Assembly: GCF_003344885.1 (NCBI RefSeq)
Contig: NZ_CP031155.1
Span: forward strand, 620,001 to 684,000
From: Altererythrobacter sp. ZODW24
Lineage (GTDB): Bacteria > Pseudomonadota > Alphaproteobacteria > Sphingomonadales > Sphingomonadaceae
Direction: 5' to 3'
DNA: 64,000 nt
Made by a program: the position numbers and the translations under genes. The notes below the pieces were generated by a model. That model saw only the letters and a list, made by a program, of their open reading frames with translations. It was not told where the DNA came from and did not search any database. The first letter of the stretch is position 1. Every line of letters begins with the position of its first letter. Positions 1-64,000 of the stretch are shown piece after piece.

Positions 1-366
1 GGAAAATCAAGCTTGGCGCTAATGCTGATTGACCGGGGTGCGCAGCTGGTCGGTGATGATGGCGTAATGCTAACCGCGGAAGGCGGGCTTCTCCATGCCG
101 CGCCGCATCCTAACACCGCCCGCCTGTTTGAAATCCGCAATGTCGGGCTGGTTGCCATGCGCGCGACCGATGCACAGGTCTGCTTGGCGCTCCAGCTCAC
201 AGACGGTGCACCGCGCTTTACCGACGAGGCAGATACATTAGAGCTGCAGGGGCTTGAAATCCCCGCAATCAAGTTCCGCACAGGTGATGCCGCCGCTGCA
301 ATTCGTGCAGAATGGGCGCTGTCCCAATATGGGCTGGCGGCAAACACTCAGCCCCCTTCACATTGA
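1..366 (+). CDS. hprK: HPr kinase/phosphorylase, C-terminal part (cut by window edge)
   Basis: The reading frame is open from base 1 and begins inside a P-loop (GKSSLAL, residues 1-7), so the N-terminal part of the gene lies outside the window. The remainder (GAQLVGDDGVML, then a PHPNTARLFEIRNVG stretch) fits the short alphaproteobacterial HPr kinase, which phosphorylates a serine of HPr. It is followed 28 bases later by rapZ, then EIIA and HPr, the usual order of the regulatory nitrogen-type PTS in alphaproteobacteria. The TTG at base 13 is not a real start, because the conserved P-loop precedes it. Identification rests on motif plus context. Confidence 0.85.
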   Translation, partial: GKSSLALMLIDRGAQLVGDDGVMLTAEGGLLHAAPHPNTARLFEIRNVGLVAMRATDAQVCLALQLTDGAPRFTDEADTLELQGLEIPAIKFRTGDAAAAIRAEWALSQYGLAANTQPPSH

Positions 367-394
367 AGCGCCATAAGCGCACAAGCCGCTGCCA

Positions 395-1342
395 ATGACC
401 GACGAATCGTCCGCCACAGATAACTCCGCTCCCGCATCGGACGGCCGCCAACGCATCCTGCTCGTCACCGGGATGGCTGGCGCGGGAAAGACCACTGCAT
501 TGCGCGTGTTGGAAGATCTGGGCTGGGAGGCAATCGACAACTTCCCGATCCGTCTGCTCGACCGGATGTTGGGAACAGATGCATCGGAGGACGGCATTCG
601 TCCGCCACTCGCCATTGGTTTTGACACACGGACACGGGGCTTCCGGCCGGACAAAATCATTCGCCGGGTCAAGCGCCTGACGGGCCGTGACGATATTTCA
701 GTCGCGACGCTATTCATCGATTGCAACTCTGCGGAACTGGAACGCCGCTACAATGAAACCCGCCGCCGCCATCCTCAGGCACAAGGCCGTCCGGTCAAGG
801 CCGGCATCATGGCTGAGCGCGAATTGCTTGAGCCACTTCGCCGCTGGGCCGATGCCTGTATCGACACCAGCGAATTCACTGCAAACGACCTGCAGCAGGA
901 AATCCGCGAGCGGTTCTCCGATAGCGCACCTGCTGAGATGGTTGTGACCGTTTCAAGCTTCGGCTTTGCGCGCGGAATGCCGCCAATTGCCGATCTGGTT
1001 TTTGATATGCGGTTCCTGGATAATCCGCACTGGGTTGAGGAACTGCGCGAGCAGACGGGGCAAGATGCGCCAGTTGCCGAGCATATTCGCAAGGACATCG
1101 CCTTCGTTCCAGCATTTGAACGAATTCAAGACCTGCTATTGCTGTTGTTGCCGCGTTACGAGGCGCAGGGCAAAAGCTACGTGCATATAGCCTTTGGCTG
1201 CACTGGCGGGCGGCACCGGTCCGTCTTCACCGCCGAACAAATCGCGGAAAGCTTGCACGAAGCGGGCTTTTCCCCCACCGTTCTCCATCGCAATCTGGCC
1301 TCCCGCGCGGAAGACCAGATCGAAGGCACACAGCAATCATGA
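395..1342 (+). CDS. rapZ: RNase adapter protein RapZ (YvcJ family)
   Basis: This 315-residue protein has a Walker A motif GMAGAGKTT near residues 26-34 and the C-terminal signature GCTGGRHRSV, both typical of the RapZ/YvcJ nucleotide-binding family. In enterobacteria RapZ binds small RNAs and directs RNase E to glmS regulation; the alphaproteobacterial role is less well known. It is about 25 residues longer at the N-terminus than the E. coli protein, with a Ser/Ala-rich start. It sits between hprK and the EIIA/HPr pair, so it is probably co-transcribed with the PTS cascade. Confidence 0.93.
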   Translation: MTDESSATDNSAPASDGRQRILLVTGMAGAGKTTALRVLEDLGWEAIDNFPIRLLDRMLGTDASEDGIRPPLAIGFDTRTRGFRPDKIIRRVKRLTGRDDISVATLFIDCNSAELERRYNETRRRHPQAQGRPVKAGIMAERELLEPLRRWADACIDTSEFTANDLQQEIRERFSDSAPAEMVVTVSSFGFARGMPPIADLVFDMRFLDNPHWVEELREQTGQDAPVAEHIRKDIAFVPAFERIQDLLLLLLPRYEAQGKSYVHIAFGCTGGRHRSVFTAEQIAESLHEAGFSPTVLHRNLASRAEDQIEGTQQS

Positions 1343-1400
1343 AAATGGCGCGCTCCTCCCCAATGAAAACACTTCCCGTACTCAGGCATTTGCATACATC

Positions 1401-1814
1401 ATGATTGGTATCATCCTTGTGACCCACGGCCGCTTGGCCGAAGAATTTGTGAATGCGATGCAACATGTCGTCGGCAAGCAGAAAGCCGTCGCGACCGTCT
1501 GTATCGGCCCGAACGATGACGTTGAGGAACGCCGTGAAGAGATCGCTACGGCAATCACCGAAGTTGATAGCGGTGACGGCGCGATTATCTTAACCGACCT
1601 ATTCGGCGGCACGCCCAGCAATCTGGCGATTTCACTTCTGGAAGCGGGCCGGATCGAAGTGATCGCGGGCATCAATCTGCCAATGCTGATCCGCCTCGCC
1701 TCTGCCCGGAAGACGATGTCGATCACTGAAACAGTTGCCGCTGCACGCGACGCGGGCCGCAACTATATCACCGTGGCGTCGGAGTTCCTCGCGCAAGAGC
1801 AGAAGGCATCATGA
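1401..1814 (+). CDS. PTS EIIA component, mannose/fructose type (regulatory)
   Basis: The 137-residue protein starts MIGIILVTHGRLAEEF, with the phosphorylatable histidine at residue 9, and contains the ILTDLFGGTPSN motif of the EIIA-man fold. A longer in-frame extension exists, but the ATG at 1401 gives the family's normal N-terminus. No EIIB or EIIC genes are visible, so this EIIA probably works in a phosphorelay that senses metabolism rather than in sugar transport. Its stop overlaps the HPr start by 4 bases (ATGA), suggesting translational coupling. Confidence 0.92.
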   Translation: MIGIILVTHGRLAEEFVNAMQHVVGKQKAVATVCIGPNDDVEERREEIATAITEVDSGDGAIILTDLFGGTPSNLAISLLEAGRIEVIAGINLPMLIRLASARKTMSITETVAAARDAGRNYITVASEFLAQEQKAS

Positions 1815-2089
1815 GCGAGGCACGCAGGACAATCGAGATTACCAATCAGCGCGGCCTCCACGCGCGTGCCAGCGCCAAATTCGTCAATATTGTCAGCCAA
1901 CTGCCCGACGGACACGATGTGCGCGTAGCGAAAGACGGCAACGAGGCCGGCGGCGGCTCAATTCTGGGGCTGATGATGCTCGGTGCAGCCAAGGGCGATA
2001 CAGTCGAATTGATCGTAGAAGGCGCAGAGGCTGATGCTGTTTTGAACAAGCTCAGCGGCCTTATCATCGACCGTTTCGGCGAAGATTGA
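1811..2089 (+). CDS. ptsH: Phosphocarrier protein HPr
   Basis: This 92-residue HPr has its active-site histidine in NQRGLHARAS (His17) and a regulatory serine in GGGSILGLMML (Ser50), the likely target of the HPr kinase encoded upstream. It passes phosphate from enzyme I, which is not in this window, to EIIA. The gene overlaps the EIIA gene by 4 bases and closes the hprK-rapZ-EIIA-HPr cluster. Length and motifs are standard. Confidence 0.95.
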   Translation: MSEARRTIEITNQRGLHARASAKFVNIVSQLPDGHDVRVAKDGNEAGGGSILGLMMLGAAKGDTVELIVEGAEADAVLNKLSGLIIDRFGED

Positions 2090-2099
2090 GGCGCAAGTC

Positions 2100-2900
2100 A
2101 TGCGCCGCGAAATTACCGGCTTCTCTAACCCGACAGTCAAATATCTACGCAGCCTGCGGGAAAAGAAACACCGCAAGCGTGAAGGCAAGTTTCTCGCCGA
2201 AGGGTTGCGCCTGCTAACCGATGCGCGCGAGAGCGGCCGCCTGCCCGAAACCTTGGTGATGGCCGCTAAACGCGATCCGCACCCGTTGCTTACTGCGCTT
2301 GAAAACGCGGTCGAGGGTGCTGGCGGCGAGATTATCGAAACCAGCTCGGATATTCTCACCAAGATCACCGGCAAGGATAACCCGCAGGCCGTACTTGGCG
2401 TGTTTGATGAATTCGACACTTCGCTCGGCAGCGTAGATCGCGGCACGGCAAAAATATGGCTGGTCGCACAAGCGTTGCGCGACCCCGGCAATCTAGGGAC
2501 GATGCTACGCACCGGCGATGCAGTTGGGGCTGGTGGCCTGATCCTGCTCGATGATTGCGCCGATCCATTCAGCGCGGAGGCCGTGCGCGCAAGCATGGGC
2601 GCCGTGTTCACGCAAAAGGTAGCGCAAGCGACGTGGGACGAATTCGTGCCGTGGTTACGCAGTGAAGCTGGCCAATTGGTTGGCGCTTCCTTGCGCGATG
2701 CACACCCCTACCGGGAAGCCGCCTATGCCGCGCCGTGCTTCCTGCTGGTCGGCAACGAGTCACGCGGATTGCCTGAAGCCTATGAGAACGAATGCGACCT
2801 TCGCGTCACCATGCCGATGCGCGGAAGAGCCGATAGTTTGAACGCAGCGGTGGCGGCGGCGGTGCTGGCTTACGAGGCTTTGGCCAAACTCGACAGTTAA
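2100..2900 (+). CDS. SpoU/TrmH-family RNA 2'-O-methyltransferase
   Basis: The 266-residue protein has an N-terminal RNA-binding segment (KHRKREGKFLAEG near residues 22-34) and the three SpoU motifs: a DPGNLGTMLRT block near residue 126, LLVGNESRGL near residue 216, and the C-terminal MRGRADSLNAAVAAAV that forms the trefoil-knot SAM site. It probably methylates a ribose in 23S rRNA or tRNA; the target cannot be read from sequence. It begins 10 bases after ptsH and may be in the same transcript. Confidence 0.9.
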   Translation: MRREITGFSNPTVKYLRSLREKKHRKREGKFLAEGLRLLTDARESGRLPETLVMAAKRDPHPLLTALENAVEGAGGEIIETSSDILTKITGKDNPQAVLGVFDEFDTSLGSVDRGTAKIWLVAQALRDPGNLGTMLRTGDAVGAGGLILLDDCADPFSAEAVRASMGAVFTQKVAQATWDEFVPWLRSEAGQLVGASLRDAHPYREAAYAAPCFLLVGNESRGLPEAYENECDLRVTMPMRGRADSLNAAVAAAVLAYEALAKLDS

Positions 2901-2906
2901 AGCCGA

Positions 2907-3551
2907 TCAGTCACCGGCTATAAAAACAGTCGCAAGCCAGCGCCCATCTTGCTGCGAAGCCTGTATTCGGTAGTCGATGAAACTGCGCAAATAGTCGCGA
3001 TGCATGAAGCCGGTTTGCCCATCCGGGCCTTGGACTCGCATAAACTTTGTGCGCTCATTGGCCCCATCCCGAACAAGCACGACCGGCTGCCAGCTTATCC
3101 GCGTGACCACCTTGGAATTGAGTGAAGGTCCCGCCCGCAGCGCCACACGGCTACCTGTAACCAAATAGCCCTCAAACGGATCGATATTCCCCATTTCCTG
3201 ATTGAAATACCAAGGCAGAGACAGCCTGGAGCCATCATCTGACGCGCAGCCTAGTTTCAAAATCTCTGGAAGCTCGCTCCACAGATTGTAATTCGTATCA
3301 GTGAGTCTTTTGCGCAGTTCAGCTTTTCCGCTGCCCCCGCCGAAGTCCAAGAGAATATCATCGGTTACCAAGGCCAGCAAAGCGTCTGCGTCACGCGCAT
3401 CGACCGCCGTAGAGAGCGCACTTCGAAACTCAGTCGCGCCTTCAATCTTCGAACATTCATCACGTGGTGAAAAGTCTTGCGCGCTGACAGATGTCCCGAT
3501 GGCCGTAACAACCAATGCCACTGCCGCTAAGAGCCTTCGCGATCGGATCAT
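2907..3551 (-). CDS. Secreted SH3-domain protein
   Basis: The 214-residue protein begins with a signal peptide (MIRSRRLLAAVALVVTAIG, cleavage near VSAQ). Residues 25-115 contain a KAELRKRLTDTNY region resembling a periplasmic helper fold, and residues 130-200 form a bacterial SH3 type-3 domain (VALRAGPSLNSKVVTRI, then GFMHRDYLRS). Such domains usually bind peptidoglycan or other envelope ligands. Its start overlaps the stop of rmuC by 4 bases, so the two are probably co-translated. Function is unknown. Confidence 0.75.
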   Translation of the reverse strand: MIRSRRLLAAVALVVTAIGTSVSAQDFSPRDECSKIEGATEFRSALSTAVDARDADALLALVTDDILLDFGGGSGKAELRKRLTDTNYNLWSELPEILKLGCASDDGSRLSLPWYFNQEMGNIDPFEGYLVTGSRVALRAGPSLNSKVVTRISWQPVVLVRDGANERTKFMRVQGPDGQTGFMHRDYLRSFIDYRIQASQQDGRWLATVFIAGD

Positions 3552-4963
3552 TCGGACGCTCCCTCTGGCGTTTCATCAGTCCCCAATTGGTGCTGCTTCT
3601 CAACATCTGCACTAGTATAGCGCGGCGCGCTTTCGACCAGCGGCACTTCTTCGATCTCGCGTTTGCCGATCTCGATGCCTTTGTCGGCCAAACGGCGCCC
3701 TGAAGACAGAACGTTGCGCTCAAAGCTACCGACGAATTTATTATAATTGCCCACCGCCGTTTCGAGGCCGGAGCCAACGCGTTTAAGGTGCTGTGAAGCG
3801 GTCTCCAAGCGACTGTAGAGTTCCGCCCCGGCCCTGCCGATTTCGCGGGCTTCGTCAGCAAGTTGATCCTGCCGCCAAACCTGAGCAATCGTTCGCGCAA
3901 TCGCGACCAGATTGGTGGGGCTGGCGAGCAGTACGCCGTTCTTGAAAGCGAAGTCCCATAGCTCTGGATCAGCCTCTAGTGCCGCCGATACGAAATGCTC
4001 GCCCGGCACAAACATCACGACATAGTCAGGCGCTTCTTCGAACTGGCTCTGATAGCTCTTCGCACCCAATTGCTGGACGTGATTGCGCATCGATTTGGCG
4101 TGCGCCGACAAAGCAACCTTGCGAACATCGTCGTCATCAGCCTCGAAGGCTTCCTGATAAGCATTCAGCGAAACCTTGGCATCGATTACCAGCTTCTTCT
4201 GACCAGGTACGTTGACGATGGCGTCAGGGCGCAGTCGTCCCTCTTCGGTATCGATCGATTGTTCGAGATCGAAATCGGTGTGCTGCGACAATCCGCATTG
4301 TTCGAGAACATTCTGCAAAGCCCGCTCGCCCCAACGCCCACGCGCTTTCGGAGCATTGGTCAGGGAATTGCCAAGCCGCTGCGCCTCGCGCCGAACCTCC
4401 TCCTGACCCAGCCGCATATTCTCAATCAGACCGGTCAGTTGCCCGAACGAGTCCACCCGTTGTTTCTCAAGGTTCGTAACCTGATCTTCGTAACTCTTCA
4501 GCCGCTGATTGACCGGCTCAAGCAGCGCCGCAACCGCTGCCTTATTGGTCTTCTCCGTATCGCCGAACTTCTCATTCGCGCGTTCGAGAAATGCTTCCTG
4601 CGCCTTGCCCAACACAGCCGCACCAGTGTTCTGAAACTCCTTCAACATCTGCTCGCGCGTATCAATCAGCGCGCGCTTTTGCTCGTCAAACCCGGCAGCC
4701 TGCGTCTTGAGCGCAGTGAGTTCTTCACGCGTCTTATCGAGGTTCTCCGCCAGCGTGTCAGCCCGCGCCGCGCGCTCGCTCATCGTGGCGAGTTCAGGTG
4801 CCATGCGGGCAACATCTTCGGAAAGCTTCTTCGCCTCGGAATCGCGCTCTTCATGGCGCGTCTTCCATTCGGCCACAGGGCGGCCGCCCACAAACCAGCC
4901 GATCCCGCCACCAAGGGCGAGGCCGACGATCAAAACAATGATGGTAATTATCAGGGGATCCAT
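3548..4963 (-). CDS. rmuC: DNA recombination protein RmuC
   Basis: The 471-residue protein has one N-terminal membrane segment (IIVLIVGLALGGGIGWFVGG, residues 8-27), a long coiled coil to about residue 200 and the RmuC domain: GRWGERALQNVLE near residue 210, then LRPDAIVNVPG and KKLVIDAKVSL, a PD-(D/E)XK-like nuclease core. In E. coli RmuC limits inversion and recombination at short repeats. The gene overlaps the downstream SH3 protein gene by 4 bases. Identification is secure from domain order. Confidence 0.92.
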   Translation of the reverse strand: MDPLIITIIVLIVGLALGGGIGWFVGGRPVAEWKTRHEERDSEAKKLSEDVARMAPELATMSERAARADTLAENLDKTREELTALKTQAAGFDEQKRALIDTREQMLKEFQNTGAAVLGKAQEAFLERANEKFGDTEKTNKAAVAALLEPVNQRLKSYEDQVTNLEKQRVDSFGQLTGLIENMRLGQEEVRREAQRLGNSLTNAPKARGRWGERALQNVLEQCGLSQHTDFDLEQSIDTEEGRLRPDAIVNVPGQKKLVIDAKVSLNAYQEAFEADDDDVRKVALSAHAKSMRNHVQQLGAKSYQSQFEEAPDYVVMFVPGEHFVSAALEADPELWDFAFKNGVLLASPTNLVAIARTIAQVWRQDQLADEAREIGRAGAELYSRLETASQHLKRVGSGLETAVGNYNKFVGSFERNVLSSGRRLADKGIEIGKREIEEVPLVESAPRYTSADVEKQHQLGTDETPEGASE

Positions 4964-5023
4964 ACCGCTTTTCTACGCGGAACGGAGCAAGAACGCCAGA
5001 GCGCCCTCGCAATTATTCCCCGA

Positions 5024-5602
5024 TCAAGCGGCCTTGCGCAGCTTGTCGAGCTTCTTGAGTGCCATTTGCTTCTTCAGGCGGCTCAAATGGTCGATGAACA
5101 GGATGCCTTCGAGGTGATCCATTTCGTGCTGGATGCAGGTGGCCATCAGGCCATCAAGCTCTTCCTCATGGGTCTTGCCGTCCAAATCCTGATAGCGGAC
5201 ACGGCAGGTCGCGGGGCGATCCACATCAGCGTAGATTTCGGGAACTGAAAGACAGCCCTCCTGATAGGTCGCCAGATCTTCTGCCGGATCGAGAATTTCG
5301 GGATTGATGAAGGCGCGCGGGTCGTTTTTGACAGGGTAATGTTTGTGCGAGCCCTCACCATCACCGTGATCGTGGCCGCATTCTTCCGGCTCAGCATCTT
5401 CATCGGGTTCCTGCAAATCGATCACGAGTACGCGCAAAGGCACGCCCACTTGAATCGCAGCAAGGCCAATTCCGGGTGCATCATACATCGTTTCGAACAT
5501 GTCTTCGACGAGCACTTTCAGCTCATCATCAAACTTTTCGACAGGAGTGGAGACGGTCTTGAGCCGTGGATCGGGAACTTCGAGGATTTCGCGGATAGCC
5601 AT
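5024..5602 (-). CDS. def: Peptide deformylase
   Basis: This 192-residue enzyme removes the formyl group from nascent proteins. The three family motifs are present: GIGLAAIQ (44-51), EGCLS (115-119) and HEMDH (159-163), giving the metal ligands Cys117, His159 and His163. Residues 63-88 form an unusual acidic and His-rich insertion ([20 protein letters not shown]) between motifs 1 and 2, longer than in E. coli Def. The formylating partner fmt lies 0.7 kb away on the other strand. Confidence 0.95.
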
Positions 5603-5649
5603 AATCTTGCCAGATAGGGTGCGTTTGGCGTTTTCGCAACGCCGTATTG

Positions 5650-6243
5650 CTAAACCGGACGCCTCGCCCTCAGCGCCTGTGCCAAAGTGCCTTCGTCGAG
5701 ATAATCCAGCTCTCCGCCAACAGGCAGGCCGTGGGCCAGTTGCGTGATCCGCACAGGCCGATCTTCGAGGCGTTCAGCGATGTAATGCGCAGTGGTCTGG
5801 CCCTCCAGCGTTGCGTTCATGGCGAGAACTACCTCGTCGATGCCACCCTCGGCGACGCGGCCGATCAGCGTGTCGATGGACAGGTCTTCAGGCCGCACAC
5901 CGTCGAGTGCGGACAGTCTGCCGCCCAGCACATGGTAGCGGCCGGTAAACAGTTTCGCCCGGTCGAGCGCCCATAGGTCGGCCACATCTTCCACCACGCA
6001 GAGTGATTTCTGATCGCGGCGATTGTCGGAGCAAATGCCGCAGGGATCGCGCGTATCGACATTGCCGCAGGTCGTGCATTCGACCAGATTGTCGCGCACT
6101 GCACCCAGCGCCTCAACCATTGCGGGCAGAGCAGTCTCGCGCTTCTTTACCAGCCACAAAACCGCACGCCGTGCCGAGCGCGGGCCAAGGCCGGGCAGCC
6201 GGGCCAGTGCGGCGGCGAGTGTTTCGATCTCTTGCGATGCCAT
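5650..6243 (-). CDS. recR: Recombination protein RecR
   Basis: RecR acts with RecF/RecO in loading RecA at gaps. The 197-residue product starts MASQEIETL; an upstream extension of 41 codons is rejected because 198 residues is the family norm. It shows the helix-hairpin-helix [14 protein letters not shown] (near residues 16-29), a four-cysteine zinc site (CTTC...CGIC), and a Toprim domain starting [10 protein letters not shown]. The C-terminus [17 protein letters not shown] is characteristic. It is transcribed away from fmt. Confidence 0.95.
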
Positions 6244-6292
6244 ACCTGCGCAGATAGGGGGTGTGAGCTGATTTAGGAAGGCCGCGAACAAC

Positions 6293-7198
6293 ATGCGTAT
6301 CATCTTCATGGGAACGCCCGATTTCGCGGTCCCTACCCTCACGGCCTTACATGAGGCGGGACACACGGTGGTGGCCGCCTATACCCAGCCGCCGCGCCGT
6401 GCGGGCCGGGGTAAGAAGCTGCAACCCTCGCCGGTTCAGATCGCGGCGGAAAATCTGGGGATTGCGGTGCGCTGCCCCACAAGTTTGAAGAGCGAAGAAG
6501 CGCAGGCCGAGTTTGCAGAGTGTGCGCCTGATATTGCAGTCGTCGCGGCGTACGGGATGATCTTGCCGCAGGCCGTACTGGACATTCCGGCGCATGGCTG
6601 CCTGAATGTCCACGCCTCGTTGCTGCCCGCATGGCGCGGCGCAGCGCCGATCCAACGCTCGATTCTCGCAGGTGATGCGGAAACGGGCGTGACGATTATG
6701 CAGATGGAGGCGGGACTTGATACCGGCCCTATGCTGGCGACTGCGCGGACCCCGATTGAGGACAAGACTGCTGGTGGACTGACCGAAGAGCTTGCGGAGA
6801 TCGGCGCGCAGTTGATGGTCAGCACACTTGCCGAATTGGCCACACTGAGCGCGATGGCGCAGAACGATCAAGCCGCCAGCCACGCGCCCAAGATCGACAA
6901 GGCCGAGGCAAAAATCGACTTCTCTCAAAGCGCAAATATTATCGAACGCCAGATCCGTGCCTTCGCGCCCTTCCCCGGTGCGTGGTTCGAACTGGACGGT
7001 GAGCGAATCAAGGTTCTGGCAGCAGAAGTCACCGCATCTGGAGGCGACGCCGGAACCACGCTCGATGACCAGCTCACTATCGCCTGCGGTACTTCAGCGA
7101 TCCGCCCGGCCCGCATCCAGCGCGCCGGCAAGCCAGTGATGGATGCAGCAGACTTTCTTCGCGGCAAACAGGTCCCAGCGGGCACAAAACTCGGGTGA
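6293..7198 (+). CDS. fmt: Methionyl-tRNA formyltransferase
   Basis: The 301-residue enzyme formylates Met-tRNAi. It begins [16 protein letters not shown], carries the 10-formyl-THF binding and catalytic block [18 protein letters not shown] near residues 100-117, and ends with the OB-fold C-terminal domain that binds tRNA ([19 protein letters not shown]). The stop overlaps the GTG start of truA by 4 bases, so the two genes form a translation-related operon. Confidence 0.96.
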
Positions 7199-7941
7199 CC
7201 CGCTTCGCACTCACTCTGGAATTTGACGGCACGCCGTTTCTGGGTCTGCAGCGGCAGGATCAGGGCCTTACCGTGCAGCAGGTCGTCGAAGATGCGGTCC
7301 GTGCAATTACAGGTGACGATGCGCGTATGCATGCTGCGGGCCGCACCGATTCTGGTGTCCATGCGCTCGCCATGCGGGCGCACATCGATATCGAGAAGCC
7401 AATCGATCCGTTTCGCTTGTCGGAAGCGCTCAATTCGGTAATGCGGCCTCGCCCTGTTGCCGTTACCCATTGCGAAGTGGTCGCGGATGATTGGCACGCG
7501 CGATTCAGTTGCGTCGGCCGCAGCTACATCTACCGGATCAGAAACCGCCGCGCGCCGCTGACTGTTGAGGCCAACCGAGCCTGGCAAATCTCAAAGCCGT
7601 TGGATGAAAATGCCATGCAGGACGCCGCTCAGATACTGGTCGGGCGGCATGATTTCACCACCTTCCGTTCGGCCCATTGCCAAGCGCCCGATCCGGTTAA
7701 GACACTGGACCGGCTGGACGTCCGCCGTGAAGGTGACTTGCTGCTGATAGAGGCCGAAGCGCGCAGCTTCCTGCACCATCAGGTTCGCTCGATGGTCGGC
7801 TGCCTATCGCTGGTCGGAATCGGTAGCTGGGACGCCAAAAAAATGGGCCAAGCTCTTGCCGCAAAAAACCGGCATGAACTTGGCCTCAATGCCCCTCCAC
7901 AGGGGCTGTACTTCGTGTCGGCGAGTTACCCCGAAGAATAG
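7195..7941 (+). CDS. truA: tRNA pseudouridine(38-40) synthase TruA
   Basis: The 248-residue enzyme starts with GTG inside the fmt stop (GTGA). The catalytic aspartate is Asp52 in [12 protein letters not shown]. Other TruA landmarks are [13 protein letters not shown] near residues 102-114 and the C-terminal [13 protein letters not shown]. It modifies the anticodon stem-loop of several tRNAs. Convergent with the M28 peptidase gene, only 14 bases apart, with no obvious hairpin between them. Confidence 0.96.
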
Positions 7942-7955
7942 CCCGCCGATACCAA

Positions 7956-9653
7956 TTACTCCTGCATTTCACCGCCGAATGACTTACCGAAAAAGTCACC
8001 CTTCAGCCAGACGGGACGCTCGTCCATATTGGCGACAGAACGCGTGATATCGTGGTTCACATCCGTGAAGCGCTTGAGCTGGGTGAAGTCGATCAGGCCA
8101 ACTTCGTCAGATGGCTTGTGATAGTGGTTTTCAAGGAAATCAGCCTGCGCCGCAGCGCCATCGCCGCCATGACCTGTAACCAGGAACAGTGAAGGCACGC
8201 CCTGTTGGACAAAACTGTACTGGTCACTGCGTGTGAACAGGCCCTGCTCCGGAACTGGGTCCGGGCTCAGCTTCATGCCTGCTGCTTCCACCGCTGCTTC
8301 GATCGGTCCGATCATCGTGCTGCGCTCCGCACCGAAGGCTACGACGTCCTTCAGTTCATAAGTCACAATCGGCATATCGAGGTTGATGTTCGCAACCGGC
8401 TTGCCGCCCATCGGTAGCGGATTGCGCGCCATGTAATCTGAACCAACCAGTCCCTTTTCCTCTGCCGTCAAAGCGACAAACAGGATCGGGCGGCGGGCCG
8501 GATTGTTGACCATCAAACGCGCAACTTCGAGCATGGAGGCAGTGCCGGTGGCATTATCCATAGCGCCGTTGTTGAGACTGTCGATCAGTTCGGGCGCTTC
8601 TTCTTCACCGTCTTTGGGCTCTGGATAGGTCCCGTGATCATCATCCACACCAGTGTGGTCGAGATGCGCAGTCACAATGACATATTCATCCGCAAGCGCA
8701 GGGTCGGTGCCGGGGATGTAACCGACCACGTTGGGGCTGGTCGTAAGCTCGCTAGTGCTGCCCCACGAAACTTTCGCGGTCACTCCCATGTCGAAACTGG
8801 CGACCGAGGCCAACTCGTCAGCTTCAAACTTTGTCAGATCTTCCCAGCTTACTTGTTGCCCTTCGAACAATTTTTCCGAAAGCTCGGGGCTGAGGATCGC
8901 GCTTGCCTGAATGTTGGGCGACGAGGAGAAGGAAGTACCTTCTGGTGTCGCCCAATTCATGGATGTGGAACCGCTCACAAAGCGCTTCACCACCGAAAAC
9001 GGAAACTGAGCTGAAGATTTAGGAGTGAACAGCATCATCCGCCCGATGGCACCGCGTTCGGAAAGGCGCTCGTTCTGAGTGGAGCGGAAATGCGCGCGCT
9101 CTTCGGAATTAAGGCCCGATGGCGCGCCGCGCAAAACAACAGCAATTTTGCCTTTGAGGTCGACCCCTTCGAAGTCATTCTGCTCGTAACCTTCCGCTGC
9201 AAAGCCGAAGCCTACGAAGACCAGTTCGCCTTCAATCTCGCCGCTGGTGCCAATCTTGCCGTAGCTAACGAAGTCATCGCCGAAGGCCAGATCATCGGGA
9301 AGGTCTTTACCTGTCAGGATCAGTCCAGCGTCTTCTGCACCTGTCGATTTGCCGGTGATGAGCGGAACGTTCTGGAAGTATGTGCCGTTGTCGCCGCCTT
9401 GCTTGACGCCGATCGCGGCGAATTGACCCGCAACATAGCCAGCCGCCATTGCATAGGTGGCAGAGCCAGCTTCGCGGCCTTCGAGCGAATCGTCAGCAAG
9501 AAAATTGACGTCAGCTTCGAGACGGCCTTCGTCAGCCGTTGCCGCAGCTTCGGCAGTCGCTGTGACTGCGTGGCCATCATTCGCGATGGCAGTTCCGGTA
9601 AATCCGCCGAACGCGGCGAGCACGATTGCGCCCGAAATAAGGTATTTTTGCAT
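7956..9653 (-). CDS. Secreted M28-family zinc aminopeptidase with PA domain
   Basis: The 565-residue protein has a signal peptide (MQKYLISGAIVLAAFGGFTG, cleavage near AIAN). A protease-associated insert lies near residues 120-330. The M28 catalytic core holds the paired-zinc ligands: AHLDHTG (His and catalytic Asp), MDNATGT (bridging Asp), TAEEKGLVGS (catalytic and binding Glu), NLDMPI (Asp), and a late His in NHYHKPSDE. It should act in the periplasm or outside the cell on peptides or amino-acid conjugates. It is a single gene with its own upstream region. Confidence 0.9.
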   Translation of the reverse strand: MQKYLISGAIVLAAFGGFTGTAIANDGHAVTATAEAAATADEGRLEADVNFLADDSLEGREAGSATYAMAAGYVAGQFAAIGVKQGGDNGTYFQNVPLITGKSTGAEDAGLILTGKDLPDDLAFGDDFVSYGKIGTSGEIEGELVFVGFGFAAEGYEQNDFEGVDLKGKIAVVLRGAPSGLNSEERAHFRSTQNERLSERGAIGRMMLFTPKSSAQFPFSVVKRFVSGSTSMNWATPEGTSFSSSPNIQASAILSPELSEKLFEGQQVSWEDLTKFEADELASVASFDMGVTAKVSWGSTSELTTSPNVVGYIPGTDPALADEYVIVTAHLDHTGVDDDHGTYPEPKDGEEEAPELIDSLNNGAMDNATGTASMLEVARLMVNNPARRPILFVALTAEEKGLVGSDYMARNPLPMGGKPVANINLDMPIVTYELKDVVAFGAERSTMIGPIEAAVEAAGMKLSPDPVPEQGLFTRSDQYSFVQQGVPSLFLVTGHGGDGAAAQADFLENHYHKPSDEVGLIDFTQLKRFTDVNHDITRSVANMDERPVWLKGDFFGKSFGGEMQE

Positions 9654-9833
9654 CTTGGTAGTCCCCTAGTTTGCTCGCCTTTTCTGACAGATCAGAAGGG
9701 CAGGCACCAGACCCCCTTGTCGGCAAGAATCCGCACTTCGTCGGACAATTGCCAAGATCATTGCTTGCAAGGCCGGTTGCAAAGCCGCACCTAGTCGGCA
9801 GAAAAACAATCAACCGATTCTGGAGAGACAGCC

Positions 9834-10931
9834 ATGACTACTGCCGTTCGCCGCATTCTAAGCACCTTGGGTTCCGACGATACGATCACTGTCGAAGTGG
9901 CCGATCACGAGCTTCCCGATCCAACTGGTCATCAGGTACTGGTGAAAGTCGAAGCCGCGCCGATTAACCCATCCGACCTCGGCCTGCTGATGCCGGGTGC
10001 TGATCTTGAGAATGCCGATTACTCTCCTGGCAAGCTGGTCGCAAAAATGCCGCCGGGTTCTTCCAAGCGGATGGCCGGACGTGTTGGCACGGCGATGCCA
10101 GCCGGCAATGAAGGCGCTGGAACCGTAATCGCTGCAGGTGAAGACGCACAGAACATGATTGGCCAGAAGGTCGCCTGCGTAACCGGTGAACTGTTCGCAA
10201 CACACGTTATGGCTGATGCGCGCATGTGCATGCCTTTGGGTGATCTTACCGCCGAACAGGGCGCATCTGCCTTTGTTAACCCCATGACAGCACTCGGCTT
10301 TGTCGAAACCGCGCGCCGCGAAGGTCAAAAGGCAATTATCCATTCCGCTGCTGCCTCGAACTTGGGCCAGATGCTGAATAAGATTTGTCAGGAAGACGGT
10401 TTCGATCTGATCAACATCGTCCGCAAGCAGGAACAGGCCGATATCCTCAAAGGCCTTGGCGCCAAGTACATTGTGAACTCGTCCGACGATGATTTCATGG
10501 TTCAGTTGATGGCGGCCATCGAGGAAACCGGCGCTTACATCGGTTTCGATCCGATCTTCGGCGGCACGATGGTCAACACGATCTTCACCGCAATGGAAGC
10601 AGTCGCGGTCAAGACGCAAGAATACAGCCGTTACGGCTCGACCCAGCAGAAGCGGATGTATGTTTACGGCGTACTGAACGTCGCGCCAATGTCGCTTATG
10701 CCGGGCTACGGCTTTGCATGGGATCTGTCGGGCTGGCTGCTTACGCCGTTCCTTGCCAGCGCTGGACAGGAAGGCGTGCAGAAGATGCAGCACCGCGTTT
10801 TGAGCAACATCACCACGACCTTCGCCAGCAGCTATGTGGCCAAGATTGACCTCGACGAAATGCTGACCAAGGAGGCTGCGATGGCCTATGACGCCAAGGC
10901 TACTGGCGAGAAGTATCTCGTCGTCCCTTGA
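9834..10931 (+). CDS. Zinc-type alcohol dehydrogenase/quinone oxidoreductase family protein
   Basis: The 365-residue medium-chain dehydrogenase/reductase has the N-terminal GroES-like fold (HQVLVKVEAAPINPSDLGLL) and a Rossmann domain entered at IHSAAASNLGQMLNKIC. The canonical GxGxxG is replaced by SAAASNLG, as in the quinone-oxidoreductase branch, and the catalytic-zinc cysteines are not evident, so it probably acts on carbonyl or enone substrates without zinc. Substrate is unknown. Preceded by a 180-base region without a gene, with a likely SD (GGAGAGACA). Confidence 0.78.
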   Translation: MTTAVRRILSTLGSDDTITVEVADHELPDPTGHQVLVKVEAAPINPSDLGLLMPGADLENADYSPGKLVAKMPPGSSKRMAGRVGTAMPAGNEGAGTVIAAGEDAQNMIGQKVACVTGELFATHVMADARMCMPLGDLTAEQGASAFVNPMTALGFVETARREGQKAIIHSAAASNLGQMLNKICQEDGFDLINIVRKQEQADILKGLGAKYIVNSSDDDFMVQLMAAIEETGAYIGFDPIFGGTMVNTIFTAMEAVAVKTQEYSRYGSTQQKRMYVYGVLNVAPMSLMPGYGFAWDLSGWLLTPFLASAGQEGVQKMQHRVLSNITTTFASSYVAKIDLDEMLTKEAAMAYDAKATGEKYLVVP

Positions 10932-10988
10932 GAGCTGTGGCAAAAATACGTGAAAAGAATATTTTAAGTCCTTTCACCTAACCCCTTA

Positions 10989-11022
10989 GTCGGCCCTTCT
11001 GCACGCAGGTGGACGGGCCGAC
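10989..11022 (+). promoter_or_regulatory. Leader hairpin before the GGDEF-EAL gene
   Basis: An 8-bp perfect inverted repeat (GTCGGCCC at 10989-10996, GGGCCGAC at 11015-11022) encloses a smaller CTGC/GCAG stem and ends 10 bases before the ATG at 11033, just upstream of the AGGGGA ribosome binding site. It lacks a following T-run, so it is not a simple terminator. It could modulate translation of the c-di-GMP enzyme; this is inference. Confidence 0.4.
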
Positions 11023-11032
11023 AGGGGACGTA

Positions 11033-13420
11033 ATGAATCGCATTAGTCAATTTCTCCGCCATCCAAGGATGCGCGATCTTACTATGCTACACCTCGTCGA
11101 TCACGAGGTTGCGGAGCATGACAAGGAGTGGTTCGCACGCTGCCAGCTCTATCATTCAGCAGCTTTTCCTTATTTGATGTATGATCTGGTGCGGCTGATC
11201 TTAGGCATCGCGGTCTATCAAGCATTTTTTCCGGTTACCTATACCATCATGCTAGCTTTCTGCGGCGGAATCATCGTGGCGCGGCAATATGTGATCGAAA
11301 AGCACATCCACGATGAGAGTCGCTCGCATGTCGAGAATTTCAGAGCGATGCGTCAGCTGATCGTTGCTCGGGCAACCGTCTGGGGATTGGTGATTTTTGC
11401 CGGTCTTTCGATGGCCCCGAACAGCATGCTGTTGCCGCTGGTCGCCGCTGGCATGCTCACGATGTTCATCGACAGCCTGTGCATGATCGCAATGCCAAAG
11501 CGCGCCTTACTGACCGTCACGATCCATTCCTGCGCAATCGCCATCCCACTTTTCGCCCTAGGGACTGGCACATCGCTCCTCACGGCAGTCGTCGCCCTGA
11601 GCGCGATTCCGTTTATGCATTGGGCGCTGTTCAACCTGAATTACATGTTCGCAACGCGCCGACTGCGCACCCGCGCAGTGAGCGAGGCAAAGGACACCAT
11701 CCAGCTCTTGCTCAATCAGTATGATCAAGAGGGCAGCGACTGGTTGATGGAATGCGACAGGGATGGCCGCATCCTCCGTCCAAATGATCGCTTCTGCACG
11801 GCTGCGGGCCGCAGCGCCGAAGAAATGGACGGCCTGCGGCTATCGCTGATCTTTGACCCTTCTCCCGAACGGGATAAATTACGCGAAATAGGCTTGCGCG
11901 AAGAAGCATTCCGCGATCTCGTCCTGCCACTAACAGTGCACGGCAAGAAGGCTTGGTGGTCGATCGCAGCGCGTCCGATCTATGACCGTAGCGGCGAATT
12001 GACTTGCTGGCGCGGATTTATGGCCGACGTCACGCGTACCCGCGAGGCGGAAGAGAAAGTCACTTTCATGGCGCATTATGATGTGCTGACCAACCTACCC
12101 AATCGCAGCCTGTTCAACACCACACTCAGCCGCGCGTTCAACCGCCGCAATAATGCTGACCTGCTGGCAGTTCTTTATGTCGATCTTGATCACTTTAAGT
12201 CGATCAATGACACGCATGGCCACGGCGTTGGTGATGATGTGCTAGCGGAGGCTGGTCAGCGGATCGAACGTGCGGTGAATGCCAACGCCATGGTCGCAAG
12301 ACTTGGCGGCGACGAATTCGCCGTCCTGCTGGAAAAGATCGACAGCCGTGACGATGCTCTAACGGCAGCCCAGGCCATCGTGACTGCGATGGACGAGCCG
12401 ATCATGCACAAGGGGCAACAACTGCCTCTCGGTGCCAGCGTCGGCGTTGCCTTTGCCCCGGACAACGGTTTGACGGGCGAAGACGTTTTGCAGGCCGCCG
12501 ATCTGGCGCTTTATGATGCCAAAGCGCGCGGTCGCCGCGGCGCATCATTGTTCGACCCTGCAATGCAGGAACAAGTGCAGGAGCGCCGCAGTATGGAGCT
12601 CGACCTGCGCGCGGCGCTCAGGCGCGGCGAGCTGGCGGTTCACTATCAACCATTGCTCGACGCCCAATCCGGTAACACTGCCGGATACGAAGCACTGCTG
12701 CGCTGGCAACATCCAGAACGCGGCATGATCCCGCCAGACGTATTCATTCCGATTGCCGAAGATACCGGCGACATCATTCCGATTGGCGCTTGGGTACTGC
12801 GCGAAGCCTTGATGGAAGCCAGCAGCTGGCCCGAAGACCTGTTTATTTCCGTAAACCTATCGCCCATGCAGATGCGCGATGAGGGGCTGATCAACACAAT
12901 CGTTGGTGCGTTGGCCTCCAGCGGCGTAGCGCCCGGACGGTTGGAGCTCGAAATTACCGAAACTACGCTGATGACCGACAGCGAGGAAAATCTGTCCTTG
13001 CTGCACAAGATTCGCGGTCTGGGCGTCAACATCGCGCTCGATGATTTCGGTACCGGCTATTCATCGCTGAATTATTTGCGCAGTTTCCCGTTCGACAAGA
13101 TCAAGATCGACCGCTGCTTTGTTGCTGACCTTTCAAAGGGGGACGACAGCGAAGCCATCGTACAAGCTGTGATCGGCCTGGCGACGAAGCTCAACATGCG
13201 TACAACGGCAGAGGGGGTCGAAAACGAAGATCAGTTCGCCAACCTGCGCGAGCAAGGCTGTAGTCAGGTCCAAGGCTTCCTGTTCAGCCGTGCCAAGCCG
13301 GCCAATCAGCTACCTCACGCGGGCAAACGGGCCGACTTCGCCACCCGCGCTGCTGAAGTGGCAAAGCTGGACGTAAAGAAGCGCAAACCTGCTGCGAATC
13401 GCAAACGCAAGACGGGCTAG
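11033..13420 (+). CDS. Membrane PAS-GGDEF-EAL protein (c-di-GMP turnover)
   Basis: The 795-residue protein starts at the ATG after AGGGGAC; an in-frame GTG at 11009 lies inside a hairpin and is less likely. Residues about 45-210 contain several hydrophobic membrane segments, about 225-345 a PAS domain, 350-510 a GGDEF domain (ARLGGDEFAVLLE) and 520-770 an EAL domain (GYEALLRWQHP, ELEITETTLM, ALDDFGTGYSS, KIKIDR, TAEGVEN). Both active sites look intact; no RxxD inhibitory site precedes GGDEF. The C-terminus is strongly basic (KKRKPAANRKRKTG). It could make and degrade c-di-GMP; the net activity is not predictable. Confidence 0.93.
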   Translation: MNRISQFLRHPRMRDLTMLHLVDHEVAEHDKEWFARCQLYHSAAFPYLMYDLVRLILGIAVYQAFFPVTYTIMLAFCGGIIVARQYVIEKHIHDESRSHVENFRAMRQLIVARATVWGLVIFAGLSMAPNSMLLPLVAAGMLTMFIDSLCMIAMPKRALLTVTIHSCAIAIPLFALGTGTSLLTAVVALSAIPFMHWALFNLNYMFATRRLRTRAVSEAKDTIQLLLNQYDQEGSDWLMECDRDGRILRPNDRFCTAAGRSAEEMDGLRLSLIFDPSPERDKLREIGLREEAFRDLVLPLTVHGKKAWWSIAARPIYDRSGELTCWRGFMADVTRTREAEEKVTFMAHYDVLTNLPNRSLFNTTLSRAFNRRNNADLLAVLYVDLDHFKSINDTHGHGVGDDVLAEAGQRIERAVNANAMVARLGGDEFAVLLEKIDSRDDALTAAQAIVTAMDEPIMHKGQQLPLGASVGVAFAPDNGLTGEDVLQAADLALYDAKARGRRGASLFDPAMQEQVQERRSMELDLRAALRRGELAVHYQPLLDAQSGNTAGYEALLRWQHPERGMIPPDVFIPIAEDTGDIIPIGAWVLREALMEASSWPEDLFISVNLSPMQMRDEGLINTIVGALASSGVAPGRLELEITETTLMTDSEENLSLLHKIRGLGVNIALDDFGTGYSSLNYLRSFPFDKIKIDRCFVADLSKGDDSEAIVQAVIGLATKLNMRTTAEGVENEDQFANLREQGCSQVQGFLFSRAKPANQLPHAGKRADFATRAAEVAKLDVKKRKPAANRKRKTG

Positions 13421-13423
13421 CGC

Positions 13424-14410
13424 TTAGACTTTCGAAACAATACTTTCAGGCAGGTCGACGTTGAACACACGCTGATAATACTCGGCCACCAACATCCGCT
13501 CCGCTTCGTCACATTTGTTGAGGAAGCTAAGCCGGAAGGCGAAGCCGATATCCTTGAATATATCAGCATTCTGCGCCCATGTTATGACCGTACGCGGGCT
13601 CATCACCGTCGAGATATCACCGTTGATGAAGCCCTGACGGGTCAGTTCTGCAACGCGGACCATCTTGGTCACATCGTCAGGCTTGGTCTCCGGCGACTTG
13701 GCGAGAACAATCTTCTGCTCCGTTTCCTCGGGCAGATAGTTGAGGCCTACAACGATATTCCAACGGTCCATCTGACCTTGGTTGATCGCTTGCGTGCCAT
13801 GATAAAGCCCACTTGTATCGCCCAACCCGACCGTATTGGCTGTCGCAAATAGACGAAAATGCGGATCAGGGCGGATAACACGGTTCTGATCGAGCAGCGT
13901 CAGCTTGCCTTCGGTCTCCAGCACACGCTGGATCACGAACATCACGTCGGGACGGCCCGCGTCATATTCGTCAAACACTAGCGCGGTCGGTGTCTGCAAT
14001 GCCCAGGGGAGCAAGCCCTCGCGGAATTCGGTAACCTGCAAGCCATCGCGCAGCACAATCGCATCGCGGCCCACCAGATCGATCCGGCTAATATGCGCAT
14101 CGAGATTGATCCGTACGCAAGGCCAATTGAGCCGCGCCGCAACCTGTTCGATATGGGTCGATTTACCCGTGCCGTGATAACCTTGAACCATCACCCGGCG
14201 ATTGAAAGCAAAGCCTGCCAGAATGGCCAGCGTGGTGTCAGGGTCGAAGACATAGCCTTCGTCCAGATCGGGTACACGGCTGTCGGCTTTCGAGAAGGCA
14301 GGCACCTTCATATCGATATCGATTCCAAACGTCTCGCGAACGCTGATTTCGGTATCGGGAGCGGCTAGGACGGTCTTGTCGCCGTGGCTGGTGTTTGTCA
14401 TGTCATTCAT
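13424..14410 (-). CDS. cobS: Cobaltochelatase CobS-type AAA+ ATPase
   Basis: The 328-residue protein starts MNDMTNTS (ATG at 14410; another ATG at 14401). It has Walker [11 protein letters not shown], Walker [12 protein letters not shown] and sensor [11 protein letters not shown], and matches CobS, the AAA+ subunit of aerobic cobaltochelatase, over its whole length. CobS normally works with CobT, usually encoded next door; here the downstream neighbour is the convergent GGDEF-EAL gene and no cobT is visible. The J-domain and BolA genes that often accompany cobS lie 2 kb upstream, separated by three inserted genes. Confidence 0.88.
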
Positions 14411-14471
14411 TGCATGGTCGGTTAGCGGGGCAAATGCGTTGCTGCAAGCCACTGATCGCGTATATATCTTG

Positions 14472-15323
14472 ATGAACATGGCCGCGCCCTCCCCTTCAGA
14501 TTTCATCCGCAAACAGCTGGTCCAGCAGGTTCGCGCGGTTTTCAATGATCAAGCCAAGGGACAGCAGCCCGTCGGCCTGTCTGAAAATGCGCTGTTCGAG
14601 AAGGATACGCCGATCCGCATGGTCCATGCTGATGTGGTCGGGATGATGGCAGGCGGAATGTCAGCCTTGCTGCTGCAGATGTTGCACCCGAGCGCCTTGC
14701 AAGGTGTACTCGATCATTCCGATTTCCGGAACGATATGCTGGGCCGGCTGCGGCGCACCGCGCGCTTTATTGCGGTCACGACATTTGGCGACCGGGATGC
14801 TGCCATGGCAGCAATTGAGCGCGTCAATCGCATCCACGCCGCAGTTGGCGGCACACTCCCCGACGGTTCAACATATGCCGCGACCGATCCTCAGGTACTC
14901 GCCTGGGTCCACGCCTGCGAAGCCACCAGCTTTCTGGATGCCTATATCCGCTATGCCAAACCCGCCATGCCGCAAGCCGAGCAAGACGAATACTTCCGCC
15001 AATTTGCCGAGATTGCCCGCGCGTTGGGTGCCGACCCCGTGCCCGAAACCCGGCGTGAAGCGCAGCAATTCATACAGTCCATGCGTCCAAAGCTAACAGT
15101 TACCAAAGCAACGCATGAAATCGCCAACCTAGTGCTGTCAGAACGCACGCCCGGAACGCCATTGGCGGCTCAAAGAATGCTTGGCACCGCAGCAGCCGAC
15201 CTGCTGCCAAATTTTGCGAAAAACAAACTGGGCCTCGAGCGGTCCATCATTCGCACCGGGCCAGCACGGCTCGCAACGGGAGTGATGGCAGGAACCCTTC
15301 GCTGGGCGTTCCGGCAGAGGTAA
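14472..15323 (+). CDS. Oxygenase MpaB family protein (DUF2236)
   Basis: About 283 residues from the ATG at 14472 (or 14478). The DUF2236 pattern is clear: [22 protein letters not shown] near residue 55, a [17 protein letters not shown] block, [11 protein letters not shown] and [16 protein letters not shown], which hold the conserved His/Asp positions of the haem-binding MpaB/latex-clearing-like family. It probably is a haem oxygenase-type enzyme of unknown substrate. It diverges from cobS with a 61-base shared upstream region. Confidence 0.82.
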
Positions 15324-15385
15324 TATTGTCGCCTCAATTCAGGGATAGAATCAGACAGTCAACTGCAGAGATAGGAGCGTTTCTA

Positions 15386-15751
15386 ATGGCGTATATCGAA
15401 GGTTTCTTGGTCCCGGTTCCCGAATCCCGTAAAGACGAATATCTGGATATGGCGCGCAAATCTGCACCCATGTTCACTGACTGCGGCGCAACCCGCATCG
15501 TCGAATGCTGGGGCGATGATCTGATGAAGGGTGAGCACACCGATTTCTTCGGAGCTGTTAAAGCTGAAGAAGGAGAGAATGTCGTCTTCTCTTGGATCGA
15601 ATATCCCGACAAGCAGACCCGCGACGAAGCCTATAAGAAGATGGAAGAACACCCAGACGCGCAATTGATGCAAGAGATGCCGTTTGATGGCAAACGCATT
15701 GTCTTCTCAGGCTTCGCGCCAATCTTCGACACCGCGGGCAAACTCGCATGA
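15386..15751 (+). CDS. DUF1428 family protein
   Basis: The 121-residue protein begins MAYIEGFLVPVPESRKDEY, the hallmark of DUF1428 (YbaA-like, ferredoxin-like dimeric alpha/beta-barrel). A GATAGGAG ribosome site precedes the ATG at 15386. No catalytic residues are known for the family. It is followed by a GST gene 13 bases later, so the two may be co-transcribed, a combination that suggests a detoxification or stress role. Confidence 0.85.
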   Translation: MAYIEGFLVPVPESRKDEYLDMARKSAPMFTDCGATRIVECWGDDLMKGEHTDFFGAVKAEEGENVVFSWIEYPDKQTRDEAYKKMEEHPDAQLMQEMPFDGKRIVFSGFAPIFDTAGKLA

Positions 15752-15764
15752 CTGGGAAGAGATA

Positions 15765-16397
15765 ATGGCCGACTACACATTCTTCACCAATCCGATGAGC
15801 CGCGGCCAGATCGCACGCTGGGCTTTGCACGAGGCCAAGGCGGATTATGACGCCACATTGGTCGATTGGGCGGACAAACCCCAATCGCTGCTCGACGCCA
15901 ATCCCATGGGTAAGGTGCCGACCCTAGTCCACCATCACGGCGATCATGATCACGTCATCTCCGAAGGGGCTGCGATTTGCGCGTATCTGGCCGATACTGA
16001 ACGCGGCGGCGAACTTGCGCCGCGCGAACATGAGCGTGCCGCCTATTACCGCGGGCTGTTCTTTGCTTCCGGGCCGGTCGAGCAAGCCGTCGTGGCGAAG
16101 GCTATGGGCTGGAAAGTGCCTGATGACCGCGAGATGATGGCTGGATTTGGCAACATTCGGCGCGCGATGGATATGTTGGCCATGCTCGTTTCACAATCAG
16201 ACTATGTCTGCGGGGACCGCTTCACCATGGCTGATGTCTATGTCGGCAGTCAGGTCGACTGGGGCCTGCAATTCGGAAGCATTCCGGAGCGTCCGGAATT
16301 CACGGCCTATGCTGATCGGCTCCGTGCGCGCCCTGCCTATGGTGAAGCCAAAGCAATCGATATGAAACTGATCGAAGAGGCGCAAACCGACTCCTAA
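15765..16397 (+). CDS. Glutathione S-transferase family protein
   Basis: The 210-residue protein starts MADYTFFTNPMSRGQIARW, where Ser/Arg of the thioredoxin-like domain contact glutathione, continues with NPMGKVPTL (the cis-proline motif) and SEGAAICAYLAD, and has the all-helical C-terminal domain with FTMADVYVG. The substrate is unknown. It lies directly behind the DUF1428 gene and is convergent with the J-domain gene. Confidence 0.88.
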   Translation: MADYTFFTNPMSRGQIARWALHEAKADYDATLVDWADKPQSLLDANPMGKVPTLVHHHGDHDHVISEGAAICAYLADTERGGELAPREHERAAYYRGLFFASGPVEQAVVAKAMGWKVPDDREMMAGFGNIRRAMDMLAMLVSQSDYVCGDRFTMADVYVGSQVDWGLQFGSIPERPEFTAYADRLRARPAYGEAKAIDMKLIEEAQTDS

Positions 16398-16467
16398 GTC
16401 AGCGACGCTCGACGCAAGATCTGCTCAGCCCTTCGTCCGTGCATATTGCACTGCAAAAGCGAGTAAG

Positions 16468-16482
16468 TTTACAGATGTAGTC
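16468..16482. promoter_or_regulatory. Possible BlaI/MecI-type box (imperfect)
   Basis: The sequence TTTACAGATGTAGTC contains TACA-GA-TGTA and on the reverse strand reads GACTACATCTGTAAA, sharing GACTACATCTGTA with the perfect palindrome at 23554-23579. It lies between two convergent genes, two bases past the stop codon of the J-domain gene, where no promoter is expected. It may be a chance match or the remains of a lost regulated gene. Confidence 0.3.
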
Positions 16483-16484
16483 CG

Positions 16485-17078
16485 TCAAGCCAGAGCGCGG
16501 CTTGCTTTCAAGAGGTTATACGCCTCCACCACGCGGCCTAGGCGCGCTTCATAACTGCGATCGCCGCCATTGCGGTCAGGGTGATAGCGACGCACCAGTT
16601 CGGCATAGCGTTTGCGCAACTGTGTGCGGTCAATCTGCGTACCGAGGCCCATAGCTTCCAGCGCTTTGTCTTCCTCCGCTGAAAAACGCCGGACGTTACC
16701 GCGATTTGCGCCGCTCGCAGCTTGCCGTTTTATGCTGGCCGAGCGCGCGCCGATGGCATCGAGTGGATCCTTGAAATTGGCCCAATTCGGCATTCCGTCG
16801 ATGCCCGCGTCGGGTTTGAAGGCGCGCGTTTCAGTTTCCCAGCCCGCGGTGGGCGATTGGGCAGCGATTATCTCATCCGCTTCCATTCCGGCGAACCAAT
16901 CATAGCCTGCGTTGAATTCGCGAACATGATCAAGGCAGTACCAGCGCCAACTGCCCGGACCGTCGAAACCCGGGCCGCGGCCACCAGGCGCGCGGAATTC
17001 GCCACCCTCGCGGCAGCCGGGACGTTCGCAGAGTCTGCCTTCGGGATCGTGACGGCCATGGAATCTTGATTGTTTCAT
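16485..17078 (-). CDS. J-domain (DnaJ-like) protein
   Basis: The 197-residue protein has an N-terminal region with possible metal ligands (CERPGCREG and WYCLDHVREFN) and a C-terminal J domain (residues about 135-195) with the essential HPD in RRYHPDRNGGDRSYE. J domains stimulate Hsp70 ATPase. This C-terminal J-domain arrangement is the alphaproteobacterial type found near bolA and cobS, and bolA is indeed divergent from it here. Confidence 0.88.
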   Translation of the reverse strand: MKQSRFHGRHDPEGRLCERPGCREGGEFRAPGGRGPGFDGPGSWRWYCLDHVREFNAGYDWFAGMEADEIIAAQSPTAGWETETRAFKPDAGIDGMPNWANFKDPLDAIGARSASIKRQAASGANRGNVRRFSAEEDKALEAMGLGTQIDRTQLRKRYAELVRRYHPDRNGGDRSYEARLGRVVEAYNLLKASRALA

Positions 17079-17136
17079 TGTCCTTTAGGATGGGGATGCC
17101 CACGTGATAAGGGAACCCCGAAGAGGAACGAAATTG

Positions 17137-17412
17137 ATGGCAAGCATCGCAAATGAGATGGAAAACCTGTTGCGCGAGGCGTTTTCGCCTTCTTTACTGG
17201 ATGTAATCAACGATAGCGCAAAGCACTCTGGCCATTCCGGCGACGACGGCAGCGGCGAATCGCACTTCACAATCGTGATCGAAAGCGCTGCCTTCACAGG
17301 CAAGAGCAGGCTCGAGCGTCAGCGAATGGTCAACGCCGCGCTTGGCGATATTCCCGGCGGCCGAGTCCATGCACTTGCAATCAAGGCCAGCGCTCCGCAA
17401 ACTGCGGCATGA
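17137..17412 (+). CDS. bolA: BolA family protein
   Basis: The 91-residue protein starts at the ATG at 17137, preceded by an AGAGGAACG ribosome site. It has the BolA fold signature: SHFTIVIESAAFTGKSRLERQRMVNAAL, followed by GGRVHALAIKA. BolA proteins bind Fe-S clusters together with monothiol glutaredoxins. Its stop overlaps the pirin gene start by 4 bases, making it the first gene of a four-gene operon to about 20013. Confidence 0.93.
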   Translation: MASIANEMENLLREAFSPSLLDVINDSAKHSGHSGDDGSGESHFTIVIESAAFTGKSRLERQRMVNAALGDIPGGRVHALAIKASAPQTAA

Positions 17413-18293
17413 GCATTATCCAGACCATCACGCCGACCACGCACGACCTCGGCGATTTTAAGGTTCGCCGCGTGCTACCTGCGCGCGAGCGGACGATGGT
17501 CGGACCATTTATCTTCGTCGACCAGTTCGGGCCCGCCCAGCTTGATATCGGCAAGGCGATGGACGTGCGCCCTCATCCGCATATCAACCTGTCGACGGTC
17601 ACTTGGCTGTTCGAAGGCGCAATCGATCACCGTGACAGTCTGGGTACATTTTCGACCATTCGTCCGGGTCAGGTGAACTTGATGACTGCCGGTAAAGGCA
17701 TCGTCCATTCAGAACGCAGCCCGCAGGCAGAGCGCGACGCCGGTGCGCGCATGTACGGCATGCAAACATGGCTTGCGCTGCCTGACGGTCAGGAAGAAAT
17801 CGATCCTGCGTTCGAAGCGGTCGCTGACATTCCTCTGGTCGAGGACGGCTGCGCCAAGGCTCATATCATAATGGGAACGCTCTGGGGCAAGACCGCTGCG
17901 ACCACGACGCATGCGGAAACGATCTATGCTGAAATCGTGCTGGCAGCGGGCGGAGCAATTCCAATCGACGCTGAGGCTGACGAGCGCGCTGTGATGGTGG
18001 TCGGCGGGACGGCTGAACTGGATGGCGTGGTTCTCGAACCATATAAGCTAACGGTTCTGGCACCGGGTGCACCAATGCAGCTAACTTCGCTTGAGGGCGG
18101 CCGCGTGATGCTGCTCGGCGGCGAGGCATTCACGACCAAACGCCACGCGTGGTGGAACTTTGTGAGCTCCAGCCGCGACCGCATCAATCAGGCCAAAGAC
18201 GATTGGCGCGAGGGGCGTTTTCCTAAAGTCCCCGGCGATAGCGAAGAATTCATCCCCATTCCGGGCGCGCCCAAAACAGTGAGTCATTCATGA
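17409..18293 (+). CDS. Pirin family protein
   Basis: The 294-residue bicupin begins with the pirin N-domain. The metal ligands are visible in VRPHPHINLSTV (two His) and GIVHSERSPQ (His and Glu). Bacterial pirins are Fe(II) proteins, some with quercetinase activity. The gene overlaps bolA and the downstream SDR gene by 4 bases each, so the three are likely translationally coupled. Confidence 0.92.
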   Translation: MSIIQTITPTTHDLGDFKVRRVLPARERTMVGPFIFVDQFGPAQLDIGKAMDVRPHPHINLSTVTWLFEGAIDHRDSLGTFSTIRPGQVNLMTAGKGIVHSERSPQAERDAGARMYGMQTWLALPDGQEEIDPAFEAVADIPLVEDGCAKAHIIMGTLWGKTAATTTHAETIYAEIVLAAGGAIPIDAEADERAVMVVGGTAELDGVVLEPYKLTVLAPGAPMQLTSLEGGRVMLLGGEAFTTKRHAWWNFVSSSRDRINQAKDDWREGRFPKVPGDSEEFIPIPGAPKTVSHS

Positions 18294-19105
18294 GCTTTAA
18301 CGAACAGACGATTTGGATCACCGGCACGAGCAGCGGCATAGGCCGCGCACTGGCGCGCAATTTTGCCGCAAGCGGTGCAAAGCTGATCCTGTCAGGCCGC
18401 GACGCGGCGCGCTTGCAAGAAGTGGCTGATGAGGTGACCGCCGAAACGCTCATCCTGCCTTTCGAAGTTCGTGATGAAGCCGCTCGGACTGCTGCAGCTG
18501 AAAAAGCAGTTGCATGGACCGGTAACGTCGATGTGTTCGTAAACAACGCGGGCATCTCGCAGCGGTCGCAAGCGATCAATACGCCCATGAAAGTCTACCA
18601 CGACATCATGGACATCGACCTGCTCGCGCCGATTGCGCTGACGCAGGCATTGCTGCCACATATGGTCGAGCGCGGCAGCGGAAAGCTGATCTTCATGTCC
18701 TCCATAGCGGGTAAGGTCGGCGTTCCCATGCGCACAGCCTATTGCGCAGCGAAACACGGTCTGATCGGATACGCTGACGCGCTGCGGGGCGAATTGTCGA
18801 ATAAAGGCGTCGATGTGCATGTGATCGCCCCCGGATCAGTTGCCACAGACGTCGCACGCAACGCCTTGAATGCCGCAGGCGAAAAACGCGGCGTTAGCGA
18901 CCGCGCGATTGATAATGGCATTCCGGTCGATGAAGCAGCAGCCGAGATCATCACAGGCGTCGAAGCAGGCCAGCGCGAGATAATTGTCGCGCGCGGTTTT
19001 GAACTGGCCATGGGCGAAATGCGGCGGACACAAGACCAGCTCTTCGACCAGATCGCAGGCATGGTCGCGGAAGGCTATATTGAGAAAATGGAAGCGCAAG
19101 ACTGA
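18290..19105 (+). CDS. Short-chain dehydrogenase/reductase
   Basis: The 271-residue classical SDR has the cofactor motif TGTSSGIGRAL (residues 11-21), NNAGIS, a catalytic serine in IFMSSIAGKVG and YCAAKHG with the Tyr-x3-Lys pair. An Arg at the end of the second strand (SGRDAAR) suggests NADP(H) preference. Substrate unknown. It overlaps the hydrolase gene by one base (TGATG). Confidence 0.9.
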   Translation: MSFNEQTIWITGTSSGIGRALARNFAASGAKLILSGRDAARLQEVADEVTAETLILPFEVRDEAARTAAAEKAVAWTGNVDVFVNNAGISQRSQAINTPMKVYHDIMDIDLLAPIALTQALLPHMVERGSGKLIFMSSIAGKVGVPMRTAYCAAKHGLIGYADALRGELSNKGVDVHVIAPGSVATDVARNALNAAGEKRGVSDRAIDNGIPVDEAAAEIITGVEAGQREIIVARGFELAMGEMRRTQDQLFDQIAGMVAEGYIEKMEAQD

Positions 19106-20013
19106 TGGCCAATGTGATGGAAACTCCTCAGACGCGCGTCAACCTCGCCAGTGGTATTGAACTCGATGTCTTGGACGTTGGACCGAAAGACGCGCCGGTT
19201 CTGATCTTTTTGCATGGCTTTCCTGAAAGTCACCGCACGTGGCGCCACCAGATTGCACATTTTTCCGACCATTTCCGCTGCATCGCGCCGGACCAACGCG
19301 GATATCGCGGGTCGTCTGCGCCGCAGGACGCTGAAAGCTACACTCCGGACAAACTGATCGGCGATGTCTTCCAGATGGCCGATGCGCTGGGTGTCGATAA
19401 GTTCACCATCGTAGGCCATGATTGGGGCGGCGCGATTGCATGGGGTACAGCGCTGGCCGGACAGATGATGGGCCGCGTTACGCGCGCCATCATCGCCAAT
19501 GCGCCGCATCCGGTGATCTTCTCAAACCTGCTGTACACGAACAAGAACCAGCGCGAGGCGAGCCAGTATATGCGCGCCTTCCGCGATCCGGCGCATGATG
19601 CGCTGGTGCGTGACCACGGCCTGACCGCGTTACTACAGAAGGTAGTGAAATGGGATCGCTCTGACGCGATGGAACCAGAAGAACGCGCCGCATTGTTGGA
19701 GGATTGGTCAAAGCCCGGAACAGGCGCTGCGATGCTCAATTGGTATCGCGGCACCCCGCTAGTGGTGCCGCCAGCGGACGCTCCATATGAGCTACCGGCA
19801 GATTACACGCCGCCTCAAGTTCCCAAGCTAAGCCTGCCGACACTGGTAATCTGGGCGATGGACGATCTGGCTTTGCCTGCCAAGAATCTCGACGGGTTGG
19901 AGCAGTTTGTCGAAGATTTGACGCTCGTCAAAGTGCCCGGCTGCGGTCACTTCGTTCCATGGGAAGCGCCAGAAAAGTTCAACGCCGCGATGGAAACATT
20001 TCTGGCGAGCTAG
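19105..20013 (+). CDS. Alpha/beta hydrolase, epoxide-hydrolase/dehalogenase type
   Basis: The 302-residue protein has the oxyanion motif HGFPESHRTW, the nucleophile elbow GHDWGGAIA with an aspartate nucleophile (as in epoxide hydrolases and haloalkane dehalogenases rather than serine esterases), a cap domain near residues 140-220, and a late His in GCGHFVPWEAP. It is the last gene of the bolA operon. HGFPES favours epoxide hydrolase. Confidence 0.87.
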   Translation: MANVMETPQTRVNLASGIELDVLDVGPKDAPVLIFLHGFPESHRTWRHQIAHFSDHFRCIAPDQRGYRGSSAPQDAESYTPDKLIGDVFQMADALGVDKFTIVGHDWGGAIAWGTALAGQMMGRVTRAIIANAPHPVIFSNLLYTNKNQREASQYMRAFRDPAHDALVRDHGLTALLQKVVKWDRSDAMEPEERAALLEDWSKPGTGAAMLNWYRGTPLVVPPADAPYELPADYTPPQVPKLSLPTLVIWAMDDLALPAKNLDGLEQFVEDLTLVKVPGCGHFVPWEAPEKFNAAMETFLAS

Positions 20014-21071
20014 ACGCCGAACCAATCCACCCATGCGCCATGCGGATGCGCGCAACCGAGTAACTTGGCCTCGCCGCCGCTAGGCCAATATCGCACGTGC
20101 AATTCATGACGGAATGTTGCGCGGTTGGTCTCCAGCGTTAGCCAAGCCAGCGGGCGTTCGGCAGTGGCTTTCGCACCTGCAGCCTCCATCGCCGCTTCAA
20201 TTTCGGCGCGGATCTCTGCCGGAATATATTGCCAGACAATCGAGTGAAACAAAACACGGGTGACACCCGCTTCCTGCGGTTCGCTCAGCCGCTTGGCGAC
20301 CCACGCCCCCGCATCCATCTTCACCACATCAGGCCTTTTGTCTTGAGCAAACCCGATGGCTGCGTCTATCCGGCCGATCCGCTCAGTAACCTCGGGCCAG
20401 ACGTAACTTTTCAGCCGTAATCCCATCTCTGGCTGCGACAGATCGATAGGCGTTAGATCGCAACCCTGTATCGAGACAATTTCGACCGGATTATCCGGCG
20501 GCGGTGGCCCTTCCCATTCCGGCTTGATCTGCATGGGGGAACCCGCAACGCCTGCCTTCACTCCGCCCAGATCAAACCCAAAGCGCTCCATCATCGTGTT
20601 CACGCCCGCGCTGGAGCCTAGCTCGTTGAGCTCAAAACGCGGCCCGACCTTACCCCACAGCCACATCAGCCCGGCCATTATGCTGGCAGAGCGGCCGGCT
20701 TCGTTAGTTTGCGGCGGCCCGTCCAGCCACGGCAATAGGCGTTCGTCATGCCGCTGCACCATTGCAGAGACGATGTTATCGACCTGATCCTGATCGATAA
20801 TTTCGCCCGAATAGACGGTCCGTAGACTGCGGTCCGTATCGGTCAGCAGCAAATTGTGTAATCCGCCCGCCAGCCTCAGCGGCAGCGCGTCTTCGATCAC
20901 ATTACCCGGCCATTCGCGCATCCGCGTACCAGTGGCCGTATCGCCCTCGACTACGCGCAGTTGAGCGAGCACGACGCGCGCCGTGCATTCGGCCCCGGCC
21001 TTCGCCGCATGCTCCGCCTGCCAGCGGATTCCGGCGGCAACGTCTTTCATCTGCATCAAGTCTTGCGCCAT
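20010..21071 (-). CDS. DUF2332 domain-containing protein
   Basis: The 353-residue protein begins with an [11 protein letters not shown] region and matches DUF2332: [27 protein letters not shown], then [15 protein letters not shown] and [17 protein letters not shown]. The biochemical role is not known. It is convergent with the bolA operon (4-base overlap with the hydrolase gene end) and divergent from hisG, 42 bases apart. Confidence 0.82.
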
Positions 21072-21113
21072 TTCGCGTTGCCCTTTCCGGCTGTAGTCAC
21101 TATCTGCTGCGCC

Positions 21114-21782
21114 ATGGCCGACAATTCTTTATCTCAGCTAACCTTCGCGATCCCAAAGGGGCGCATCCTCGAAGAGGCGCTGCCCGTCATGGCGCGTGCC
21201 GGTGTCGTGCCCGAGGAAGCTTTTCACGACAAGGGCAACCGCGCCCTGTCATTTGCAACCACGCGCACCGATATGCGGCTCATCCGCGTGCGCGCGTTTG
21301 ATGTAGCGACTTTCGTAGCACATGGCGCAGCCCATGTCGGCATTGTCGGCTCTGACGTGATCGAAGAATTTGACTATTCTGAGCTTTACGGTCCGGTCGA
21401 TCTCGACATCGGCCACTGCCGCCTGTGCGTTGCCGAGCCTGCTGAAGGCCGCGGCGATGATGGAAATGCTAGCCACATGCGCGTTGCCACCAAATATCCT
21501 CACCTCACCCAGCGCTATTTCGAGCAGCAGGGCATTCAGGCCGAATGCGTCAAGTTGAACGGCGCGATGGAGCTGGCTCCCGGACTTGGCCTCGCCAGCC
21601 GGATCGTCGATCTCGTTTCAACCGGCAAAACCATGCGCGACAACGGTCTAGTCGAAACGGCCACGATCATTCCCGTGAGCGCACGTTTGATCGTAAACCG
21701 CGCTGCGCTAAAAACCGATCCGCGCGTTGCTGAACTGGTCGAAGCATTTCGCGCTGAAACAGCCAAGCAAGACGCCGCCTGA
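21114..21782 (+). CDS. hisG: ATP phosphoribosyltransferase, short form
   Basis: HisG catalyses the first step of histidine synthesis. The 222-residue product (start [23 protein letters not shown]) is the short form without the C-terminal regulatory domain. It shows [12 protein letters not shown] and the PRPP-binding [16 protein letters not shown]. Short forms need the HisZ subunit, which is not in this window. Its TGA overlaps the hisD start (TGATG). Confidence 0.95.
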
Positions 21783-23074
21783 TGCGTTTGCTCAAATCAA
21801 CCGATGCAGATTTCGAGCGGGACTTTGCCCGTATTGTATCTGACCGGCGTGAAACCGACGGCGATGTATCGCGCGAAGTTGCGACGATCCTGAACAAGGT
21901 GCGTGCGACCGGTGACGCCGCATTGGTCGAATTTAGCGCCCGCTTCGACAAGCACCGCCTCAGCACGGATGACGATTGGCAAATTTCGGCGGAAGCATGC
22001 CGCGAGGCATTCGAAGGCCTTGATGCTGAATTGCGCGACGCGCTGACGCTCGCTGCCGACCGGATTCGCGCTTATCATGCAGACCAACTGCCAAAGGACC
22101 GCGACTGGACTGACGATGCGGGTCTACGCCTCGGTGCGACGTGGCGCGCCGTCGACGCGGCAGGACTATATGTTCCGGGCGGCCGCGCTAGCTATCCCTC
22201 ATCGCTGTTGATGAATGCAATTCCCGCACGCGTTGCAGGGGTCGAACGGCTGGTAGTCGTTACCCCAACGCCCAAAGGCGCAATAAACCCGCTGGTCCTC
22301 GCTGCGGCGCATCTTGCCGGAGTGGATGAAATCTGGCGCATCGGCGGCGCGCATGCGGTCGGCGCGCTTGCTTATGGCACCGAACGGATCAACGCGGTCG
22401 ATGTGATTACCGGGCCCGGCAATGCCTGGGTTGCGGAGGCCAAGCGTCAGCTATTCGGCGTTGTCGGCATTGATATGGTTGCCGGCCCGAGCGAAATTCT
22501 CGTCATCGCTGACAATCAGAACGATCCCGACTGGATAGCTGCCGACCTGCTCAGCCAAGCCGAGCATGATCCCGTGGCGCAATCGATCCTGATTACCGAT
22601 GATGCCGCTTTTGCCCAGCAAGTCGAAGACCGGATCGACGTCCAGTGCTCCATGCTCGCAACCCAGAAGGTCGCCCGCGAAAGCTGGGACAAATATGGCG
22701 CGGTGATCATCGTTGGTGATCTTGCCGCAGAAGCCCCTCGCCTCGCTAATATGCTCGCCGCCGAGCATGTCGAGCTCGCAATTGACGATGCCGAAGTCAT
22801 GGCCAAAGAAATCCGCCACGCTGGCAGCATCTTCCTTGGCCGAAACACACCCGAAGCAGTCGGCGATTATGTTGCCGGGCCGAACCACGTATTACCTACG
22901 GGCCGCCGGGCGCGTTTTGCCTCCGGCTTGTCAGTGCTCGATTTCATGAAACGGACAAGTTTCATTCGTTGCGACGCGGAAGGGCTGGCCAAAGTCGGCC
23001 CCGCCGCTGCCCGCCTCGCCCTTGCCGAAGGCCTTCCCGCCCACGCTAAATCCATAGAATTGCGGCTCAAATGA
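21782..23074 (+). CDS. hisD: Histidinol dehydrogenase
   Basis: The 430-residue enzyme performs the last two oxidation steps of histidine synthesis. Landmarks are YVPGGRASYPSSLLMNAIPA, RIGGAHAVGALAYGTE, DMVAGPSEILVIAD, SQAEHDPVAQS with zinc ligands, and the C-terminal GPNHVLPTGRRARFASGLSV. It lies between hisG and nusB with overlaps on both sides (TGATG, ATGA). Confidence 0.97.
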   Translation: MRLLKSTDADFERDFARIVSDRRETDGDVSREVATILNKVRATGDAALVEFSARFDKHRLSTDDDWQISAEACREAFEGLDAELRDALTLAADRIRAYHADQLPKDRDWTDDAGLRLGATWRAVDAAGLYVPGGRASYPSSLLMNAIPARVAGVERLVVVTPTPKGAINPLVLAAAHLAGVDEIWRIGGAHAVGALAYGTERINAVDVITGPGNAWVAEAKRQLFGVVGIDMVAGPSEILVIADNQNDPDWIAADLLSQAEHDPVAQSILITDDAAFAQQVEDRIDVQCSMLATQKVARESWDKYGAVIIVGDLAAEAPRLANMLAAEHVELAIDDAEVMAKEIRHAGSIFLGRNTPEAVGDYVAGPNHVLPTGRRARFASGLSVLDFMKRTSFIRCDAEGLAKVGPAAARLALAEGLPAHAKSIELRLK

Positions 23075-23523
23075 ACCAGACACCTCCCCGCTCGCAAGCT
23101 CGCTCGGCTGCACGCCTCGCTGCAGTGCAGGCGCTGTACCAGTGGCATATGGAGGGCACCTCGCTCGCCAAACTGCTCGACGAATTTCACCAGCACCGGC
23201 TCGGCGCGGAGATCGAAGATGATCAATATGCCGAGGCCGAAACCGACTTCTTCGACGATCTGGTTCAAGGCACAGTTCGCCGTCAGGAAGAAATCGACAC
23301 ACTGCTTGAAGACAGGCTGGCCGATGGCTGGTCGATCAAACGGCTCGATAAAACCATGCTGCAAATCCTGCGCGCTGGTGCTTACGAGCTGCTAGCCCGC
23401 CAAGATGTGCCAAAGCGCAGCGCAATCAGCGAATATGTCGATGTAGCCCATGCCTTCTTTGACGAGCGCGAGGCGAAATTCGTCAATGGCATCCTCGACG
23501 CGATTGCCAAAGCAGTACGCTAA
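23071..23523 (+). CDS. nusB: Transcription antitermination protein NusB
   Basis: The 150-residue all-helical protein shows AARLAAVQALYQWHMEG at the start and the C-terminal VPKRSAISEYVDVAHAFFDEREAKFVNGIL. NusB joins NusE (S10) on boxA RNA to prevent early termination of rRNA transcription. It overlaps hisD by 4 bases. In relatives thiL usually follows directly; here a regulated secreted protein gene is inserted. Confidence 0.95.
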   Translation: MNQTPPRSQARSAARLAAVQALYQWHMEGTSLAKLLDEFHQHRLGAEIEDDQYAEAETDFFDDLVQGTVRRQEEIDTLLEDRLADGWSIKRLDKTMLQILRAGAYELLARQDVPKRSAISEYVDVAHAFFDEREAKFVNGILDAIAKAVR

Positions 23524-23529
23524 ACAAAG

Positions 23530-23579
23530 TTGACAGCATCGCAGCCTTAGCTACTTGTGACTACATCTGTAGTCACAAG
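23530..23579 (+). promoter_or_regulatory. Promoter with perfect BlaI/MecI-type operator
   Basis: A consensus -35 hexamer TTGACA sits at 23530-23535. At 23554-23579 lies a perfect 26-bp palindrome: arms CTTGTGACTACA and TGTAGTCACAAG around TC. Its centre TACA-N2-TGTA within GACTACATCTGTAGTC is the recognised BlaI/MecI/CopY-family operator pattern. It covers the expected -10 and transcription start region, so binding would repress the downstream gene at 23592. No BlaI-like gene is in the window. Confidence 0.75.
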
Positions 23580-23591
23580 GGACGTTACGCG

Positions 23592-24707
23592 ATGATCCGG
23601 TTGTTTACCCCCGCTCTGATATTGATAGCCTCACCGTGTTTCCCCTTGCATGCGCAGGAGACTACAACGCTTGCCGATCCTGAAGCTGGCACCGGGCTAT
23701 GTGAGGCCGATTGGCAGACCTACTTTAACGATCCTAGCTTGATGTGCGTTTCAACCGATGACGGCGCGTCCATCGCCCGTAGCCATGAAGTGCAACTGCT
23801 TGCGAGTGCAATGGACTATGCCCATGCCTCGTTCAGCCGCTACTTTGCGCCGCCAGACGAGCGCGTTGCGATTGTTGCCACACCTACTTTCACTGCAGAA
23901 CAACGAACGTTTCTCGAACGCTTTGGATATCTGCCGCTCTCGTGGATCGACGACACTTCTCGCGCAGAAATGCGGCGCAGTTCGGTGAGGCGTCAGGTCG
24001 AGGCGCAGATAAGCGCATTACCGCAGGCGAAGCGCGACGCGATCATGGCACAAGCATTGGCTCAATTACCGGAACCGAATTCTTCCCTCGAGGCACCAGA
24101 TGCGAAGGAATTGGGCGCGGCCTCACACGAGGCGGGCCACCTGCTTCTAAAAGCGTTCTTCGGTGATCAACCTGAACTTGAAAGCCAATTCCGGCGATAC
24201 GGATCAGTCGGCCCTGATTGGCTGGACGAAATTGCCGCTGTTCTGGCGGAGAATGACGAGCTCACGAGTGCCCGATATGCGTCGGCCAGCCGAAGCCTTG
24301 CCGAGGGTAAGTCTGTACCTGCATACCAACTCGCCGACTATCTGGAGATGGAGCACCCGTCACTCGGCGCAGCGCAGAAGATGATGGCGCGCCGTAAACT
24401 CAACGGGACCGGCACAACGCAACGCACCATCATGCTTAGCGGTGACGATGCAAAGAAATTTCTGGCAGAAAGCGGCGGCGATCCGGTGCAGTTCTATATT
24501 CAGTCGCGGCTATTCGCCGACTACATGATCGCAAAGACCGGCAACGAAGCCATTTTCCTGCCGATCACGACTCATATTCGTGATGGCGGGACTTTCGGCG
24601 AATGGCTTGAGGCTGAAGGACGCCAGCATGGTTTGCCCAGCACAGTCTCCTTATTGCAGGCCGATTGGCAGGACTGGGCAGAGAAGCGTTTGACAGCCGC
24701 GAACTGA
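23592..24707 (+). CDS. Secreted HEAGH protein, putative zinc metallopeptidase
   Basis: The 371-residue protein has a signal peptide (MIRLFTPALILIASPCFPLH, cleavage near HAQ) and a zinc-peptidase-like HExxH at residues 179-183 (AASHEAGHLLLKAF). A candidate third ligand Glu213 lies in DWLDEIAAVLAE, about 30 residues on, as in gluzincins. I do not recognise a named family. It is placed between nusB and thiL and carries its own promoter with a BlaI/MecI-type palindrome, so it is likely induced by a cell-wall or beta-lactam-type signal. Function is inferred from motif only. Confidence 0.6.
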   Translation: MIRLFTPALILIASPCFPLHAQETTTLADPEAGTGLCEADWQTYFNDPSLMCVSTDDGASIARSHEVQLLASAMDYAHASFSRYFAPPDERVAIVATPTFTAEQRTFLERFGYLPLSWIDDTSRAEMRRSSVRRQVEAQISALPQAKRDAIMAQALAQLPEPNSSLEAPDAKELGAASHEAGHLLLKAFFGDQPELESQFRRYGSVGPDWLDEIAAVLAENDELTSARYASASRSLAEGKSVPAYQLADYLEMEHPSLGAAQKMMARRKLNGTGTTQRTIMLSGDDAKKFLAESGGDPVQFYIQSRLFADYMIAKTGNEAIFLPITTHIRDGGTFGEWLEAEGRQHGLPSTVSLLQADWQDWAEKRLTAAN

Positions 24708-24724
24708 TAGCCGACCAAGCGGGC

Positions 24725-25597
24725 GTGTCCGGAGAACTCGACTTCATCGCAGCCCTGCGCGGCATTGCCACCCATCCCGCTGCACGTGGCCTGACCGATG
24801 ATGCGGCGGTGCTGAAGGTAGGCGGTGAAACGCTCGTCTTAACGCACGACATGATGGTCGAGGGCGTTCATTTCCTCTCCACCCAAGACATGGCTGATGT
24901 CGCTTGGAAGTTGGTTGCTACCAATATGAGCGATCTTGCGGCCAAGGGCGCGACGCCAGTTGGCGCGTTACTCGGCCATATGCTCGGCGGCGACGATGAT
25001 CGTTTTGTTGACGGATTACGGGAGGCGCTGGCTCATTATAATTGCCCGCTGCTTGGCGGTGATACGGTATCTGGCGGATCGCCGCATAGTTTCGGACTGA
25101 CGGCAATCGGGCGGGCTACGCACTCGCCGGTGCCATCCCGCGCGGATGCCAAACCCGGTGACGGCCTTTATTTACTAGGCACGGTCGGCGGCGCGATGAT
25201 GGGGTTTGAGGCTCTGCGCGGTGGACTAGAAACAGATACGAGCGCGTACCGCCGGCCGGTTGCTTTGCTCAGCGAAGGACAAGCCCTTGCCCCGCATGTG
25301 AGTGCGATGATGGATGTGTCGGACGGCCTGCTGCTCGATGCCAGCCGCATGGCCCGGGCCAGCGGCGTCTCGCTTGAAATAAACCGCGAGCGCGTGCCGC
25401 TTGGCTGCTCTGCTACCCGCCGCGACGATGCGCTGCGCTGGGGTGATGACTATGCGCTGCTCTTCACCGCATCGGGCGAGTTACCCGATTTAGGTGCAAC
25501 AAAGATCGGGTATGTGGTGGAGGCAGCAGACGCGCCCATCCTGCTCGACGGCGAAATGCTAAGCGAAGACGACGGCTTAGGCTATCAGCACGGCTAA
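24725..25597 (+). CDS. thiL: Thiamine-monophosphate kinase
   Basis: ThiL converts thiamine phosphate to thiamine diphosphate. The sequence SGELDFIAALRGIA, then LTDDAAVL, THDMMVEGVHF, NMSDLAAKGATP, GGDTVSGG and MMDVSDGLLLDASRMA contains the Mg-ATP aspartates of the family. The start is uncertain: GTG at 24725 gives the usual N-terminus, whereas a TTG at 24665 would overlap the upstream gene by 43 bases. Convergent with the desaturase gene (4-base overlap). Confidence 0.92.
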   Translation: MSGELDFIAALRGIATHPAARGLTDDAAVLKVGGETLVLTHDMMVEGVHFLSTQDMADVAWKLVATNMSDLAAKGATPVGALLGHMLGGDDDRFVDGLREALAHYNCPLLGGDTVSGGSPHSFGLTAIGRATHSPVPSRADAKPGDGLYLLGTVGGAMMGFEALRGGLETDTSAYRRPVALLSEGQALAPHVSAMMDVSDGLLLDASRMARASGVSLEINRERVPLGCSATRRDDALRWGDDYALLFTASGELPDLGATKIGYVVEAADAPILLDGEMLSEDDGLGYQHG

Positions 25598-26586
25598 AGC
25601 GCCGAACAATCCACGCCGCGCTTTTCCAGCACCGGCTTCAGCGCGAAATATGCGTCTTTCGTCTTGTGGTTCGGAATGCCGGGATAGAGGTGGTGGATCA
25701 GATGCGTTTGCATCCCCATGCTCATCACATGGCCCAACCGGCTTTTGAAAATGTTCGCACTGTTATAGCGGCCGGTGTTGCCAGCGCGCGGATGATGCGG
25801 CGCCCAGCTTAGGTAAAAGCGGATGTAGCTAAGGCCAATATGACGCGGCAGCCACCACAGCAGCGCCGCCTCGATTGCGTAACCCGTCCACGCCATCGTG
25901 AACAATGTCGCCATGAAGAATAGCTGTAGCTTCAGCGTGTCCTTCAGCGCCTTGTCAGCCTCTGGTGTGCCCATTTCGGCCAAGATACGTTTGTAGTGAT
26001 GGATCGAGCCATCGACGCGTGGTTGCCGGTTGTACCAAGTCTTGTAGATCGCCATCCACCAGTTGGGCGCTTCGTCCGTGTAATCGGAATCCTTGTCTGG
26101 ATCATTGACGTGATAGTGATGCTCGAGATGCATCATCCGCGCCATGCTGAATGGGAAAACGATAGGGATGGTCGAGACTTTGCCGGTCCATTCATTGAGC
26201 CAGCGCCGCTTGTCACCCTGACGCGCAATATTGGAATGCATCGCTTCGTGGCTGGTCACATAGCCGCCAGTTGCCAATACACATGAAATTACAAAGGCTA
26301 CCGCAAGCGGGAAGCCAAAGAACATCGTCAGCGGGAAAAAGCTGAGCCACAGCGCGAAACCTGCGAAGGCAGCCACGGGATAATACCACATCGGACCGCC
26401 GTGAAATTCCTTGGCGATCACGCGTTCCTGCTTCAGCAAGTCAACGCGGGTATATTTATCAAGCTCGTCCGATCCATTGAGCGGGATGGCAGGAGCATCA
26501 ACTGCCGGAATATCAAAGGCTTCGTCGGCATCGCCCGGATGGCTACGGATCGTACGGTCGATTGGCCCAGAAACTTTGTCCGTCAT
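25594..26586 (-). CDS. Membrane fatty-acid desaturase-type di-iron enzyme
   Basis: The 330-residue membrane protein has the three histidine boxes of the desaturase/hydroxylase superfamily: HEAMH, HLEHHYH and HLIHHLYP, plus several hydrophobic segments (WYYPVAAFAGFALWLSFFPL and following). It could desaturate fatty acids or hydroxylate carotenoids; the boxes do not decide. The start at MTDKVSG overlaps the stop of a 64-residue membrane protein gene by 4 bases. Confidence 0.85.
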   Translation of the reverse strand: MTDKVSGPIDRTIRSHPGDADEAFDIPAVDAPAIPLNGSDELDKYTRVDLLKQERVIAKEFHGGPMWYYPVAAFAGFALWLSFFPLTMFFGFPLAVAFVISCVLATGGYVTSHEAMHSNIARQGDKRRWLNEWTGKVSTIPIVFPFSMARMMHLEHHYHVNDPDKDSDYTDEAPNWWMAIYKTWYNRQPRVDGSIHHYKRILAEMGTPEADKALKDTLKLQLFFMATLFTMAWTGYAIEAALLWWLPRHIGLSYIRFYLSWAPHHPRAGNTGRYNSANIFKSRLGHVMSMGMQTHLIHHLYPGIPNHKTKDAYFALKPVLEKRGVDCSAL

Positions 26587-26777
26587 AGCCAGCGGCCCCG
26601 GATATTTGCGATCAAGCCCCATGTTCCGCCGAAGATCAGGCCGAAGACAATGTGGCTCATACCCAGCGGCGCGGCGACATCAAACGATGCCATAATCTGC
26701 GCGGTGAGCGGGGCGATAAAGCCGATCCCGAACAGGAACGGCATGATTGCGAATAGCTTGCGGACTGCGATTTCCAT
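26583..26777 (-). CDS. Small two-helix membrane protein
   Basis: This 64-residue protein (MEIAVRKLFAIMPFLFGIGF...) consists of two hydrophobic segments, residues 8-27 and 39-58, with a basic end NIRGRWL. A longer in-frame extension is rejected because the ATG at 26777 starts at the first hydrophobic segment. Its 4-base overlap with the desaturase gene suggests a joint membrane function, perhaps assembly or electron supply, but there is no direct evidence. Confidence 0.6.
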   Translation of the reverse strand: MEIAVRKLFAIMPFLFGIGFIAPLTAQIMASFDVAAPLGMSHIVFGLIFGGTWGLIANIRGRWL

Positions 26778-26973
26778 GTCGTTAAGATAATGGAAACCAT
26801 AATTTCCCGCAATGGCTGTTGTTTCGGGCCAAAACGGCCACCTGTCCCAAGATCGGGCAAAACTGGGTCCATAGGGGCTTGCACCGGACAAAGCCTGCCT
26901 TATACCGTCGCCTTTCCCGGGCTACCGCAAAGCGGAGCCTCTTCAGTTTGAACCTCAGGGAGGGGTCTGCCAC

Positions 26974-29082
26974 GTGAACTTCGTAATCATAGCCATCGTG
27001 CTTGGTCTCGTTGCCGTATTATACGGTATCGTAACCAGCCGTCAGGTGCTCGGCGCGAGTGCCGGCAACGAGAAAATGCAATCCATCGCCGGTGCAATTC
27101 AAGAGGGCGCACAAGCCTATCTTAAGCGCCAATATACCGCCATCGCCATTGTTGGCGTCGCTGTTGCGGTCATCCTGGCCATCTTCCTAGGCCCTGTTTT
27201 GGTCGCTGGCTTTGTCGTAGGCGCAATCCTGTCAGGCATTGCCGGGTTCATCGGGATGAACATCTCGGTTCGCTCGAACGTCCGCACGGCAGCTGCTGCA
27301 CAGACCGGATTGCAAGAAGGCCTCACCGTCGCATTCCGCGCCGGTGCAGTTACCGGCATGCTGGTAGCTGGCCTCGCGCTCCTCGCCATTTCCGTGATCT
27401 TCTACGTGCTGATCGGCCCAATGGGGCTGGAGCTGACGGATGTGGCGGACAAGCGCGAGATCATCGACGCCCTCGTAGGCCTCGCCTTCGGTGCTTCACT
27501 GATTTCGATCTTCGCTCGCCTCGGCGGCGGTATCTTCACCAAGGCTGCCGACGTTGGCGCCGATCTGGTCGGTAAGGTCGAAGCCGGCATCCCAGAGGAT
27601 GATCCACGCAACCCAGCCACCATCGCTGACAATGTCGGCGATAACGTCGGCGATTGCGCCGGTATGGCTGCCGATCTGTTCGAGACTTATGTTGTAACCG
27701 TTGGTGCCACCATGGTGCTGACCGCCCTGCTCTTCACTGGCCTCGCCAGCGCAGAACTGATGGCGCTGATGAGCCTGCCGCTGCTGGTTGGCGGTGTCTG
27801 CATCATCACCTCGATCATCGGGACTTACATGGTTCGTCTGGGCAAATCGAACAACATCATGGGTGCTCTCTATAAGGGCTTCATTACCACAACGGTGCTG
27901 TCGATCCCGGCGATTTACTGGGCCACAAGCTACACCATCGGCATGGACGCACAGTTCACTGTTGGCGATCAGAGCTTTACCGGCATGAGCCTGTTCTGGT
28001 CGATGATGGTTGGCCTGGCTGTTACCGGCCTGATTATCTGGATCACCGAGTATTACACAGGCACGGAATACCGTCCGGTCCGCTCGATCGCTAAGGCTTC
28101 GGAAACGGGCCATGGCACCAACGTGATTCAGGGTCTGGCAATCAGCCTTGAATCAACCGCGCTGCCAACTTTGGTCATCGTGGTCGGTATCATCGTGACG
28201 TATCAGCTCGCTGGCCTGATGGGCATTGCCTTCGCGGCAACCGCCATGTTGGCGTTGGCTGGTATGGTCGTCGCGCTTGACGCTTACGGCCCCGTAACGG
28301 ACAATGCTGGCGGTATCGCTGAAATGGCCGAAATGGATGAGAGCGTTCGTGAAAAGACGGATGCCCTCGACGCTGTTGGCAACACCACAAAGGCTGTGAC
28401 CAAGGGTTATGCCATCGGTTCGGCAGGTCTTGCCGCTCTGGTGCTGTTCTCCGCCTACACTGCCGATCTCAAGGAATTCTTCCCGAATGTTGAAGTCAAC
28501 TTCAGCCTCGAGAATCCTTATGTGATCGTTGGCCTGCTGCTCGGCGCCTTGCTGCCATATCTGTTCGGCGCAATGGGTATGACAGCGGTTGGCCGTGCAG
28601 CTGGTGACGTTGTGAAAGACGTCCGTGCACAGTTCGCTGCGGATAAGGGCATTATGGCCGGCACCAGCCGTCCAGACTACGCCCGCACCGTGGATCTCGT
28701 GACCAAGGCCGCGATCAAGGAAATGATCGTTCCGTCGATGCTGCCGGTTCTGGCACCTATCGTCGTCTACTTCCTGATCACCATGGTCGCGGGGCAAGCT
28801 GAAGGCTTCGCAGCGCTGGGCGCTCTGCTCCTTGGCGTGATCGTCTCGGGTATCTTCGTGGCACTTTCCATGACCGCCGGTGGCGGCGCGTGGGACAATG
28901 CCAAGAAATATATCGAAGATGGCAATCATGGCGGCAAGGGTTCAGAAGCCCATAAGGCTGCTGTGACCGGCGACACGGTTGGCGATCCTTACAAGGATAC
29001 TGCCGGCCCAGCCGTCAATCCGATGATCAAGATCACCAATATCGTGGCCTTGCTACTTCTCGCAGCACTTGCTGCGGTATAG
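26974..29082 (+). CDS. hppA: K+-independent proton-pumping membrane pyrophosphatase
   Basis: The 702-residue protein hydrolyses pyrophosphate and pumps protons. It starts with GTG after a CAGGGAGGGG ribosome site, has about 16 membrane segments and the PPi-binding motifs [20 protein letters not shown] and [19 protein letters not shown]. The sequence [16 protein letters not shown] has lysine where K+-dependent enzymes have alanine, the known mark of the K+-independent H+-pumping class. A strong terminator follows. It has its own promoter region (26778-26973). Confidence 0.96.
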
Positions 29083-29120
29083 GCGAAGCCATCGATACCA
29101 CCCGCCACCGGGTGAAGAGA

Positions 29121-29153
29121 GCCCCGTCCAGAGCAATCTGGGCGGGGTTTTTG
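29121..29153 (+). terminator. Rho-independent terminator of hppA
   Basis: GCCCCGTCCAGA and TCTGGGCGGGG form an 11-bp stem (one G-T pair) with loop GCAA, followed by TTTTTG. It lies about 40 bases after the hppA stop codon. Confidence 0.9.
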
Positions 29154-29262
29154 TTTGCGCCGACTACATGCAAGCTCCGCCGAAACGTTAAACTTTCCTT
29201 CGCCATTCACCGCTAGACCCGGTCTGCGGCCCTGATTGCCGCGCTTAACAGGGGTTAATGGC

Positions 29263-30444
29263 TTGGCGAGCAACTCGCTAATCGCACTGGATAAGGACGT
29301 GCAGCGCACTCTTACGCGCGCGGCCACCCCTGTCTGTGCAGACGGCGCGAGATTGCATGAATGGCGCGAATGCGTCTCGGCGGCTTATACCGCTGAATGG
29401 GATGCACTTGCAGCCATTGCCAGCGAACCCAATCCATTCTTCGAAAGCTGGTATCTTCAGCCATCGCTAGAAGCACTCGATCCGCACGGCGACGTGCAGA
29501 TTCTCGCAGTTGGACATGGTGACAAGCTGGTCGGGCTGATGCCGGTTGAGCGCACATTGCGCTATTATAGCTACCCGCTGCCAAACATATCCAACTGGAC
29601 CCATCCCAACTGTTTCCTTGGTTCACCGCTAGTCGCACGCGGCCAAGAAACCGCATTCTGGACCGCTTTACTCGCATGGGCTGATGAACGCCCTAGAGGC
29701 GGTCTCTTCCTGCATTTGCAGCACATCCCACTTGAGGGAGCGTTGATTGACGCCCTGCGCGAGGTAATTGCAGTAGATGCTCGTCCATCAGCATTGGTCC
29801 ACCGCGAACAGCGCGCAATGCTCGCCTCGCCGCTTTCAGCCGAAGACTATTTCGCCCAGTCAATGAGCGGCAAAAAACGCAAAGAGCTACGCCGCCAGCA
29901 CAAACGCTTATCGGAACTCGGCGAATTGGCCATCACCCGGCAATCCGATGAAATGGATGTCGGCGCATGGGTCGCAGATTTTCTGGCGCTGGAGCTGTCC
30001 GGCTGGAAGGGCAAGGCTGGCTCAGCACTCGCTGCCGCGTCAGAAACTAACCAGCTCTTCACACAGGCTTTAACTACTGCAGCCTTGCGGGGGCAGCTCG
30101 AAAGACTCGCCATCACGCTCGACGGCAGGCCCATCGCAATGTTGGCCAACCTTATCTCAGGCGCTGGTAGTTTTAGCTATAAGACGGCTTTTGACGAAGA
30201 CTATGCGCGCTTTTCTCCCGGTGTGCTCCTTCAACGCGAGAATCTCGCAATGCTAGACAGCGATGGCACAGAATGGGCCGATAGTTGCGCCTCTGCCGAT
30301 CACCCGATGATCGACCGCATCTGGCGGGAACGGCGCGCAATTGGCCGGGTCAGCATCGGCATCGGCGGTAGCTTGCGCCAGAGCATCTTCCGCCAACTAG
30401 CCAAGCACGAGATAGGCCGCGAACCGGACGGTATTGGATCATGA
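29263..30444 (+). CDS. GNAT/FemAB-like acyltransferase (BioF2-like domain)
   Basis: The protein of about 393 residues fits the Acetyltransf_6/FemAB-like family: ASEPNPFFESWYLQPSLEAL near the N-terminus, GKKRKELRRQHKRLSELGELA in the middle, and a C-terminal GNAT half (GQLERLAITLDGRPIAMLANL, FSYKTAFDEDYARFSPGVLL). Such enzymes transfer acyl or aminoacyl groups, often in envelope or polysaccharide modification. The start is a TTG at 29263 with an AGGGG site 8 bases upstream; another TTG at 29236 is possible. It overlaps the JmjC-like gene by 4 bases. Confidence 0.75.
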   Translation: MASNSLIALDKDVQRTLTRAATPVCADGARLHEWRECVSAAYTAEWDALAAIASEPNPFFESWYLQPSLEALDPHGDVQILAVGHGDKLVGLMPVERTLRYYSYPLPNISNWTHPNCFLGSPLVARGQETAFWTALLAWADERPRGGLFLHLQHIPLEGALIDALREVIAVDARPSALVHREQRAMLASPLSAEDYFAQSMSGKKRKELRRQHKRLSELGELAITRQSDEMDVGAWVADFLALELSGWKGKAGSALAAASETNQLFTQALTTAALRGQLERLAITLDGRPIAMLANLISGAGSFSYKTAFDEDYARFSPGVLLQRENLAMLDSDGTEWADSCASADHPMIDRIWRERRAIGRVSIGIGGSLRQSIFRQLAKHEIGREPDGIGS

Positions 30445-31316
30445 ACGCCCAAACGAAATTCTTGGCTGAAGCAGCCGCGCCCACCTTTGACGGTGAAGCA
30501 CGAGCGAAGTTCGCCAGCAGCTATCCAGAGGACCCGCACAAGTTGCACCATGCCTTGGCGCAAAGTGAACTGCTGACGCTTGAGGCATTGGCTTCACTCG
30601 GCGAGGCACTGCCCGAAACATCGGTCGAGTATAATCGCGGTGATTTGCCAATTGGTATTGATGGCAAACCCGGCGCAAGCGGATTGACTATCGGCGAGAC
30701 CATCCGAGGCGTCGAAAACGCCAATAGCTGGGCCGTGCTCAAGAACATCGAGCAGCAACCTGACTATGCTGCACTGTTAGCCTCGTTGCTCGATGAAATC
30801 CGGCCCGAGATTGAAGCGAAGACCGGCCCTATGCTGATGACGCAGGGCTTCATCTTCGTATCCTCGCCAAATGCAGTCACACCCTATCACTTCGACCCCG
30901 AGCATAATATTTTACTCCAATTGGTCGGCAGCAAAGTGATGACGCAATTCCCGGCAGGACACAATCGCTACGCACCCGACACGCTGCATGAAAGCTATCA
31001 CACGGGCGGCGCGCGCGAACTTGTTTGGAATGACGATTTACTGCGCGGCGGGCACGAATTTGCGCTCGAAAGCGGCGAAGCTGTCTATGTACCGGTGATG
31101 GCCCCGCACTTCGTCCGCAACGGCCCCACCCCGTCGATATCACTGTCGATCACTTGGCGCAGTGAATGGAGCTATGCCGAAGCCGATGCGCGCGCCTTCA
31201 ACGCGGCCTTGCGAAGGTTTGGGCTCACACCAAAGGCACCGGGGCGCTGGCCTACGAGCAATCGCGGCAAGGCATATGCAACGCGTATCCTACGCAGATT
31301 GGGATACCGCGCCTGA
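30441..31316 (+). CDS. Cupin-like/JmjC-type protein
   Basis: The 291-residue protein carries a JmjC/cupin-like core: TPYHFDPEHNILLQLVGSK gives the HxD iron pair, followed by the distal His in VMAPHFVRNG and a PAGHNRYAP loop. It is therefore a candidate Fe(II)/2-oxoglutarate hydroxylase. It overlaps the preceding acyltransferase gene (ATGA), so the two probably act on the same substrate. The substrate is not known. Confidence 0.75.
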   Translation: MNAQTKFLAEAAAPTFDGEARAKFASSYPEDPHKLHHALAQSELLTLEALASLGEALPETSVEYNRGDLPIGIDGKPGASGLTIGETIRGVENANSWAVLKNIEQQPDYAALLASLLDEIRPEIEAKTGPMLMTQGFIFVSSPNAVTPYHFDPEHNILLQLVGSKVMTQFPAGHNRYAPDTLHESYHTGGARELVWNDDLLRGGHEFALESGEAVYVPVMAPHFVRNGPTPSISLSITWRSEWSYAEADARAFNAALRRFGLTPKAPGRWPTSNRGKAYATRILRRLGYRA

Positions 31317-31355
31317 CGCGTTGACGCATGGGCCGCATCGCCGCAAGGGTTGCGG

Positions 31356-32249
31356 ATGGCTACTGACCCACTCTCTGAAAAACTCGTCGCAGGATTGCTG
31401 CGCCTTCTGGACGTCACGCAGACAGGCGAAGATGAATTTACCGGCCGCCACAAGAAGAACGGCGTTGGCCGGGTCTTCGGCGGGCAGGTGATCGCGCAGG
31501 CTCTGCTGGCAGCGGAAAAAACAGTTCCGGAAGACCGTGCCGCGCACTCGCTCCATGCCTACTTCCTGCGCGGCGGCAGCGAGGGTTTTGACGTCGATTA
31601 CTCGGTTGACCGCCAGTTTGACGGTGGAAGCTTTTGCAATCGGCGCGTTGTTGCAGCCCAGCAAGGCCGGCCGATACTCAACGTTGCTGCCAGCTTCCAG
31701 CGCCATGAAGAGGGATTGCACCATCAGGCAGAGGGGTTGCCCGATGTTCCCGGTCCTGACGACCTGCCAAGCGAGGCGGAAGAGCGCATCCGTCTGGCGA
31801 AAGAGCTACCCGAAGACAAAGCCGCATTTTTCCTCCAACCGCGCCCGATCGAGTCGCGCGCCGTAGAGGGGCGTCACTGGAACAGTTCAGAACCTGCCGC
31901 GCCGATTTCACACAGCTGGATCCGCGCCTCTGCGCCCTTACCCGATGACCCCCGCATCCACCGCGCAATTCTCGCTTACGCCAGCGACATGCAACTTCTC
32001 GGCACTTCTATGCTGCCACACGGTCTAAGCTGGGCACGCAACGAGATTTATGGGGCCAGCCTCGACCACACAGTCTGGTTCCACGAACCATTCCGCGCCG
32101 ACGAATGGATGCTGTACCAAAGCGACAGCCCTTGGACAGGGCGCGGCCGGGGCTTCAACCGTGGCCGCATTCTCAGCGCTGATGGTCGGCTAATCGCGAG
32201 TGTCGCTCAAGAGGGCATGGTGCGCCAAAAGAAGCAGCTCGCCGATTAG
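31356..32249 (+). CDS. tesB: Acyl-CoA thioesterase II (TesB family)
   Basis: The 297-residue double hot-dog enzyme hydrolyses acyl-CoA. Landmarks are GRVFGGQVIAQALLAAEKTV near residues 35-54, HSLHAYFLRGG, FCNRRVVAAQQGRPI and the C-terminal LDHTVWFHEPFRADEWMLYQ with the catalytic Asp. ATG 31356 is preferred to a TTG six bases earlier. Its stop codon is part of the palindrome TAGTACA-AG-TGTACTA that precedes the first leader-peptide gene. Confidence 0.93.
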   Translation: MATDPLSEKLVAGLLRLLDVTQTGEDEFTGRHKKNGVGRVFGGQVIAQALLAAEKTVPEDRAAHSLHAYFLRGGSEGFDVDYSVDRQFDGGSFCNRRVVAAQQGRPILNVAASFQRHEEGLHHQAEGLPDVPGPDDLPSEAEERIRLAKELPEDKAAFFLQPRPIESRAVEGRHWNSSEPAAPISHSWIRASAPLPDDPRIHRAILAYASDMQLLGTSMLPHGLSWARNEIYGASLDHTVWFHEPFRADEWMLYQSDSPWTGRGRGFNRGRILSADGRLIASVAQEGMVRQKKQLAD

Positions 32250-32262
32250 TACAAGTGTACTA
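32247..32262. promoter_or_regulatory. Operator-like palindrome, copy A
   Basis: TAGTACA-AG-TGTACTA is a perfect 16-bp palindrome; its first three bases are the tesB stop codon. A further half-site GTACTAG lies at 32271-32277, aligned with the second arm of the palindrome in copy B (32681-32698). Both lie about 100-130 bases upstream of a double-glycine peptide gene. A repressor or activator of TetR/LuxR-like symmetry could bind; no such regulator is encoded nearby. Confidence 0.55.
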
Positions 32263-32270
32263 CCGTCAAC

Positions 32271-32446
32271 GTACTAGACCCACCGGACGACGGACACCCG
32301 TTCTATTTTTCATTGTATCTCAGGCCGCTATTCACTCTTTCGACGATGATTGATCGTTATATAAAAGGAGACTGAAAATGAACGACCTCAACACCAATTC
32401 CATCCAAGAACTGTCGCTTGGCGAAACAGACAGCGTTGCAGGCGGC
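32271..32446 (+). repeat. Direct repeat copy A: promoter/leader unit of peptide gene 1
   Basis: This stretch is highly similar to 32692-32866: it contains GTACTAGACCCACCG, an inverted-repeat region around GGACA, CGTTCTATTTTTCA, TGTATCTCAG, TCGACGATGATTGATCGTTAT, the AAAAGGAGACTGAAA ribosome site and the 23-codon leader. The repeat stops where the leader ends, and the core-peptide part diverges faster, as expected for a duplicated peptide gene under constraint on export and expression. Confidence 0.85.
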
Positions 32447-32569
32447 TGCATCGACGTACCTGCTATCGTTGATGCTGCAAAAGAAGGCTTTGCCGAAGCT
32501 GGCGTCCCTGGTGCAATCGCAGGTGCTGTCCAAGAACTCGGTAGCCAACTGTCGCACCAGAACGACTGA
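32378..32569 (+). CDS. Double-glycine leader peptide 1 (bacteriocin/microcin-like)
   Basis: The 63-residue peptide starts at ATG 32378 after a strong AAAAGGAG site. Residues 1-23 form a double-glycine leader: relative to the cleavage site after GG it has Leu-12, Ser-11, Glu-8, Val-4, Gly-2 and Gly-1, the class II bacteriocin pattern. The predicted 40-residue core begins with Cys and contains DAAKEGFAEAG and a GAIAGAV glycine zipper; it is amphipathic and acidic. No C39-peptidase transporter or immunity gene is recognised nearby. Its paralogue follows at 32798. Role as bacteriocin or signalling peptide is inferred. Confidence 0.75.
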   Translation: MNDLNTNSIQELSLGETDSVAGGCIDVPAIVDAAKEGFAEAGVPGAIAGAVQELGSQLSHQND

Positions 32570-32582
32570 TTCCGACGCCCCA

Positions 32583-32621
32583 AAAATGCCGGACCTCCAT
32601 CAAATGGTGGTCCGGCATTTT
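32583..32621 (+). terminator. Rho-independent terminator after peptide gene 1
   Basis: AAAATGCCGGACC and GGTCCGGCATTTT form a 13-bp stem, extended by CCAT/ATGG across a T-T mismatch, 14 bases after the stop codon. The hairpin is flanked by A- and T-runs, so it can act in both directions. Confidence 0.85.
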
Positions 32622-32680
32622 GCCGTCTGGCCGGGCGACCCCGGGTCAAAGAAGTGCCGCAAAGAACCAACACGCTTGCA

Positions 32681-32698
32681 CTAGTACAATCGTACTAG
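32681..32698. promoter_or_regulatory. Operator-like palindrome, copy B
   Basis: CTAGTAC-AATC-GTACTAG is an 18-bp palindrome 100 bases upstream of peptide gene 2. It shares TAGTAC/GTACTA half-sites with copy A. Just downstream (32706-32724) GAACGAG-GGACA-CTCGTTC forms a second perfect inverted repeat, which is imperfect in copy A. Confidence 0.6.
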
Positions 32699-32866
32699 AC
32701 CCACCGAACGAGGGACACTCGTTCTATTTTTCACTGTATCTCAGTCCAGTATTCACTTTCTCGACGATGATTGATCGTTATCAAAAGGAGACTGAAAATG
32801 AAGGACCTCAACACCAATCCGATCCAAGAACTGTCACTGGTTGAAACCGATCAGGTCGCTGGCGGC
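32692..32866 (+). repeat. Direct repeat copy B: promoter/leader unit of peptide gene 2
   Basis: Second copy of the unit at 32271-32446, displaced by 420-421 bases. Upstream DNA, ribosome site and leader codons are conserved, with a one-base length difference just before the ribosome site (ATATAAAAGG against ATCAAAAGG). Confidence 0.85.
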
Positions 32867-33004
32867 GTTGACGTGGGCAAAGTCATTGACGCGGCAAAAG
32901 AAGGCGCGGCTGAAGGCGGCGCAGAAGGCGGAATGCTGGGCGCAATCGCAGGCGCGGTTTCAGGTGCCATTGATGAAGTCGGTCGCCAACTCTCCGAAGG
33001 CTGA
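32798..33004 (+). CDS. Double-glycine leader peptide 2 (bacteriocin/microcin-like)
   Basis: The 68-residue peptide has nearly the same 23-residue leader as peptide 1 (differences at residues 2, 8, 15 and 19) ending VAGG. The 45-residue core lacks Cys and reads VDVGKVIDAAKEGAAEGG, then a long glycine zipper GGMLGAIAGAVSGAIDEVG, and RQLSEG. Alternating small residues are typical of membrane-active class II peptides and of two-peptide bacteriocins. Peptides 1 and 2 may act together or be variants. The gene is followed by a GC-rich hairpin and a convergent stress-protein gene. Confidence 0.75.
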   Translation: MKDLNTNPIQELSLVETDQVAGGVDVGKVIDAAKEGAAEGGAEGGMLGAIAGAVSGAIDEVGRQLSEG

Positions 33005-33020
33005 TCGCGATAGCCAGTAT

Positions 33021-33047
33021 GCCGGGTCTCCCCTCAGGGGACCCGGC
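33021..33047. terminator. Hairpin between peptide gene 2 and usp
   Basis: GCCGGGT-CT-CCCC, loop TCA, GGGG-ACCCGGC form a strong stem with a two-base bulge. It lies 16 bases after the peptide 2 stop and just past the end of the convergent universal stress protein gene. There is no long T-run on either strand, so termination strength is uncertain. Confidence 0.55.
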
Positions 33048-33050
33048 TAT

Positions 33051-33866
33051 CTAATGCGCGAGCAGCAACGGCAGTTTCACATCGGACAGCATCTTGCGCG
33101 TGACACCGCCAAGGATAGTCTCGGACAACCGGCTGCTGCCATAGGCGCCCATCACCAGATACCCAGCCTCGCGCAGTGCAGCACCATCTAACAACTGCTT
33201 GGTCAGATGTTCTTTGCTCTCGGGTAGTTCGACGATTTCGCAACTGACGTCATGACGCGACAGATAATTGGCTCCGTCGAGCGGCGGAAAGTCGAATTTC
33301 CGCTTTTGCTTCTTTTCCTTCGCGCAAAGCAGATAGACCTTGCTTGCTCGTTTCAGCAGCGGCAGCGCCGCCCTGAGGGCGTTGCAGGCCTCGGTAGAAC
33401 CATCCCACGCGACGACTGCGGGCGCATCTATTGGGAAGCTCTTCTGATCATTTGGAACAACCATCAGCGGCGTGCGTGACTTCACCGCGATTGCACTGAC
33501 TGTGGGAGATGGGGATTTACCGTCCAACCGGGGCTCGTCTGCTCCGATTACCAACAGATCATTCAAGGCAGAATGGGCCAGCAGCCGGTCCTCGGCCGTG
33601 CCTGCTTGGTTCACAAAATTCCAAGCGACGTCCTCTTTGCTGCAATGCGCAGAAACTCGTTTCTCAAGCTCCTCGGCTGCCTCACGCATGACCGGAATCA
33701 TCGCAGCGAAGGCCGCGCCGTAAATGTCACCGGGAACAGCCATTTCGTAGGGGGTGGCGTTGAGGCATGTCATGTGCCCGTCAAACGCACGCACAATGTC
33801 CGCACCTACTTGCAATCGGCCATCGAGGCCGCTGTCGTCAAACGCGCTAACTAATATGGATCGCAT
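33051..33866 (-). CDS. Universal stress protein, tandem Usp domains
   Basis: The 271-residue protein contains two Usp domains, residues 1-140 and 145-271. The second has the ATP-binding G-x2-G-x9-G-(S/T)-type motif GAYGSSRLSETILGGVTRKML. Tandem Usp proteins respond to oxygen limitation and other stress in many proteobacteria. An FNR-type box 78 bases upstream, exactly placed relative to a -10 element, predicts induction under low oxygen. Confidence 0.9.
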   Translation of the reverse strand: MRSILVSAFDDSGLDGRLQVGADIVRAFDGHMTCLNATPYEMAVPGDIYGAAFAAMIPVMREAAEELEKRVSAHCSKEDVAWNFVNQAGTAEDRLLAHSALNDLLVIGADEPRLDGKSPSPTVSAIAVKSRTPLMVVPNDQKSFPIDAPAVVAWDGSTEACNALRAALPLLKRASKVYLLCAKEKKQKRKFDFPPLDGANYLSRHDVSCEIVELPESKEHLTKQLLDGAALREAGYLVMGAYGSSRLSETILGGVTRKMLSDVKLPLLLAH

Positions 33867-33915
33867 CGGAGTTCTCCTTTCATTTCCGCCAAAGGGGGAT
33901 TGGCGGTATGGTGAG

Positions 33916-33957
33916 AGAATATGCCGATTACCGGACGATGTAGTTGATCTTGATCAA
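33916..33957 (-). promoter_or_regulatory. FNR/FixK-type box with class II promoter for usp
   Basis: TTGAT-CTTG-ATCAA at 33944-33957 is a perfect FNR/Anr/FixK consensus palindrome. On the minus strand TATTCT at 33916-33921 can serve as -10 element; a start site 7 bases further would be near 33909, placing the box centre at -41.5, the classical activating position. The usp start codon follows about 43 bases later. Confidence 0.78.
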
Positions 33958-33976
33958 ATTCGGCCGATATGGCCGA

Positions 33977-35467
33977 TCACTTGATCTGCGCGCGGAATTT
34001 TACGGCCCAACCCGAAGTACTTGCACTGCCAGTCACGGTGCCTTTGGGATTGACACAAATATGCCTGACGGCGGGATCGTAGGTAGCGGTGGGCGTATAA
34101 TCGCAGGCAGTGAAGCTGCTTGGCGGTGCAACACTGTTCGAGAAACGCACATCGGTGGCGTAGTTGAAGGACAGCCCAGCACCGCTCTGCGTGAAATAGA
34201 CCGGATCACTTGTCAGCGTGCCAGCACCGTCAAAATCAGCGTTATAAAACGTCAGTGATGCAGGAAGTGAATCCACCAAGAAGTTGCTGTTCGCATCCTG
34301 CCCGCCTCCGCCGCTGTTTGTGACGGCGATAGTGTAAGCGAGGTCCTGTCCCGGAATCGCAAACACCCCTAAACCTTGTTCTGCATAAACCTCTGAAGTC
34401 TTAGAGACGGACAGCACCGGAGGCGGTAGATCGAAGCCGAAGTCCCGGCCCGTCACAGTGCCGCCAGACGCAAGGCTCGCCAGCAGATTCTGCGTTGTGC
34501 CGAAAGTCGCTAGGTAAGGCAGGTCGGGGTCATTCGTGAGCACCCGGACGCGGTAATTGTTGTTTGCTGGAACATTGTTGAACATGAATGTCCCGGCCGC
34601 GGCACTGCTGTAGCTCGAAACGAACAGATCATCGGTTGTGGAGGCCGTTCCGCGATCATCATACAGATCGACACGAATACTGCCGATGCCGGCCTCGGTC
34701 GCGCTTTGATACGCATTGTTGCCATTTACGTCTGAATAGACTGTCCCGCTAATATCGCCGCCCGCGATGTTACATTGGCGTAGCTCCACATTGTCGAGGT
34801 AGAAGTCGCGGCCTCCGGCTCCGGTTTCAAGCGAGCGCAGAGCGAACAGAACTTCCGTCCGGTTGCCCGCATTAAACACGTAGGAATAGAGCTTCCATTC
34901 AAGCGCCGCGTTAAATGCCTGCAGCGGCCCCGTGTTCAGCGATGTGATCCCATCAATTTCCAGATTGATATTGTTAGGCGTGCCGTTCGGTTCCGAATTG
35001 GCCGCCCAGAATGACACCTGATAATTCTGGTCCGGAACAACGTTCTGTGCGGCGAAATTGATCGTTGGTGTTGTGGTGTTCGGGTCAGAAGCGAAAAAAT
35101 AGCCTGACGCGCCATAGACCGGATCGGTAATTCCGGGATGCTGGTAGGTGTTTCTGGGTGTCTGAGCATTGGCGACAAAACCGAATGCACCGTGAAAGAA
35201 ACTGTAGAAATAGGCGAACTGACCGCTGTCGATCTGTCCTGGATACGGATTAACGCTTGGCGATTGATCCGGCTGGCCGTTGGCCGTGCCGAATGTGCCA
35301 TTGTCGAAATCAGTCAGCAAATTTCCGCCTGAGAGCGAACCACCCTGCGCTGCGCAGGACGTTGTGCTGGTTGTGTTAATCGTCTGCGCCGCGTGCGCCT
35401 GATTACTCCCGGCAGCGATTGCTCCAGCTATTACTAGTAATCGGAAAATAGTGCGGCGAAACAACAA
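33977..35467 (-). CDS. Secreted SdrD B-like repeat protein
   Basis: The 496-residue protein has a signal peptide (MLFRRTIFRLLVIAGAIAAG, cleavage near AHAAQ). Residues about 30-245 hold a galactose-binding-like beta-sandwich region (NLEIDGITSLNTGPLQAFN, FYLDNVELRQC), about 250-345 an SdrD B-like domain (GTVYSDVNGNNAYQSATEAG...VDLYDD), and the end a DUF11-like repeat (LSVSKTSEVYA...IAVTNSGGGGQD). It is probably a surface or secreted adhesin-type protein. A small hairpin CGGCC-GATAT-GGCCG lies right after its stop. Confidence 0.75.
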   Translation of the reverse strand: MLFRRTIFRLLVIAGAIAAGSNQAHAAQTINTTSTTSCAAQGGSLSGGNLLTDFDNGTFGTANGQPDQSPSVNPYPGQIDSGQFAYFYSFFHGAFGFVANAQTPRNTYQHPGITDPVYGASGYFFASDPNTTTPTINFAAQNVVPDQNYQVSFWAANSEPNGTPNNINLEIDGITSLNTGPLQAFNAALEWKLYSYVFNAGNRTEVLFALRSLETGAGGRDFYLDNVELRQCNIAGGDISGTVYSDVNGNNAYQSATEAGIGSIRVDLYDDRGTASTTDDLFVSSYSSAAAGTFMFNNVPANNNYRVRVLTNDPDLPYLATFGTTQNLLASLASGGTVTGRDFGFDLPPPVLSVSKTSEVYAEQGLGVFAIPGQDLAYTIAVTNSGGGGQDANSNFLVDSLPASLTFYNADFDGAGTLTSDPVYFTQSGAGLSFNYATDVRFSNSVAPPSSFTACDYTPTATYDPAVRHICVNPKGTVTGSASTSGWAVKFRAQIK

Positions 35468-35541
35468 CTTGAAATTCTCAGCAAAATGGCGGGTTTTCTG
35501 GCCATTAGCGATGCAGCAAATTGCTAAATATCGGCTTAAAC

Positions 35542-35566
35542 AAAGCCTCGGTAAAATCAGGGCTTT
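35542..35566 (-). terminator. Probable terminator of uvrC
   Basis: On the minus strand AAAGCC and GGCTTT form a short stem with a 13-base loop followed by GTTTAA, 15 bases past the uvrC stop. The stem is short, so strength is moderate. Confidence 0.45.
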
Positions 35567-35580
35567 TATGCGTAAGTTGC

Positions 35581-37536
35581 TTAGCCGCCCGTGTGGTAAT
35601 AATCGTAGATTGTGCGCGCGACTGCCGCGCTGACGCCGGGCGCGCGTTGCAAGTCCTCTAGCGAGGCGGCTCTGACTTTCCCGGCAGTACCAAAATGCAG
35701 CAGCAAGGCACGTTTGCGAGACGGCCCGATACCGGGGATCTCATCAAGCGGGGATGCCGTAATACCGCGGCTGCGCTTGGCGCGGTGGGCACCGATGGCG
35801 AAGCGGTGGACCTCGTCACGGAGCGTTTGCAGATAGAACAGCACAGGCGAATTGGTCGGCAACAGCCGCTCGCGCCCGTCAGGAAAGTGGAAGACTTCGC
35901 GCCCGTCGCGGCCATGATGCGGCCCCTTTGCAATGGCAATCAGCGGCACGTCCTCGATGCCGAGCTCCTCAAGCGTTTCCTTAACGGCCGTCATATGGCC
36001 CTTGCCGCCATCAATCAGCACAAGATCGGGCCAAGTGCCGCTCTCACGATCCGGATCTTCACGCATGGCCCGGCTAAAGCGGCGTTCCATCACCTCGCGC
36101 ATCATGCCGAAGTCATCATTGCCCTGCGCTTCCTTGATATTGAACTTGCGGTACTGGCCTTTGATAAAGCCTTCGGGGCCAGCCACGATCATTCCGCCAA
36201 CCGCCTTGGTACCCTGGATATGGCTGTTATCATAAACTTCGATCCGCTGCGGCACATCGGCAAGCTCTAGGAACTCCGCCATTTCGCGCATGGTCTTCGC
36301 CTTGGTGCCAGTTTCAGCGAGCCGCCGATCGAGCGATTCCACAGCGTTACGCTGTGCCTGTTCCATCAGCCGGCGCCGGTCGCCGCGCTGCGGGACCGAT
36401 ATTTCGACCTTGTGCTCGGCCACCGCCGCGAAAGCTTCTTGCAGCAAATCCTTCTCGCTTAGCTTTCGGTCGACAAGGATATGCTTTGCCGGGGGCACTT
36501 CTTCATAAAACTGCGCGAGGAATGCAGCCATTACTGCATCCTCCTCCAAACCGGCGACGTTGCGCGGGAAGAACGCGCGGTGGCCCCAGTTTTGCCCGCC
36601 GCGAATGAAGAACGCCTGGATGGCTATCTGGCCACCTTTGGAATGCATCGCGAAGACATCCGCATCGCCGACAGCTTCTGCATTGATGGCTTGCGATCCT
36701 TGAATGAAGGTTGCCGCCCGCAACCGGTCACGCAGCATGGCGGCACTCTCGAAATCGAGCTCTTCAGCCGCCTTCGCCATTTGCTTTTCGATCTTGGTTT
36801 GCACGGCAGAGGATTTGCCACCGAGGAAGTCCTTCGCCTCCTGCACCAACTCGTCATAGCCCGCCTCATCGATCCGCCCGACGCAGGGCGCGGAGCAGCG
36901 TTTGATTTGATACAGCAGACATGGCCGGTCGCGGCGGCTGAAGAAACTGTCGGTGCAAGACCGCAATAGAAACAGTTTTTGCAGCGCATTGATCGTCGTA
37001 TTGACGCTGCCCGCGCTCGCAAACGGGCCATAATAGTTACCCTTGGCGCGCCGCGCGCCGCGATGTTTCATGATCCGCGGAAAGCCGTGATCGGCGCGCA
37101 ACAGGATGAAAGGGAAGCTCTTATCGTCGCGCAGCAGAACGTTGTAAGGCGGGCGATACCGCTTGATCAGCTGCGCCTCGAGCAGCAGCGCCTCAGCTTC
37201 TGAATTGGTTGTGACAATTTCCATACTGCAGCACTGGCTGACCATGCGCTGCAACCGGTTCGTGAGATTGCCGATTTGAGTGTAATTGGCGACGCGGTTT
37301 TTGAGCGCCCGCGCTTTGCCAACATAGAGCACATCACCGCGCGCATCGAGCATCCGGTAGACGCCCGGGCTGGGCTTAAGCGTCTGCACGACCTCGCGGA
37401 TCGCAGCGATACCGACATCGAAGTCAGGCCGCTCACTTCCGCGCACAGTATAGCTCGCGCGATCCTCGTTGAATCGCTCCGCCCCGGCAGGTGTTGTCGG
37501 TGTTCCTGCCGAAGAAGGGGGGCCTGTACGCGCCAT
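35581..37536 (-). CDS. uvrC: UvrABC excinuclease subunit C
   Basis: UvrC makes both incisions in nucleotide-excision repair. The 651-residue protein has the GIY-YIG nuclease (PGVYRMLDARGDVLYVGKAR near residues 57-76), a UVR domain near residue 245 (EKQMAKAAEELDFESAAMLRD), the RNase H-like nuclease half (VYDNSHIQGTKAVGGMIV, VLIDGGKGH) and C-terminal helix-hairpin-helix motifs (IPGIGPSRKRALLLHFG). The first 30-40 residues are a low-complexity extension. Confidence 0.96.
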   Translation of the reverse strand: MARTGPPSSAGTPTTPAGAERFNEDRASYTVRGSERPDFDVGIAAIREVVQTLKPSPGVYRMLDARGDVLYVGKARALKNRVANYTQIGNLTNRLQRMVSQCCSMEIVTTNSEAEALLLEAQLIKRYRPPYNVLLRDDKSFPFILLRADHGFPRIMKHRGARRAKGNYYGPFASAGSVNTTINALQKLFLLRSCTDSFFSRRDRPCLLYQIKRCSAPCVGRIDEAGYDELVQEAKDFLGGKSSAVQTKIEKQMAKAAEELDFESAAMLRDRLRAATFIQGSQAINAEAVGDADVFAMHSKGGQIAIQAFFIRGGQNWGHRAFFPRNVAGLEEDAVMAAFLAQFYEEVPPAKHILVDRKLSEKDLLQEAFAAVAEHKVEISVPQRGDRRRLMEQAQRNAVESLDRRLAETGTKAKTMREMAEFLELADVPQRIEVYDNSHIQGTKAVGGMIVAGPEGFIKGQYRKFNIKEAQGNDDFGMMREVMERRFSRAMREDPDRESGTWPDLVLIDGGKGHMTAVKETLEELGIEDVPLIAIAKGPHHGRDGREVFHFPDGRERLLPTNSPVLFYLQTLRDEVHRFAIGAHRAKRSRGITASPLDEIPGIGPSRKRALLLHFGTAGKVRAASLEDLQRAPGVSAAVARTIYDYYHTGG

Positions 37537-37611
37537 AGTGATCAGATAGGCACTAAGGCGGGCAATTGCATACCCCCTTAGTTGACGCGATTCACGCTTC
37601 TGTTACGCTAG

Positions 37612-39312
37612 ATGGACGTCACCGGTAAGAACCGGGGCTTCGGGAGGAAATTTTTGCGCCAATTACAGGGTATGGATGCATCTTTTGTTGCGCTTGAAAC
37701 ACGCAATTCACCGATGCACATCGGATCGATACTGATCTATAATCCTGAAACGGCGCCCGGCGGATTTGTCCGCTTCAAAGACATTTTGGGCTTCTTTGAG
37801 AGTCGGATGAAGATGTCCAAAACCATGCGGCAACGTCTGGTAAAAGTGCCATTTGACCTCGATTATCCCTATTGGATCGAGGATCCCGACTTCGATCTGG
37901 AATATCATGTTCGGCATATTGCCTTGCCCGAACCGGGCGACTGGCGGCAACTTTGCATCCAAGCGGCGCGTATTTTCGCCCGCCCGCTCGATCTGACCCG
38001 CCCACCATGGGAATTCACGGTGATCGGCGGGCTGGATAATATCCCCGGCGTAACCCCCGGCAGCTATGCCATGGTCACCAAAGTTCATCACTCGGCAATA
38101 GACGGCAAGAGCGGTGTCGATCTGATGGAAGTTCTGCATACACTCGATCCTAACGCGCCGCCGCCGAGTGAGCCCGACACATGGAAGCCGGAGCGGATTC
38201 CAACAGGGCCAGAACTCCTCGGCAAAAGCTATATGAACGCAGTCACCAACCCGCTGAAACAGCTGGAAGTGGCCGCGAAGGCTGCTCCGGGGCTTGCGAA
38301 CGCGATCAAGGGTTTGGCCGCCAAAGATTTCAGCGTCAGCCGCGAAATGCTGGCTCCGCGCACCCGCTTCAACAAGGTAATCTCGTCAGCCCGCGTCGTC
38401 GAAGGGCGCAGCGTTCCCCTCGCCGATATCAAGGCGATCCGCCACGCTGTTCCGGGCGCAAAGGTGAATGACGTGTTCCTCGCCATCGTTGGCGGGTCGA
38501 TGCGGAAATATCTGAAAGCCAAAGATGATCTGCCTGAAAAGACGCTAACCGCAATGGCGCCTATCTCGGTGCGTTCGGAAAACGAAAAGGGCGATATGGG
38601 CAATCAGGTTGCCGCAATGATCGCGCAGCTTGGCACTCACATAGAGGACCCGCTGGAACGTCTGGAATACGTCAATTCCAAGACCAAGAACAGCAAGGCC
38701 ATGACCGATGCGATGGGCGCTCGGAACATGACTGAAATCAGCAAGGTCAGCCCTGCCCTCTACATGTCGCTGGGCGCCCGACTTTACACCAGTCTTGGCG
38801 TTGCTAACCGCATGGGGCCGCCATTCTCGACGGTAGTTACCAATGTTCCGGGTCCGCCCGTATCGATTTATTCGAGCGGTGCGCGGCTTGAGAGCATGAT
38901 GGGGCTGCTTTGCCTGACCGATGGCCTCGGTCTTGGTCATGTTGTCCAGAGTTACGTCGACGAAGCGACTATTTCCTTCACCGCATGCCGCAAATTGCTG
39001 CCCGATCCCGAGTTTTACGCGCAATGTATCGAAGAAAGCTTCGAAGAGATCCGCGATGCGGCGAAAAAGGCCGTTCAGGATGGGGTCAAAGCAAAACCTG
39101 TAAAGAATGCCAAACCGGCTAAGAAAGCCGCTGCGAAGAAGGCTCCTGCGAAACGCAAGCCTGCCGCCAAGAAGGCCGCGCCGAAGAAAGCTCCGGCCAA
39201 GCGGAAAACCGCCGCAAAGAAAGCCCCGGCGAAGAGGACCGCAGCTAAAAAGACCACGACTGCGCGAAAAGCAGCGCAAGCCGCTCCGCGCAAAACGAAA
39301 GCGAAAAAATAA
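37612..39312 (+). CDS. Wax ester synthase/diacylglycerol acyltransferase with histone-like tail
   Basis: The 566-residue WS/DGAT makes wax esters or triacylglycerol from acyl-CoA. The catalytic HHxxxDG is HHSAIDG at residues 159-165; NDVFLAIVGGSMRKYL and VVTNVPGPPVSIYSSGA are further family blocks. From about residue 490 to the end there is a Lys/Ala/Pro-rich tail of repeated PAKK, PAKR and AAKK units resembling histone H1 or the PhaF-type tails of storage-granule proteins. A typical WS/DGAT ends near residue 480. The hydrolase gene starts within its stop (TAATG). Confidence 0.92.
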   Translation: MDVTGKNRGFGRKFLRQLQGMDASFVALETRNSPMHIGSILIYNPETAPGGFVRFKDILGFFESRMKMSKTMRQRLVKVPFDLDYPYWIEDPDFDLEYHVRHIALPEPGDWRQLCIQAARIFARPLDLTRPPWEFTVIGGLDNIPGVTPGSYAMVTKVHHSAIDGKSGVDLMEVLHTLDPNAPPPSEPDTWKPERIPTGPELLGKSYMNAVTNPLKQLEVAAKAAPGLANAIKGLAAKDFSVSREMLAPRTRFNKVISSARVVEGRSVPLADIKAIRHAVPGAKVNDVFLAIVGGSMRKYLKAKDDLPEKTLTAMAPISVRSENEKGDMGNQVAAMIAQLGTHIEDPLERLEYVNSKTKNSKAMTDAMGARNMTEISKVSPALYMSLGARLYTSLGVANRMGPPFSTVVTNVPGPPVSIYSSGARLESMMGLLCLTDGLGLGHVVQSYVDEATISFTACRKLLPDPEFYAQCIEESFEEIRDAAKKAVQDGVKAKPVKNAKPAKKAAAKKAPAKRKPAAKKAAPKKAPAKRKTAAKKAPAKRTAAKKTTTARKAAQAAPRKTKAKK

Positions 39313-40112
39313 TGACTGCAGCCACAATGACCGCCCCCGTTCCGGCCCGCCCGCCAAGCCGCTTGCTCGCCTTGACCGAGCCAGGCCGCGCTTTCGCTGA
39401 AATGGCCGCGTTTTATGCGCTCCGACCTGCGATGCGGGCATTGCCCAAGGGCGATGGCCACGGCGTGCTGGTCCTGCCCGGCTTTATGGCATCAGACGGT
39501 TCGACCCGTCCCATGCGCTCGCTGCTAACTGACCTCGGTTATGACGTCGCTGGCTGGAACCTTGGCCGTAACGTCCGTGTCGACAATGCCCGTATCGAAG
39601 CGATGATGGGCTGCGTTGATGAGCTCACGGATAACACTGGCGGCAAGATTTCCATCGTCGGCTGGAGCCTTGGCGGCGTATTCGCCCGTGAACTGGCTAA
39701 AATGGCGCCTGAGAAGGTGCGTCAGGTGATCTCGCTCGGAAGCCCCATTTCAGACGACCGCAACCACACCAATGCGCGCCGCCTGTTCGAATTCCTCAAC
39801 GGCAAAGAACCTGAACCGATGAAGGAAGGCAATTTCGAGGGTTTGCACAAATCACCGCTCGTCCCGACAACATCGATTCTGACAAAGGCCGATGGTGTGG
39901 TTGGCTGGCGCGGATCGGTTCAGCATCACGATGCCAAACACAACGCGCAGACGGAGAACATCGAAGTGATCGCCAGCCATCTGGGGCTCGGGGTCAACCC
40001 CACAGTAATGATGGCAGTGGCCGATCGCCTTGCGCAGGCAGAAGGCCGATGGAAGCCCTTCGAACCAAGCGGCCTCAAGGGTTTGCTGTTTCCGAAGACC
40101 CGCCTGCACTAA
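39312..40112 (+). CDS. Alpha/beta hydrolase, lipase/esterase-like
   Basis: The 266-residue protein has the strand-oxyanion block HGVLVLPGFMASDGSTRPM and the nucleophile elbow GWSLGGVFAREL (Ser near residue 118). Its one-base overlap with the WS/DGAT gene suggests it acts on the same storage lipids, for example in turnover. No signal peptide is seen, so it is cytoplasmic. Exact substrate unknown. Confidence 0.8.
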   Translation: MTAATMTAPVPARPPSRLLALTEPGRAFAEMAAFYALRPAMRALPKGDGHGVLVLPGFMASDGSTRPMRSLLTDLGYDVAGWNLGRNVRVDNARIEAMMGCVDELTDNTGGKISIVGWSLGGVFARELAKMAPEKVRQVISLGSPISDDRNHTNARRLFEFLNGKEPEPMKEGNFEGLHKSPLVPTTSILTKADGVVGWRGSVQHHDAKHNAQTENIEVIASHLGLGVNPTVMMAVADRLAQAEGRWKPFEPSGLKGLLFPKTRLH

Positions 40113-40122
40113 ACTTCAGAAA

Positions 40123-42630
40123 TCAGAACAGTTTTCTGAGATCAACGCCGAGATAGCGGCCAGTCGGATCGATTAGATCGGGCTGGAAGCCAAGCGGAAC
40201 ATCGCCGTTGCTGTCGGTCACGCGGCGCCTGCCGTCGAAGACGTTGTTGGCCAGCAGTGAGACACGGAATCCCTTCAGGAAACCGTCCTGTTTGTCGAAT
40301 ATCTGCCCCAAGTTAGCAAACACCCTCAAGTTGATGGTCGCCAGATCGTCAAAGAACAAGTCGGTACTGCCCGGCAGGCCTGTACCGTTGACGCGGGTTG
40401 AGCCGGTGTATGCTCCCGTAACGCGCAAGCCCCAGCCATTGCGGAACATGCCGCCCTGCAATGACGTGCTGTTACGCGGCGTACCGCTGGCAGACAGTGC
40501 ATCACCATTCAACAGATCGAGTACCGGGCCGCCATTGGCGACCAGCACTTCACTGCGCAATTCGACTGTGTGGTTCAGACTAAGGAAGAACCGTCCACGC
40601 CCGTCGCCGCCGCCAAACATCCGTGCCGCTGCTCGGCTACCACCACCACGGCCCCTGCCGCCGCCGCCAGCTCCGGGGCGACCTCGGCCGCCGCGCGCCG
40701 CATCGGGTCCGCCCCTTCCACCACGCCCTGCTCCGGGCCTGCCACCGGGGCCTTCGGGTGCCTTAGCCTTTCCAAACTGGCCCCGAAGCGAAAGGCCGAA
40801 GGTCAGACGGTCATTCTCGGTCTCGGCAAAAGTGACTGGCCGCCGATCAATCGCAACCAGGGTACCGCTTGCATCCCGCGTTACACGGTCTGCAAAGGCT
40901 GCTTCGACCTCCGCCGTCAGCAGCGGAAAGGATGTAGAGACATTTTCGGATCGGTTGCGGACATAGTCGACCCGGAAGCGAGCGTTTTCAATAAATGGCA
41001 CTTCCCAATTGGCCGAGAACTTCCAGTCCTTTTGGCTTTCGGCCAGCAAATCAGGATTGCCGCCGCTGGTGATGGCGGCGAGCACCGTTTCATTATTGGT
41101 GAAATCAAAGGTCGATACGTTGAAGGTCGTGACTTCAGCAGCGCCCAGTTGGGTAAGGCTCGGAGCGGCGTCAGCGTTCACGTAAGTCGCTTGAAGGTCG
41201 AGGTTTTCAAACGGCTTCCATGTTAGACCCGCGCTCCAGTCGTAAAGCGTCCCGAAATCCGAAAGGTGATCGACACCCGCCTGCAAGTTCAGCGAGAGAT
41301 CGCCAACCGCAGCCCAAGCATCATCGCGCCTGCTTGTGATCGGAACAACGACATTCAGTCCGCCATTTACGCGCCCACGCGTTAGCTGAGTGTCTAATGC
41401 GGTTCTGGTGTCGCTGCTGGCGATCCGGTTCCATTTATAGCCCACGTCGAACGTCGTCGAAAGCTCACCTGCAGGAAGCAACAGCGGCGCCCCGCGCACA
41501 GTCACTTTCGTCTCAGCGGTGTAGGTATCCGAATTGGCGACCGCAAAACCGCCATCGGTGACAACGGGCAAAGCGCCTAGAATATCGAGCGTTCCGGCAG
41601 CCGCAGCATCGACCAAGTCATTGGTATCTGCCGGTTGGTCGATCTCGGTTCTTGTATCCGTGATGGTCCCATCCGCAGTTGCGGTGAGACGAAAATCCCC
41701 CAGCGGTGCCGTATAAGTCGCGGCAGTCGAATAGCTGTCAGCACGGCTGCGGAGTTCGAGCGGATCGTCTGCGCCGAAAGTCCGAAGTACGCTGGCCGCG
41801 GCAGGATCGGTTAGCAACACGCTGTTCAAGCCGGACAGGCTCCGCGTGTCAGTTCGACCAGCGGTGGCGTTCAGGCTAAGCGAGGAGCCGGAATCGACGA
41901 ATGCCTTAGCCCAGTTAGCGGTTGCTTCGATTTCCGAACTATCAGCAATCAGGCTGCGATATTCAGCTGGATCGGGATCACCAGCGACGCCGGGGATACT
42001 GGATTCGGTTTGAATGACATTCCGTTCCGCCTCGGTCAGCAGCGATGTGTCTTCGACATCAATGTTGAAGTTGAGCCGCCCGCCGCCCGTAATCTTCAGC
42101 AGCGTCAATTCCTGCTCGTTACGCGCATACCCGCCCTGCGCTGGCCCTTCATATTCCAGATCAGCCGTAATCGCCGAGTAATTTTCCTGGAGGATGAAAT
42201 TCACCACCCGGCGATCAGGCGGGAAGCCGAATAGTTGTGCCGTTTCCTCGGGTAAAACTTCAACTTTGCGAATGGCTTCGGGCGGGTAGGAGCGAAATTC
42301 ACGGAAACTGCCGACGCGAATGCCATTGATCAAAAAGACCGGCCTCTGGCCGCCGCCGCGCCCACGTGCGGAGCCGGTTTCCGGAGCCAGCGCGTCAACC
42401 AGTTCAGCGATGGAGCTCGCGCCATAGGCTGCGATATCCTGCTCATCCAACTCGACAATAGGCGCCTGCGCGGCATCGACCTGCCCACGCAGGCTGCCAC
42501 CGATCACTAGGATTTCACTATCTTGCTGGGTAATATCGTCAGCACTGCTGTCGGCAGCATCCTGTGCTGCGAGCGCAGTTGGCAAAGCTATTACCGAAAC
42601 AGCCGTCGTCAGAATCTGGTGTAGGCGCAC
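40123..42630 (-). CDS. TonB-dependent receptor 1, with RGG-rich segment
   Basis: The 835-residue outer-membrane protein has a signal peptide (MRLHQILTTAVSVIALPTAL, AAQ), a plug domain (residues about 40-150, AAYGASSIAELVDALAPETG, RPVFLINGIRVG) and a beta-barrel ending in Phe (GVDLRKLF). Residues about 620-677 form an unusual loop rich in Gly, Arg and Pro with repeated GGRGG and GRGRGG units. The ligand is unknown. It is convergent with the hydrolase gene and divergent from infA. Confidence 0.88.
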   Translation of the reverse strand: MRLHQILTTAVSVIALPTALAAQDAADSSADDITQQDSEILVIGGSLRGQVDAAQAPIVELDEQDIAAYGASSIAELVDALAPETGSARGRGGGQRPVFLINGIRVGSFREFRSYPPEAIRKVEVLPEETAQLFGFPPDRRVVNFILQENYSAITADLEYEGPAQGGYARNEQELTLLKITGGGRLNFNIDVEDTSLLTEAERNVIQTESSIPGVAGDPDPAEYRSLIADSSEIEATANWAKAFVDSGSSLSLNATAGRTDTRSLSGLNSVLLTDPAAASVLRTFGADDPLELRSRADSYSTAATYTAPLGDFRLTATADGTITDTRTEIDQPADTNDLVDAAAAGTLDILGALPVVTDGGFAVANSDTYTAETKVTVRGAPLLLPAGELSTTFDVGYKWNRIASSDTRTALDTQLTRGRVNGGLNVVVPITSRRDDAWAAVGDLSLNLQAGVDHLSDFGTLYDWSAGLTWKPFENLDLQATYVNADAAPSLTQLGAAEVTTFNVSTFDFTNNETVLAAITSGGNPDLLAESQKDWKFSANWEVPFIENARFRVDYVRNRSENVSTSFPLLTAEVEAAFADRVTRDASGTLVAIDRRPVTFAETENDRLTFGLSLRGQFGKAKAPEGPGGRPGAGRGGRGGPDAARGGRGRPGAGGGGRGRGGGSRAAARMFGGGDGRGRFFLSLNHTVELRSEVLVANGGPVLDLLNGDALSASGTPRNSTSLQGGMFRNGWGLRVTGAYTGSTRVNGTGLPGSTDLFFDDLATINLRVFANLGQIFDKQDGFLKGFRVSLLANNVFDGRRRVTDSNGDVPLGFQPDLIDPTGRYLGVDLRKLF

Positions 42631-42838
42631 GTAATATCCCTAGAAAACAGTCGGTCCCCACCCCTGTTCGGCGCTGTTGCCCAGCGCCTGATCCAAAAGC
42701 AAGCATCGCGATGTAACCAATTGTCGCAACACCGGTTCCACCAGCGACATATGGTGTCCGCGCAAATGCTTTCCTTTTGCCGCCACCGCCGCTATGGCGC
42801 GCGGCAATGATCAATATTGAAATTGGACGCTGAGCCTT

Positions 42839-43084
42839 ATGGCTAAAGAAGAACTCCTGGAAATGCGCGGCAAAGTGTTGGAACTCCTTCCCAACGCCAT
42901 GTTCCGGGTTGAGCTGGAAAACGGTCACGAAGTACTGGGCCACACGGCCGGCAAAATGCGCAAAAACCGCATTCGCGTGCTCGTGGGTGACGAGGTGCTG
43001 TGCGAACTAACACCTTACGATCTGACCAAGGCACGCATCACATACCGCTTTATGCCCGGCCGGGGCGGCCCGGGCCCACAATAA
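42839..43084 (+). CDS. infA: Translation initiation factor IF-1
   Basis: The 81-residue OB-fold protein ([20 protein letters not shown], then [24 protein letters not shown]) is IF-1, which binds the ribosomal A site. It is about 9 residues longer than in E. coli, with a Gly-rich C-terminus. It is followed 15 bases later by maf, the usual order in alphaproteobacteria. Confidence 0.97.
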
Positions 43085-43099
43085 GTAGTAGGGGGTCGA

Positions 43100-43669
43100 A
43101 TGCCCTCTCTAATCCTTGCATCGGCGAGCCCTAGACGGCGCGAACTCCTCGCGCGACTGGGCATCGAACCTGCGCGCGTAACGTCTGCTGAAATTGATGA
43201 GACACCGCAGGACGGCGAATTGCCGCATGTCTATGCTCGGCGCATGGCGCACGAGAAGGCAGAGGCGGCTCGTGATGCCGAAGCTCACGTGCTGGCGGGT
43301 GACACAGTTGTCGCTGCCGGACGCCGCATTCTGCCCAAAGCTGAAGACGAAGCAACCGCGCGCAAATGCCTGGAGCTGCTCTCGGGCCGCCGCCACCGTG
43401 TGCTATCGGCCGTTGCACTGCGCTATCCGGACGGAACCGTTCGCGCAAAGCTGAGCGAGACTGTAGTTCGCTTCAAGCGCCTTTCAGAGGCTGAGCTGGC
43501 CGTTTATCTCGCGGGCGGCGAGTGGGATGGCAAAGCCGGCGGATATGCCATTCAGGGCGCTGCAGAGGGTCTGATCGAGTGGATCAAGGGTAGCCATTCA
43601 GGCGTCATGGGCATGCCGCTCTATGAAACGCGCCTTCTGCTCACTTCCGCAGGTTTCAAACTTGCTTAG
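43100..43669 (+). CDS. maf: Maf-family nucleoside triphosphate pyrophosphatase
   Basis: The 189-residue protein opens LILASASPRRRELLARLGI and carries VLAGDTVVAAGRRILPK and GGYAIQGAAEGLIEWIKG. Maf/YhdE proteins hydrolyse dTTP/UTP or modified nucleotides. It is the second gene of the infA-maf-RNase-yacG cluster. Confidence 0.94.
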   Translation: MPSLILASASPRRRELLARLGIEPARVTSAEIDETPQDGELPHVYARRMAHEKAEAARDAEAHVLAGDTVVAAGRRILPKAEDEATARKCLELLSGRRHRVLSAVALRYPDGTVRAKLSETVVRFKRLSEAELAVYLAGGEWDGKAGGYAIQGAAEGLIEWIKGSHSGVMGMPLYETRLLLTSAGFKLA

Positions 43670-43678
43670 GCGCCCGCG

Positions 43679-44650
43679 ATGACGTGGTATGTCGAAGCGG
43701 GCATCGGCGAGGCCCGCGCCATTGAAGTGGTGGCCGGTCAAATTGTTGCCGCAAGACTCGATTGGCCCGGCGGTTTAGTAGCTGGCCAAATCGAAGACGC
43801 CACCCTGATATCACGCAAATCTGGCTCCAAACGCGGCACAGCGCGCTTTGCTAGCGGAGCAGAGGCGCTGGTCGACCGCTTGCAACCGGACGCCAGCGAA
43901 GGTGCTCCAATCCGCCTCGAAGTGATCCGCAGCTCGATTGCGGAGCGTGGGCGGCTGAAACTCGCCCACGCCCGGCCTACCAACACAGCAGTACGCCCTT
44001 CCCTATCGCTGGTGGACCGGCTCATAGCTGACGGCCGCGATGCCAAGCTGGTCCGCCGCTTCCCTATTGATGGGTGGGATGAATTATTCGCCGAGGCATG
44101 GGATCAGGAGATCAGCTTTTCCGGCGGGTCGCTGGCATTCTCTCAAACACCGGCAATGCTGCTGATCGATGTCGATGGCGACTTACCCGCGCACGCTTTA
44201 GCCTTGGCGGCGGTTGCGCCGTTGGCCGAAGCTTTGAGGCGGTTCGACTGCGGCGGTTCGATCGGGATCGACTTTCCGACATTACAGCATAAGGATCACC
44301 GCAAGGCAGTCGATGACGCTTTGGCCAAGGCGCTCAAACATTGGCCGCATGAACGCACTGCGATGAATGGCTTTGGTTTTGTCCATCTCGTGGCGCGGCT
44401 GAAACGCCCGTCGCTACTCAACTTGGTTACAATTTCACGCGTCGGTGCCGCCGCACGCTTGTTGCTACGCCGCGCTGAGGCTGTGACCGAACCGGGCGCA
44501 TTGCTGCTGACCGCGCATCCCGGCGTGCGGGCAAAGCTGAAAGATGAGTGGCTCGAAGAACTCGCCCGCCGGACCGGGCGGGAAATCCGCCTTGAGAGCG
44601 ATCCGAAACTTGCGATTGGCGGCGGTTTCGCGCAAGGAATCGCGCTATGA
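43679..44650 (+). CDS. Short ribonuclease E/G family protein
   Basis: The 323-residue protein resembles the catalytic region of RNase E/G: GSKRGTARFAS (RNA-binding part), GGSIGIDFPTLQHKDHRKAVDDAL with the catalytic Asp region, and KRPSLLNLVTISRVGAAARLL. It is much shorter than RNase E (about 900) or RNase G (about 490), and the S1 domain and zinc-link cysteines are not seen. This short form sits between maf and yacG in many alphaproteobacteria. Whether it cleaves RNA is uncertain. Confidence 0.85.
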   Translation: MTWYVEAGIGEARAIEVVAGQIVAARLDWPGGLVAGQIEDATLISRKSGSKRGTARFASGAEALVDRLQPDASEGAPIRLEVIRSSIAERGRLKLAHARPTNTAVRPSLSLVDRLIADGRDAKLVRRFPIDGWDELFAEAWDQEISFSGGSLAFSQTPAMLLIDVDGDLPAHALALAAVAPLAEALRRFDCGGSIGIDFPTLQHKDHRKAVDDALAKALKHWPHERTAMNGFGFVHLVARLKRPSLLNLVTISRVGAAARLLLRRAEAVTEPGALLLTAHPGVRAKLKDEWLEELARRTGREIRLESDPKLAIGGGFAQGIAL

Positions 44651-44835
44651 CATCTACTGGAAGACCCTGCCCGATCTGCAAAAAACCGCGTGTTGAAGAG
44701 CACACGCCGTTTTGTTCGCAGCGCTGCCGCGACCGTGATCTCGCAAAGTGGTTCGGCGATGGTTACGCCGTGCCCGGCAGACCAGCCGCGCCAGACGAGA
44801 TCGCCACCAGCGACGAATATGACGGCAGCGAATAA
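44647..44835 (+). CDS. yacG: DNA gyrase inhibitor YacG-type zinc-ribbon protein
   Basis: The 62-residue protein has the four zinc ligands in RPCPICKKP and FCSQRCRDRDLAKWF, the standard YacG (DUF329) pattern. YacG binds GyrB in E. coli. It overlaps the RNase gene by 4 bases and ends the cluster. A GGCCCGC/GCGGGCC hairpin lies 35 bases after the stop (44870-44896), without a T-run. Confidence 0.92.
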   Translation: MTSTGRPCPICKKPRVEEHTPFCSQRCRDRDLAKWFGDGYAVPGRPAAPDEIATSDEYDGSE

Positions 44836-44923
44836 TTCACCCTTGCCTTAGCCGCGAGGCTTCGCCATAGGCCCGCATTCCAACCGTTCGCGGGCCATCA
44901 CTGGCTCACTTGCGATGAAGGTT

Positions 44924-44999
44924 GCCCGAGTAGCTCAGTTGGTAGAGCACACGATTGAAAATCGTGGTGTCGGTGGTTCGAATCCGCCCTCGGGCACCA
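44924..44999 (+). tRNA. tRNA-Phe (GAA)
   Basis: A complete cloverleaf: acceptor GCCCGAG/CTCGGGC, D arm GCTC-AGTTGGTA-GAGC, anticodon arm CACGA-TTGAAAA-TCGTG with anticodon GAA, T arm GGTGG-TTCGAAT-CCGCC, discriminator A and encoded CCA. The 3' end overlaps an inverted repeat GCACCACTT/AAGTGGTGC (44994-45022) that may assist termination or processing. Confidence 0.98.
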
Positions 45000-45025
45000 C
45001 TTTCCCCAAAATGAAGTGGTGCAGA

Positions 45026-46360
45026 TCAAGCCGTCGCAAATGCGGCTGCGTGATCCGTCACCAATTTCATCATCTCCGCATCACTATCGAACAGGCCGTA
45101 CCAGCCCTGTGGCTCGTGCGGCGGATCACCCATATATTGCGTGTCGCCGTCAACGAAGCGGAAGTCGTCGTGCTGAGCACGCGCCTCTCCGTTCCATGAC
45201 CAGAAGTTGGTACCCATGACCGGGCCGCCATCCTTCACGTTTTGCTCGGCAGCCGCGTAGATCATCCTGTAATAACGCTCACGGAACGTCGTCGCGGCAC
45301 TCGGATCATAGAGCTCGCCGTCGCGGGGGAAGCCGAATTCCTCAAACGTCAGCGGCTTACCCATTTCGGTTGCCATGCGGATATGGCTGGCGATGTAGTC
45401 GGCGACCTTCGCGCTGCCCGCCTCCCATGTTCCGGCAAGGTCCTTGCCATCGACCCACCCCCAATTGAGCGGCCAGATATGCGCGGTGGTATAGTCGACA
45501 TTCTCATGCGCGCGGCGAACGATGTCTTCGCGGCCATTGGTAGCAATTGTGCCTTCCATTCCGAGCGACACCATGTGGTTTTGATCAAGACTACGGATGA
45601 GCGCCGCACTTTGATCGATCCAGCGGTAATAATCAGGCAGAATAGCCTCCTGGACGTTAGGTGAGACACCGGGCCGGGGCTCATTGGCAAGTTGCCACGA
45701 CATAAGCATCGGGTCTTCTGAATAGAGCGTGCCGGTCACACTGTTCCGCCGTGTAACGAGCATCCGCACATAGTCGTAGAACCGCGTGGTTGCGGCCTCA
45801 TTCGCGTAGAAAGCGCTGCCAGCATCCGGAAACGCGGGCCACGGCTTCTCCGGATCATTCATATTGGTAACTTCGCCGGTTTCCCAGAACAGCCGGCTCA
45901 TCATGCCGCCTGACCATTCCCAGTTATTGGTGAAGTAAAGAACCGCAGTCATTCCCCGCTTACCGAGCTCGGCCATGACAACGTCCAGCCCCTCGAGCAG
46001 CGCGGCGTTGAGCGTGCCGTCCTGCGTTTCGAAACCGGGCTTAATGCTGTTGCGCACAGGGCTTTCTTCGGCCCCAGCTAATATGCGGATGTTCTGGACA
46101 CCGATTGATTGCAGACGGTCTAGCTCGCGCGTCAACCTACCCTGGTCGCCGTATTTCGTATCGCTGCCAAGCCATGCAAGATACCACGCATTAGCTCCAA
46201 CGAAGCGGTAGGGATCATCGCCGCGAATGAACTGCATTCCGTCACGCCGGATGAACTCTCCAGTGGCGCTGGCGCCCTTACCGCAACCGCTCAACGCCAA
46301 GAGACTAGCCGCTGTCATTCCGCTCAAGGCGGCGCGGCGATCAATCTGAAAAATGCTCAT
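45026..46360 (-). CDS. GH5-family glycosidase lipoprotein (mannanase-like)
   Basis: The 444-residue protein has a twin-part lipoprotein signal ending LLALSGCGK, with the lipidated Cys near residue 26. The GH5 (beta/alpha)8 fold shows SWQLANEPRPG with the acid/base Glu and LTFEEFGFPRDG with the nucleophile Glu. The N-terminal block RFVGANAWYLAWLGSD is like endo-beta-mannanases of subfamily 7. It is the only exported glycosidase of the locus. It diverges from galT across a LacI-type palindrome. Substrate could be mannan, galactomannan or another beta-glycoside. Confidence 0.82.
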   Translation of the reverse strand: MSIFQIDRRAALSGMTAASLLALSGCGKGASATGEFIRRDGMQFIRGDDPYRFVGANAWYLAWLGSDTKYGDQGRLTRELDRLQSIGVQNIRILAGAEESPVRNSIKPGFETQDGTLNAALLEGLDVVMAELGKRGMTAVLYFTNNWEWSGGMMSRLFWETGEVTNMNDPEKPWPAFPDAGSAFYANEAATTRFYDYVRMLVTRRNSVTGTLYSEDPMLMSWQLANEPRPGVSPNVQEAILPDYYRWIDQSAALIRSLDQNHMVSLGMEGTIATNGREDIVRRAHENVDYTTAHIWPLNWGWVDGKDLAGTWEAGSAKVADYIASHIRMATEMGKPLTFEEFGFPRDGELYDPSAATTFRERYYRMIYAAAEQNVKDGGPVMGTNFWSWNGEARAQHDDFRFVDGDTQYMGDPPHEPQGWYGLFDSDAEMMKLVTDHAAAFATA

Positions 46361-46384
46361 ATGTCACTCGCTCTAGACCGCTTT

Positions 46385-46396
46385 GGTAGCGCTACC
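46385..46396. promoter_or_regulatory. LacI/GalR-type operator between GH5 gene and galT
   Basis: GGTAGCGCTACC is a perfect 12-bp palindrome with the central CG step typical of LacI-family operators. It lies 24 bases upstream of the GH5 start and 105 bases upstream of galT, so one regulator could control both. No LacI-family gene is present in the window. Confidence 0.65.
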
Positions 46397-46501
46397 TCAA
46401 GCGAATGCAAGTCTGGGGCAAGGCGGCAGAGCGCGGCGCTCTTGCCAAGCTGCTATCGGCGGGCCAAACGAGCTCACCGTATCTTGCAGCAAGGGCGCAA
46501 C

Positions 46502-47530
46502 ATGACTGACGACAGATCCGCCCTGCCCCACCGCAGACGCAACCCGCTAACCGGCCGCTGGGTGCTGGTGTCGCCGCAGCGCATGAACCGCCCGTGGGAC
46601 GGCCAGCAAGACGAAGCGGATGAAGGTGAGACAGCATCTCATGACGAGGCATGCTATTTGTGCCCCGGCAACGAGCGGAAAGGCGGCGCGGTCAATCCGG
46701 ATTATTCCGGCACCTATGTGTTCGACAATGACTTTCAGGCGATGCTTGATGAAACGTCGGGCCCTGCAGCAGATGGTCCTTTGTTCCTGTCGGAACCAGT
46801 GCGCGGCCGCAGCCGGGTCATCTGCTTTTCGCCTGACCATTCGAAGACAATCCCGCAGCTCCCGCTATCGGCGATTGAGGGTGTAATCGAAACATGGTGC
46901 AGCCAGAGCGCGGAACTCGGCGAAACTTTCCGCTCGGTGCAGATCTTCGAAAACAAAGGCGCGATGATGGGGTGCTCCAATCCTCACCCTCACGGCCAGA
47001 TTTGGGCCAGCGACCACATTCCTGACGAAACCGCTGTCGAAGACGCAAATCTAAGAGATCATGGCGGCGATCTCCTTGGCGAAGTTGTCGATGCTGAATT
47101 GGCATCTGGCGAGCGGATCGTTGTCGAGACTGGCCATTGGGTGGCCTTCGTTCCATTCTGGGCATCGTGGCCGTTCGAGACGTTGCTGCTGCCAAAGTCG
47201 CGGACCCGCCGAATGCCCGAATTGAGTGCCCAGCAGCGGTCAGGCCTCGCCGTCGCGCTCAAGGAATTGACGGCCCGCTACGACAATCTCTTCCGCACCA
47301 GTTTTCCCTATTCGATGGGCTGGCATGGTGCACCATTTGACGGCGGCGACCACCCGCACTGGCGCCTTCACGCCCACTTCTATCCCCCTCTGCTCCGTTC
47401 TGCCACGGTCAGGAAATTCATGGTCGGGTATGAAATGTTGGCCGAAGCGCAGCGTGATTTGACGCCCGAACGTGCTGCAGAAATGCTGCGGTCTGTCAGT
47501 GCGGCACATTACCGCGACGGTGCAGCATGA
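46502..47530 (+). CDS. galT: Galactose-1-phosphate uridylyltransferase
   Basis: The 342-residue product starts MTDDRSALPHRRRNPLTGRW; a 47-codon extension upstream covers the operator and is rejected. The active-site histidine triad is in CSNPHPHGQIWAS and zinc-type Cys occur in CYLCPGNER. GalT exchanges UMP between UDP-glucose and galactose-1-phosphate in the Leloir pathway. galK overlaps its end by 4 bases. galE and galM are not in the window. Confidence 0.95.
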   Translation: MTDDRSALPHRRRNPLTGRWVLVSPQRMNRPWDGQQDEADEGETASHDEACYLCPGNERKGGAVNPDYSGTYVFDNDFQAMLDETSGPAADGPLFLSEPVRGRSRVICFSPDHSKTIPQLPLSAIEGVIETWCSQSAELGETFRSVQIFENKGAMMGCSNPHPHGQIWASDHIPDETAVEDANLRDHGGDLLGEVVDAELASGERIVVETGHWVAFVPFWASWPFETLLLPKSRTRRMPELSAQQRSGLAVALKELTARYDNLFRTSFPYSMGWHGAPFDGGDHPHWRLHAHFYPPLLRSATVRKFMVGYEMLAEAQRDLTPERAAEMLRSVSAAHYRDGAA

Positions 47531-48687
47531 ACGCCGATCCGGCCTTGGTCGCGCGCGTGGTTACGGCTTTCGAAAAGCAATATGGTACTGCGCCAGCACG
47601 TATTTTTGCTGCACCCGGCCGCGTCAATCTGATCGGCGAACATACGGATTACAATGACGGCTTCGTGATGCCCTGCGCACTCGGTTTCGCCACGATTGTC
47701 GCAGCAGGACCAAACGGCGGCGATACTGTGGAAGTGCTGGCCTGCGATTTGAATGGTGCCACTGATAGCTTCGGTTCCTCGGGCATTGAACAACTCGAAC
47801 AAGGCGCGTGGCAAAATCACGTGCGCGGCATCGCTTCGGAAATTGCAAAGATTGGCAACGCCCCAAGCGGGATCAATCTCGCTTTTGGCGGCGATGTTCC
47901 GCAGGGCGCCGGTCTATCATCCTCCGCGTCGCTCGGCGTCGCGGTTGGCGCAGCAATGACCGGCTCCGCAAGAGACCCTGTTTCCCTGGCAAAAATAGCC
48001 CATGCGTCGGAGAACAATTTCGTCGGCTGCGCCTGCGGTATCATGGATCAGTTGGTGTCTGCATGCGGCGAGGCTGGTGCGGCTCTGCTGGTCGATTGCC
48101 GTTCGCTCCAGACACGCCCTGTTTCGATGCCTGGCGAATTCAAATTATTGATAATCCACTCTGGCGTCGAACGCGGCCTAGTGGACAGCGCCTATAATGA
48201 ACGCCGCCAGCAATGCGAAGCGGCAGCCGCGCATTACGGTGTCACAGCTTTGCGCGATCTTGGTGGCGAAGCCTTGCTCGCGGGCCGCAAAGACTTGGAT
48301 GAAACCACCTACCGCCGTGCACTTCATGTGGTTACCGAGAACGCTCGAACGCTCGCCTTTGCAGATGCACTTGAACGAGCCGATGCTACGGAAATTTCGG
48401 CGCTAATGGCAGCCTCACACGCTTCGATGAAAGAAGACTTTGAAGTAACGGTTCCGCCGATTGATGCACTGGTAACGATGATCGCAGATGTCTTGCAAGC
48501 CCAAGGCGGTGTGCGAATGACCGGCGGCGGTTTCGGCGGCTGCGTCGTAGCCCTAGTCCCGAACGCGCTGGAAGGCGCAGTACTGGACCGCATCGGAGCA
48601 GAATACCGCACACCTTCGGGAGCGCCCGCACAGGTTTGGTCATGCAATGCATCTAGCGGTGTTGGCGAAATAACGGCATCAGCCTGA
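47527..48687 (+). CDS. galK: Galactokinase
   Basis: The 386-residue GHMP kinase has the galactokinase signature GRVNLIGEHTDYNDGFVMPC (near residues 26-45), the ATP loop GAGLSSSASLGVAVG, CGIMDQLVSACGE with the catalytic Asp, and MTGGGFGGCVVALV near the C-terminus. It phosphorylates galactose released by the galactosidases encoded 5-9 kb downstream. It overlaps galT (ATGA), and the dioxygenase gene starts 3 bases after its stop. Confidence 0.96.
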   Translation: MNADPALVARVVTAFEKQYGTAPARIFAAPGRVNLIGEHTDYNDGFVMPCALGFATIVAAGPNGGDTVEVLACDLNGATDSFGSSGIEQLEQGAWQNHVRGIASEIAKIGNAPSGINLAFGGDVPQGAGLSSSASLGVAVGAAMTGSARDPVSLAKIAHASENNFVGCACGIMDQLVSACGEAGAALLVDCRSLQTRPVSMPGEFKLLIIHSGVERGLVDSAYNERRQQCEAAAAHYGVTALRDLGGEALLAGRKDLDETTYRRALHVVTENARTLAFADALERADATEISALMAASHASMKEDFEVTVPPIDALVTMIADVLQAQGGVRMTGGGFGGCVVALVPNALEGAVLDRIGAEYRTPSGAPAQVWSCNASSGVGEITASA

Positions 48688-48690
48688 GCC

Positions 48691-49623
48691 ATGTCATCAA
48701 TCACCATCCCTGCAGCCGATACGGCAAGATTCCCCGCCGTCATCATTGCCGAAAATTCGCGCGATCTCGGCGCATTGCTGGTGGCGCAAAAGACTGAAAT
48801 TCAGGCACAGCTTGCGGCAAGTGGCGCCGTTCTTTTTCGCGGGTTTGAAGTGCTTGATGCTTTGGCATTCGACACTGCAGTGGCTGCTTATGATGGCGCG
48901 AACTTCCCCTATGCAGAATCGCTCTCAAACGCGGTGCGCGTGAATGTTACACCGCGTGTTTTCACCGCTAATGAGGCACCGCCTGAGACCAGCATCTATC
49001 TCCATCACGAAATGGCGCAAACGCCAATCTATCCATCAGCGCTGTTCTTCTATTGCGAAATTGCTCCAAGCAGCGGCGGCGCAACACCTCTTTGCCGATC
49101 AGACTGGCTGTTGGAGCGGCTGGAGGCAGAACGGTCCGCACTGGTTGCCGATTTCGCCGGGAAAGGCGTGAAATACTCCCACACCATGCCGGGCGCAGAT
49201 GACGCCGGCTCTGGCCAGGGTCGCAGTTGGCGCTCGACCCTTGGCGTGGACGACAAAGCCGCCGCGGAGAACCGCTTGAGCAAACTAGGATACAGTTACG
49301 AATGGCAGCCCGACGGCGCTATACGTGTAACCAGCGCACGCCTTGATGCGATCCGCAACTTACCAGATGGCCGCCGTAGCTTCTTCAACCAATTGATCGC
49401 CGCCTATCGCGGATGGGCTGATGCCGAGAAGTCTGTTTCCTTCGGCGATGGATCCCCAATCGACCCTGCCGATATGGCAGTAGCCATCCGGCTTGCAGAT
49501 GAACTTTCATACGACCTGCAATGGCAAGCAGGCGATGTCGCATTGATCGACAATTATGCCGTAATGCACGGACGCCGCCCATTTACGGGCAAGCGACGCG
49601 TGCTGGCTTCGCTACTGGCTTAA
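48691..49623 (+). CDS. TauD/TfdA-family Fe(II)/2-oxoglutarate dioxygenase
   Basis: The 310-residue protein has the family opening GAVLFRGFEV, an iron triad His105-x-Glu107 (YLHHEMAQTP) and His293 (AVMHGRRPF), and the 2-oxoglutarate arginine near 303 (KRRVLAS). HxE instead of HxD occurs in the clavaminate-synthase/SyrP-like branch. It is the third gene of the galT-galK unit and ends 9 bases from the convergent aldo/keto reductase gene. Family members cleave sulfonates or hydroxylate amino acids; next to a probable sulfoquinovosidase, oxygenolytic desulfonation of sulfoquinovose is a testable role, not shown by sequence. Confidence 0.82.
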   Translation: MSSITIPAADTARFPAVIIAENSRDLGALLVAQKTEIQAQLAASGAVLFRGFEVLDALAFDTAVAAYDGANFPYAESLSNAVRVNVTPRVFTANEAPPETSIYLHHEMAQTPIYPSALFFYCEIAPSSGGATPLCRSDWLLERLEAERSALVADFAGKGVKYSHTMPGADDAGSGQGRSWRSTLGVDDKAAAENRLSKLGYSYEWQPDGAIRVTSARLDAIRNLPDGRRSFFNQLIAAYRGWADAEKSVSFGDGSPIDPADMAVAIRLADELSYDLQWQAGDVALIDNYAVMHGRRPFTGKRRVLASLLA

Positions 49624-49632
49624 GCGTCGCTC

Positions 49633-50547
49633 TTAAGGAAGTGGTTCACCCCGCGCGGCAACCAGTACCCCATACCAGCTCGAACGGGACCAGCGAACCT
49701 TATACGCGCCTGATGCGTCTGCAATCCGCCCGGCATTTTGGCTGCCAACAATCGGGATAATCCAAGCGGGATGAGCCATGATCCAGCTGAACGTGACCGC
49801 AGCCCGCGACACATCATATTCGCTAGCTACCTTGTCTAGCGCCATCGCGACGGCCTTTTGCCGTCCGGTCAATGGATCAGCTATCCGGCCGCCGCTCAAT
49901 GGCGACCAAGCGAGCACGGCCATACTGTGCTGCATGGCTTGATCTAGCTGACCGTCATCAATCGGCTGCAAATGAAGCGGTGAGAATTCAGGCTGCGTTG
50001 ACGCTAGCGGCACCGTTAGAAACGGGCGTAATGCAGCGATCTGCGCCGTGGTAAAATTGGACACGCCAACCGCGCCGACTTTGCCCGATGTGACCATGTT
50101 TTCCAATGTGTGTGCCAACTCATGCGGGTGTGAGAGCAAATCCGGACGGTGAACCTGCCACAATTCGACCCGTTCAGTACCCAACCGTTTAAGCGACGCA
50201 TCCAGCGCAGCCATTAAATAGCCCGGGCTGGAATCGTATGGAACCGGCGGCGTGATCCCGCCCTTTGTCGCCAGCACCATGCGCGAGCGAAGCTCTGGCG
50301 ATGCAGCAAAAACTTGCCCCAGTAACTCTTCTGCTGCGCCGAAACCTTCCTCGCCAAAGCCATAAATGTCGGCCGTGTCGAACAGGTTGATACCGCTATC
50401 CAGTGCTGCTTCAACCAGCGATTGCGCTGCCGCCAAATCATTCCCAGCGAAGCGCCACATGCCCCATGCGAGCGAGCTTACTTCCGGACCGCCTGAATAG
50501 AGCGCCCGGGTTCGCGGAACTTGAGGCAGCAGATCTTCGGTACTCAT
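49633..50547 (-). CDS. Aldo/keto reductase
   Basis: The 304-residue protein has the AKR barrel motifs: LFDTADIYGFGEEG with catalytic Asp and Tyr, VLATKGGI with the Lys, VELWQVHRPD with the His, and GAVGVSNFTTAQ. It resembles the YdhF-type reductases. It is the last gene of the GH36-GH42-GH31-AKR operon and overlaps the GH31 gene by 4 bases. In known sulfoquinovose monooxygenase pathways an AKR reduces 6-oxo-glucose to glucose; the same role is plausible here but only by context. Confidence 0.85.
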   Translation of the reverse strand: MSTEDLLPQVPRTRALYSGGPEVSSLAWGMWRFAGNDLAAAQSLVEAALDSGINLFDTADIYGFGEEGFGAAEELLGQVFAASPELRSRMVLATKGGITPPVPYDSSPGYLMAALDASLKRLGTERVELWQVHRPDLLSHPHELAHTLENMVTSGKVGAVGVSNFTTAQIAALRPFLTVPLASTQPEFSPLHLQPIDDGQLDQAMQHSMAVLAWSPLSGGRIADPLTGRQKAVAMALDKVASEYDVSRAAVTFSWIMAHPAWIIPIVGSQNAGRIADASGAYKVRWSRSSWYGVLVAARGEPLP

Positions 50548-52553
50548 GAAAATTCAGTCCTTATGCTGGTGAACAGCTTGTGATGCTCGCCGCCCTCGCG
50601 AATAAATACAGGCGGACTGCCGAAGGGTACATCCACGGCAGCCCAATTACCGCCCTGATAGGGTTTGCCGTCAAAAAAATGAACCCAGTTGTCGCCAGCG
50701 GGGAAATAGACGCGCCAGTCCGACGCGCCCTCCCCGGTCACCGGAGCGACCAGCATGTCACGGCCGTAGAGATATTGCGTTTCAATGCCGCAAGCGGTCT
50801 CGTCGCCGGGATAATGGAGAAACAGCGGGCGTTGGAGCGGTAGGCCAGTTGTAGCTGCTTCCTCGCAGAGACTCCGGACGTAGGGTGCAAGCGCGGTATG
50901 GATGCGCGTCATTCTCGCAAAATGCGCCAGAACCGCAGGATCATCATCAATCTGCATATTATCGTCAGGCCGGTTGCCCTCATGCGTTCGCATTACAGGG
51001 GTAAATGCGGCGAGCTCCGCCCAGCGCATCATCAGTTCGGGAGTGCGCACCTTGCCATAAAGGCTGGTGTAACCACCGATGTCGCTATGGTGATAAGCGT
51101 TGCCAACCAAACCCGCCGACAGTGCCGCCCGGATCGTGCTCTCAATCCCGTCGTGTCGCGAAAAATCGACGCATTGATCGCCCGCCCAAAGCAGCGGGCA
51201 ATGCTCTCCAATACCGGAATGCCCCGCGCGCATGAAAAAGGTTGCATCGCCTGTTAGCCCAGCCTGCTTGATCGCGCGCGCGTTTACCTCGGCCCAGACA
51301 ACCGGCCAGTGATTATGCGTCAGCAGCGGATCGCTGCCATCGTGCAGGCGGACATCGACAGGGAGATATTCGCCGAAATCTGCCATCCAACCTATAATGC
51401 CGATATCCAGCATCTCGCGCGTCAGAATGCGGTCGGCGAACCAATCGGCCGCAGCTGGATTGGTAAAGTCGACAAGGCCGCAATTGAACTCGCCAAAGTC
51501 GACGATGTGAGGTGCATCATCGTCCTGCCCAAGGACAAGGAAACCGGCCTGTTCGGCCTCTAGGTAAAGCGTACCGTCGACCGCAAGATAGGGATTCGTA
51601 TAGGCCATAAAGCGGATGCCGCGTTCGCGCAGATCGGCAATGCGGGTTTTGAGATCAGGATAGCGCTCTTCGCTGGAAGTCCAGTCCCAGAACAGCCGCC
51701 GGCCGAAACTGGTTTCGCGAATTCCGGCCCAATCTTCGCACCAAATGGCGCTGACTTTGACGCCTGCAGCGATGATAGCATCCAGCCGTTCAAAACTGTG
51801 ATTGCCGTCCTTCAACCCGATCACTGCGCCCTCAATTGCCCAATCCGGGAGCCGAGGCTGGCGGCCAAATCGCGCGCTAAGCTGACTGACGAGATCGACC
51901 ATTTCATCCGCGACGAACAGTTCGATACGGCTAGGAATCTCCCAGCACTCGACAGTATGCTGCGCGGAATTTGTGAAATCGAATGCGGCAAAGGCGCGGC
52001 TGTCCAAATGCAATGCATAGCCTTGCGATGAGAGCCAGGTTGGCTGCGGATAGTTGGTGGTCCAATAATCCCCGCCCGACCGGTCGTGCGCATTGGCCAT
52101 TTGGGTGAAAGCATCGGACGGATCGCGCCCTACTCCCGGCTCGGAGGTCCAGAGCGGGAAGCGGCGACCATTGAGCGCGAGGTAGGACATCTGCTCGCCT
52201 CCACCCCAAATGCGCTCGCCAGCCGCAGAGGCAATGTTGAGCCAGAGGCGGTTTGCGGCAGGATCCGAGCAGCGGAAATGCAGCGCGCTGTCACGCACCT
52301 CGATTGTCAGCAGCGGTTCGCCATGTTCTTCAGCCGAGAATAATGCGGTGTTACCCTGAAGCCGCGTACAGAGGAGCTCAGTGCGGCGCTCCAGCAGGTC
52401 GTCGATGACGAAATTGCCTTTGTCCATAGTGACATCAGGCGTACCCGACCCAATTGCGACACAAGGGTTTTCGGGACTGTGATCGAGCAACAGAAGCTCG
52501 CCCAGAAACAGCCTCAGCCTTTGTCCGTCAGATTGAAAATGCAGCGCTGTCAC
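50544..52553 (-). CDS. GH31 glycosidase, probable sulfoquinovosidase (YihQ-like)
   Basis: The 669-residue cytoplasmic enzyme matches YihQ-type GH31 along its length. Nucleophile Asp392 lies in GWMADFGEYLP and acid/base Asp459 in WAGDQ. Residues aligned to the sulfonate-recognising set of sulfoquinovosidases are Lys248 (GLKDG), Glu273 (WCEDW), Arg286 and Trp289 (GRRLFW) and Tyr495 (DIGGYTSL), giving the KERWY pattern I recall for one SQase class. It would release sulfoquinovose from SQDG or its glyceryl glycoside. It overlaps GH42 upstream and AKR downstream by 4 bases. Plain alpha-glucosidase activity is the alternative. Confidence 0.8.
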   Translation of the reverse strand: MTALHFQSDGQRLRLFLGELLLLDHSPENPCVAIGSGTPDVTMDKGNFVIDDLLERRTELLCTRLQGNTALFSAEEHGEPLLTIEVRDSALHFRCSDPAANRLWLNIASAAGERIWGGGEQMSYLALNGRRFPLWTSEPGVGRDPSDAFTQMANAHDRSGGDYWTTNYPQPTWLSSQGYALHLDSRAFAAFDFTNSAQHTVECWEIPSRIELFVADEMVDLVSQLSARFGRQPRLPDWAIEGAVIGLKDGNHSFERLDAIIAAGVKVSAIWCEDWAGIRETSFGRRLFWDWTSSEERYPDLKTRIADLRERGIRFMAYTNPYLAVDGTLYLEAEQAGFLVLGQDDDAPHIVDFGEFNCGLVDFTNPAAADWFADRILTREMLDIGIIGWMADFGEYLPVDVRLHDGSDPLLTHNHWPVVWAEVNARAIKQAGLTGDATFFMRAGHSGIGEHCPLLWAGDQCVDFSRHDGIESTIRAALSAGLVGNAYHHSDIGGYTSLYGKVRTPELMMRWAELAAFTPVMRTHEGNRPDDNMQIDDDPAVLAHFARMTRIHTALAPYVRSLCEEAATTGLPLQRPLFLHYPGDETACGIETQYLYGRDMLVAPVTGEGASDWRVYFPAGDNWVHFFDGKPYQGGNWAAVDVPFGSPPVFIREGGEHHKLFTSIRTEFS

Positions 52554-54478
52554 TCGCGCCAGGCAGCCACGCCAGCTGGAGGGAGATCGTCACCACCGAG
52601 GAGATAATCGCGTGTTCCTGGCAGTATTTTTCCTAGCGAAAGCGTGTCTGGCCCATGGTTGAAAGCAAAGCGCAGTCCGCCGTGGCTACGAATGCGAATG
52701 TCTTGCGGCAAGTCGCAAGTAGTCAGACCTGCCTCGTCCGCCATGCGCCCCAAGATTTGCCGCAACAGTGCAGCATCGGCCCAACCGCCAAGATATCGGC
52801 GGTTGCTGCTCTTAAAGAGCACCGGGGCGATCTCCGGCTCACCTTCGCTGTCAATGTGCTCAAGCCAGCGCGTGATTCTGCCATCGCCTGAGGTTACTTC
52901 GATACCCTCGCGCAAACTTTCAACGCGCATGACTTTGACCGGCAACAACTCTTGCAACGGACCCGGTGGAAGCTCATCCGGAAATGCAAAATTTTCTGTT
53001 TTGCTCCCACTACGCGGCCCGAGAAGCAGCGGACAGGTGAGCGCGGCAAACTTGACCGCAAGTTCAGGGCGAACAATCGGCAAACTCGGAGCGACGATCA
53101 TTGCATATCCATCAAATAGCGCATCGGGCGAGACTATATCGACGTCCAGACCAAGCCGCCTGAGGGCCGTATAGTAACTGAACATCAGCTCAAGATTGAC
53201 GAAGCTCTGGCCCTGCGGCTGCGCTTCGAACAACCACTGCGCTTCATAACTATAGATCAGCGCCACGCGTTTTGGCGCAGCGCCCGCACAATCGAGCGCT
53301 GTAATTTCACCAGCAACTTGCTCTGCCTCAAACAGCGCGCCATCCTCGGACGCATCGGGCCGCAACAGGCCGCTATGCATTTGCTCTTGCGCGAAAGCTG
53401 CTTGCCGCCACCGGAAGAAGCTGACGAGCTCTGCTCCATGCGAGAGCGCCTCCAGCGTCCAGAAACGTACCATGCCCGGAAGTGGTGCAGGGTTGTGCGG
53501 TGCCCAGTTCACTGGCCCCGGCTGTTGCTCCATCACCCACCAACGGTCCTTGCAGCCGCGATAGAGATCATGGTGGAAGGCAGAGATGTCAGGGTGACCC
53601 TGGCGCGCATAACGAATCTTCTCCGCCTCGCTCATCCAGCTCATTTCAAGAAAGCCCAGCGGATAACTGTCCCAGCTCGCCACATCGAGGTCCGCCGACA
53701 CGTCGTGGTGATCGAACTCGTTGTAGAAGCCCATGAAATTATGAACGATGTCGCGACCCGGCGATGCGGCGCGCAAGATGTTGGCCTGCAATTTGTTGAA
53801 GCTGACAACTTCGTCAGACGCGAACCGGCGGAAGTCGAGCACATGCGCAGGATTGGGTTCAGTCACGGTCAGGTTGGGCAGTTCGATCTCGCCGAAACTG
53901 CGGTATTCCATGCTCCAGAATACATTGCCCCATGCGGTGTTGAGCGCCGAAACGTCGCCATACTTCGCCGCAAGCCAATCGCGGAAAGCATCACGCGCGG
54001 CATCCGAATAGCTAAGTGTAGTGTTGTGACAGCCATATTCATTGTCGGTTTGCCAAGCGACGACTGCCGGGTTCTTTCCATAGCGATCAGCCACAGCCTG
54101 CGTGATGCGGGCGCATTCATCACGGTAGGGCCGGTGCGAGAAGCAATAGTGTCGGCGCGATCCGAACTTGCGCGGTTTGCCGCTGGCGTCGACCGCGATC
54201 ATATCGGGCATCTGGTCCACCAGCCATTTGGGCGGCGTGGCGGTAGGTGTGCCGAAGATGATGCCGAGGCCTGCATCAGCCAGTGTTCGGAGAGCACGAT
54301 CTAGCCAGCTCCAGTCGTAGCGGCCTGGCTCTGGCTCGATACGGCTCCATGCAAACTCGCCGATGCGCACGCGCGAAAGGCCAATTTCTGCCATGCGCGC
54401 CGCATCGATGGCCCAGCGTTCCTCCGGCCAATGCTCGGGATAATAACAAACACCGAGGCGCATTTTCTCGTCGGTCAT
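52550..54478 (-). CDS. GH42 beta-galactosidase
   Basis: The 642-residue protein starts MTDEKMRLGVCYYPEHWPEE at the ATG overlapping the GH36 stop; a 49-codon upstream extension into GH36 is rejected. GH42 features are WQTDNEYGCHN with the acid/base Glu, VMEQQPGPVNWAPHN with the nucleophile Glu, and the C-terminal glutamine-amidotransferase-like trimerisation region. No signal peptide, so it acts on imported beta-galactosides. Four-base overlaps on both sides place it firmly in the operon. Confidence 0.94.
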   Translation of the reverse strand: MTDEKMRLGVCYYPEHWPEERWAIDAARMAEIGLSRVRIGEFAWSRIEPEPGRYDWSWLDRALRTLADAGLGIIFGTPTATPPKWLVDQMPDMIAVDASGKPRKFGSRRHYCFSHRPYRDECARITQAVADRYGKNPAVVAWQTDNEYGCHNTTLSYSDAARDAFRDWLAAKYGDVSALNTAWGNVFWSMEYRSFGEIELPNLTVTEPNPAHVLDFRRFASDEVVSFNKLQANILRAASPGRDIVHNFMGFYNEFDHHDVSADLDVASWDSYPLGFLEMSWMSEAEKIRYARQGHPDISAFHHDLYRGCKDRWWVMEQQPGPVNWAPHNPAPLPGMVRFWTLEALSHGAELVSFFRWRQAAFAQEQMHSGLLRPDASEDGALFEAEQVAGEITALDCAGAAPKRVALIYSYEAQWLFEAQPQGQSFVNLELMFSYYTALRRLGLDVDIVSPDALFDGYAMIVAPSLPIVRPELAVKFAALTCPLLLGPRSGSKTENFAFPDELPPGPLQELLPVKVMRVESLREGIEVTSGDGRITRWLEHIDSEGEPEIAPVLFKSSNRRYLGGWADAALLRQILGRMADEAGLTTCDLPQDIRIRSHGGLRFAFNHGPDTLSLGKILPGTRDYLLGGDDLPPAGVAAWRE

Positions 54479-56577
54479 AGTTTCTCGATCTCCAGAAGCC
54501 ATGCGGTTTCTGGATGTACGAGCGGAATGGAGACACCGCTCGATTGCAGGAAACGCCCGGTCAAATCGATACCCGCGCGCCAATCGAAACCGCGTCCGAC
54601 ATATTGCGATGCTTTTGCTGGCCAAGGTTCCAGCAGGCTGACTTTATAGGTCGCCTCATTGTCTAGGCCCGCCAGCTGCACCGGCCGCGCCAGAAATTCC
54701 GCCGCAAAGTCAGTTCGCGCGATCAGGGCAAGTGCCCTCGCCCCGTCATTTGCAACCGCGATCCGCCCGAATGCACGGTCGTCGCCCATGTCCAACTGGT
54801 GCATCGCGCCGGTATGCAAAACCTCGCGCCACTCTTTGTAATACGCAATGTGGACAGCGAGGACAGTGCGCTCGTGCTCATCCATTGCCGCTGGGTCTGT
54901 TTCGACGCCCATATGGCCGAACAGCGCAACCTTGGCGCGGAAATCCATATCGGTACGGCGGCCCGTGATGGGATTGGGGCTCGGCCCGACATGGCTGCCG
55001 AGCACTTCGGGCGGCAAGAACTGACCCCAAGCTTCCATGATCCGCAGCCGTTCAATCGGGTCATTATTGTCGCTCGGCCAAACGCGGTGCGTGCGGCCGA
55101 GAATGCCGTAATCGACACGCCCGCCGCCACTGGCACAGCTTTCGAACTCGACCTTGGGATGTGCGACGCGCAGCCGGTCCAGCAGCGCGTAGAGCGCTTC
55201 AGTCTGTGCAATGCCTTTACCCGCGCGCGGGAATAATGGCCGGTTATGATCCCACTTTACATAGGTAATGGGGTGCAGGGACAGCAGCGTATTCAGCCGC
55301 GCATATAGGTGTTCTGAAGCTTCAGGGATGGTTAGATCGAGCACCAGCTGATTGCGCTGCGTTGCGCGCTCCACACCATCTTGATGGATGCACCAATCCG
55401 GGTTCGCACGGTAAAGATCGCTGTCGGGGCTGATCATCTCCGGCTCGACCCAGATGCCAAGGTCCATGCCAAGCCCGATGACATGATCGGCGAGTGCCCC
55501 CAGCCCGTCAGGAAACAGACCTTCATCGACAGTCCAATCTCCAAGGCTCGTTCGGTCGTTACGGCGACCATGGAACCAGCCGTCGTCGATAACAAACCGC
55601 TCGATGCCAAGCGCAGCCGCATCGCTCGCGAGTCGCTTCAGGCTGGCCTCATCCATGTCAAAGCTCAGCGCTTCCCAGCTATTGAGATGAACACGCCGCG
55701 CGGGCCATTTTGCGCGTTCTGGTAGGACTTTCTGGCGCACATGCATGGCAAAGCGATTGGCGAGGCCACTGCGCCCATTCGCGCTGAATCCAAGATGCAC
55801 AGGCGGCGCTTCGTAGCTCTCGCCCGGTTCTAGAATGACTTCGCCGTGGTCAAAGCGCGCGCCCATTTGAACCTGCGCTGCTCCGTCGGCACTCCGTTCA
55901 AGCAAGGCAATGTGATCGCCACTCCACGCCAGATGCATACCGAGTACCTGTCCGGTTTCAGCGCCAAGCGATTGCTCATGCGCGAGCAGCCAATTGCCAC
56001 CTTCAAAGCCGGGCCTGCCGCCGCGCGAATCTGACGACACTGCGCCGCGCTCTATTGGACCAGTGGTCTCGCGCATTTCGCCTGCCCACCGGCCAGCATA
56101 ACGCGTCGCATGACCTGCCCACCCGGGCAGCGGCAGTGAAAGCGATGCCACCCGCGCAATACCAAAGGACGCGCTGCCACTGTTGAGTAGACGCGCGCTC
56201 ATGGCCATCACGCCCTCAGAAATCGCTTCCCAGCGAAGCGTCAGGGTCACGCCATTCGCCTTGTCGCCAAGCCGGAATTCTAACACCGGTCCTTCGTTCG
56301 CGCTTCTTTCGAGCACAAAATTCAGTGGGATTGCCTTCCCGTCGCGAAGCAACTCAATTGCAGGCGTGCCAAGAAAGCCTCCACCTTCAACTGGCAGCAA
56401 ATCAGGCCGCGATAAAACGTCTGGCTCGTTCTCATGCAAACCGCGCGAAGTTGCTGCCCTGATACTCTCAGAATTATCCGAAACCGGCGCGCCCAAATGC
56501 AGCAAAACGGGCGCACCCTCGCCCAATTCGAACAAGGCGCAAATTCCGTCGCCATCGAGCCTTGCAAATCTCTTCAT
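54475..56577 (-). CDS. GH36 alpha-galactosidase
   Basis: The 700-residue protein is the first gene of the operon. The nucleophile Asp lies in YVKWDHNRPLFPRAGKG and the acid/base Asp in RVWPSDNNDPIERL; FVIDDGWFHGRR and FESCASGGGRVDYG are GH36/GH-D clan blocks. No signal peptide is seen, so it should hydrolyse imported alpha-galactosides such as digalactosyl-glycerol, melibiose or raffinose-type sugars. It diverges from the SSS symporter with a 107-base shared region. Confidence 0.94.
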   Translation of the reverse strand: MKRFARLDGDGICALFELGEGAPVLLHLGAPVSDNSESIRAATSRGLHENEPDVLSRPDLLPVEGGGFLGTPAIELLRDGKAIPLNFVLERSANEGPVLEFRLGDKANGVTLTLRWEAISEGVMAMSARLLNSGSASFGIARVASLSLPLPGWAGHATRYAGRWAGEMRETTGPIERGAVSSDSRGGRPGFEGGNWLLAHEQSLGAETGQVLGMHLAWSGDHIALLERSADGAAQVQMGARFDHGEVILEPGESYEAPPVHLGFSANGRSGLANRFAMHVRQKVLPERAKWPARRVHLNSWEALSFDMDEASLKRLASDAAALGIERFVIDDGWFHGRRNDRTSLGDWTVDEGLFPDGLGALADHVIGLGMDLGIWVEPEMISPDSDLYRANPDWCIHQDGVERATQRNQLVLDLTIPEASEHLYARLNTLLSLHPITYVKWDHNRPLFPRAGKGIAQTEALYALLDRLRVAHPKVEFESCASGGGRVDYGILGRTHRVWPSDNNDPIERLRIMEAWGQFLPPEVLGSHVGPSPNPITGRRTDMDFRAKVALFGHMGVETDPAAMDEHERTVLAVHIAYYKEWREVLHTGAMHQLDMGDDRAFGRIAVANDGARALALIARTDFAAEFLARPVQLAGLDNEATYKVSLLEPWPAKASQYVGRGFDWRAGIDLTGRFLQSSGVSIPLVHPETAWLLEIEKL

Positions 56578-56684
56578 CGGGGCAGCTTTGCACAGCGCAT
56601 GCTCGCGCCGTCAATCCCGCAGCTGCCGCATTCCATTGGCATAGCATCACAAACTGGTTACCCAGCCCAGCGGAGAGGAATTTC

Positions 56685-58155
56685 AATGTTCGGGGACACA
56701 TCGAATTACGCCAATGGCGTACAGCTGGCAGTGTGCGTGGCGCTGACGGCGTTTATCGGCCTGATGACATGGCTGAAGGTGCGACAGGCCAAAACGCATG
56801 ACGGATCAAGCAAAGACGTGTTCCTCGCGGGCGGCGGACTTAGCTGGATATTTGTCGCTGGCTCGATCACGCTCACCAATCTTTCGACCGATCAGCTTGT
56901 CGGCATGAATGGCAACCAGATGGCGCTGCTGGCGTGGTGGGAAATCGCGGGTTTCTTCGGCCTGATGACGCTCGCCTTCGTTTTCGTGCCGCTTTATTAC
57001 AAGCACAATTGCACGACTGTTACCGAGCTTCTGGAGCGCCGCTACGGCGGGCGCAGCATCCGGACGCTGATCTCAGCCTTGTTTCTGCTGGGTAATGTGC
57101 TGATTTACCTTCCAGCGGCTCTCTATAGCGGCGGACTGTTCCTGCAGTCGCTATTTGGAATGAATATCGACCTGCTGGTATTCAGCGTCATTCTTGCGGT
57201 GATCGCAGCGGCCTATACGATCTTCGGAGGCCTGCGCGCCGTCGCGGTTATGGACACCTATTCGGGCGTCGGCATCCTCGGATTGGCGCTTCTTATCGTC
57301 TATCTGGCGCTGGCTGCGGTTGATTTCGACATTGTGACGGATGTGCCGCCGGAACGTCTGACGATGATCGGCGGCGCGGATTCCCCTATCCCGTTCCACA
57401 CGCTGTTCACCGGCATGCTGTTTATTCAGATATTCTACTGGTCGACTAACCAGAATATCACCCAGCGCGCGATGGCTGCACCAACTATCAAGGAAGCGCG
57501 CAAGGGCGTGTTTGCTGCGGCTGCGATCCGTATTTTGATCGTGCCGCCAATAGTCGTTCTGCCGGGTATCGTAGCCTACAAACTCTACGGCGATGTCGGC
57601 GATGCAGCCTATGGAATGCTCGTCGCGGATATCATGCCGGTTTGGCTATCGGGCGCATTTGCCGCGATGGTGGCGGCTGCTGTGATCACCACCTTCAGTG
57701 CGGTGCTGAACTCAACCGTTGCACTTTATTCGGTCGATTTCCACGAGCAGTTTATCGGCAAGGTGGACAATCACTGGAGGCTAGGCGCGCTGATGTCGGT
57801 GCTGGCAACAATTGTCGCAATTTCGCTCGTGCCGATCTACTCGTCGGCGGATAGCATCATCAATCTGCTGCAGGAGCTGAACGGCCTGCTATCCATGCCG
57901 ATCCTGAGTGCTTTCATCGCCTGCCTGCTGTTTCGAGGAGTTGATGCAAGGGCAGCGATTGTCGGCGTGATTTGGGGTGTGGTGCTATACGGTGCCTTCA
58001 CCTTCCAACTTAGCCCGCGCGGTATCATTAACATGCACTACATCGACTTCATGGTCGTAGTGCTGGTGACATCGGTTCTGGCATCGCTGGTCGCCAACAG
58101 GCTGATCTTTGGCGGGCGGGCGGAGTTCGTCGGCTTTAAGAAGCAGCCTGTGTAA
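56685..58155 (+). CDS. Sodium:solute (SSS/SGLT-type) symporter
   Basis: The 489-residue protein starts at ATG 56685 behind GGAGAGGAA; a longer in-frame extension runs into GH36 and is rejected. It has about 13-14 hydrophobic helices, with FVAGSITLTNLSTDQLVGMNG near residues 46-66 and YWSTNQNITQRAMAA as in vSGLT-like sugar transporters. It probably imports galactosides or related glycosides that the divergent operon then cleaves. A strong terminator follows. Confidence 0.9.
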
Positions 58156-58179
58156 CTCTGCTCAGAGGCCAAACAAAAG

Positions 58180-58205
58180 AAAGGCCGCCATGTCTGGCGG
58201 CCTTT
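58180..58205. terminator. Bidirectional terminator between SSS gene and TonB receptor 2
   Basis: AAAGGCCGCCA-TGTC-TGGCGGCCTTT is a perfect 11-bp stem with flanking A- and T-rich ends. It lies 25 bases after the symporter stop and 25 bases past the convergent receptor gene end, and so separates the sugar locus from the next module. Confidence 0.88.
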
Positions 58206-58229
58206 CCTGCTTCCGAGGGGAATCGGAAT

Positions 58230-60743
58230 TTAGAAGTTGTAGCCAATCTCCACGCCCAGCAGGCGGCGTGCGCCCGGTGAGATGAAGGATCCGCCGAACT
58301 CGATCGCCGGGATTACCTCATTGAGATATTCGCGGTTAAGCAGGTTCTCGGCGAAGAACGTCAGATTGAAGCTCTCTGTTTCGATCCCGGCACGCAGGTT
58401 CAGCACACCAAACGCATCGCGCTTTGCGACATCATAGCGGCCATCACCGACCGATGCCGGAATTGGTGCCAGTGCAGAAATCGGTAGCAATCCGGAGAAC
58501 AGCGTCGGCTGCGTCTGAGCCTGCACTGTGTGGAACCATGTCGGACCAGTAATCCGGTAATCGGCCCGCACCACCAGATCGATATCCGGTGTCAACGGCG
58601 CATCCATCTCGCTGCCAAGGTTGATCGTATAGGCGGCCGTATATGGCGATTTGTTACCTACCGTGATCGGACGTGACGCATTCGCCTTGATCTCGCTTTC
58701 AGTCACGTTGAATGCACCGAACAGCTTCCAGCCATCGGTGATTTCAGCCGTCACATTCAGCTCCGCACCATAGACATCGACTTCATCGATATTCGAAACC
58801 ACACGCAGCAGACCGAATGCGCCAACGAAGAATTCGAAGAACTGCATATCGTCGATCTGAGTGTAATAGCCGGCCAGATCATAGGTGATTGCGCCATTGA
58901 GCAAGTTACCCTTCACACCGACTTCAAAGGCGCTCGACACCTCCTTGTCATAATCGTCTTCGATCACGACGTCGGCACCGATGAACTGCGCGAAGTTGGC
59001 ATCAACCAACGCAGCAGAACCCTGATTGTTGAAGCCGCCCGACTTAAATCCGATGCCCCAGTTGGCATAGATATTGAGGTCGCTGTTTGGCTTGTAGCTC
59101 AGCGTCAGCTTGGGCTGGAGCTGCTTATACGTCGCGTCCTTCACACCAAAGGTGCTGAAGGCCTGACCCGGATTAATGGGGCCGCCGGTGAAGGGATCGA
59201 GAACGTTGGGAACGAGCGGTGTCGTGGTCCGGTCTTCGATATCGTAGCGAAGTGCCACACCGGCAGAGAATTGCTCGCTCGGACGGAATTCCACCGAACC
59301 GAAGACCGCATAGACGTTGGTGTCGAACGCATCATTCAAAAGCAATGAGGTGGGGTTTGAACTGCCCGGCGCATTGTAGAGCGTGGTGCTCACACCGGCT
59401 CCGGTATCCGCGCCAAGGCTTACGCCGACTTCGCGGTCGATGTTGAGGTAGTATGCGCCCAACTGCCAGTCGATTGGACCATCATTGTCGGAAGCTAAAC
59501 GGATTTCACCACTGATGTCCTTCTGATCACGCGTTTGCAGCTGTGTGCCGTCGCAAGTCGTCGGGCTGTAGGCGCCAAACGTGGAACCGTTCGCCGGATC
59601 GAAAATGAAAGGCACTGGCAGAGTGCCAATGAAACCCGGCTGATTAACCGGGAAGCCTGTGTTCGCTGCTGTGGAGGCGAAACATGCGTCGACCGCGCCC
59701 TGCACTGCGGGATCCGCTGCCGTGATGTAGCGGGCAAAGTCGGCCGATGTGCCGTCCGCTGTCAGCAACTGCGAGATGTCGGAGTAGAGCACCCATGCGG
59801 TCAGGATTGTGCTGTCGAACTCATGCTCTATTTTGGCGGAGACATCGAAACTGTCCTGACTGTTGGTTGGACGGATGTTACCATAATAACCAAACTCATG
59901 ATCGTTCACGTCTTCATAGAACGCCGGGTTCACGCCGCCAAAGCCGGGCACATGGAACGAGGAATTGAAGTTGATCGACGCACCGTTCAGTTCGGAATAG
60001 CGTGCCTTTACGTCTAGTTCGGTCCGATCAGATAGATTGGCAACCAACCGGCCGTCGACGGTCCAAACTTCTTGATCATCAACGACCTTTTCGTCGAGGA
60101 ACGTATTGCGGAAGAAGCCGTCCGTCGTGCGGTAATAACCCGACAGCACGAAGCCCAGATTATCGCCGATAGGTCCAGCGATGAAGCCATTAGCCTCAAT
60201 GGTATTCTCATTCGCATAGGACGCCTGAACGCCGCCTTCGAAGAAATCGCCCGGCTTGAGTGTCTGCAACACAACTGCACCCGCAGCAGCGTTACGGCCG
60301 TATAGCGCGCCCTGCGGACCCTTGAGGATCTCAGCCTGCCTCAGCGTACCTTGCACCTGATTGAGCTGCGCTGTGTTCGTCTTGAGAATGCCATCAACGA
60401 CCAGCGCAATCGAGCTTTCCGCATCGCGCGCACCGTTAATGCCGCGGATGTTGACCTGTGTATCACCGGCCTCCGCAGTGCCCGACACAATTGTAACGCC
60501 AGGCGTAAGCTGTGCGAAGTCAGAGGCATTATCAGCGCCGCTCTTCTGCAGAGCGTCGGCAGTTAGCACCGTGACAGAAGCCGGCGTATCCTGAAGCGTT
60601 TCCGATTGCCGCCGCGCAGTGACGATCACGACATTTTCGTCTTCTGCGGCTGGCTCTGCAGCTGTATCTTGCGCAGTGGCAGGAGTGGCGAACATAGCTC
60701 CGCTGGCGATGGAGGCGAGGAGGACAGGTTTAGTAATCCGCAT
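58230..60743 (-). CDS. TonB-dependent receptor 2
   Basis: The 837-residue receptor has a signal peptide (MRITKPVLLASIASGAMFAT, cleavage near TAQ), a TonB-box-like region ENVVIVTARRQ, a plug domain (TPASVTVLTADALQKSGADN, AEILKGPQGALYGRNAAAG) and a barrel ending GVEIGYNF with the terminal Phe. The GPQGALYGRNA form is typical of sphingomonad receptors for organic ligands. It diverges from gntR, sharing the TTGTATACAA operator, so it probably imports the substrate of the GntR-HMGL-HyuA module rather than of the sugar locus. Confidence 0.92.
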   Translation of the reverse strand: MRITKPVLLASIASGAMFATPATAQDTAAEPAAEDENVVIVTARRQSETLQDTPASVTVLTADALQKSGADNASDFAQLTPGVTIVSGTAEAGDTQVNIRGINGARDAESSIALVVDGILKTNTAQLNQVQGTLRQAEILKGPQGALYGRNAAAGAVVLQTLKPGDFFEGGVQASYANENTIEANGFIAGPIGDNLGFVLSGYYRTTDGFFRNTFLDEKVVDDQEVWTVDGRLVANLSDRTELDVKARYSELNGASINFNSSFHVPGFGGVNPAFYEDVNDHEFGYYGNIRPTNSQDSFDVSAKIEHEFDSTILTAWVLYSDISQLLTADGTSADFARYITAADPAVQGAVDACFASTAANTGFPVNQPGFIGTLPVPFIFDPANGSTFGAYSPTTCDGTQLQTRDQKDISGEIRLASDNDGPIDWQLGAYYLNIDREVGVSLGADTGAGVSTTLYNAPGSSNPTSLLLNDAFDTNVYAVFGSVEFRPSEQFSAGVALRYDIEDRTTTPLVPNVLDPFTGGPINPGQAFSTFGVKDATYKQLQPKLTLSYKPNSDLNIYANWGIGFKSGGFNNQGSAALVDANFAQFIGADVVIEDDYDKEVSSAFEVGVKGNLLNGAITYDLAGYYTQIDDMQFFEFFVGAFGLLRVVSNIDEVDVYGAELNVTAEITDGWKLFGAFNVTESEIKANASRPITVGNKSPYTAAYTINLGSEMDAPLTPDIDLVVRADYRITGPTWFHTVQAQTQPTLFSGLLPISALAPIPASVGDGRYDVAKRDAFGVLNLRAGIETESFNLTFFAENLLNREYLNEVIPAIEFGGSFISPGARRLLGVEIGYNF

Positions 60744-60820
60744 TGGAAACTCCAGTTATGACGGGAATGTCCGCCAATTGATCATTTAGTTGCGACACCG
60801 CTTGATGCTTTCACCGTGTA

Positions 60821-60830
60821 TTGTATACAA
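60821..60830. promoter_or_regulatory. GntR-type operator between TonB receptor 2 and gntR
   Basis: TTGTATACAA is a perfect palindrome of the pattern bound by FCD-type GntR regulators. It lies 78 bases upstream of the receptor start and 43 bases upstream of the gntR start, so the regulator probably controls both directions. Confidence 0.72.
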
Positions 60831-60872
60831 ATCGAACCGGTCAAGGCTTTTAGCAGCTAAATTGGAGCACAA

Positions 60873-61562
60873 GTGTCTCGCGCATCCGACAGAGCATATG
60901 CCAGCATCAGGGACTCGATCCTCTCCGGCGAGCTCGCCGCTGGGGCGCCCTTAGGTGAAGAAGCATTGGCGAAAAAGGTCGGCGTATCACGCACACCGAT
61001 TCGCGATGCTCTGCGCCGTTTAGAAGCCGACATGTTGATTCAGCGGACCGAATCGCAGCGCAGTTTCGTTGCCGAATGGTCAATCGACGAGGTCGCCGAT
61101 TCGTTCGAATTACGCGCGATGGTAGAAAGCCTCGCCGCTAAGCGAGCGGCGGAGCGCATGAAACCAGAAATCCTTGAAAAACTAAGAGACTGCAGCGCTC
61201 GCATCAACACCGCCACCGAAGCGAAGGAACCCGACGTCGGCGCCTTCTTGGAAGCAAACCGGGAATTTCACGCCCTTATCTTGGAAGCGGCTGCCTCGCC
61301 GCGCCTGTCGGCGATGTTGACCAATCTGGTGGAACAACCAATCGTCTGGCGCACGGCTCATCACTACAGCAGGGATGAATTGCGTCGTTCGCACCGCGAA
61401 CATGGCGAACTTTTGTCTGCCTTTGCCCGCCGGGATGGGCAATGGGCCGCAGACATTATGAGCGCACATATCCGCAGAGCCTTCCATGCATACGCTGACG
61501 CCCACGGCGGATTGGCCACAATTGGATCGGGCGGATCGACGGCTGGAGGGCAAGACCTTTGA
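60873..61562 (+). CDS. GntR-family regulator with FCD domain
   Basis: The 229-residue protein starts with GTG. Residues 5-75 form the winged helix (GEEALAKKVGVSRTPIRDALRRLEADMLI) and about 85-215 the FCD ligand-binding domain, with FELRAMVESLAAKRAAERM and metal-type His in EANREFHALILE and SHREHGELLSAFARRD. It probably represses the downstream genes and the divergent receptor until an organic-acid effector is present. Its stop overlaps the HMG-CoA lyase start. Confidence 0.92.
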   Translation: MSRASDRAYASIRDSILSGELAAGAPLGEEALAKKVGVSRTPIRDALRRLEADMLIQRTESQRSFVAEWSIDEVADSFELRAMVESLAAKRAAERMKPEILEKLRDCSARINTATEAKEPDVGAFLEANREFHALILEAAASPRLSAMLTNLVEQPIVWRTAHHYSRDELRRSHREHGELLSAFARRDGQWAADIMSAHIRRAFHAYADAHGGLATIGSGGSTAGGQDL

Positions 61563-62515
61563 CCGCCGGTATGTATACAGTTTCTGCTATCGAGATGGTC
61601 GAAGTCAGCCCACGCGACGGGTTGCAGAACGAAAAGCGCGCGATCTCGACAGCAGACAAGCTAGCTTTGATAGAACGAGCCATTGATGCCGGATCGCGCC
61701 GCATCGAAGTTACCAGCTTCGTCAATCCGCGCGCCGTGCCGCAAATGGCTGATGCAGACGATGTATGCGCCGGCCTGCCCCATCGCGACGACGTGACTTA
61801 TATCGGCCTGGTGATGAACCAGCGGGGTGCCGAGCGTGCGCTCGCAACAGGCCGGATTGATCAGCTTGGGGCCGTTTGCGTCGCGACAGACAAATTCGCG
61901 ATGGCCAACCAGGGTCAGACGAGCGACGGTTCCGTCGACGCGGCGAAAGACATCATCAAGCTGGCAAAAGAGAACGGCAAAACAGCGCAAGCGACAATTG
62001 GTGCAAGCTTCGGCTGTCCGTTCGAAGGTGAAGTTGCCGAGGATCACGTCGTTGCTATGGCTATCTCGCTTGCAGAAGCGGGCCCGGTTGAGATCGCCCT
62101 CGCCGATACTATCGGTGTTGGCAATCCAGCGCACGTTGCCAGCCTGGTGGCGAGGGTGCGCGAGGCCATCGAGCCGATTCCGGTCAGGGTTCACTTTCAC
62201 AATACGCGAGGCACTGGCCTTGCAAATGTTTGGGCTGCGATTGGTGCTGGAGCTAGCACGGTCGATGCCTCCATCGGCGGTCTCGGGGGCTGTCCCTTTG
62301 CTCCCGGGGCCGCTGGCAATGTTGCGACTGAAGATGTGACTTATATGCTGGAACGCGCGGGCATGTCGACTGGACTCGATCTCGGCAAGCTTGTGGCCAC
62401 AAACCACTGGCTAGCCGGTGTGATGGACAAAACACTCCCGGCGATGGTGGCGAAAGCTAGCCCCTTCCCCGCGGCCGAAGAACATAGAAATTCAAAAGAA
62501 GAGGAAGCTGTTTGA
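61559..62515 (+). CDS. Hydroxymethylglutaryl-CoA lyase family protein
   Basis: The 318-residue TIM-barrel enzyme has the catalytic block VEVSPRDGLQNEKR, EVTSFVNPRAVPQMAD, IALADTIGVGNP, VRVHFHNTRGTGLAN and GGLGGCPFAPGAAGNVATED with the active-site Cys. It would cleave HMG-CoA or a similar 3-hydroxy-3-methylacyl-CoA. The start is TTG 61559 (4-base overlap with gntR) or ATG 61571. Placement between gntR and hydantoinase A suggests a dedicated catabolic pathway rather than general leucine breakdown. Confidence 0.88.
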   Translation: MTAGMYTVSAIEMVEVSPRDGLQNEKRAISTADKLALIERAIDAGSRRIEVTSFVNPRAVPQMADADDVCAGLPHRDDVTYIGLVMNQRGAERALATGRIDQLGAVCVATDKFAMANQGQTSDGSVDAAKDIIKLAKENGKTAQATIGASFGCPFEGEVAEDHVVAMAISLAEAGPVEIALADTIGVGNPAHVASLVARVREAIEPIPVRVHFHNTRGTGLANVWAAIGAGASTVDASIGGLGGCPFAPGAAGNVATEDVTYMLERAGMSTGLDLGKLVATNHWLAGVMDKTLPAMVAKASPFPAAEEHRNSKEEEAV

Positions 62516-64000
62516 TGCGTTATCGCTTGGGCGTCGATGTTGGCGGCACATTTACCGACCTACTATTGTTCGACAATGAAACTGGCGGATTCTGGAGGCA
62601 CAAAACGCCTAGCACCCCGCATGACAGCTCCGAAGGCATTCTGACCGGGGTCAGCGAAATCACCGCTCAGGCCGGTGTCGATGCGAGCGATATTGGTTAC
62701 TTCCTTCACGGCACCACGGTCGCCACAAACGCAGTGCTCGAAGGAAAAGGCGCCCGCGTCGGCCTGATCACGACGGAAGGCTATCGCCACGTTTTGCAAA
62801 TCGCGCGTAGCTTCGTACCGGGCGGCCTAGCCGCTTGGATAATCTGGCCCAAACCCCAACCGCTGGCCGCCCTTGAAGATACGTTAGAAGCTGCGGGACG
62901 CATGGACGCAGATGGAAACGAAGTCCGCCCGCTCGACGAAGCTGGCATTCGCGAGACCATCACCAAGCTGAAAGACAAGGGCGTTGAAGCGCTGACCGTC
63001 AGCCTGATGAACGCTTATGTAAACGGTGCGCATGAAAAGCGTATTGGCGAAATTGCGGCTGAGATCATGCCCGATATTCCGATTTCGCTCAGCCACGAAG
63101 TGCTACCTGAAATGCAGGAATATGAGCGCACTCTCTCAACCGTCGCCAACGCTGCTGTTCGACCGGTTGTAGGCAAATACATCTCGAAGTTGCGCGAAGG
63201 CCTCAAAGACGCTGGCCTAACCGGCAAGCTCTCATTGCTTCGGTCCGATGGCGGTCTGATGAGCGCCGAAAAGGCCGAGGAGCATCCGGTTAACATCCTG
63301 ATGTCCGGCCCGGCAGGCGGTGTGACCGGTGCGCTGTGGGTCGCCAAAAATGCGGGCTTCAACAACATCCTGACACTCGACGTTGGTGGCACATCCACTG
63401 ACGTAGCCCTGATCGAGAACCTCGAACCGCGCCGTGAACGCACGACCGAGGTCGGCCACTTGTCCGTCCGCGCGTCGGCGCTCGACGTGAAGACTGTTGG
63501 CGCGGGCGGCGGCTCCATTGCTTACGTTCCCGAACTGACCGGCGCGCTGCGTGTCGGTCCGCAATCGGCAGGCGCTGTTCCTGGCCCCGTCGCATATGGC
63601 AAAGGAGGCGAAGAACCGACGGTAACCGACGCCAATGTTGTGCTCGGATATTTGCCTGAAGATCTGCTAGGTGGTTCGTTCAAACTCGACCGCGCTGGCG
63701 CTGAAAAGTCAGTCCAGAAAGTCGCTGACGCGCTGAACATCGGTCTGATGGAAGCAGCACGCGGAATCATCGACATCGTGAACGAAAATATGTTCGGCGC
63801 ACTGCGGATGATTTCTGTGCAGCAAGGTTATGACCCCCGCCACTTCGCGCTCATGGGCTTTGGCGGCGCGGGTCCGCTGCATGTGAATGCGGTTGCCCGG
63901 CTGATGGATAGCTGGCCCGCGATCTCCCCAGTTTCACCCGGAGTGCTCTGCGCGCTTGGCGATGCGACCACGCGGATGCGGACCGAGACTGCACGTAGCT
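62515..64000 (+). CDS. Hydantoinase A/oxoprolinase family protein, N-terminal part
   Basis: The frame runs from ATG 62515 (overlapping the previous stop as TGATG) to the window end, giving 495 residues of a protein that continues outside. It begins MRYRLGVDVGGTFTDLLLFD, the ATPase motif of the HyuA/OplA family, followed by FLHGTTVATNAVLEGKGARV, ILMSGPAGGVTGA and LTLDVGGTSTDVALI. Such proteins hydrolyse hydantoins or 5-oxoproline, or carboxylate ketones, using ATP and a HyuB partner, presumably encoded next. Substrate here unknown. Confidence 0.92.
   Translation, partial: MRYRLGVDVGGTFTDLLLFDNETGGFWRHKTPSTPHDSSEGILTGVSEITAQAGVDASDIGYFLHGTTVATNAVLEGKGARVGLITTEGYRHVLQIARSFVPGGLAAWIIWPKPQPLAALEDTLEAAGRMDADGNEVRPLDEAGIRETITKLKDKGVEALTVSLMNAYVNGAHEKRIGEIAAEIMPDIPISLSHEVLPEMQEYERTLSTVANAAVRPVVGKYISKLREGLKDAGLTGKLSLLRSDGGLMSAEKAEEHPVNILMSGPAGGVTGALWVAKNAGFNNILTLDVGGTSTDVALIENLEPRRERTTEVGHLSVRASALDVKTVGAGGGSIAYVPELTGALRVGPQSAGAVPGPVAYGKGGEEPTVTDANVVLGYLPEDLLGGSFKLDRAGAEKSVQKVADALNIGLMEAARGIIDIVNENMFGALRMISVQQGYDPRHFALMGFGGAGPLHVNAVARLMDSWPAISPVSPGVLCALGDATTRMRTETARS

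Follow-up and report, generated by a model that had tools for sequence, protein, structure and literature searches.

Two small genes with double-glycine (GG) leaders, pepA and pepB, stand in a 64,000-nucleotide stretch of Altererythrobacter sp. ZODW24 DNA (NZ_CP031155.1, positions 620,001 to 684,000; the window), and they raise the question of how their products would leave the cell and what they would do outside it. A first-pass annotation had proposed a new bacteriocin or signal system that depends on a distant exporter. The features of the locus, in window coordinates, are as follows.

32247..32262, no strand assigned: palindromic box TAGTACAAGTGTACTA, 131 bp before pepA, overlapping the thioesterase stop codon
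32250..33050, no strand assigned: insert between the thioesterase and universal stress genes, missing in both congeners
32270..32365, plus strand: pepA upstream region, sharing 89% identity with its pepB counterpart (32691-32786)
32289..32302, plus strand: small hairpin followed by a T-run, in the pepA upstream region
32378..32569, plus strand: pepA, 63-residue GG-leader precursor whose core begins with Cys (from the ORF, leader and duplication)
32378..32446, plus strand: pepA leader, 23 codons, ending in GG
32583..32621, plus strand: hairpin with an 18-bp stem, behind pepA
32682..32697, no strand assigned: palindromic box TAGTACAATCGTACTA, 116 bp before pepB
32706..32724, plus strand: 7-bp hairpin followed by a T-run, in the pepB upstream region
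32798..33004, plus strand: pepB, 68-residue GG-leader precursor with an extended glycine zipper (from the ORF, Bacteriocin_IIc score and glycine spacing)
32798..32866, plus strand: pepB leader, 23 codons, ending in GG
33021..33047, plus strand: GC-rich hairpin after pepB, a by-eye reading of the sequence

Two ORFs of 63 and 68 codons are present where the first-pass annotation had placed them, with the common 23-residue leader it described (Leu-12, Ser-11, Glu-8, Val-4 and GG), an AGGAG 7 nt before each ATG that bears out its strong ribosome sites, and the Cys it had noted as the first residue of the pepA core. The assignment of both as class II-type GG precursors is supported. The pepB frame is also open from an upstream TTG, which would give 77 residues. 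Other details fared less evenly. The glycine zippers claimed for both cores hold for pepB, with its long series of glycines at every fourth residue (core positions 13, 17, 21, 25 and 29), whereas pepA contains one GxxxG only. A terminal hairpin for each gene was recovered behind pepA by repeat analysis, whereas the one behind pepB is a by-eye reading that appears in no repeat listing. A promoter for each gene was not borne out, the sigma-70 scan returning no promoter-like site; the scan for hairpins followed by T-runs gave three sites where shuffles gave 1.1.

The two genes form a tandem duplication that includes upstream DNA: 96 bp upstream are 89% identical, and an 84-bp stretch containing the leader is 83% identical. 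Ten of the 23 leader codons differ, six silently and four with a change of residue. The interval between the thioesterase and stress genes measures 807 bp here versus 23 and 18 bp in the two congeners, and pepA and pepB occur in one of the three genomes of the genus. The annotation was right that neither an exporter nor an immunity gene adjoins them; no immunity-like ORF beside the pair passes the filter on start codon and ribosome site.

Against the Pfam model Bacteriocin_IIc (PF10439), pepB scores 26.6 bits (E 5.9e-6), just below the curated cut-off of 27.1, and pepA gives no match; pepB is also weakly similar to the MccV profile (14.8 bits, cut-off 27). The leader of the pair aligns by hhalign over 24 columns with the leader of exporter-linked zipper peptides from relatives (probability 96.5%, E 7e-10), and poorly, over 18 columns, with a second set of exporter-linked peptides (probability 69.8%). 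The cores are not conserved across 298 genomes of the family; outside their own genome, they have in this set only two weak partial matches, at E 0.002 and 0.006, both within long open frames. A pattern search of wider genome contigs gave 212 matches, none of which was confirmed as a relative, and a plasmid origin was considered and dropped when tblastn of pepB against 72,556 plasmid records found no match. Scores of the cores against exporter-linked small peptides were equalled by 74 of 500 shuffles for pepA and 14 of 500 for pepB, while two peptides encoded in a four-peptide operon fare better in this comparison (equalled in 0 and 1 of 500). The pepA and pepB cores thus resemble the exporter-linked small peptides weakly at best.

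A distant exporter can be named. A whole-genome search with PF03412 finds two places. One, at 1.263 Mb and 610 kb away, encodes Peptidase_C39, ABC_membrane and ABC_tran domains in one chain, all over cut-off, with an adjoining HlyD_3 adaptor, the arrangement by which a PCAT is recognized; by our own reading its peptidase has the catalytic Cys and His, with Asn at the third catalytic place. The other, at 2.409 Mb, is a lone peptidase of 243 residues that falls closest to FapD without reaching the cut-off of 330 (215.8 bits, E 4.4e-64), and it was rejected as the exporter. With a C39 transporter found and a leader that resembles those of relatives' exporter-linked peptides, the combination said to tell against the first-pass proposal, neither exporter nor conservation, is not what the genome presents.

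What ties the pair to this exporter is a palindrome, TAGYRCA-N2-TGYRCTA, which stands before both pepA and pepB. The two boxes had escaped the first-pass annotation. The same box precedes the exporter operon, the four-peptide operon, and an operon in which a Cys-rich 149-residue gene, downstream of the box, is followed by a GG peptide; a degenerate copy precedes the gene for a Trp-containing GG peptide, with a histidine kinase of CHASE2 type on one side and a LuxR-type regulator on the other. Across nine kinase/exporter loci the box was found in all 28 promoter windows, against a shuffle mean of 1.5, and 12 of these windows come from four loci left out when the consensus was set. Sites with at most one mismatch to TAGYRCANNTGYRCTA number eight genome-wide versus three for the reversed control; five lie at GG-peptide or exporter genes and the other three inside long ORFs. 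Exact TAGYACANNTGTRCTA occurs three times in the 298 family genomes (two in this genome, one in genome G132), always at GG-peptide genes. Its reversed control matches eight genomes, once each, and the argument therefore rests on the place of the box, not on its rarity. One box site, at 557419, precedes four tandem peptides with GA leaders that were reached independently by a leader-profile match, and in G132 the equivalent place is occupied by a box and two different zipper peptides. Fits elsewhere are looser. A first version of the pattern, with two mismatches, gave six matches versus 21 for its reversed control; the one-mismatch G132 site C2:198186 has no GG peptide seen beside it; at loci L060-L062 the zipper peptides do not have the box immediately in front of them (best scores 7-9 of 14); and the boxes of our genome at the kinase-side peptide and at the promoter shared by the regulator and pepC, a GG peptide gene beside it, reach only 11 of 14. 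In G060, the genus's third genome, neither the exporter and kinase queries nor the box pattern finds a match.

We propose, with a probability of about 0.65, that pepA and pepB encode secreted, unmodified, bacteriocin-like cargo for an exporter whose regulon is dispersed. The leader would be cut after GG and the core shipped by the C39 transporter with its HlyD adaptor; the insert, bringing its own copies of the box, would place both genes under the control of the regulon, so that exporter and peptide cargo would be made together. In the likely order of events, the kinase would respond to a cue from outside the cell, for which the Trp-containing peptide is a candidate, and the LuxR-type regulator would then bind the boxes, a pairing proposed from co-occurrence only. 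Killing by the cores is predicted. The same peptides could instead be structural, their zipper helices assembling at the cell surface in the manner of EbfG of Synechococcus and serving a biofilm and not as toxins. The want of an immunity gene near the pair would suit such a role. So would some precedents: the excerpts of PMC4997328 describe EbfG1-4 as small GG-motif proteins with a biofilm role, and state that their efficient secretion needs the cysteine in the peptidase domain of the transporter PteB, while Caulobacter CdzC aggregates on the cell surface (PMC5380434, in part). However, congeners differ in peptide content at one chromosomal place, some relatives have small membrane ORFs following their zipper peptides, and the Bacteriocin_IIc and MccV matches, all below their cut-offs, likewise look more like an arsenal for antagonism. 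We judge a structural role unlikely.

The kinase side of the regulon bears on whether pepA and pepB are themselves signals. In each of the nine kinase/exporter loci, the kinase and regulator genes flank one for a short GG peptide that contains Trp, under a rule of two or more Trp residues that was set after all nine had been seen; the exporter loci without a kinase give such a match in two of 21, both implausible. At L076 and L083 the peptide beside the kinase has a non-ATG start; both were missed by the stricter ribosome-site filter and were read from the interval. Between congeners, identity stands at 40% for the kinase sensor and at 90-96% for four neighboring genes, and the regulator is GerE/LuxR-type (58.2 bits), not LytTR. 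That pepA and pepB serve as signals of this kinase is quite improbable. Their box does resemble that of the sensor locus, and streptococcal pheromones include GG-leader peptides, but the pair is present in one of the three genomes of the genus and the kinase in two, and in nine of nine loci another GG peptide occupies the place beside the kinase. That peptide is the better candidate signal; the shared control element and the sister peptides favor effector cargo for pepA and pepB. The product of pepC was set aside as the main pheromone, its VTEGP..GCTEP-like core motif being rather stable and found also in the kinase-less locus L065.

From the cargo reading a wider one may be built, which we put forward tentatively and at a little under even odds. 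In it the Trp-containing peptide would act in a Sphingomonadales quorum circuit as a pheromone matured by the effectors' own C39 exporter. Variable sensor and peptide would form pherotype pairs, and through one palindrome the regulator would switch on the genes for this peptide and for the exporter, along with a swappable, chromosome-wide set of zipper bacteriocins that includes pepA and pepB.

Modification of the precursors as RiPPs is a further reading, and a very improbable one. A Trp halogenase-like gene (Trp_halogenase, 634 bits) adjoins the kinase in this genome and G132, and either its product or the box-preceded Cys-rich protein, encoded upstream of a GG peptide, could be the modifying factor. 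Yet Trp is absent from the pepA and pepB cores and Cys occurs in them just once, the adjoining genes encode a thioesterase and a stress-type protein, and tblastn found no halogenase gene within the 18-22 kb taken at the other seven kinase loci. That the two ORFs are non-functional genes, as cores without a homolog outside their own genome might suggest, is hardly credible given the shared leader, the ribosome sites, the near-perfect boxes and the silent majority among leader codon differences.

Among the nearest known systems is Cdz of Caulobacter crescentus, a two-protein glycine-zipper bacteriocin (CdzC/CdzD; PMC5380434, in excerpt). Both have two small adjacent genes in an alphaproteobacterium, a secretion leader, a glycine zipper (here in pepB), a polar C-terminus and type I export, predicted in our case. 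Against the Cdz criteria, 63 and 68 residues fall within 60-151, both leaders end in GG and so fit G[G/A/S], by-eye reading picks out QLSHQND and RQLSEG in pepA/pepB, and where a Cdz-like peptide should have one or two zippers that proline or charged residues flank but do not break, pepB has GxxxG runs, some with Glu inside, and pepA one GxxxG. Cdz differs in that here the exporter lies 610 kb outside the cluster, a separate control box stands before each gene, no immunity gene like CdzI was found next to the pair, the pepA zipper is minimal, and a kinase/regulator cassette accompanies the exporter. The Cdz screen, as given in the same excerpts, asked for type I secretion genes no more than 10 kb away, a distance that the pepA/pepB exporter far exceeds; with box-tagged inserts scattered in this way, a screen of that type would miss the pair. 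EbfG/PteB of Synechococcus elongatus is alike, by description in PMC4997328 (in part), in having several small GG proteins and one peptidase transporter, but its function there is in biofilms. Class II microcins of the MccV type, from Enterobacterales, share the GG leader, the C39 exporter with HlyD adaptor and the weak pepB match; pepB scores far below the MccV cut-off, however, the exporter is unlinked and the lineage is another.

GG-leader pheromones that drive bacteriocin regulons are Gram-positive knowledge: the three-component class II regulons blp, pln and com combine a GG pheromone, a polytopic HPK10 kinase and a LytTR regulator acting at direct-repeat boxes. The loci described here likewise set a GG-peptide gene beside a kinase (nine of nine) with a variable sensor, and have one box common to exporter, peptide and scattered bacteriocin genes. 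They differ in their Gram-negative host, a CHASE2-type hybrid kinase, a LuxR/NarL-type regulator and a palindrome, and in that the signaling is putative. Dirix et al. 2004 reportedly proposed GG peptide signals in Gram-negatives; judged by titles and the beginnings of abstracts, the open-licence literature yielded no Gram-negative GG-pheromone circuit with a dedicated kinase. The arrangement appears to resemble Gram-positive peptide signaling in a Gram-negative organism, and the question of GG signals in Gram-negatives can be put directly to the test with named genes, a defined palindrome and nine kinase/peptide pairs from nature.

The tandem pair of small genes that the first-pass annotation had proposed, pepA and pepB, was found between a thioesterase gene and a universal-stress-type gene, with products of 63 and 68 residues:

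end at 32249: acyl-CoA thioesterase II gene, 5' neighbour
32378-32569, + strand: pepA, 63 aa, core beginning with Cys
32798-33004, + strand: pepB, 68 aa
33051-33866, strand opposite to pepA and pepB: universal-stress-type gene, 3' neighbour

Both carry the claimed common 23-residue leader with L-12, S-11, E-8, V-4 and GG (pattern IQELSxxExDxVAGG), and the Cys said to begin one core is that of pepA. Glycine zippers had been claimed for both cores; pepB has Gly at core positions 13, 17, 21, 25, and 29, and the zipper of pepA is minimal, a single GxxxG. The Bacteriocin_IIc profile scores pepB at 26.6 bits, under its cut-off of 27.1, and does not match pepA. Upstream, the copies are 89% identical over 96 bp, and an 84 bp stretch containing the leader is 83% identical. 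In each, a hairpin followed by a T-run lies between the palindromic box described below and the start codon (window 32289-32302 and 32706-32724), and these might be attenuators. At window 29236-31316, a GNAT-type gene, an NCBIfam BspF relative scoring 141.7 bits where the cut-off is 775, overlaps by 4 bp a Cupin_8/JmjC-like gene that scores under Pfam cut-offs.

The pair is an insert between the thioesterase and stress genes. The gap from last codon to last codon is 807 bp by coordinates, while the alignments of these genes end 23 bp apart in the congener G132 and 18 bp apart in the congener G060, where the thioesterase alignment ends three residues early. The first box overlaps the thioesterase stop codon. 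Among 298 family genomes, no convincing relative of pepA or pepB was found beyond the genome itself, the two weak partial matches lying inside long open frames. A search of the three genomes of the genus gave an extra weak match in G132 (E 0.045), which turned out to be a different zipper-peptide pair whose leaders end in GA.

The distant C39 exporter that the annotation had called for exists. A PF03412 search of the 2.81 Mb single-contig genome found two places, one of them a C39/ABC protein with its adaptor:

1263205: exporter, C39/ABC protein, 701 aa, HlyD adaptor directly upstream

The other place was rejected as an exporter, being a lone peptidase with FapD as its best family. This FapD-like peptidase, under the family cut-off, lies among genes (extracted locus L004, 5696-11613) resembling those of a Fap-type functional amyloid system. 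At E <= 1e-8, 33 of 298 family genomes contain C39 relatives of the exporter; none was found in G060 at that threshold. Asn, a papain-like feature, occupies the presumed third catalytic position in 12 of 13 aligned exporters; the remaining one, the L084 exporter, has Asp there. This L084 exporter, on a contig titled Rhizobium laguerreae, is 65% identical to the ZODW24 exporter; transfer between orders or contamination is possible.

The pepA/pepB leader aligns with the leaders of exporter-linked zipper peptides at an hhalign probability of 96.5% (E 7e-10, 24 columns) and with a second, shorter exporter-linked peptide set at 69.8% (18 columns); the cores resemble the small exporter-linked peptides only weakly. 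Four of ten relatives' peptide regions (L060, L072, L076, L078) have a small ORF 3' of the zipper peptide with membrane stretches predicted by a simple hydropathy rule, a candidate immunity protein; none lies behind the zipper peptide in L061, L062, L074, L083, or L140. No such ORF stands behind pepA/pepB either, in keeping with the reported lack of an adjacent immunity gene, which argues against a simple bacteriocin or else for protection supplied from elsewhere.

Exact matches to TAGTACANNNGTACTA occur in this genome only at the two pep sites, and a double site at 1.3027 Mb is gained when up to two mismatches are allowed. Summed over the mismatch levels, the reversed control has more matches (21 versus 6 forward). 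Exact TAGYACANNTGTRCTA has three sites in 298 family genomes, two here and one in G132, all at GG-peptide genes. Its reversed control matches once in each of 8 of the 298, so rarity alone proves nothing and the places carry the argument. With one mismatch, TAGYRCANNTGYRCTA has eight sites in this genome (control, three): five before pepA, pepB, the adaptor/exporter operon, and a Cys-rich operon (two), and three within long ORFs. The one-mismatch genus search found two sites at peptide genes in G132 (controls 3 and 3); a further G132 site, C2:198186, has no peptide gene beside it, judged by ORFs of at least 60 aa.

Two other peptide operons lie behind boxes:

L012 7655-8479: Cys-rich/GG-precursor operon, two boxes 22 bp apart upstream
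L010 1643-2436 (own genome 557561-558354): four tandem GA-leader precursors behind a box

The first, at the 1.3027 Mb double site, consists of a Cys-rich 149-aa gene lacking any Pfam or NCBIfam match and an 86-aa GG precursor. G132 has the same operon (L027), with the box kept and the precursor kept nearly to the GG, and a differing core behind it. The second begins 142 bp after a box site at 557419 (12 of 14), and an independent leader profile also indicates the place (best E 4e-4). Two of its peptides have near-identical WTDGK tails, and no immunity-like ORF was noticed in the operon. At this place, presumably flanked by DUF1489 and DsbA-like genes, G132 has its zipper pair, with a box 123 bp upstream and, 3' of the pair, an ORF of 65 aa that contains two hydrophobic segments and failed the start filter; G060 has an unrelated gene. 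Thus the peptides are replaced over time, whereas their location and the box are retained.

The exporter is adjoined by a CHASE2-type hybrid histidine kinase, a 47-aa Trp-containing GG peptide, a divergent LuxR-type response regulator, and the GG peptide pepC. CHASE2 exceeds the Pfam cut-off in five of seven scanned kinase N-termini, falls under it in the ZODW24 kinase (E 0.005), and gave no profile match in the G132 N-terminus. With two candidates scored per genome, 7 of 397 family genomes match the kinase over its full length (E <= 1e-275), and four more match in the kinase part only (E about 1e-113 to 1e-117). For G336 and G373, the two of the seven that were new, exporter, regulator, Trp-containing GG peptide, and box were predicted beside the kinase, and all were present in both.

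The count covers 30 distinct loci whose exporter is 60% or more identical to this one; no two exceed 96% identity in that gene, the two close pairs are kinase-free, and L078 and L080 have less than 2 kb of upstream sequence. Excluded were L075 (same as L062), L087 (same as L059), L031 (exporter at contig start), L069-L070 (51%), L090-L125 (44% or less), and L043-L058. All nine kinase loci have the regulator and, between kinase and regulator, a GG peptide with at least two Trp in a 15-45-residue core. The pattern matched in 2 of 21 loci without the kinase, both implausible, one being a long hydrophobic frame and the other a frame rich in Arg. Fisher's one-sided test gives 3.8e-6, for a rule set after seeing the nine and for related loci that are not 30 independent draws. 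In ZODW24 and G132 a Trp_halogenase gene directly precedes the kinase (L003 3519-5036, L059 3297-4814); none was found in the extracted stretches of the other kinase loci. GG precursors with Phe/Tyr/Leu-Pro repeat cores (PFPDPFPF, PLPLPMPLPM) also occur near the exporter:

L060 12317-12505, - strand: Pro-repeat GG precursor
L076 7676-7879, + strand: Pro-repeat GG precursor
L140 11265-11471, - strand: Pro-repeat GG precursor

The box, at 11 or more of 14 positions, is present in all 28 promoter windows of the nine kinase/exporter loci. Of these windows, ten precede kinase-side peptides (two of them in L061), nine precede the adaptor, and nine lie beside the regulator; in L141 the adaptor and regulator windows overlap and have their sites in common. 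At 12 of 14, it is present in 18. Mononucleotide shuffles (200 rounds) gave a mean of 1.5 windows and a maximum of 5, and the remainder of the loci has 42 sites in 174,435 positions, or ~0.05 per window. The consensus was fixed after five loci had been read; in those outside that set (L076, L083, L140, L141), the box is in 12 of 12 windows. In L060-L062, no box directly precedes the zipper peptides, which lie between pepC and the adaptor and may be transcribed by read-through.

Between ZODW24 and G132, identity is 96% in the exporter (dN 0.028), 95% in the halogenase, 93% in the adaptor, 90% in the regulator (dN 0.06), 86% in the gene behind the exporter, and 61% in pepC, versus 40% in the CHASE2 part (dN 0.58), 78% in the kinase part, 73% in the receiver, and 39% in the Trp-containing peptide. 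Synonymous differences per site are 0.74-0.83 in the kinase gene and 0.51-0.68 in flanking full-length genes. Between G197 and G373, themselves congeners, identity is 31% in CHASE2 (dN 0.83), 69% in the kinase part, 76% in the adaptor, and 85% in the exporter (dN 0.10). Measured against neighbouring genes, such divergence is what an exchange of pherotypes would look like, but sensors often evolve fast.

We know of no described pair closer to pepA/pepB than Caulobacter CdzC/CdzD, and absence from the literature is weak evidence of novelty because the search covered open-licence papers only. One paper bears on GG peptides by its citation of Dirix, the 2004 proposal of GG peptide signals in Gram-negatives (PMC5524665). 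An Azoarcus study weighs a weak C39-motif protein, which was inactivated, as a possible signal-peptide exporter (PMC3262810). A microcin review gives quorum-sensing regulation as demonstrated for MccPDI, citing a reference with Autoinducer-2 in its title, and calls for further work (PMC10233263). In the CdzC/CdzD paper, which describes the nearest pair, the screen discarded matches that had no type I system 10 kb away or closer, a rule by which pepA and pepB would fail it (PMC5380434).
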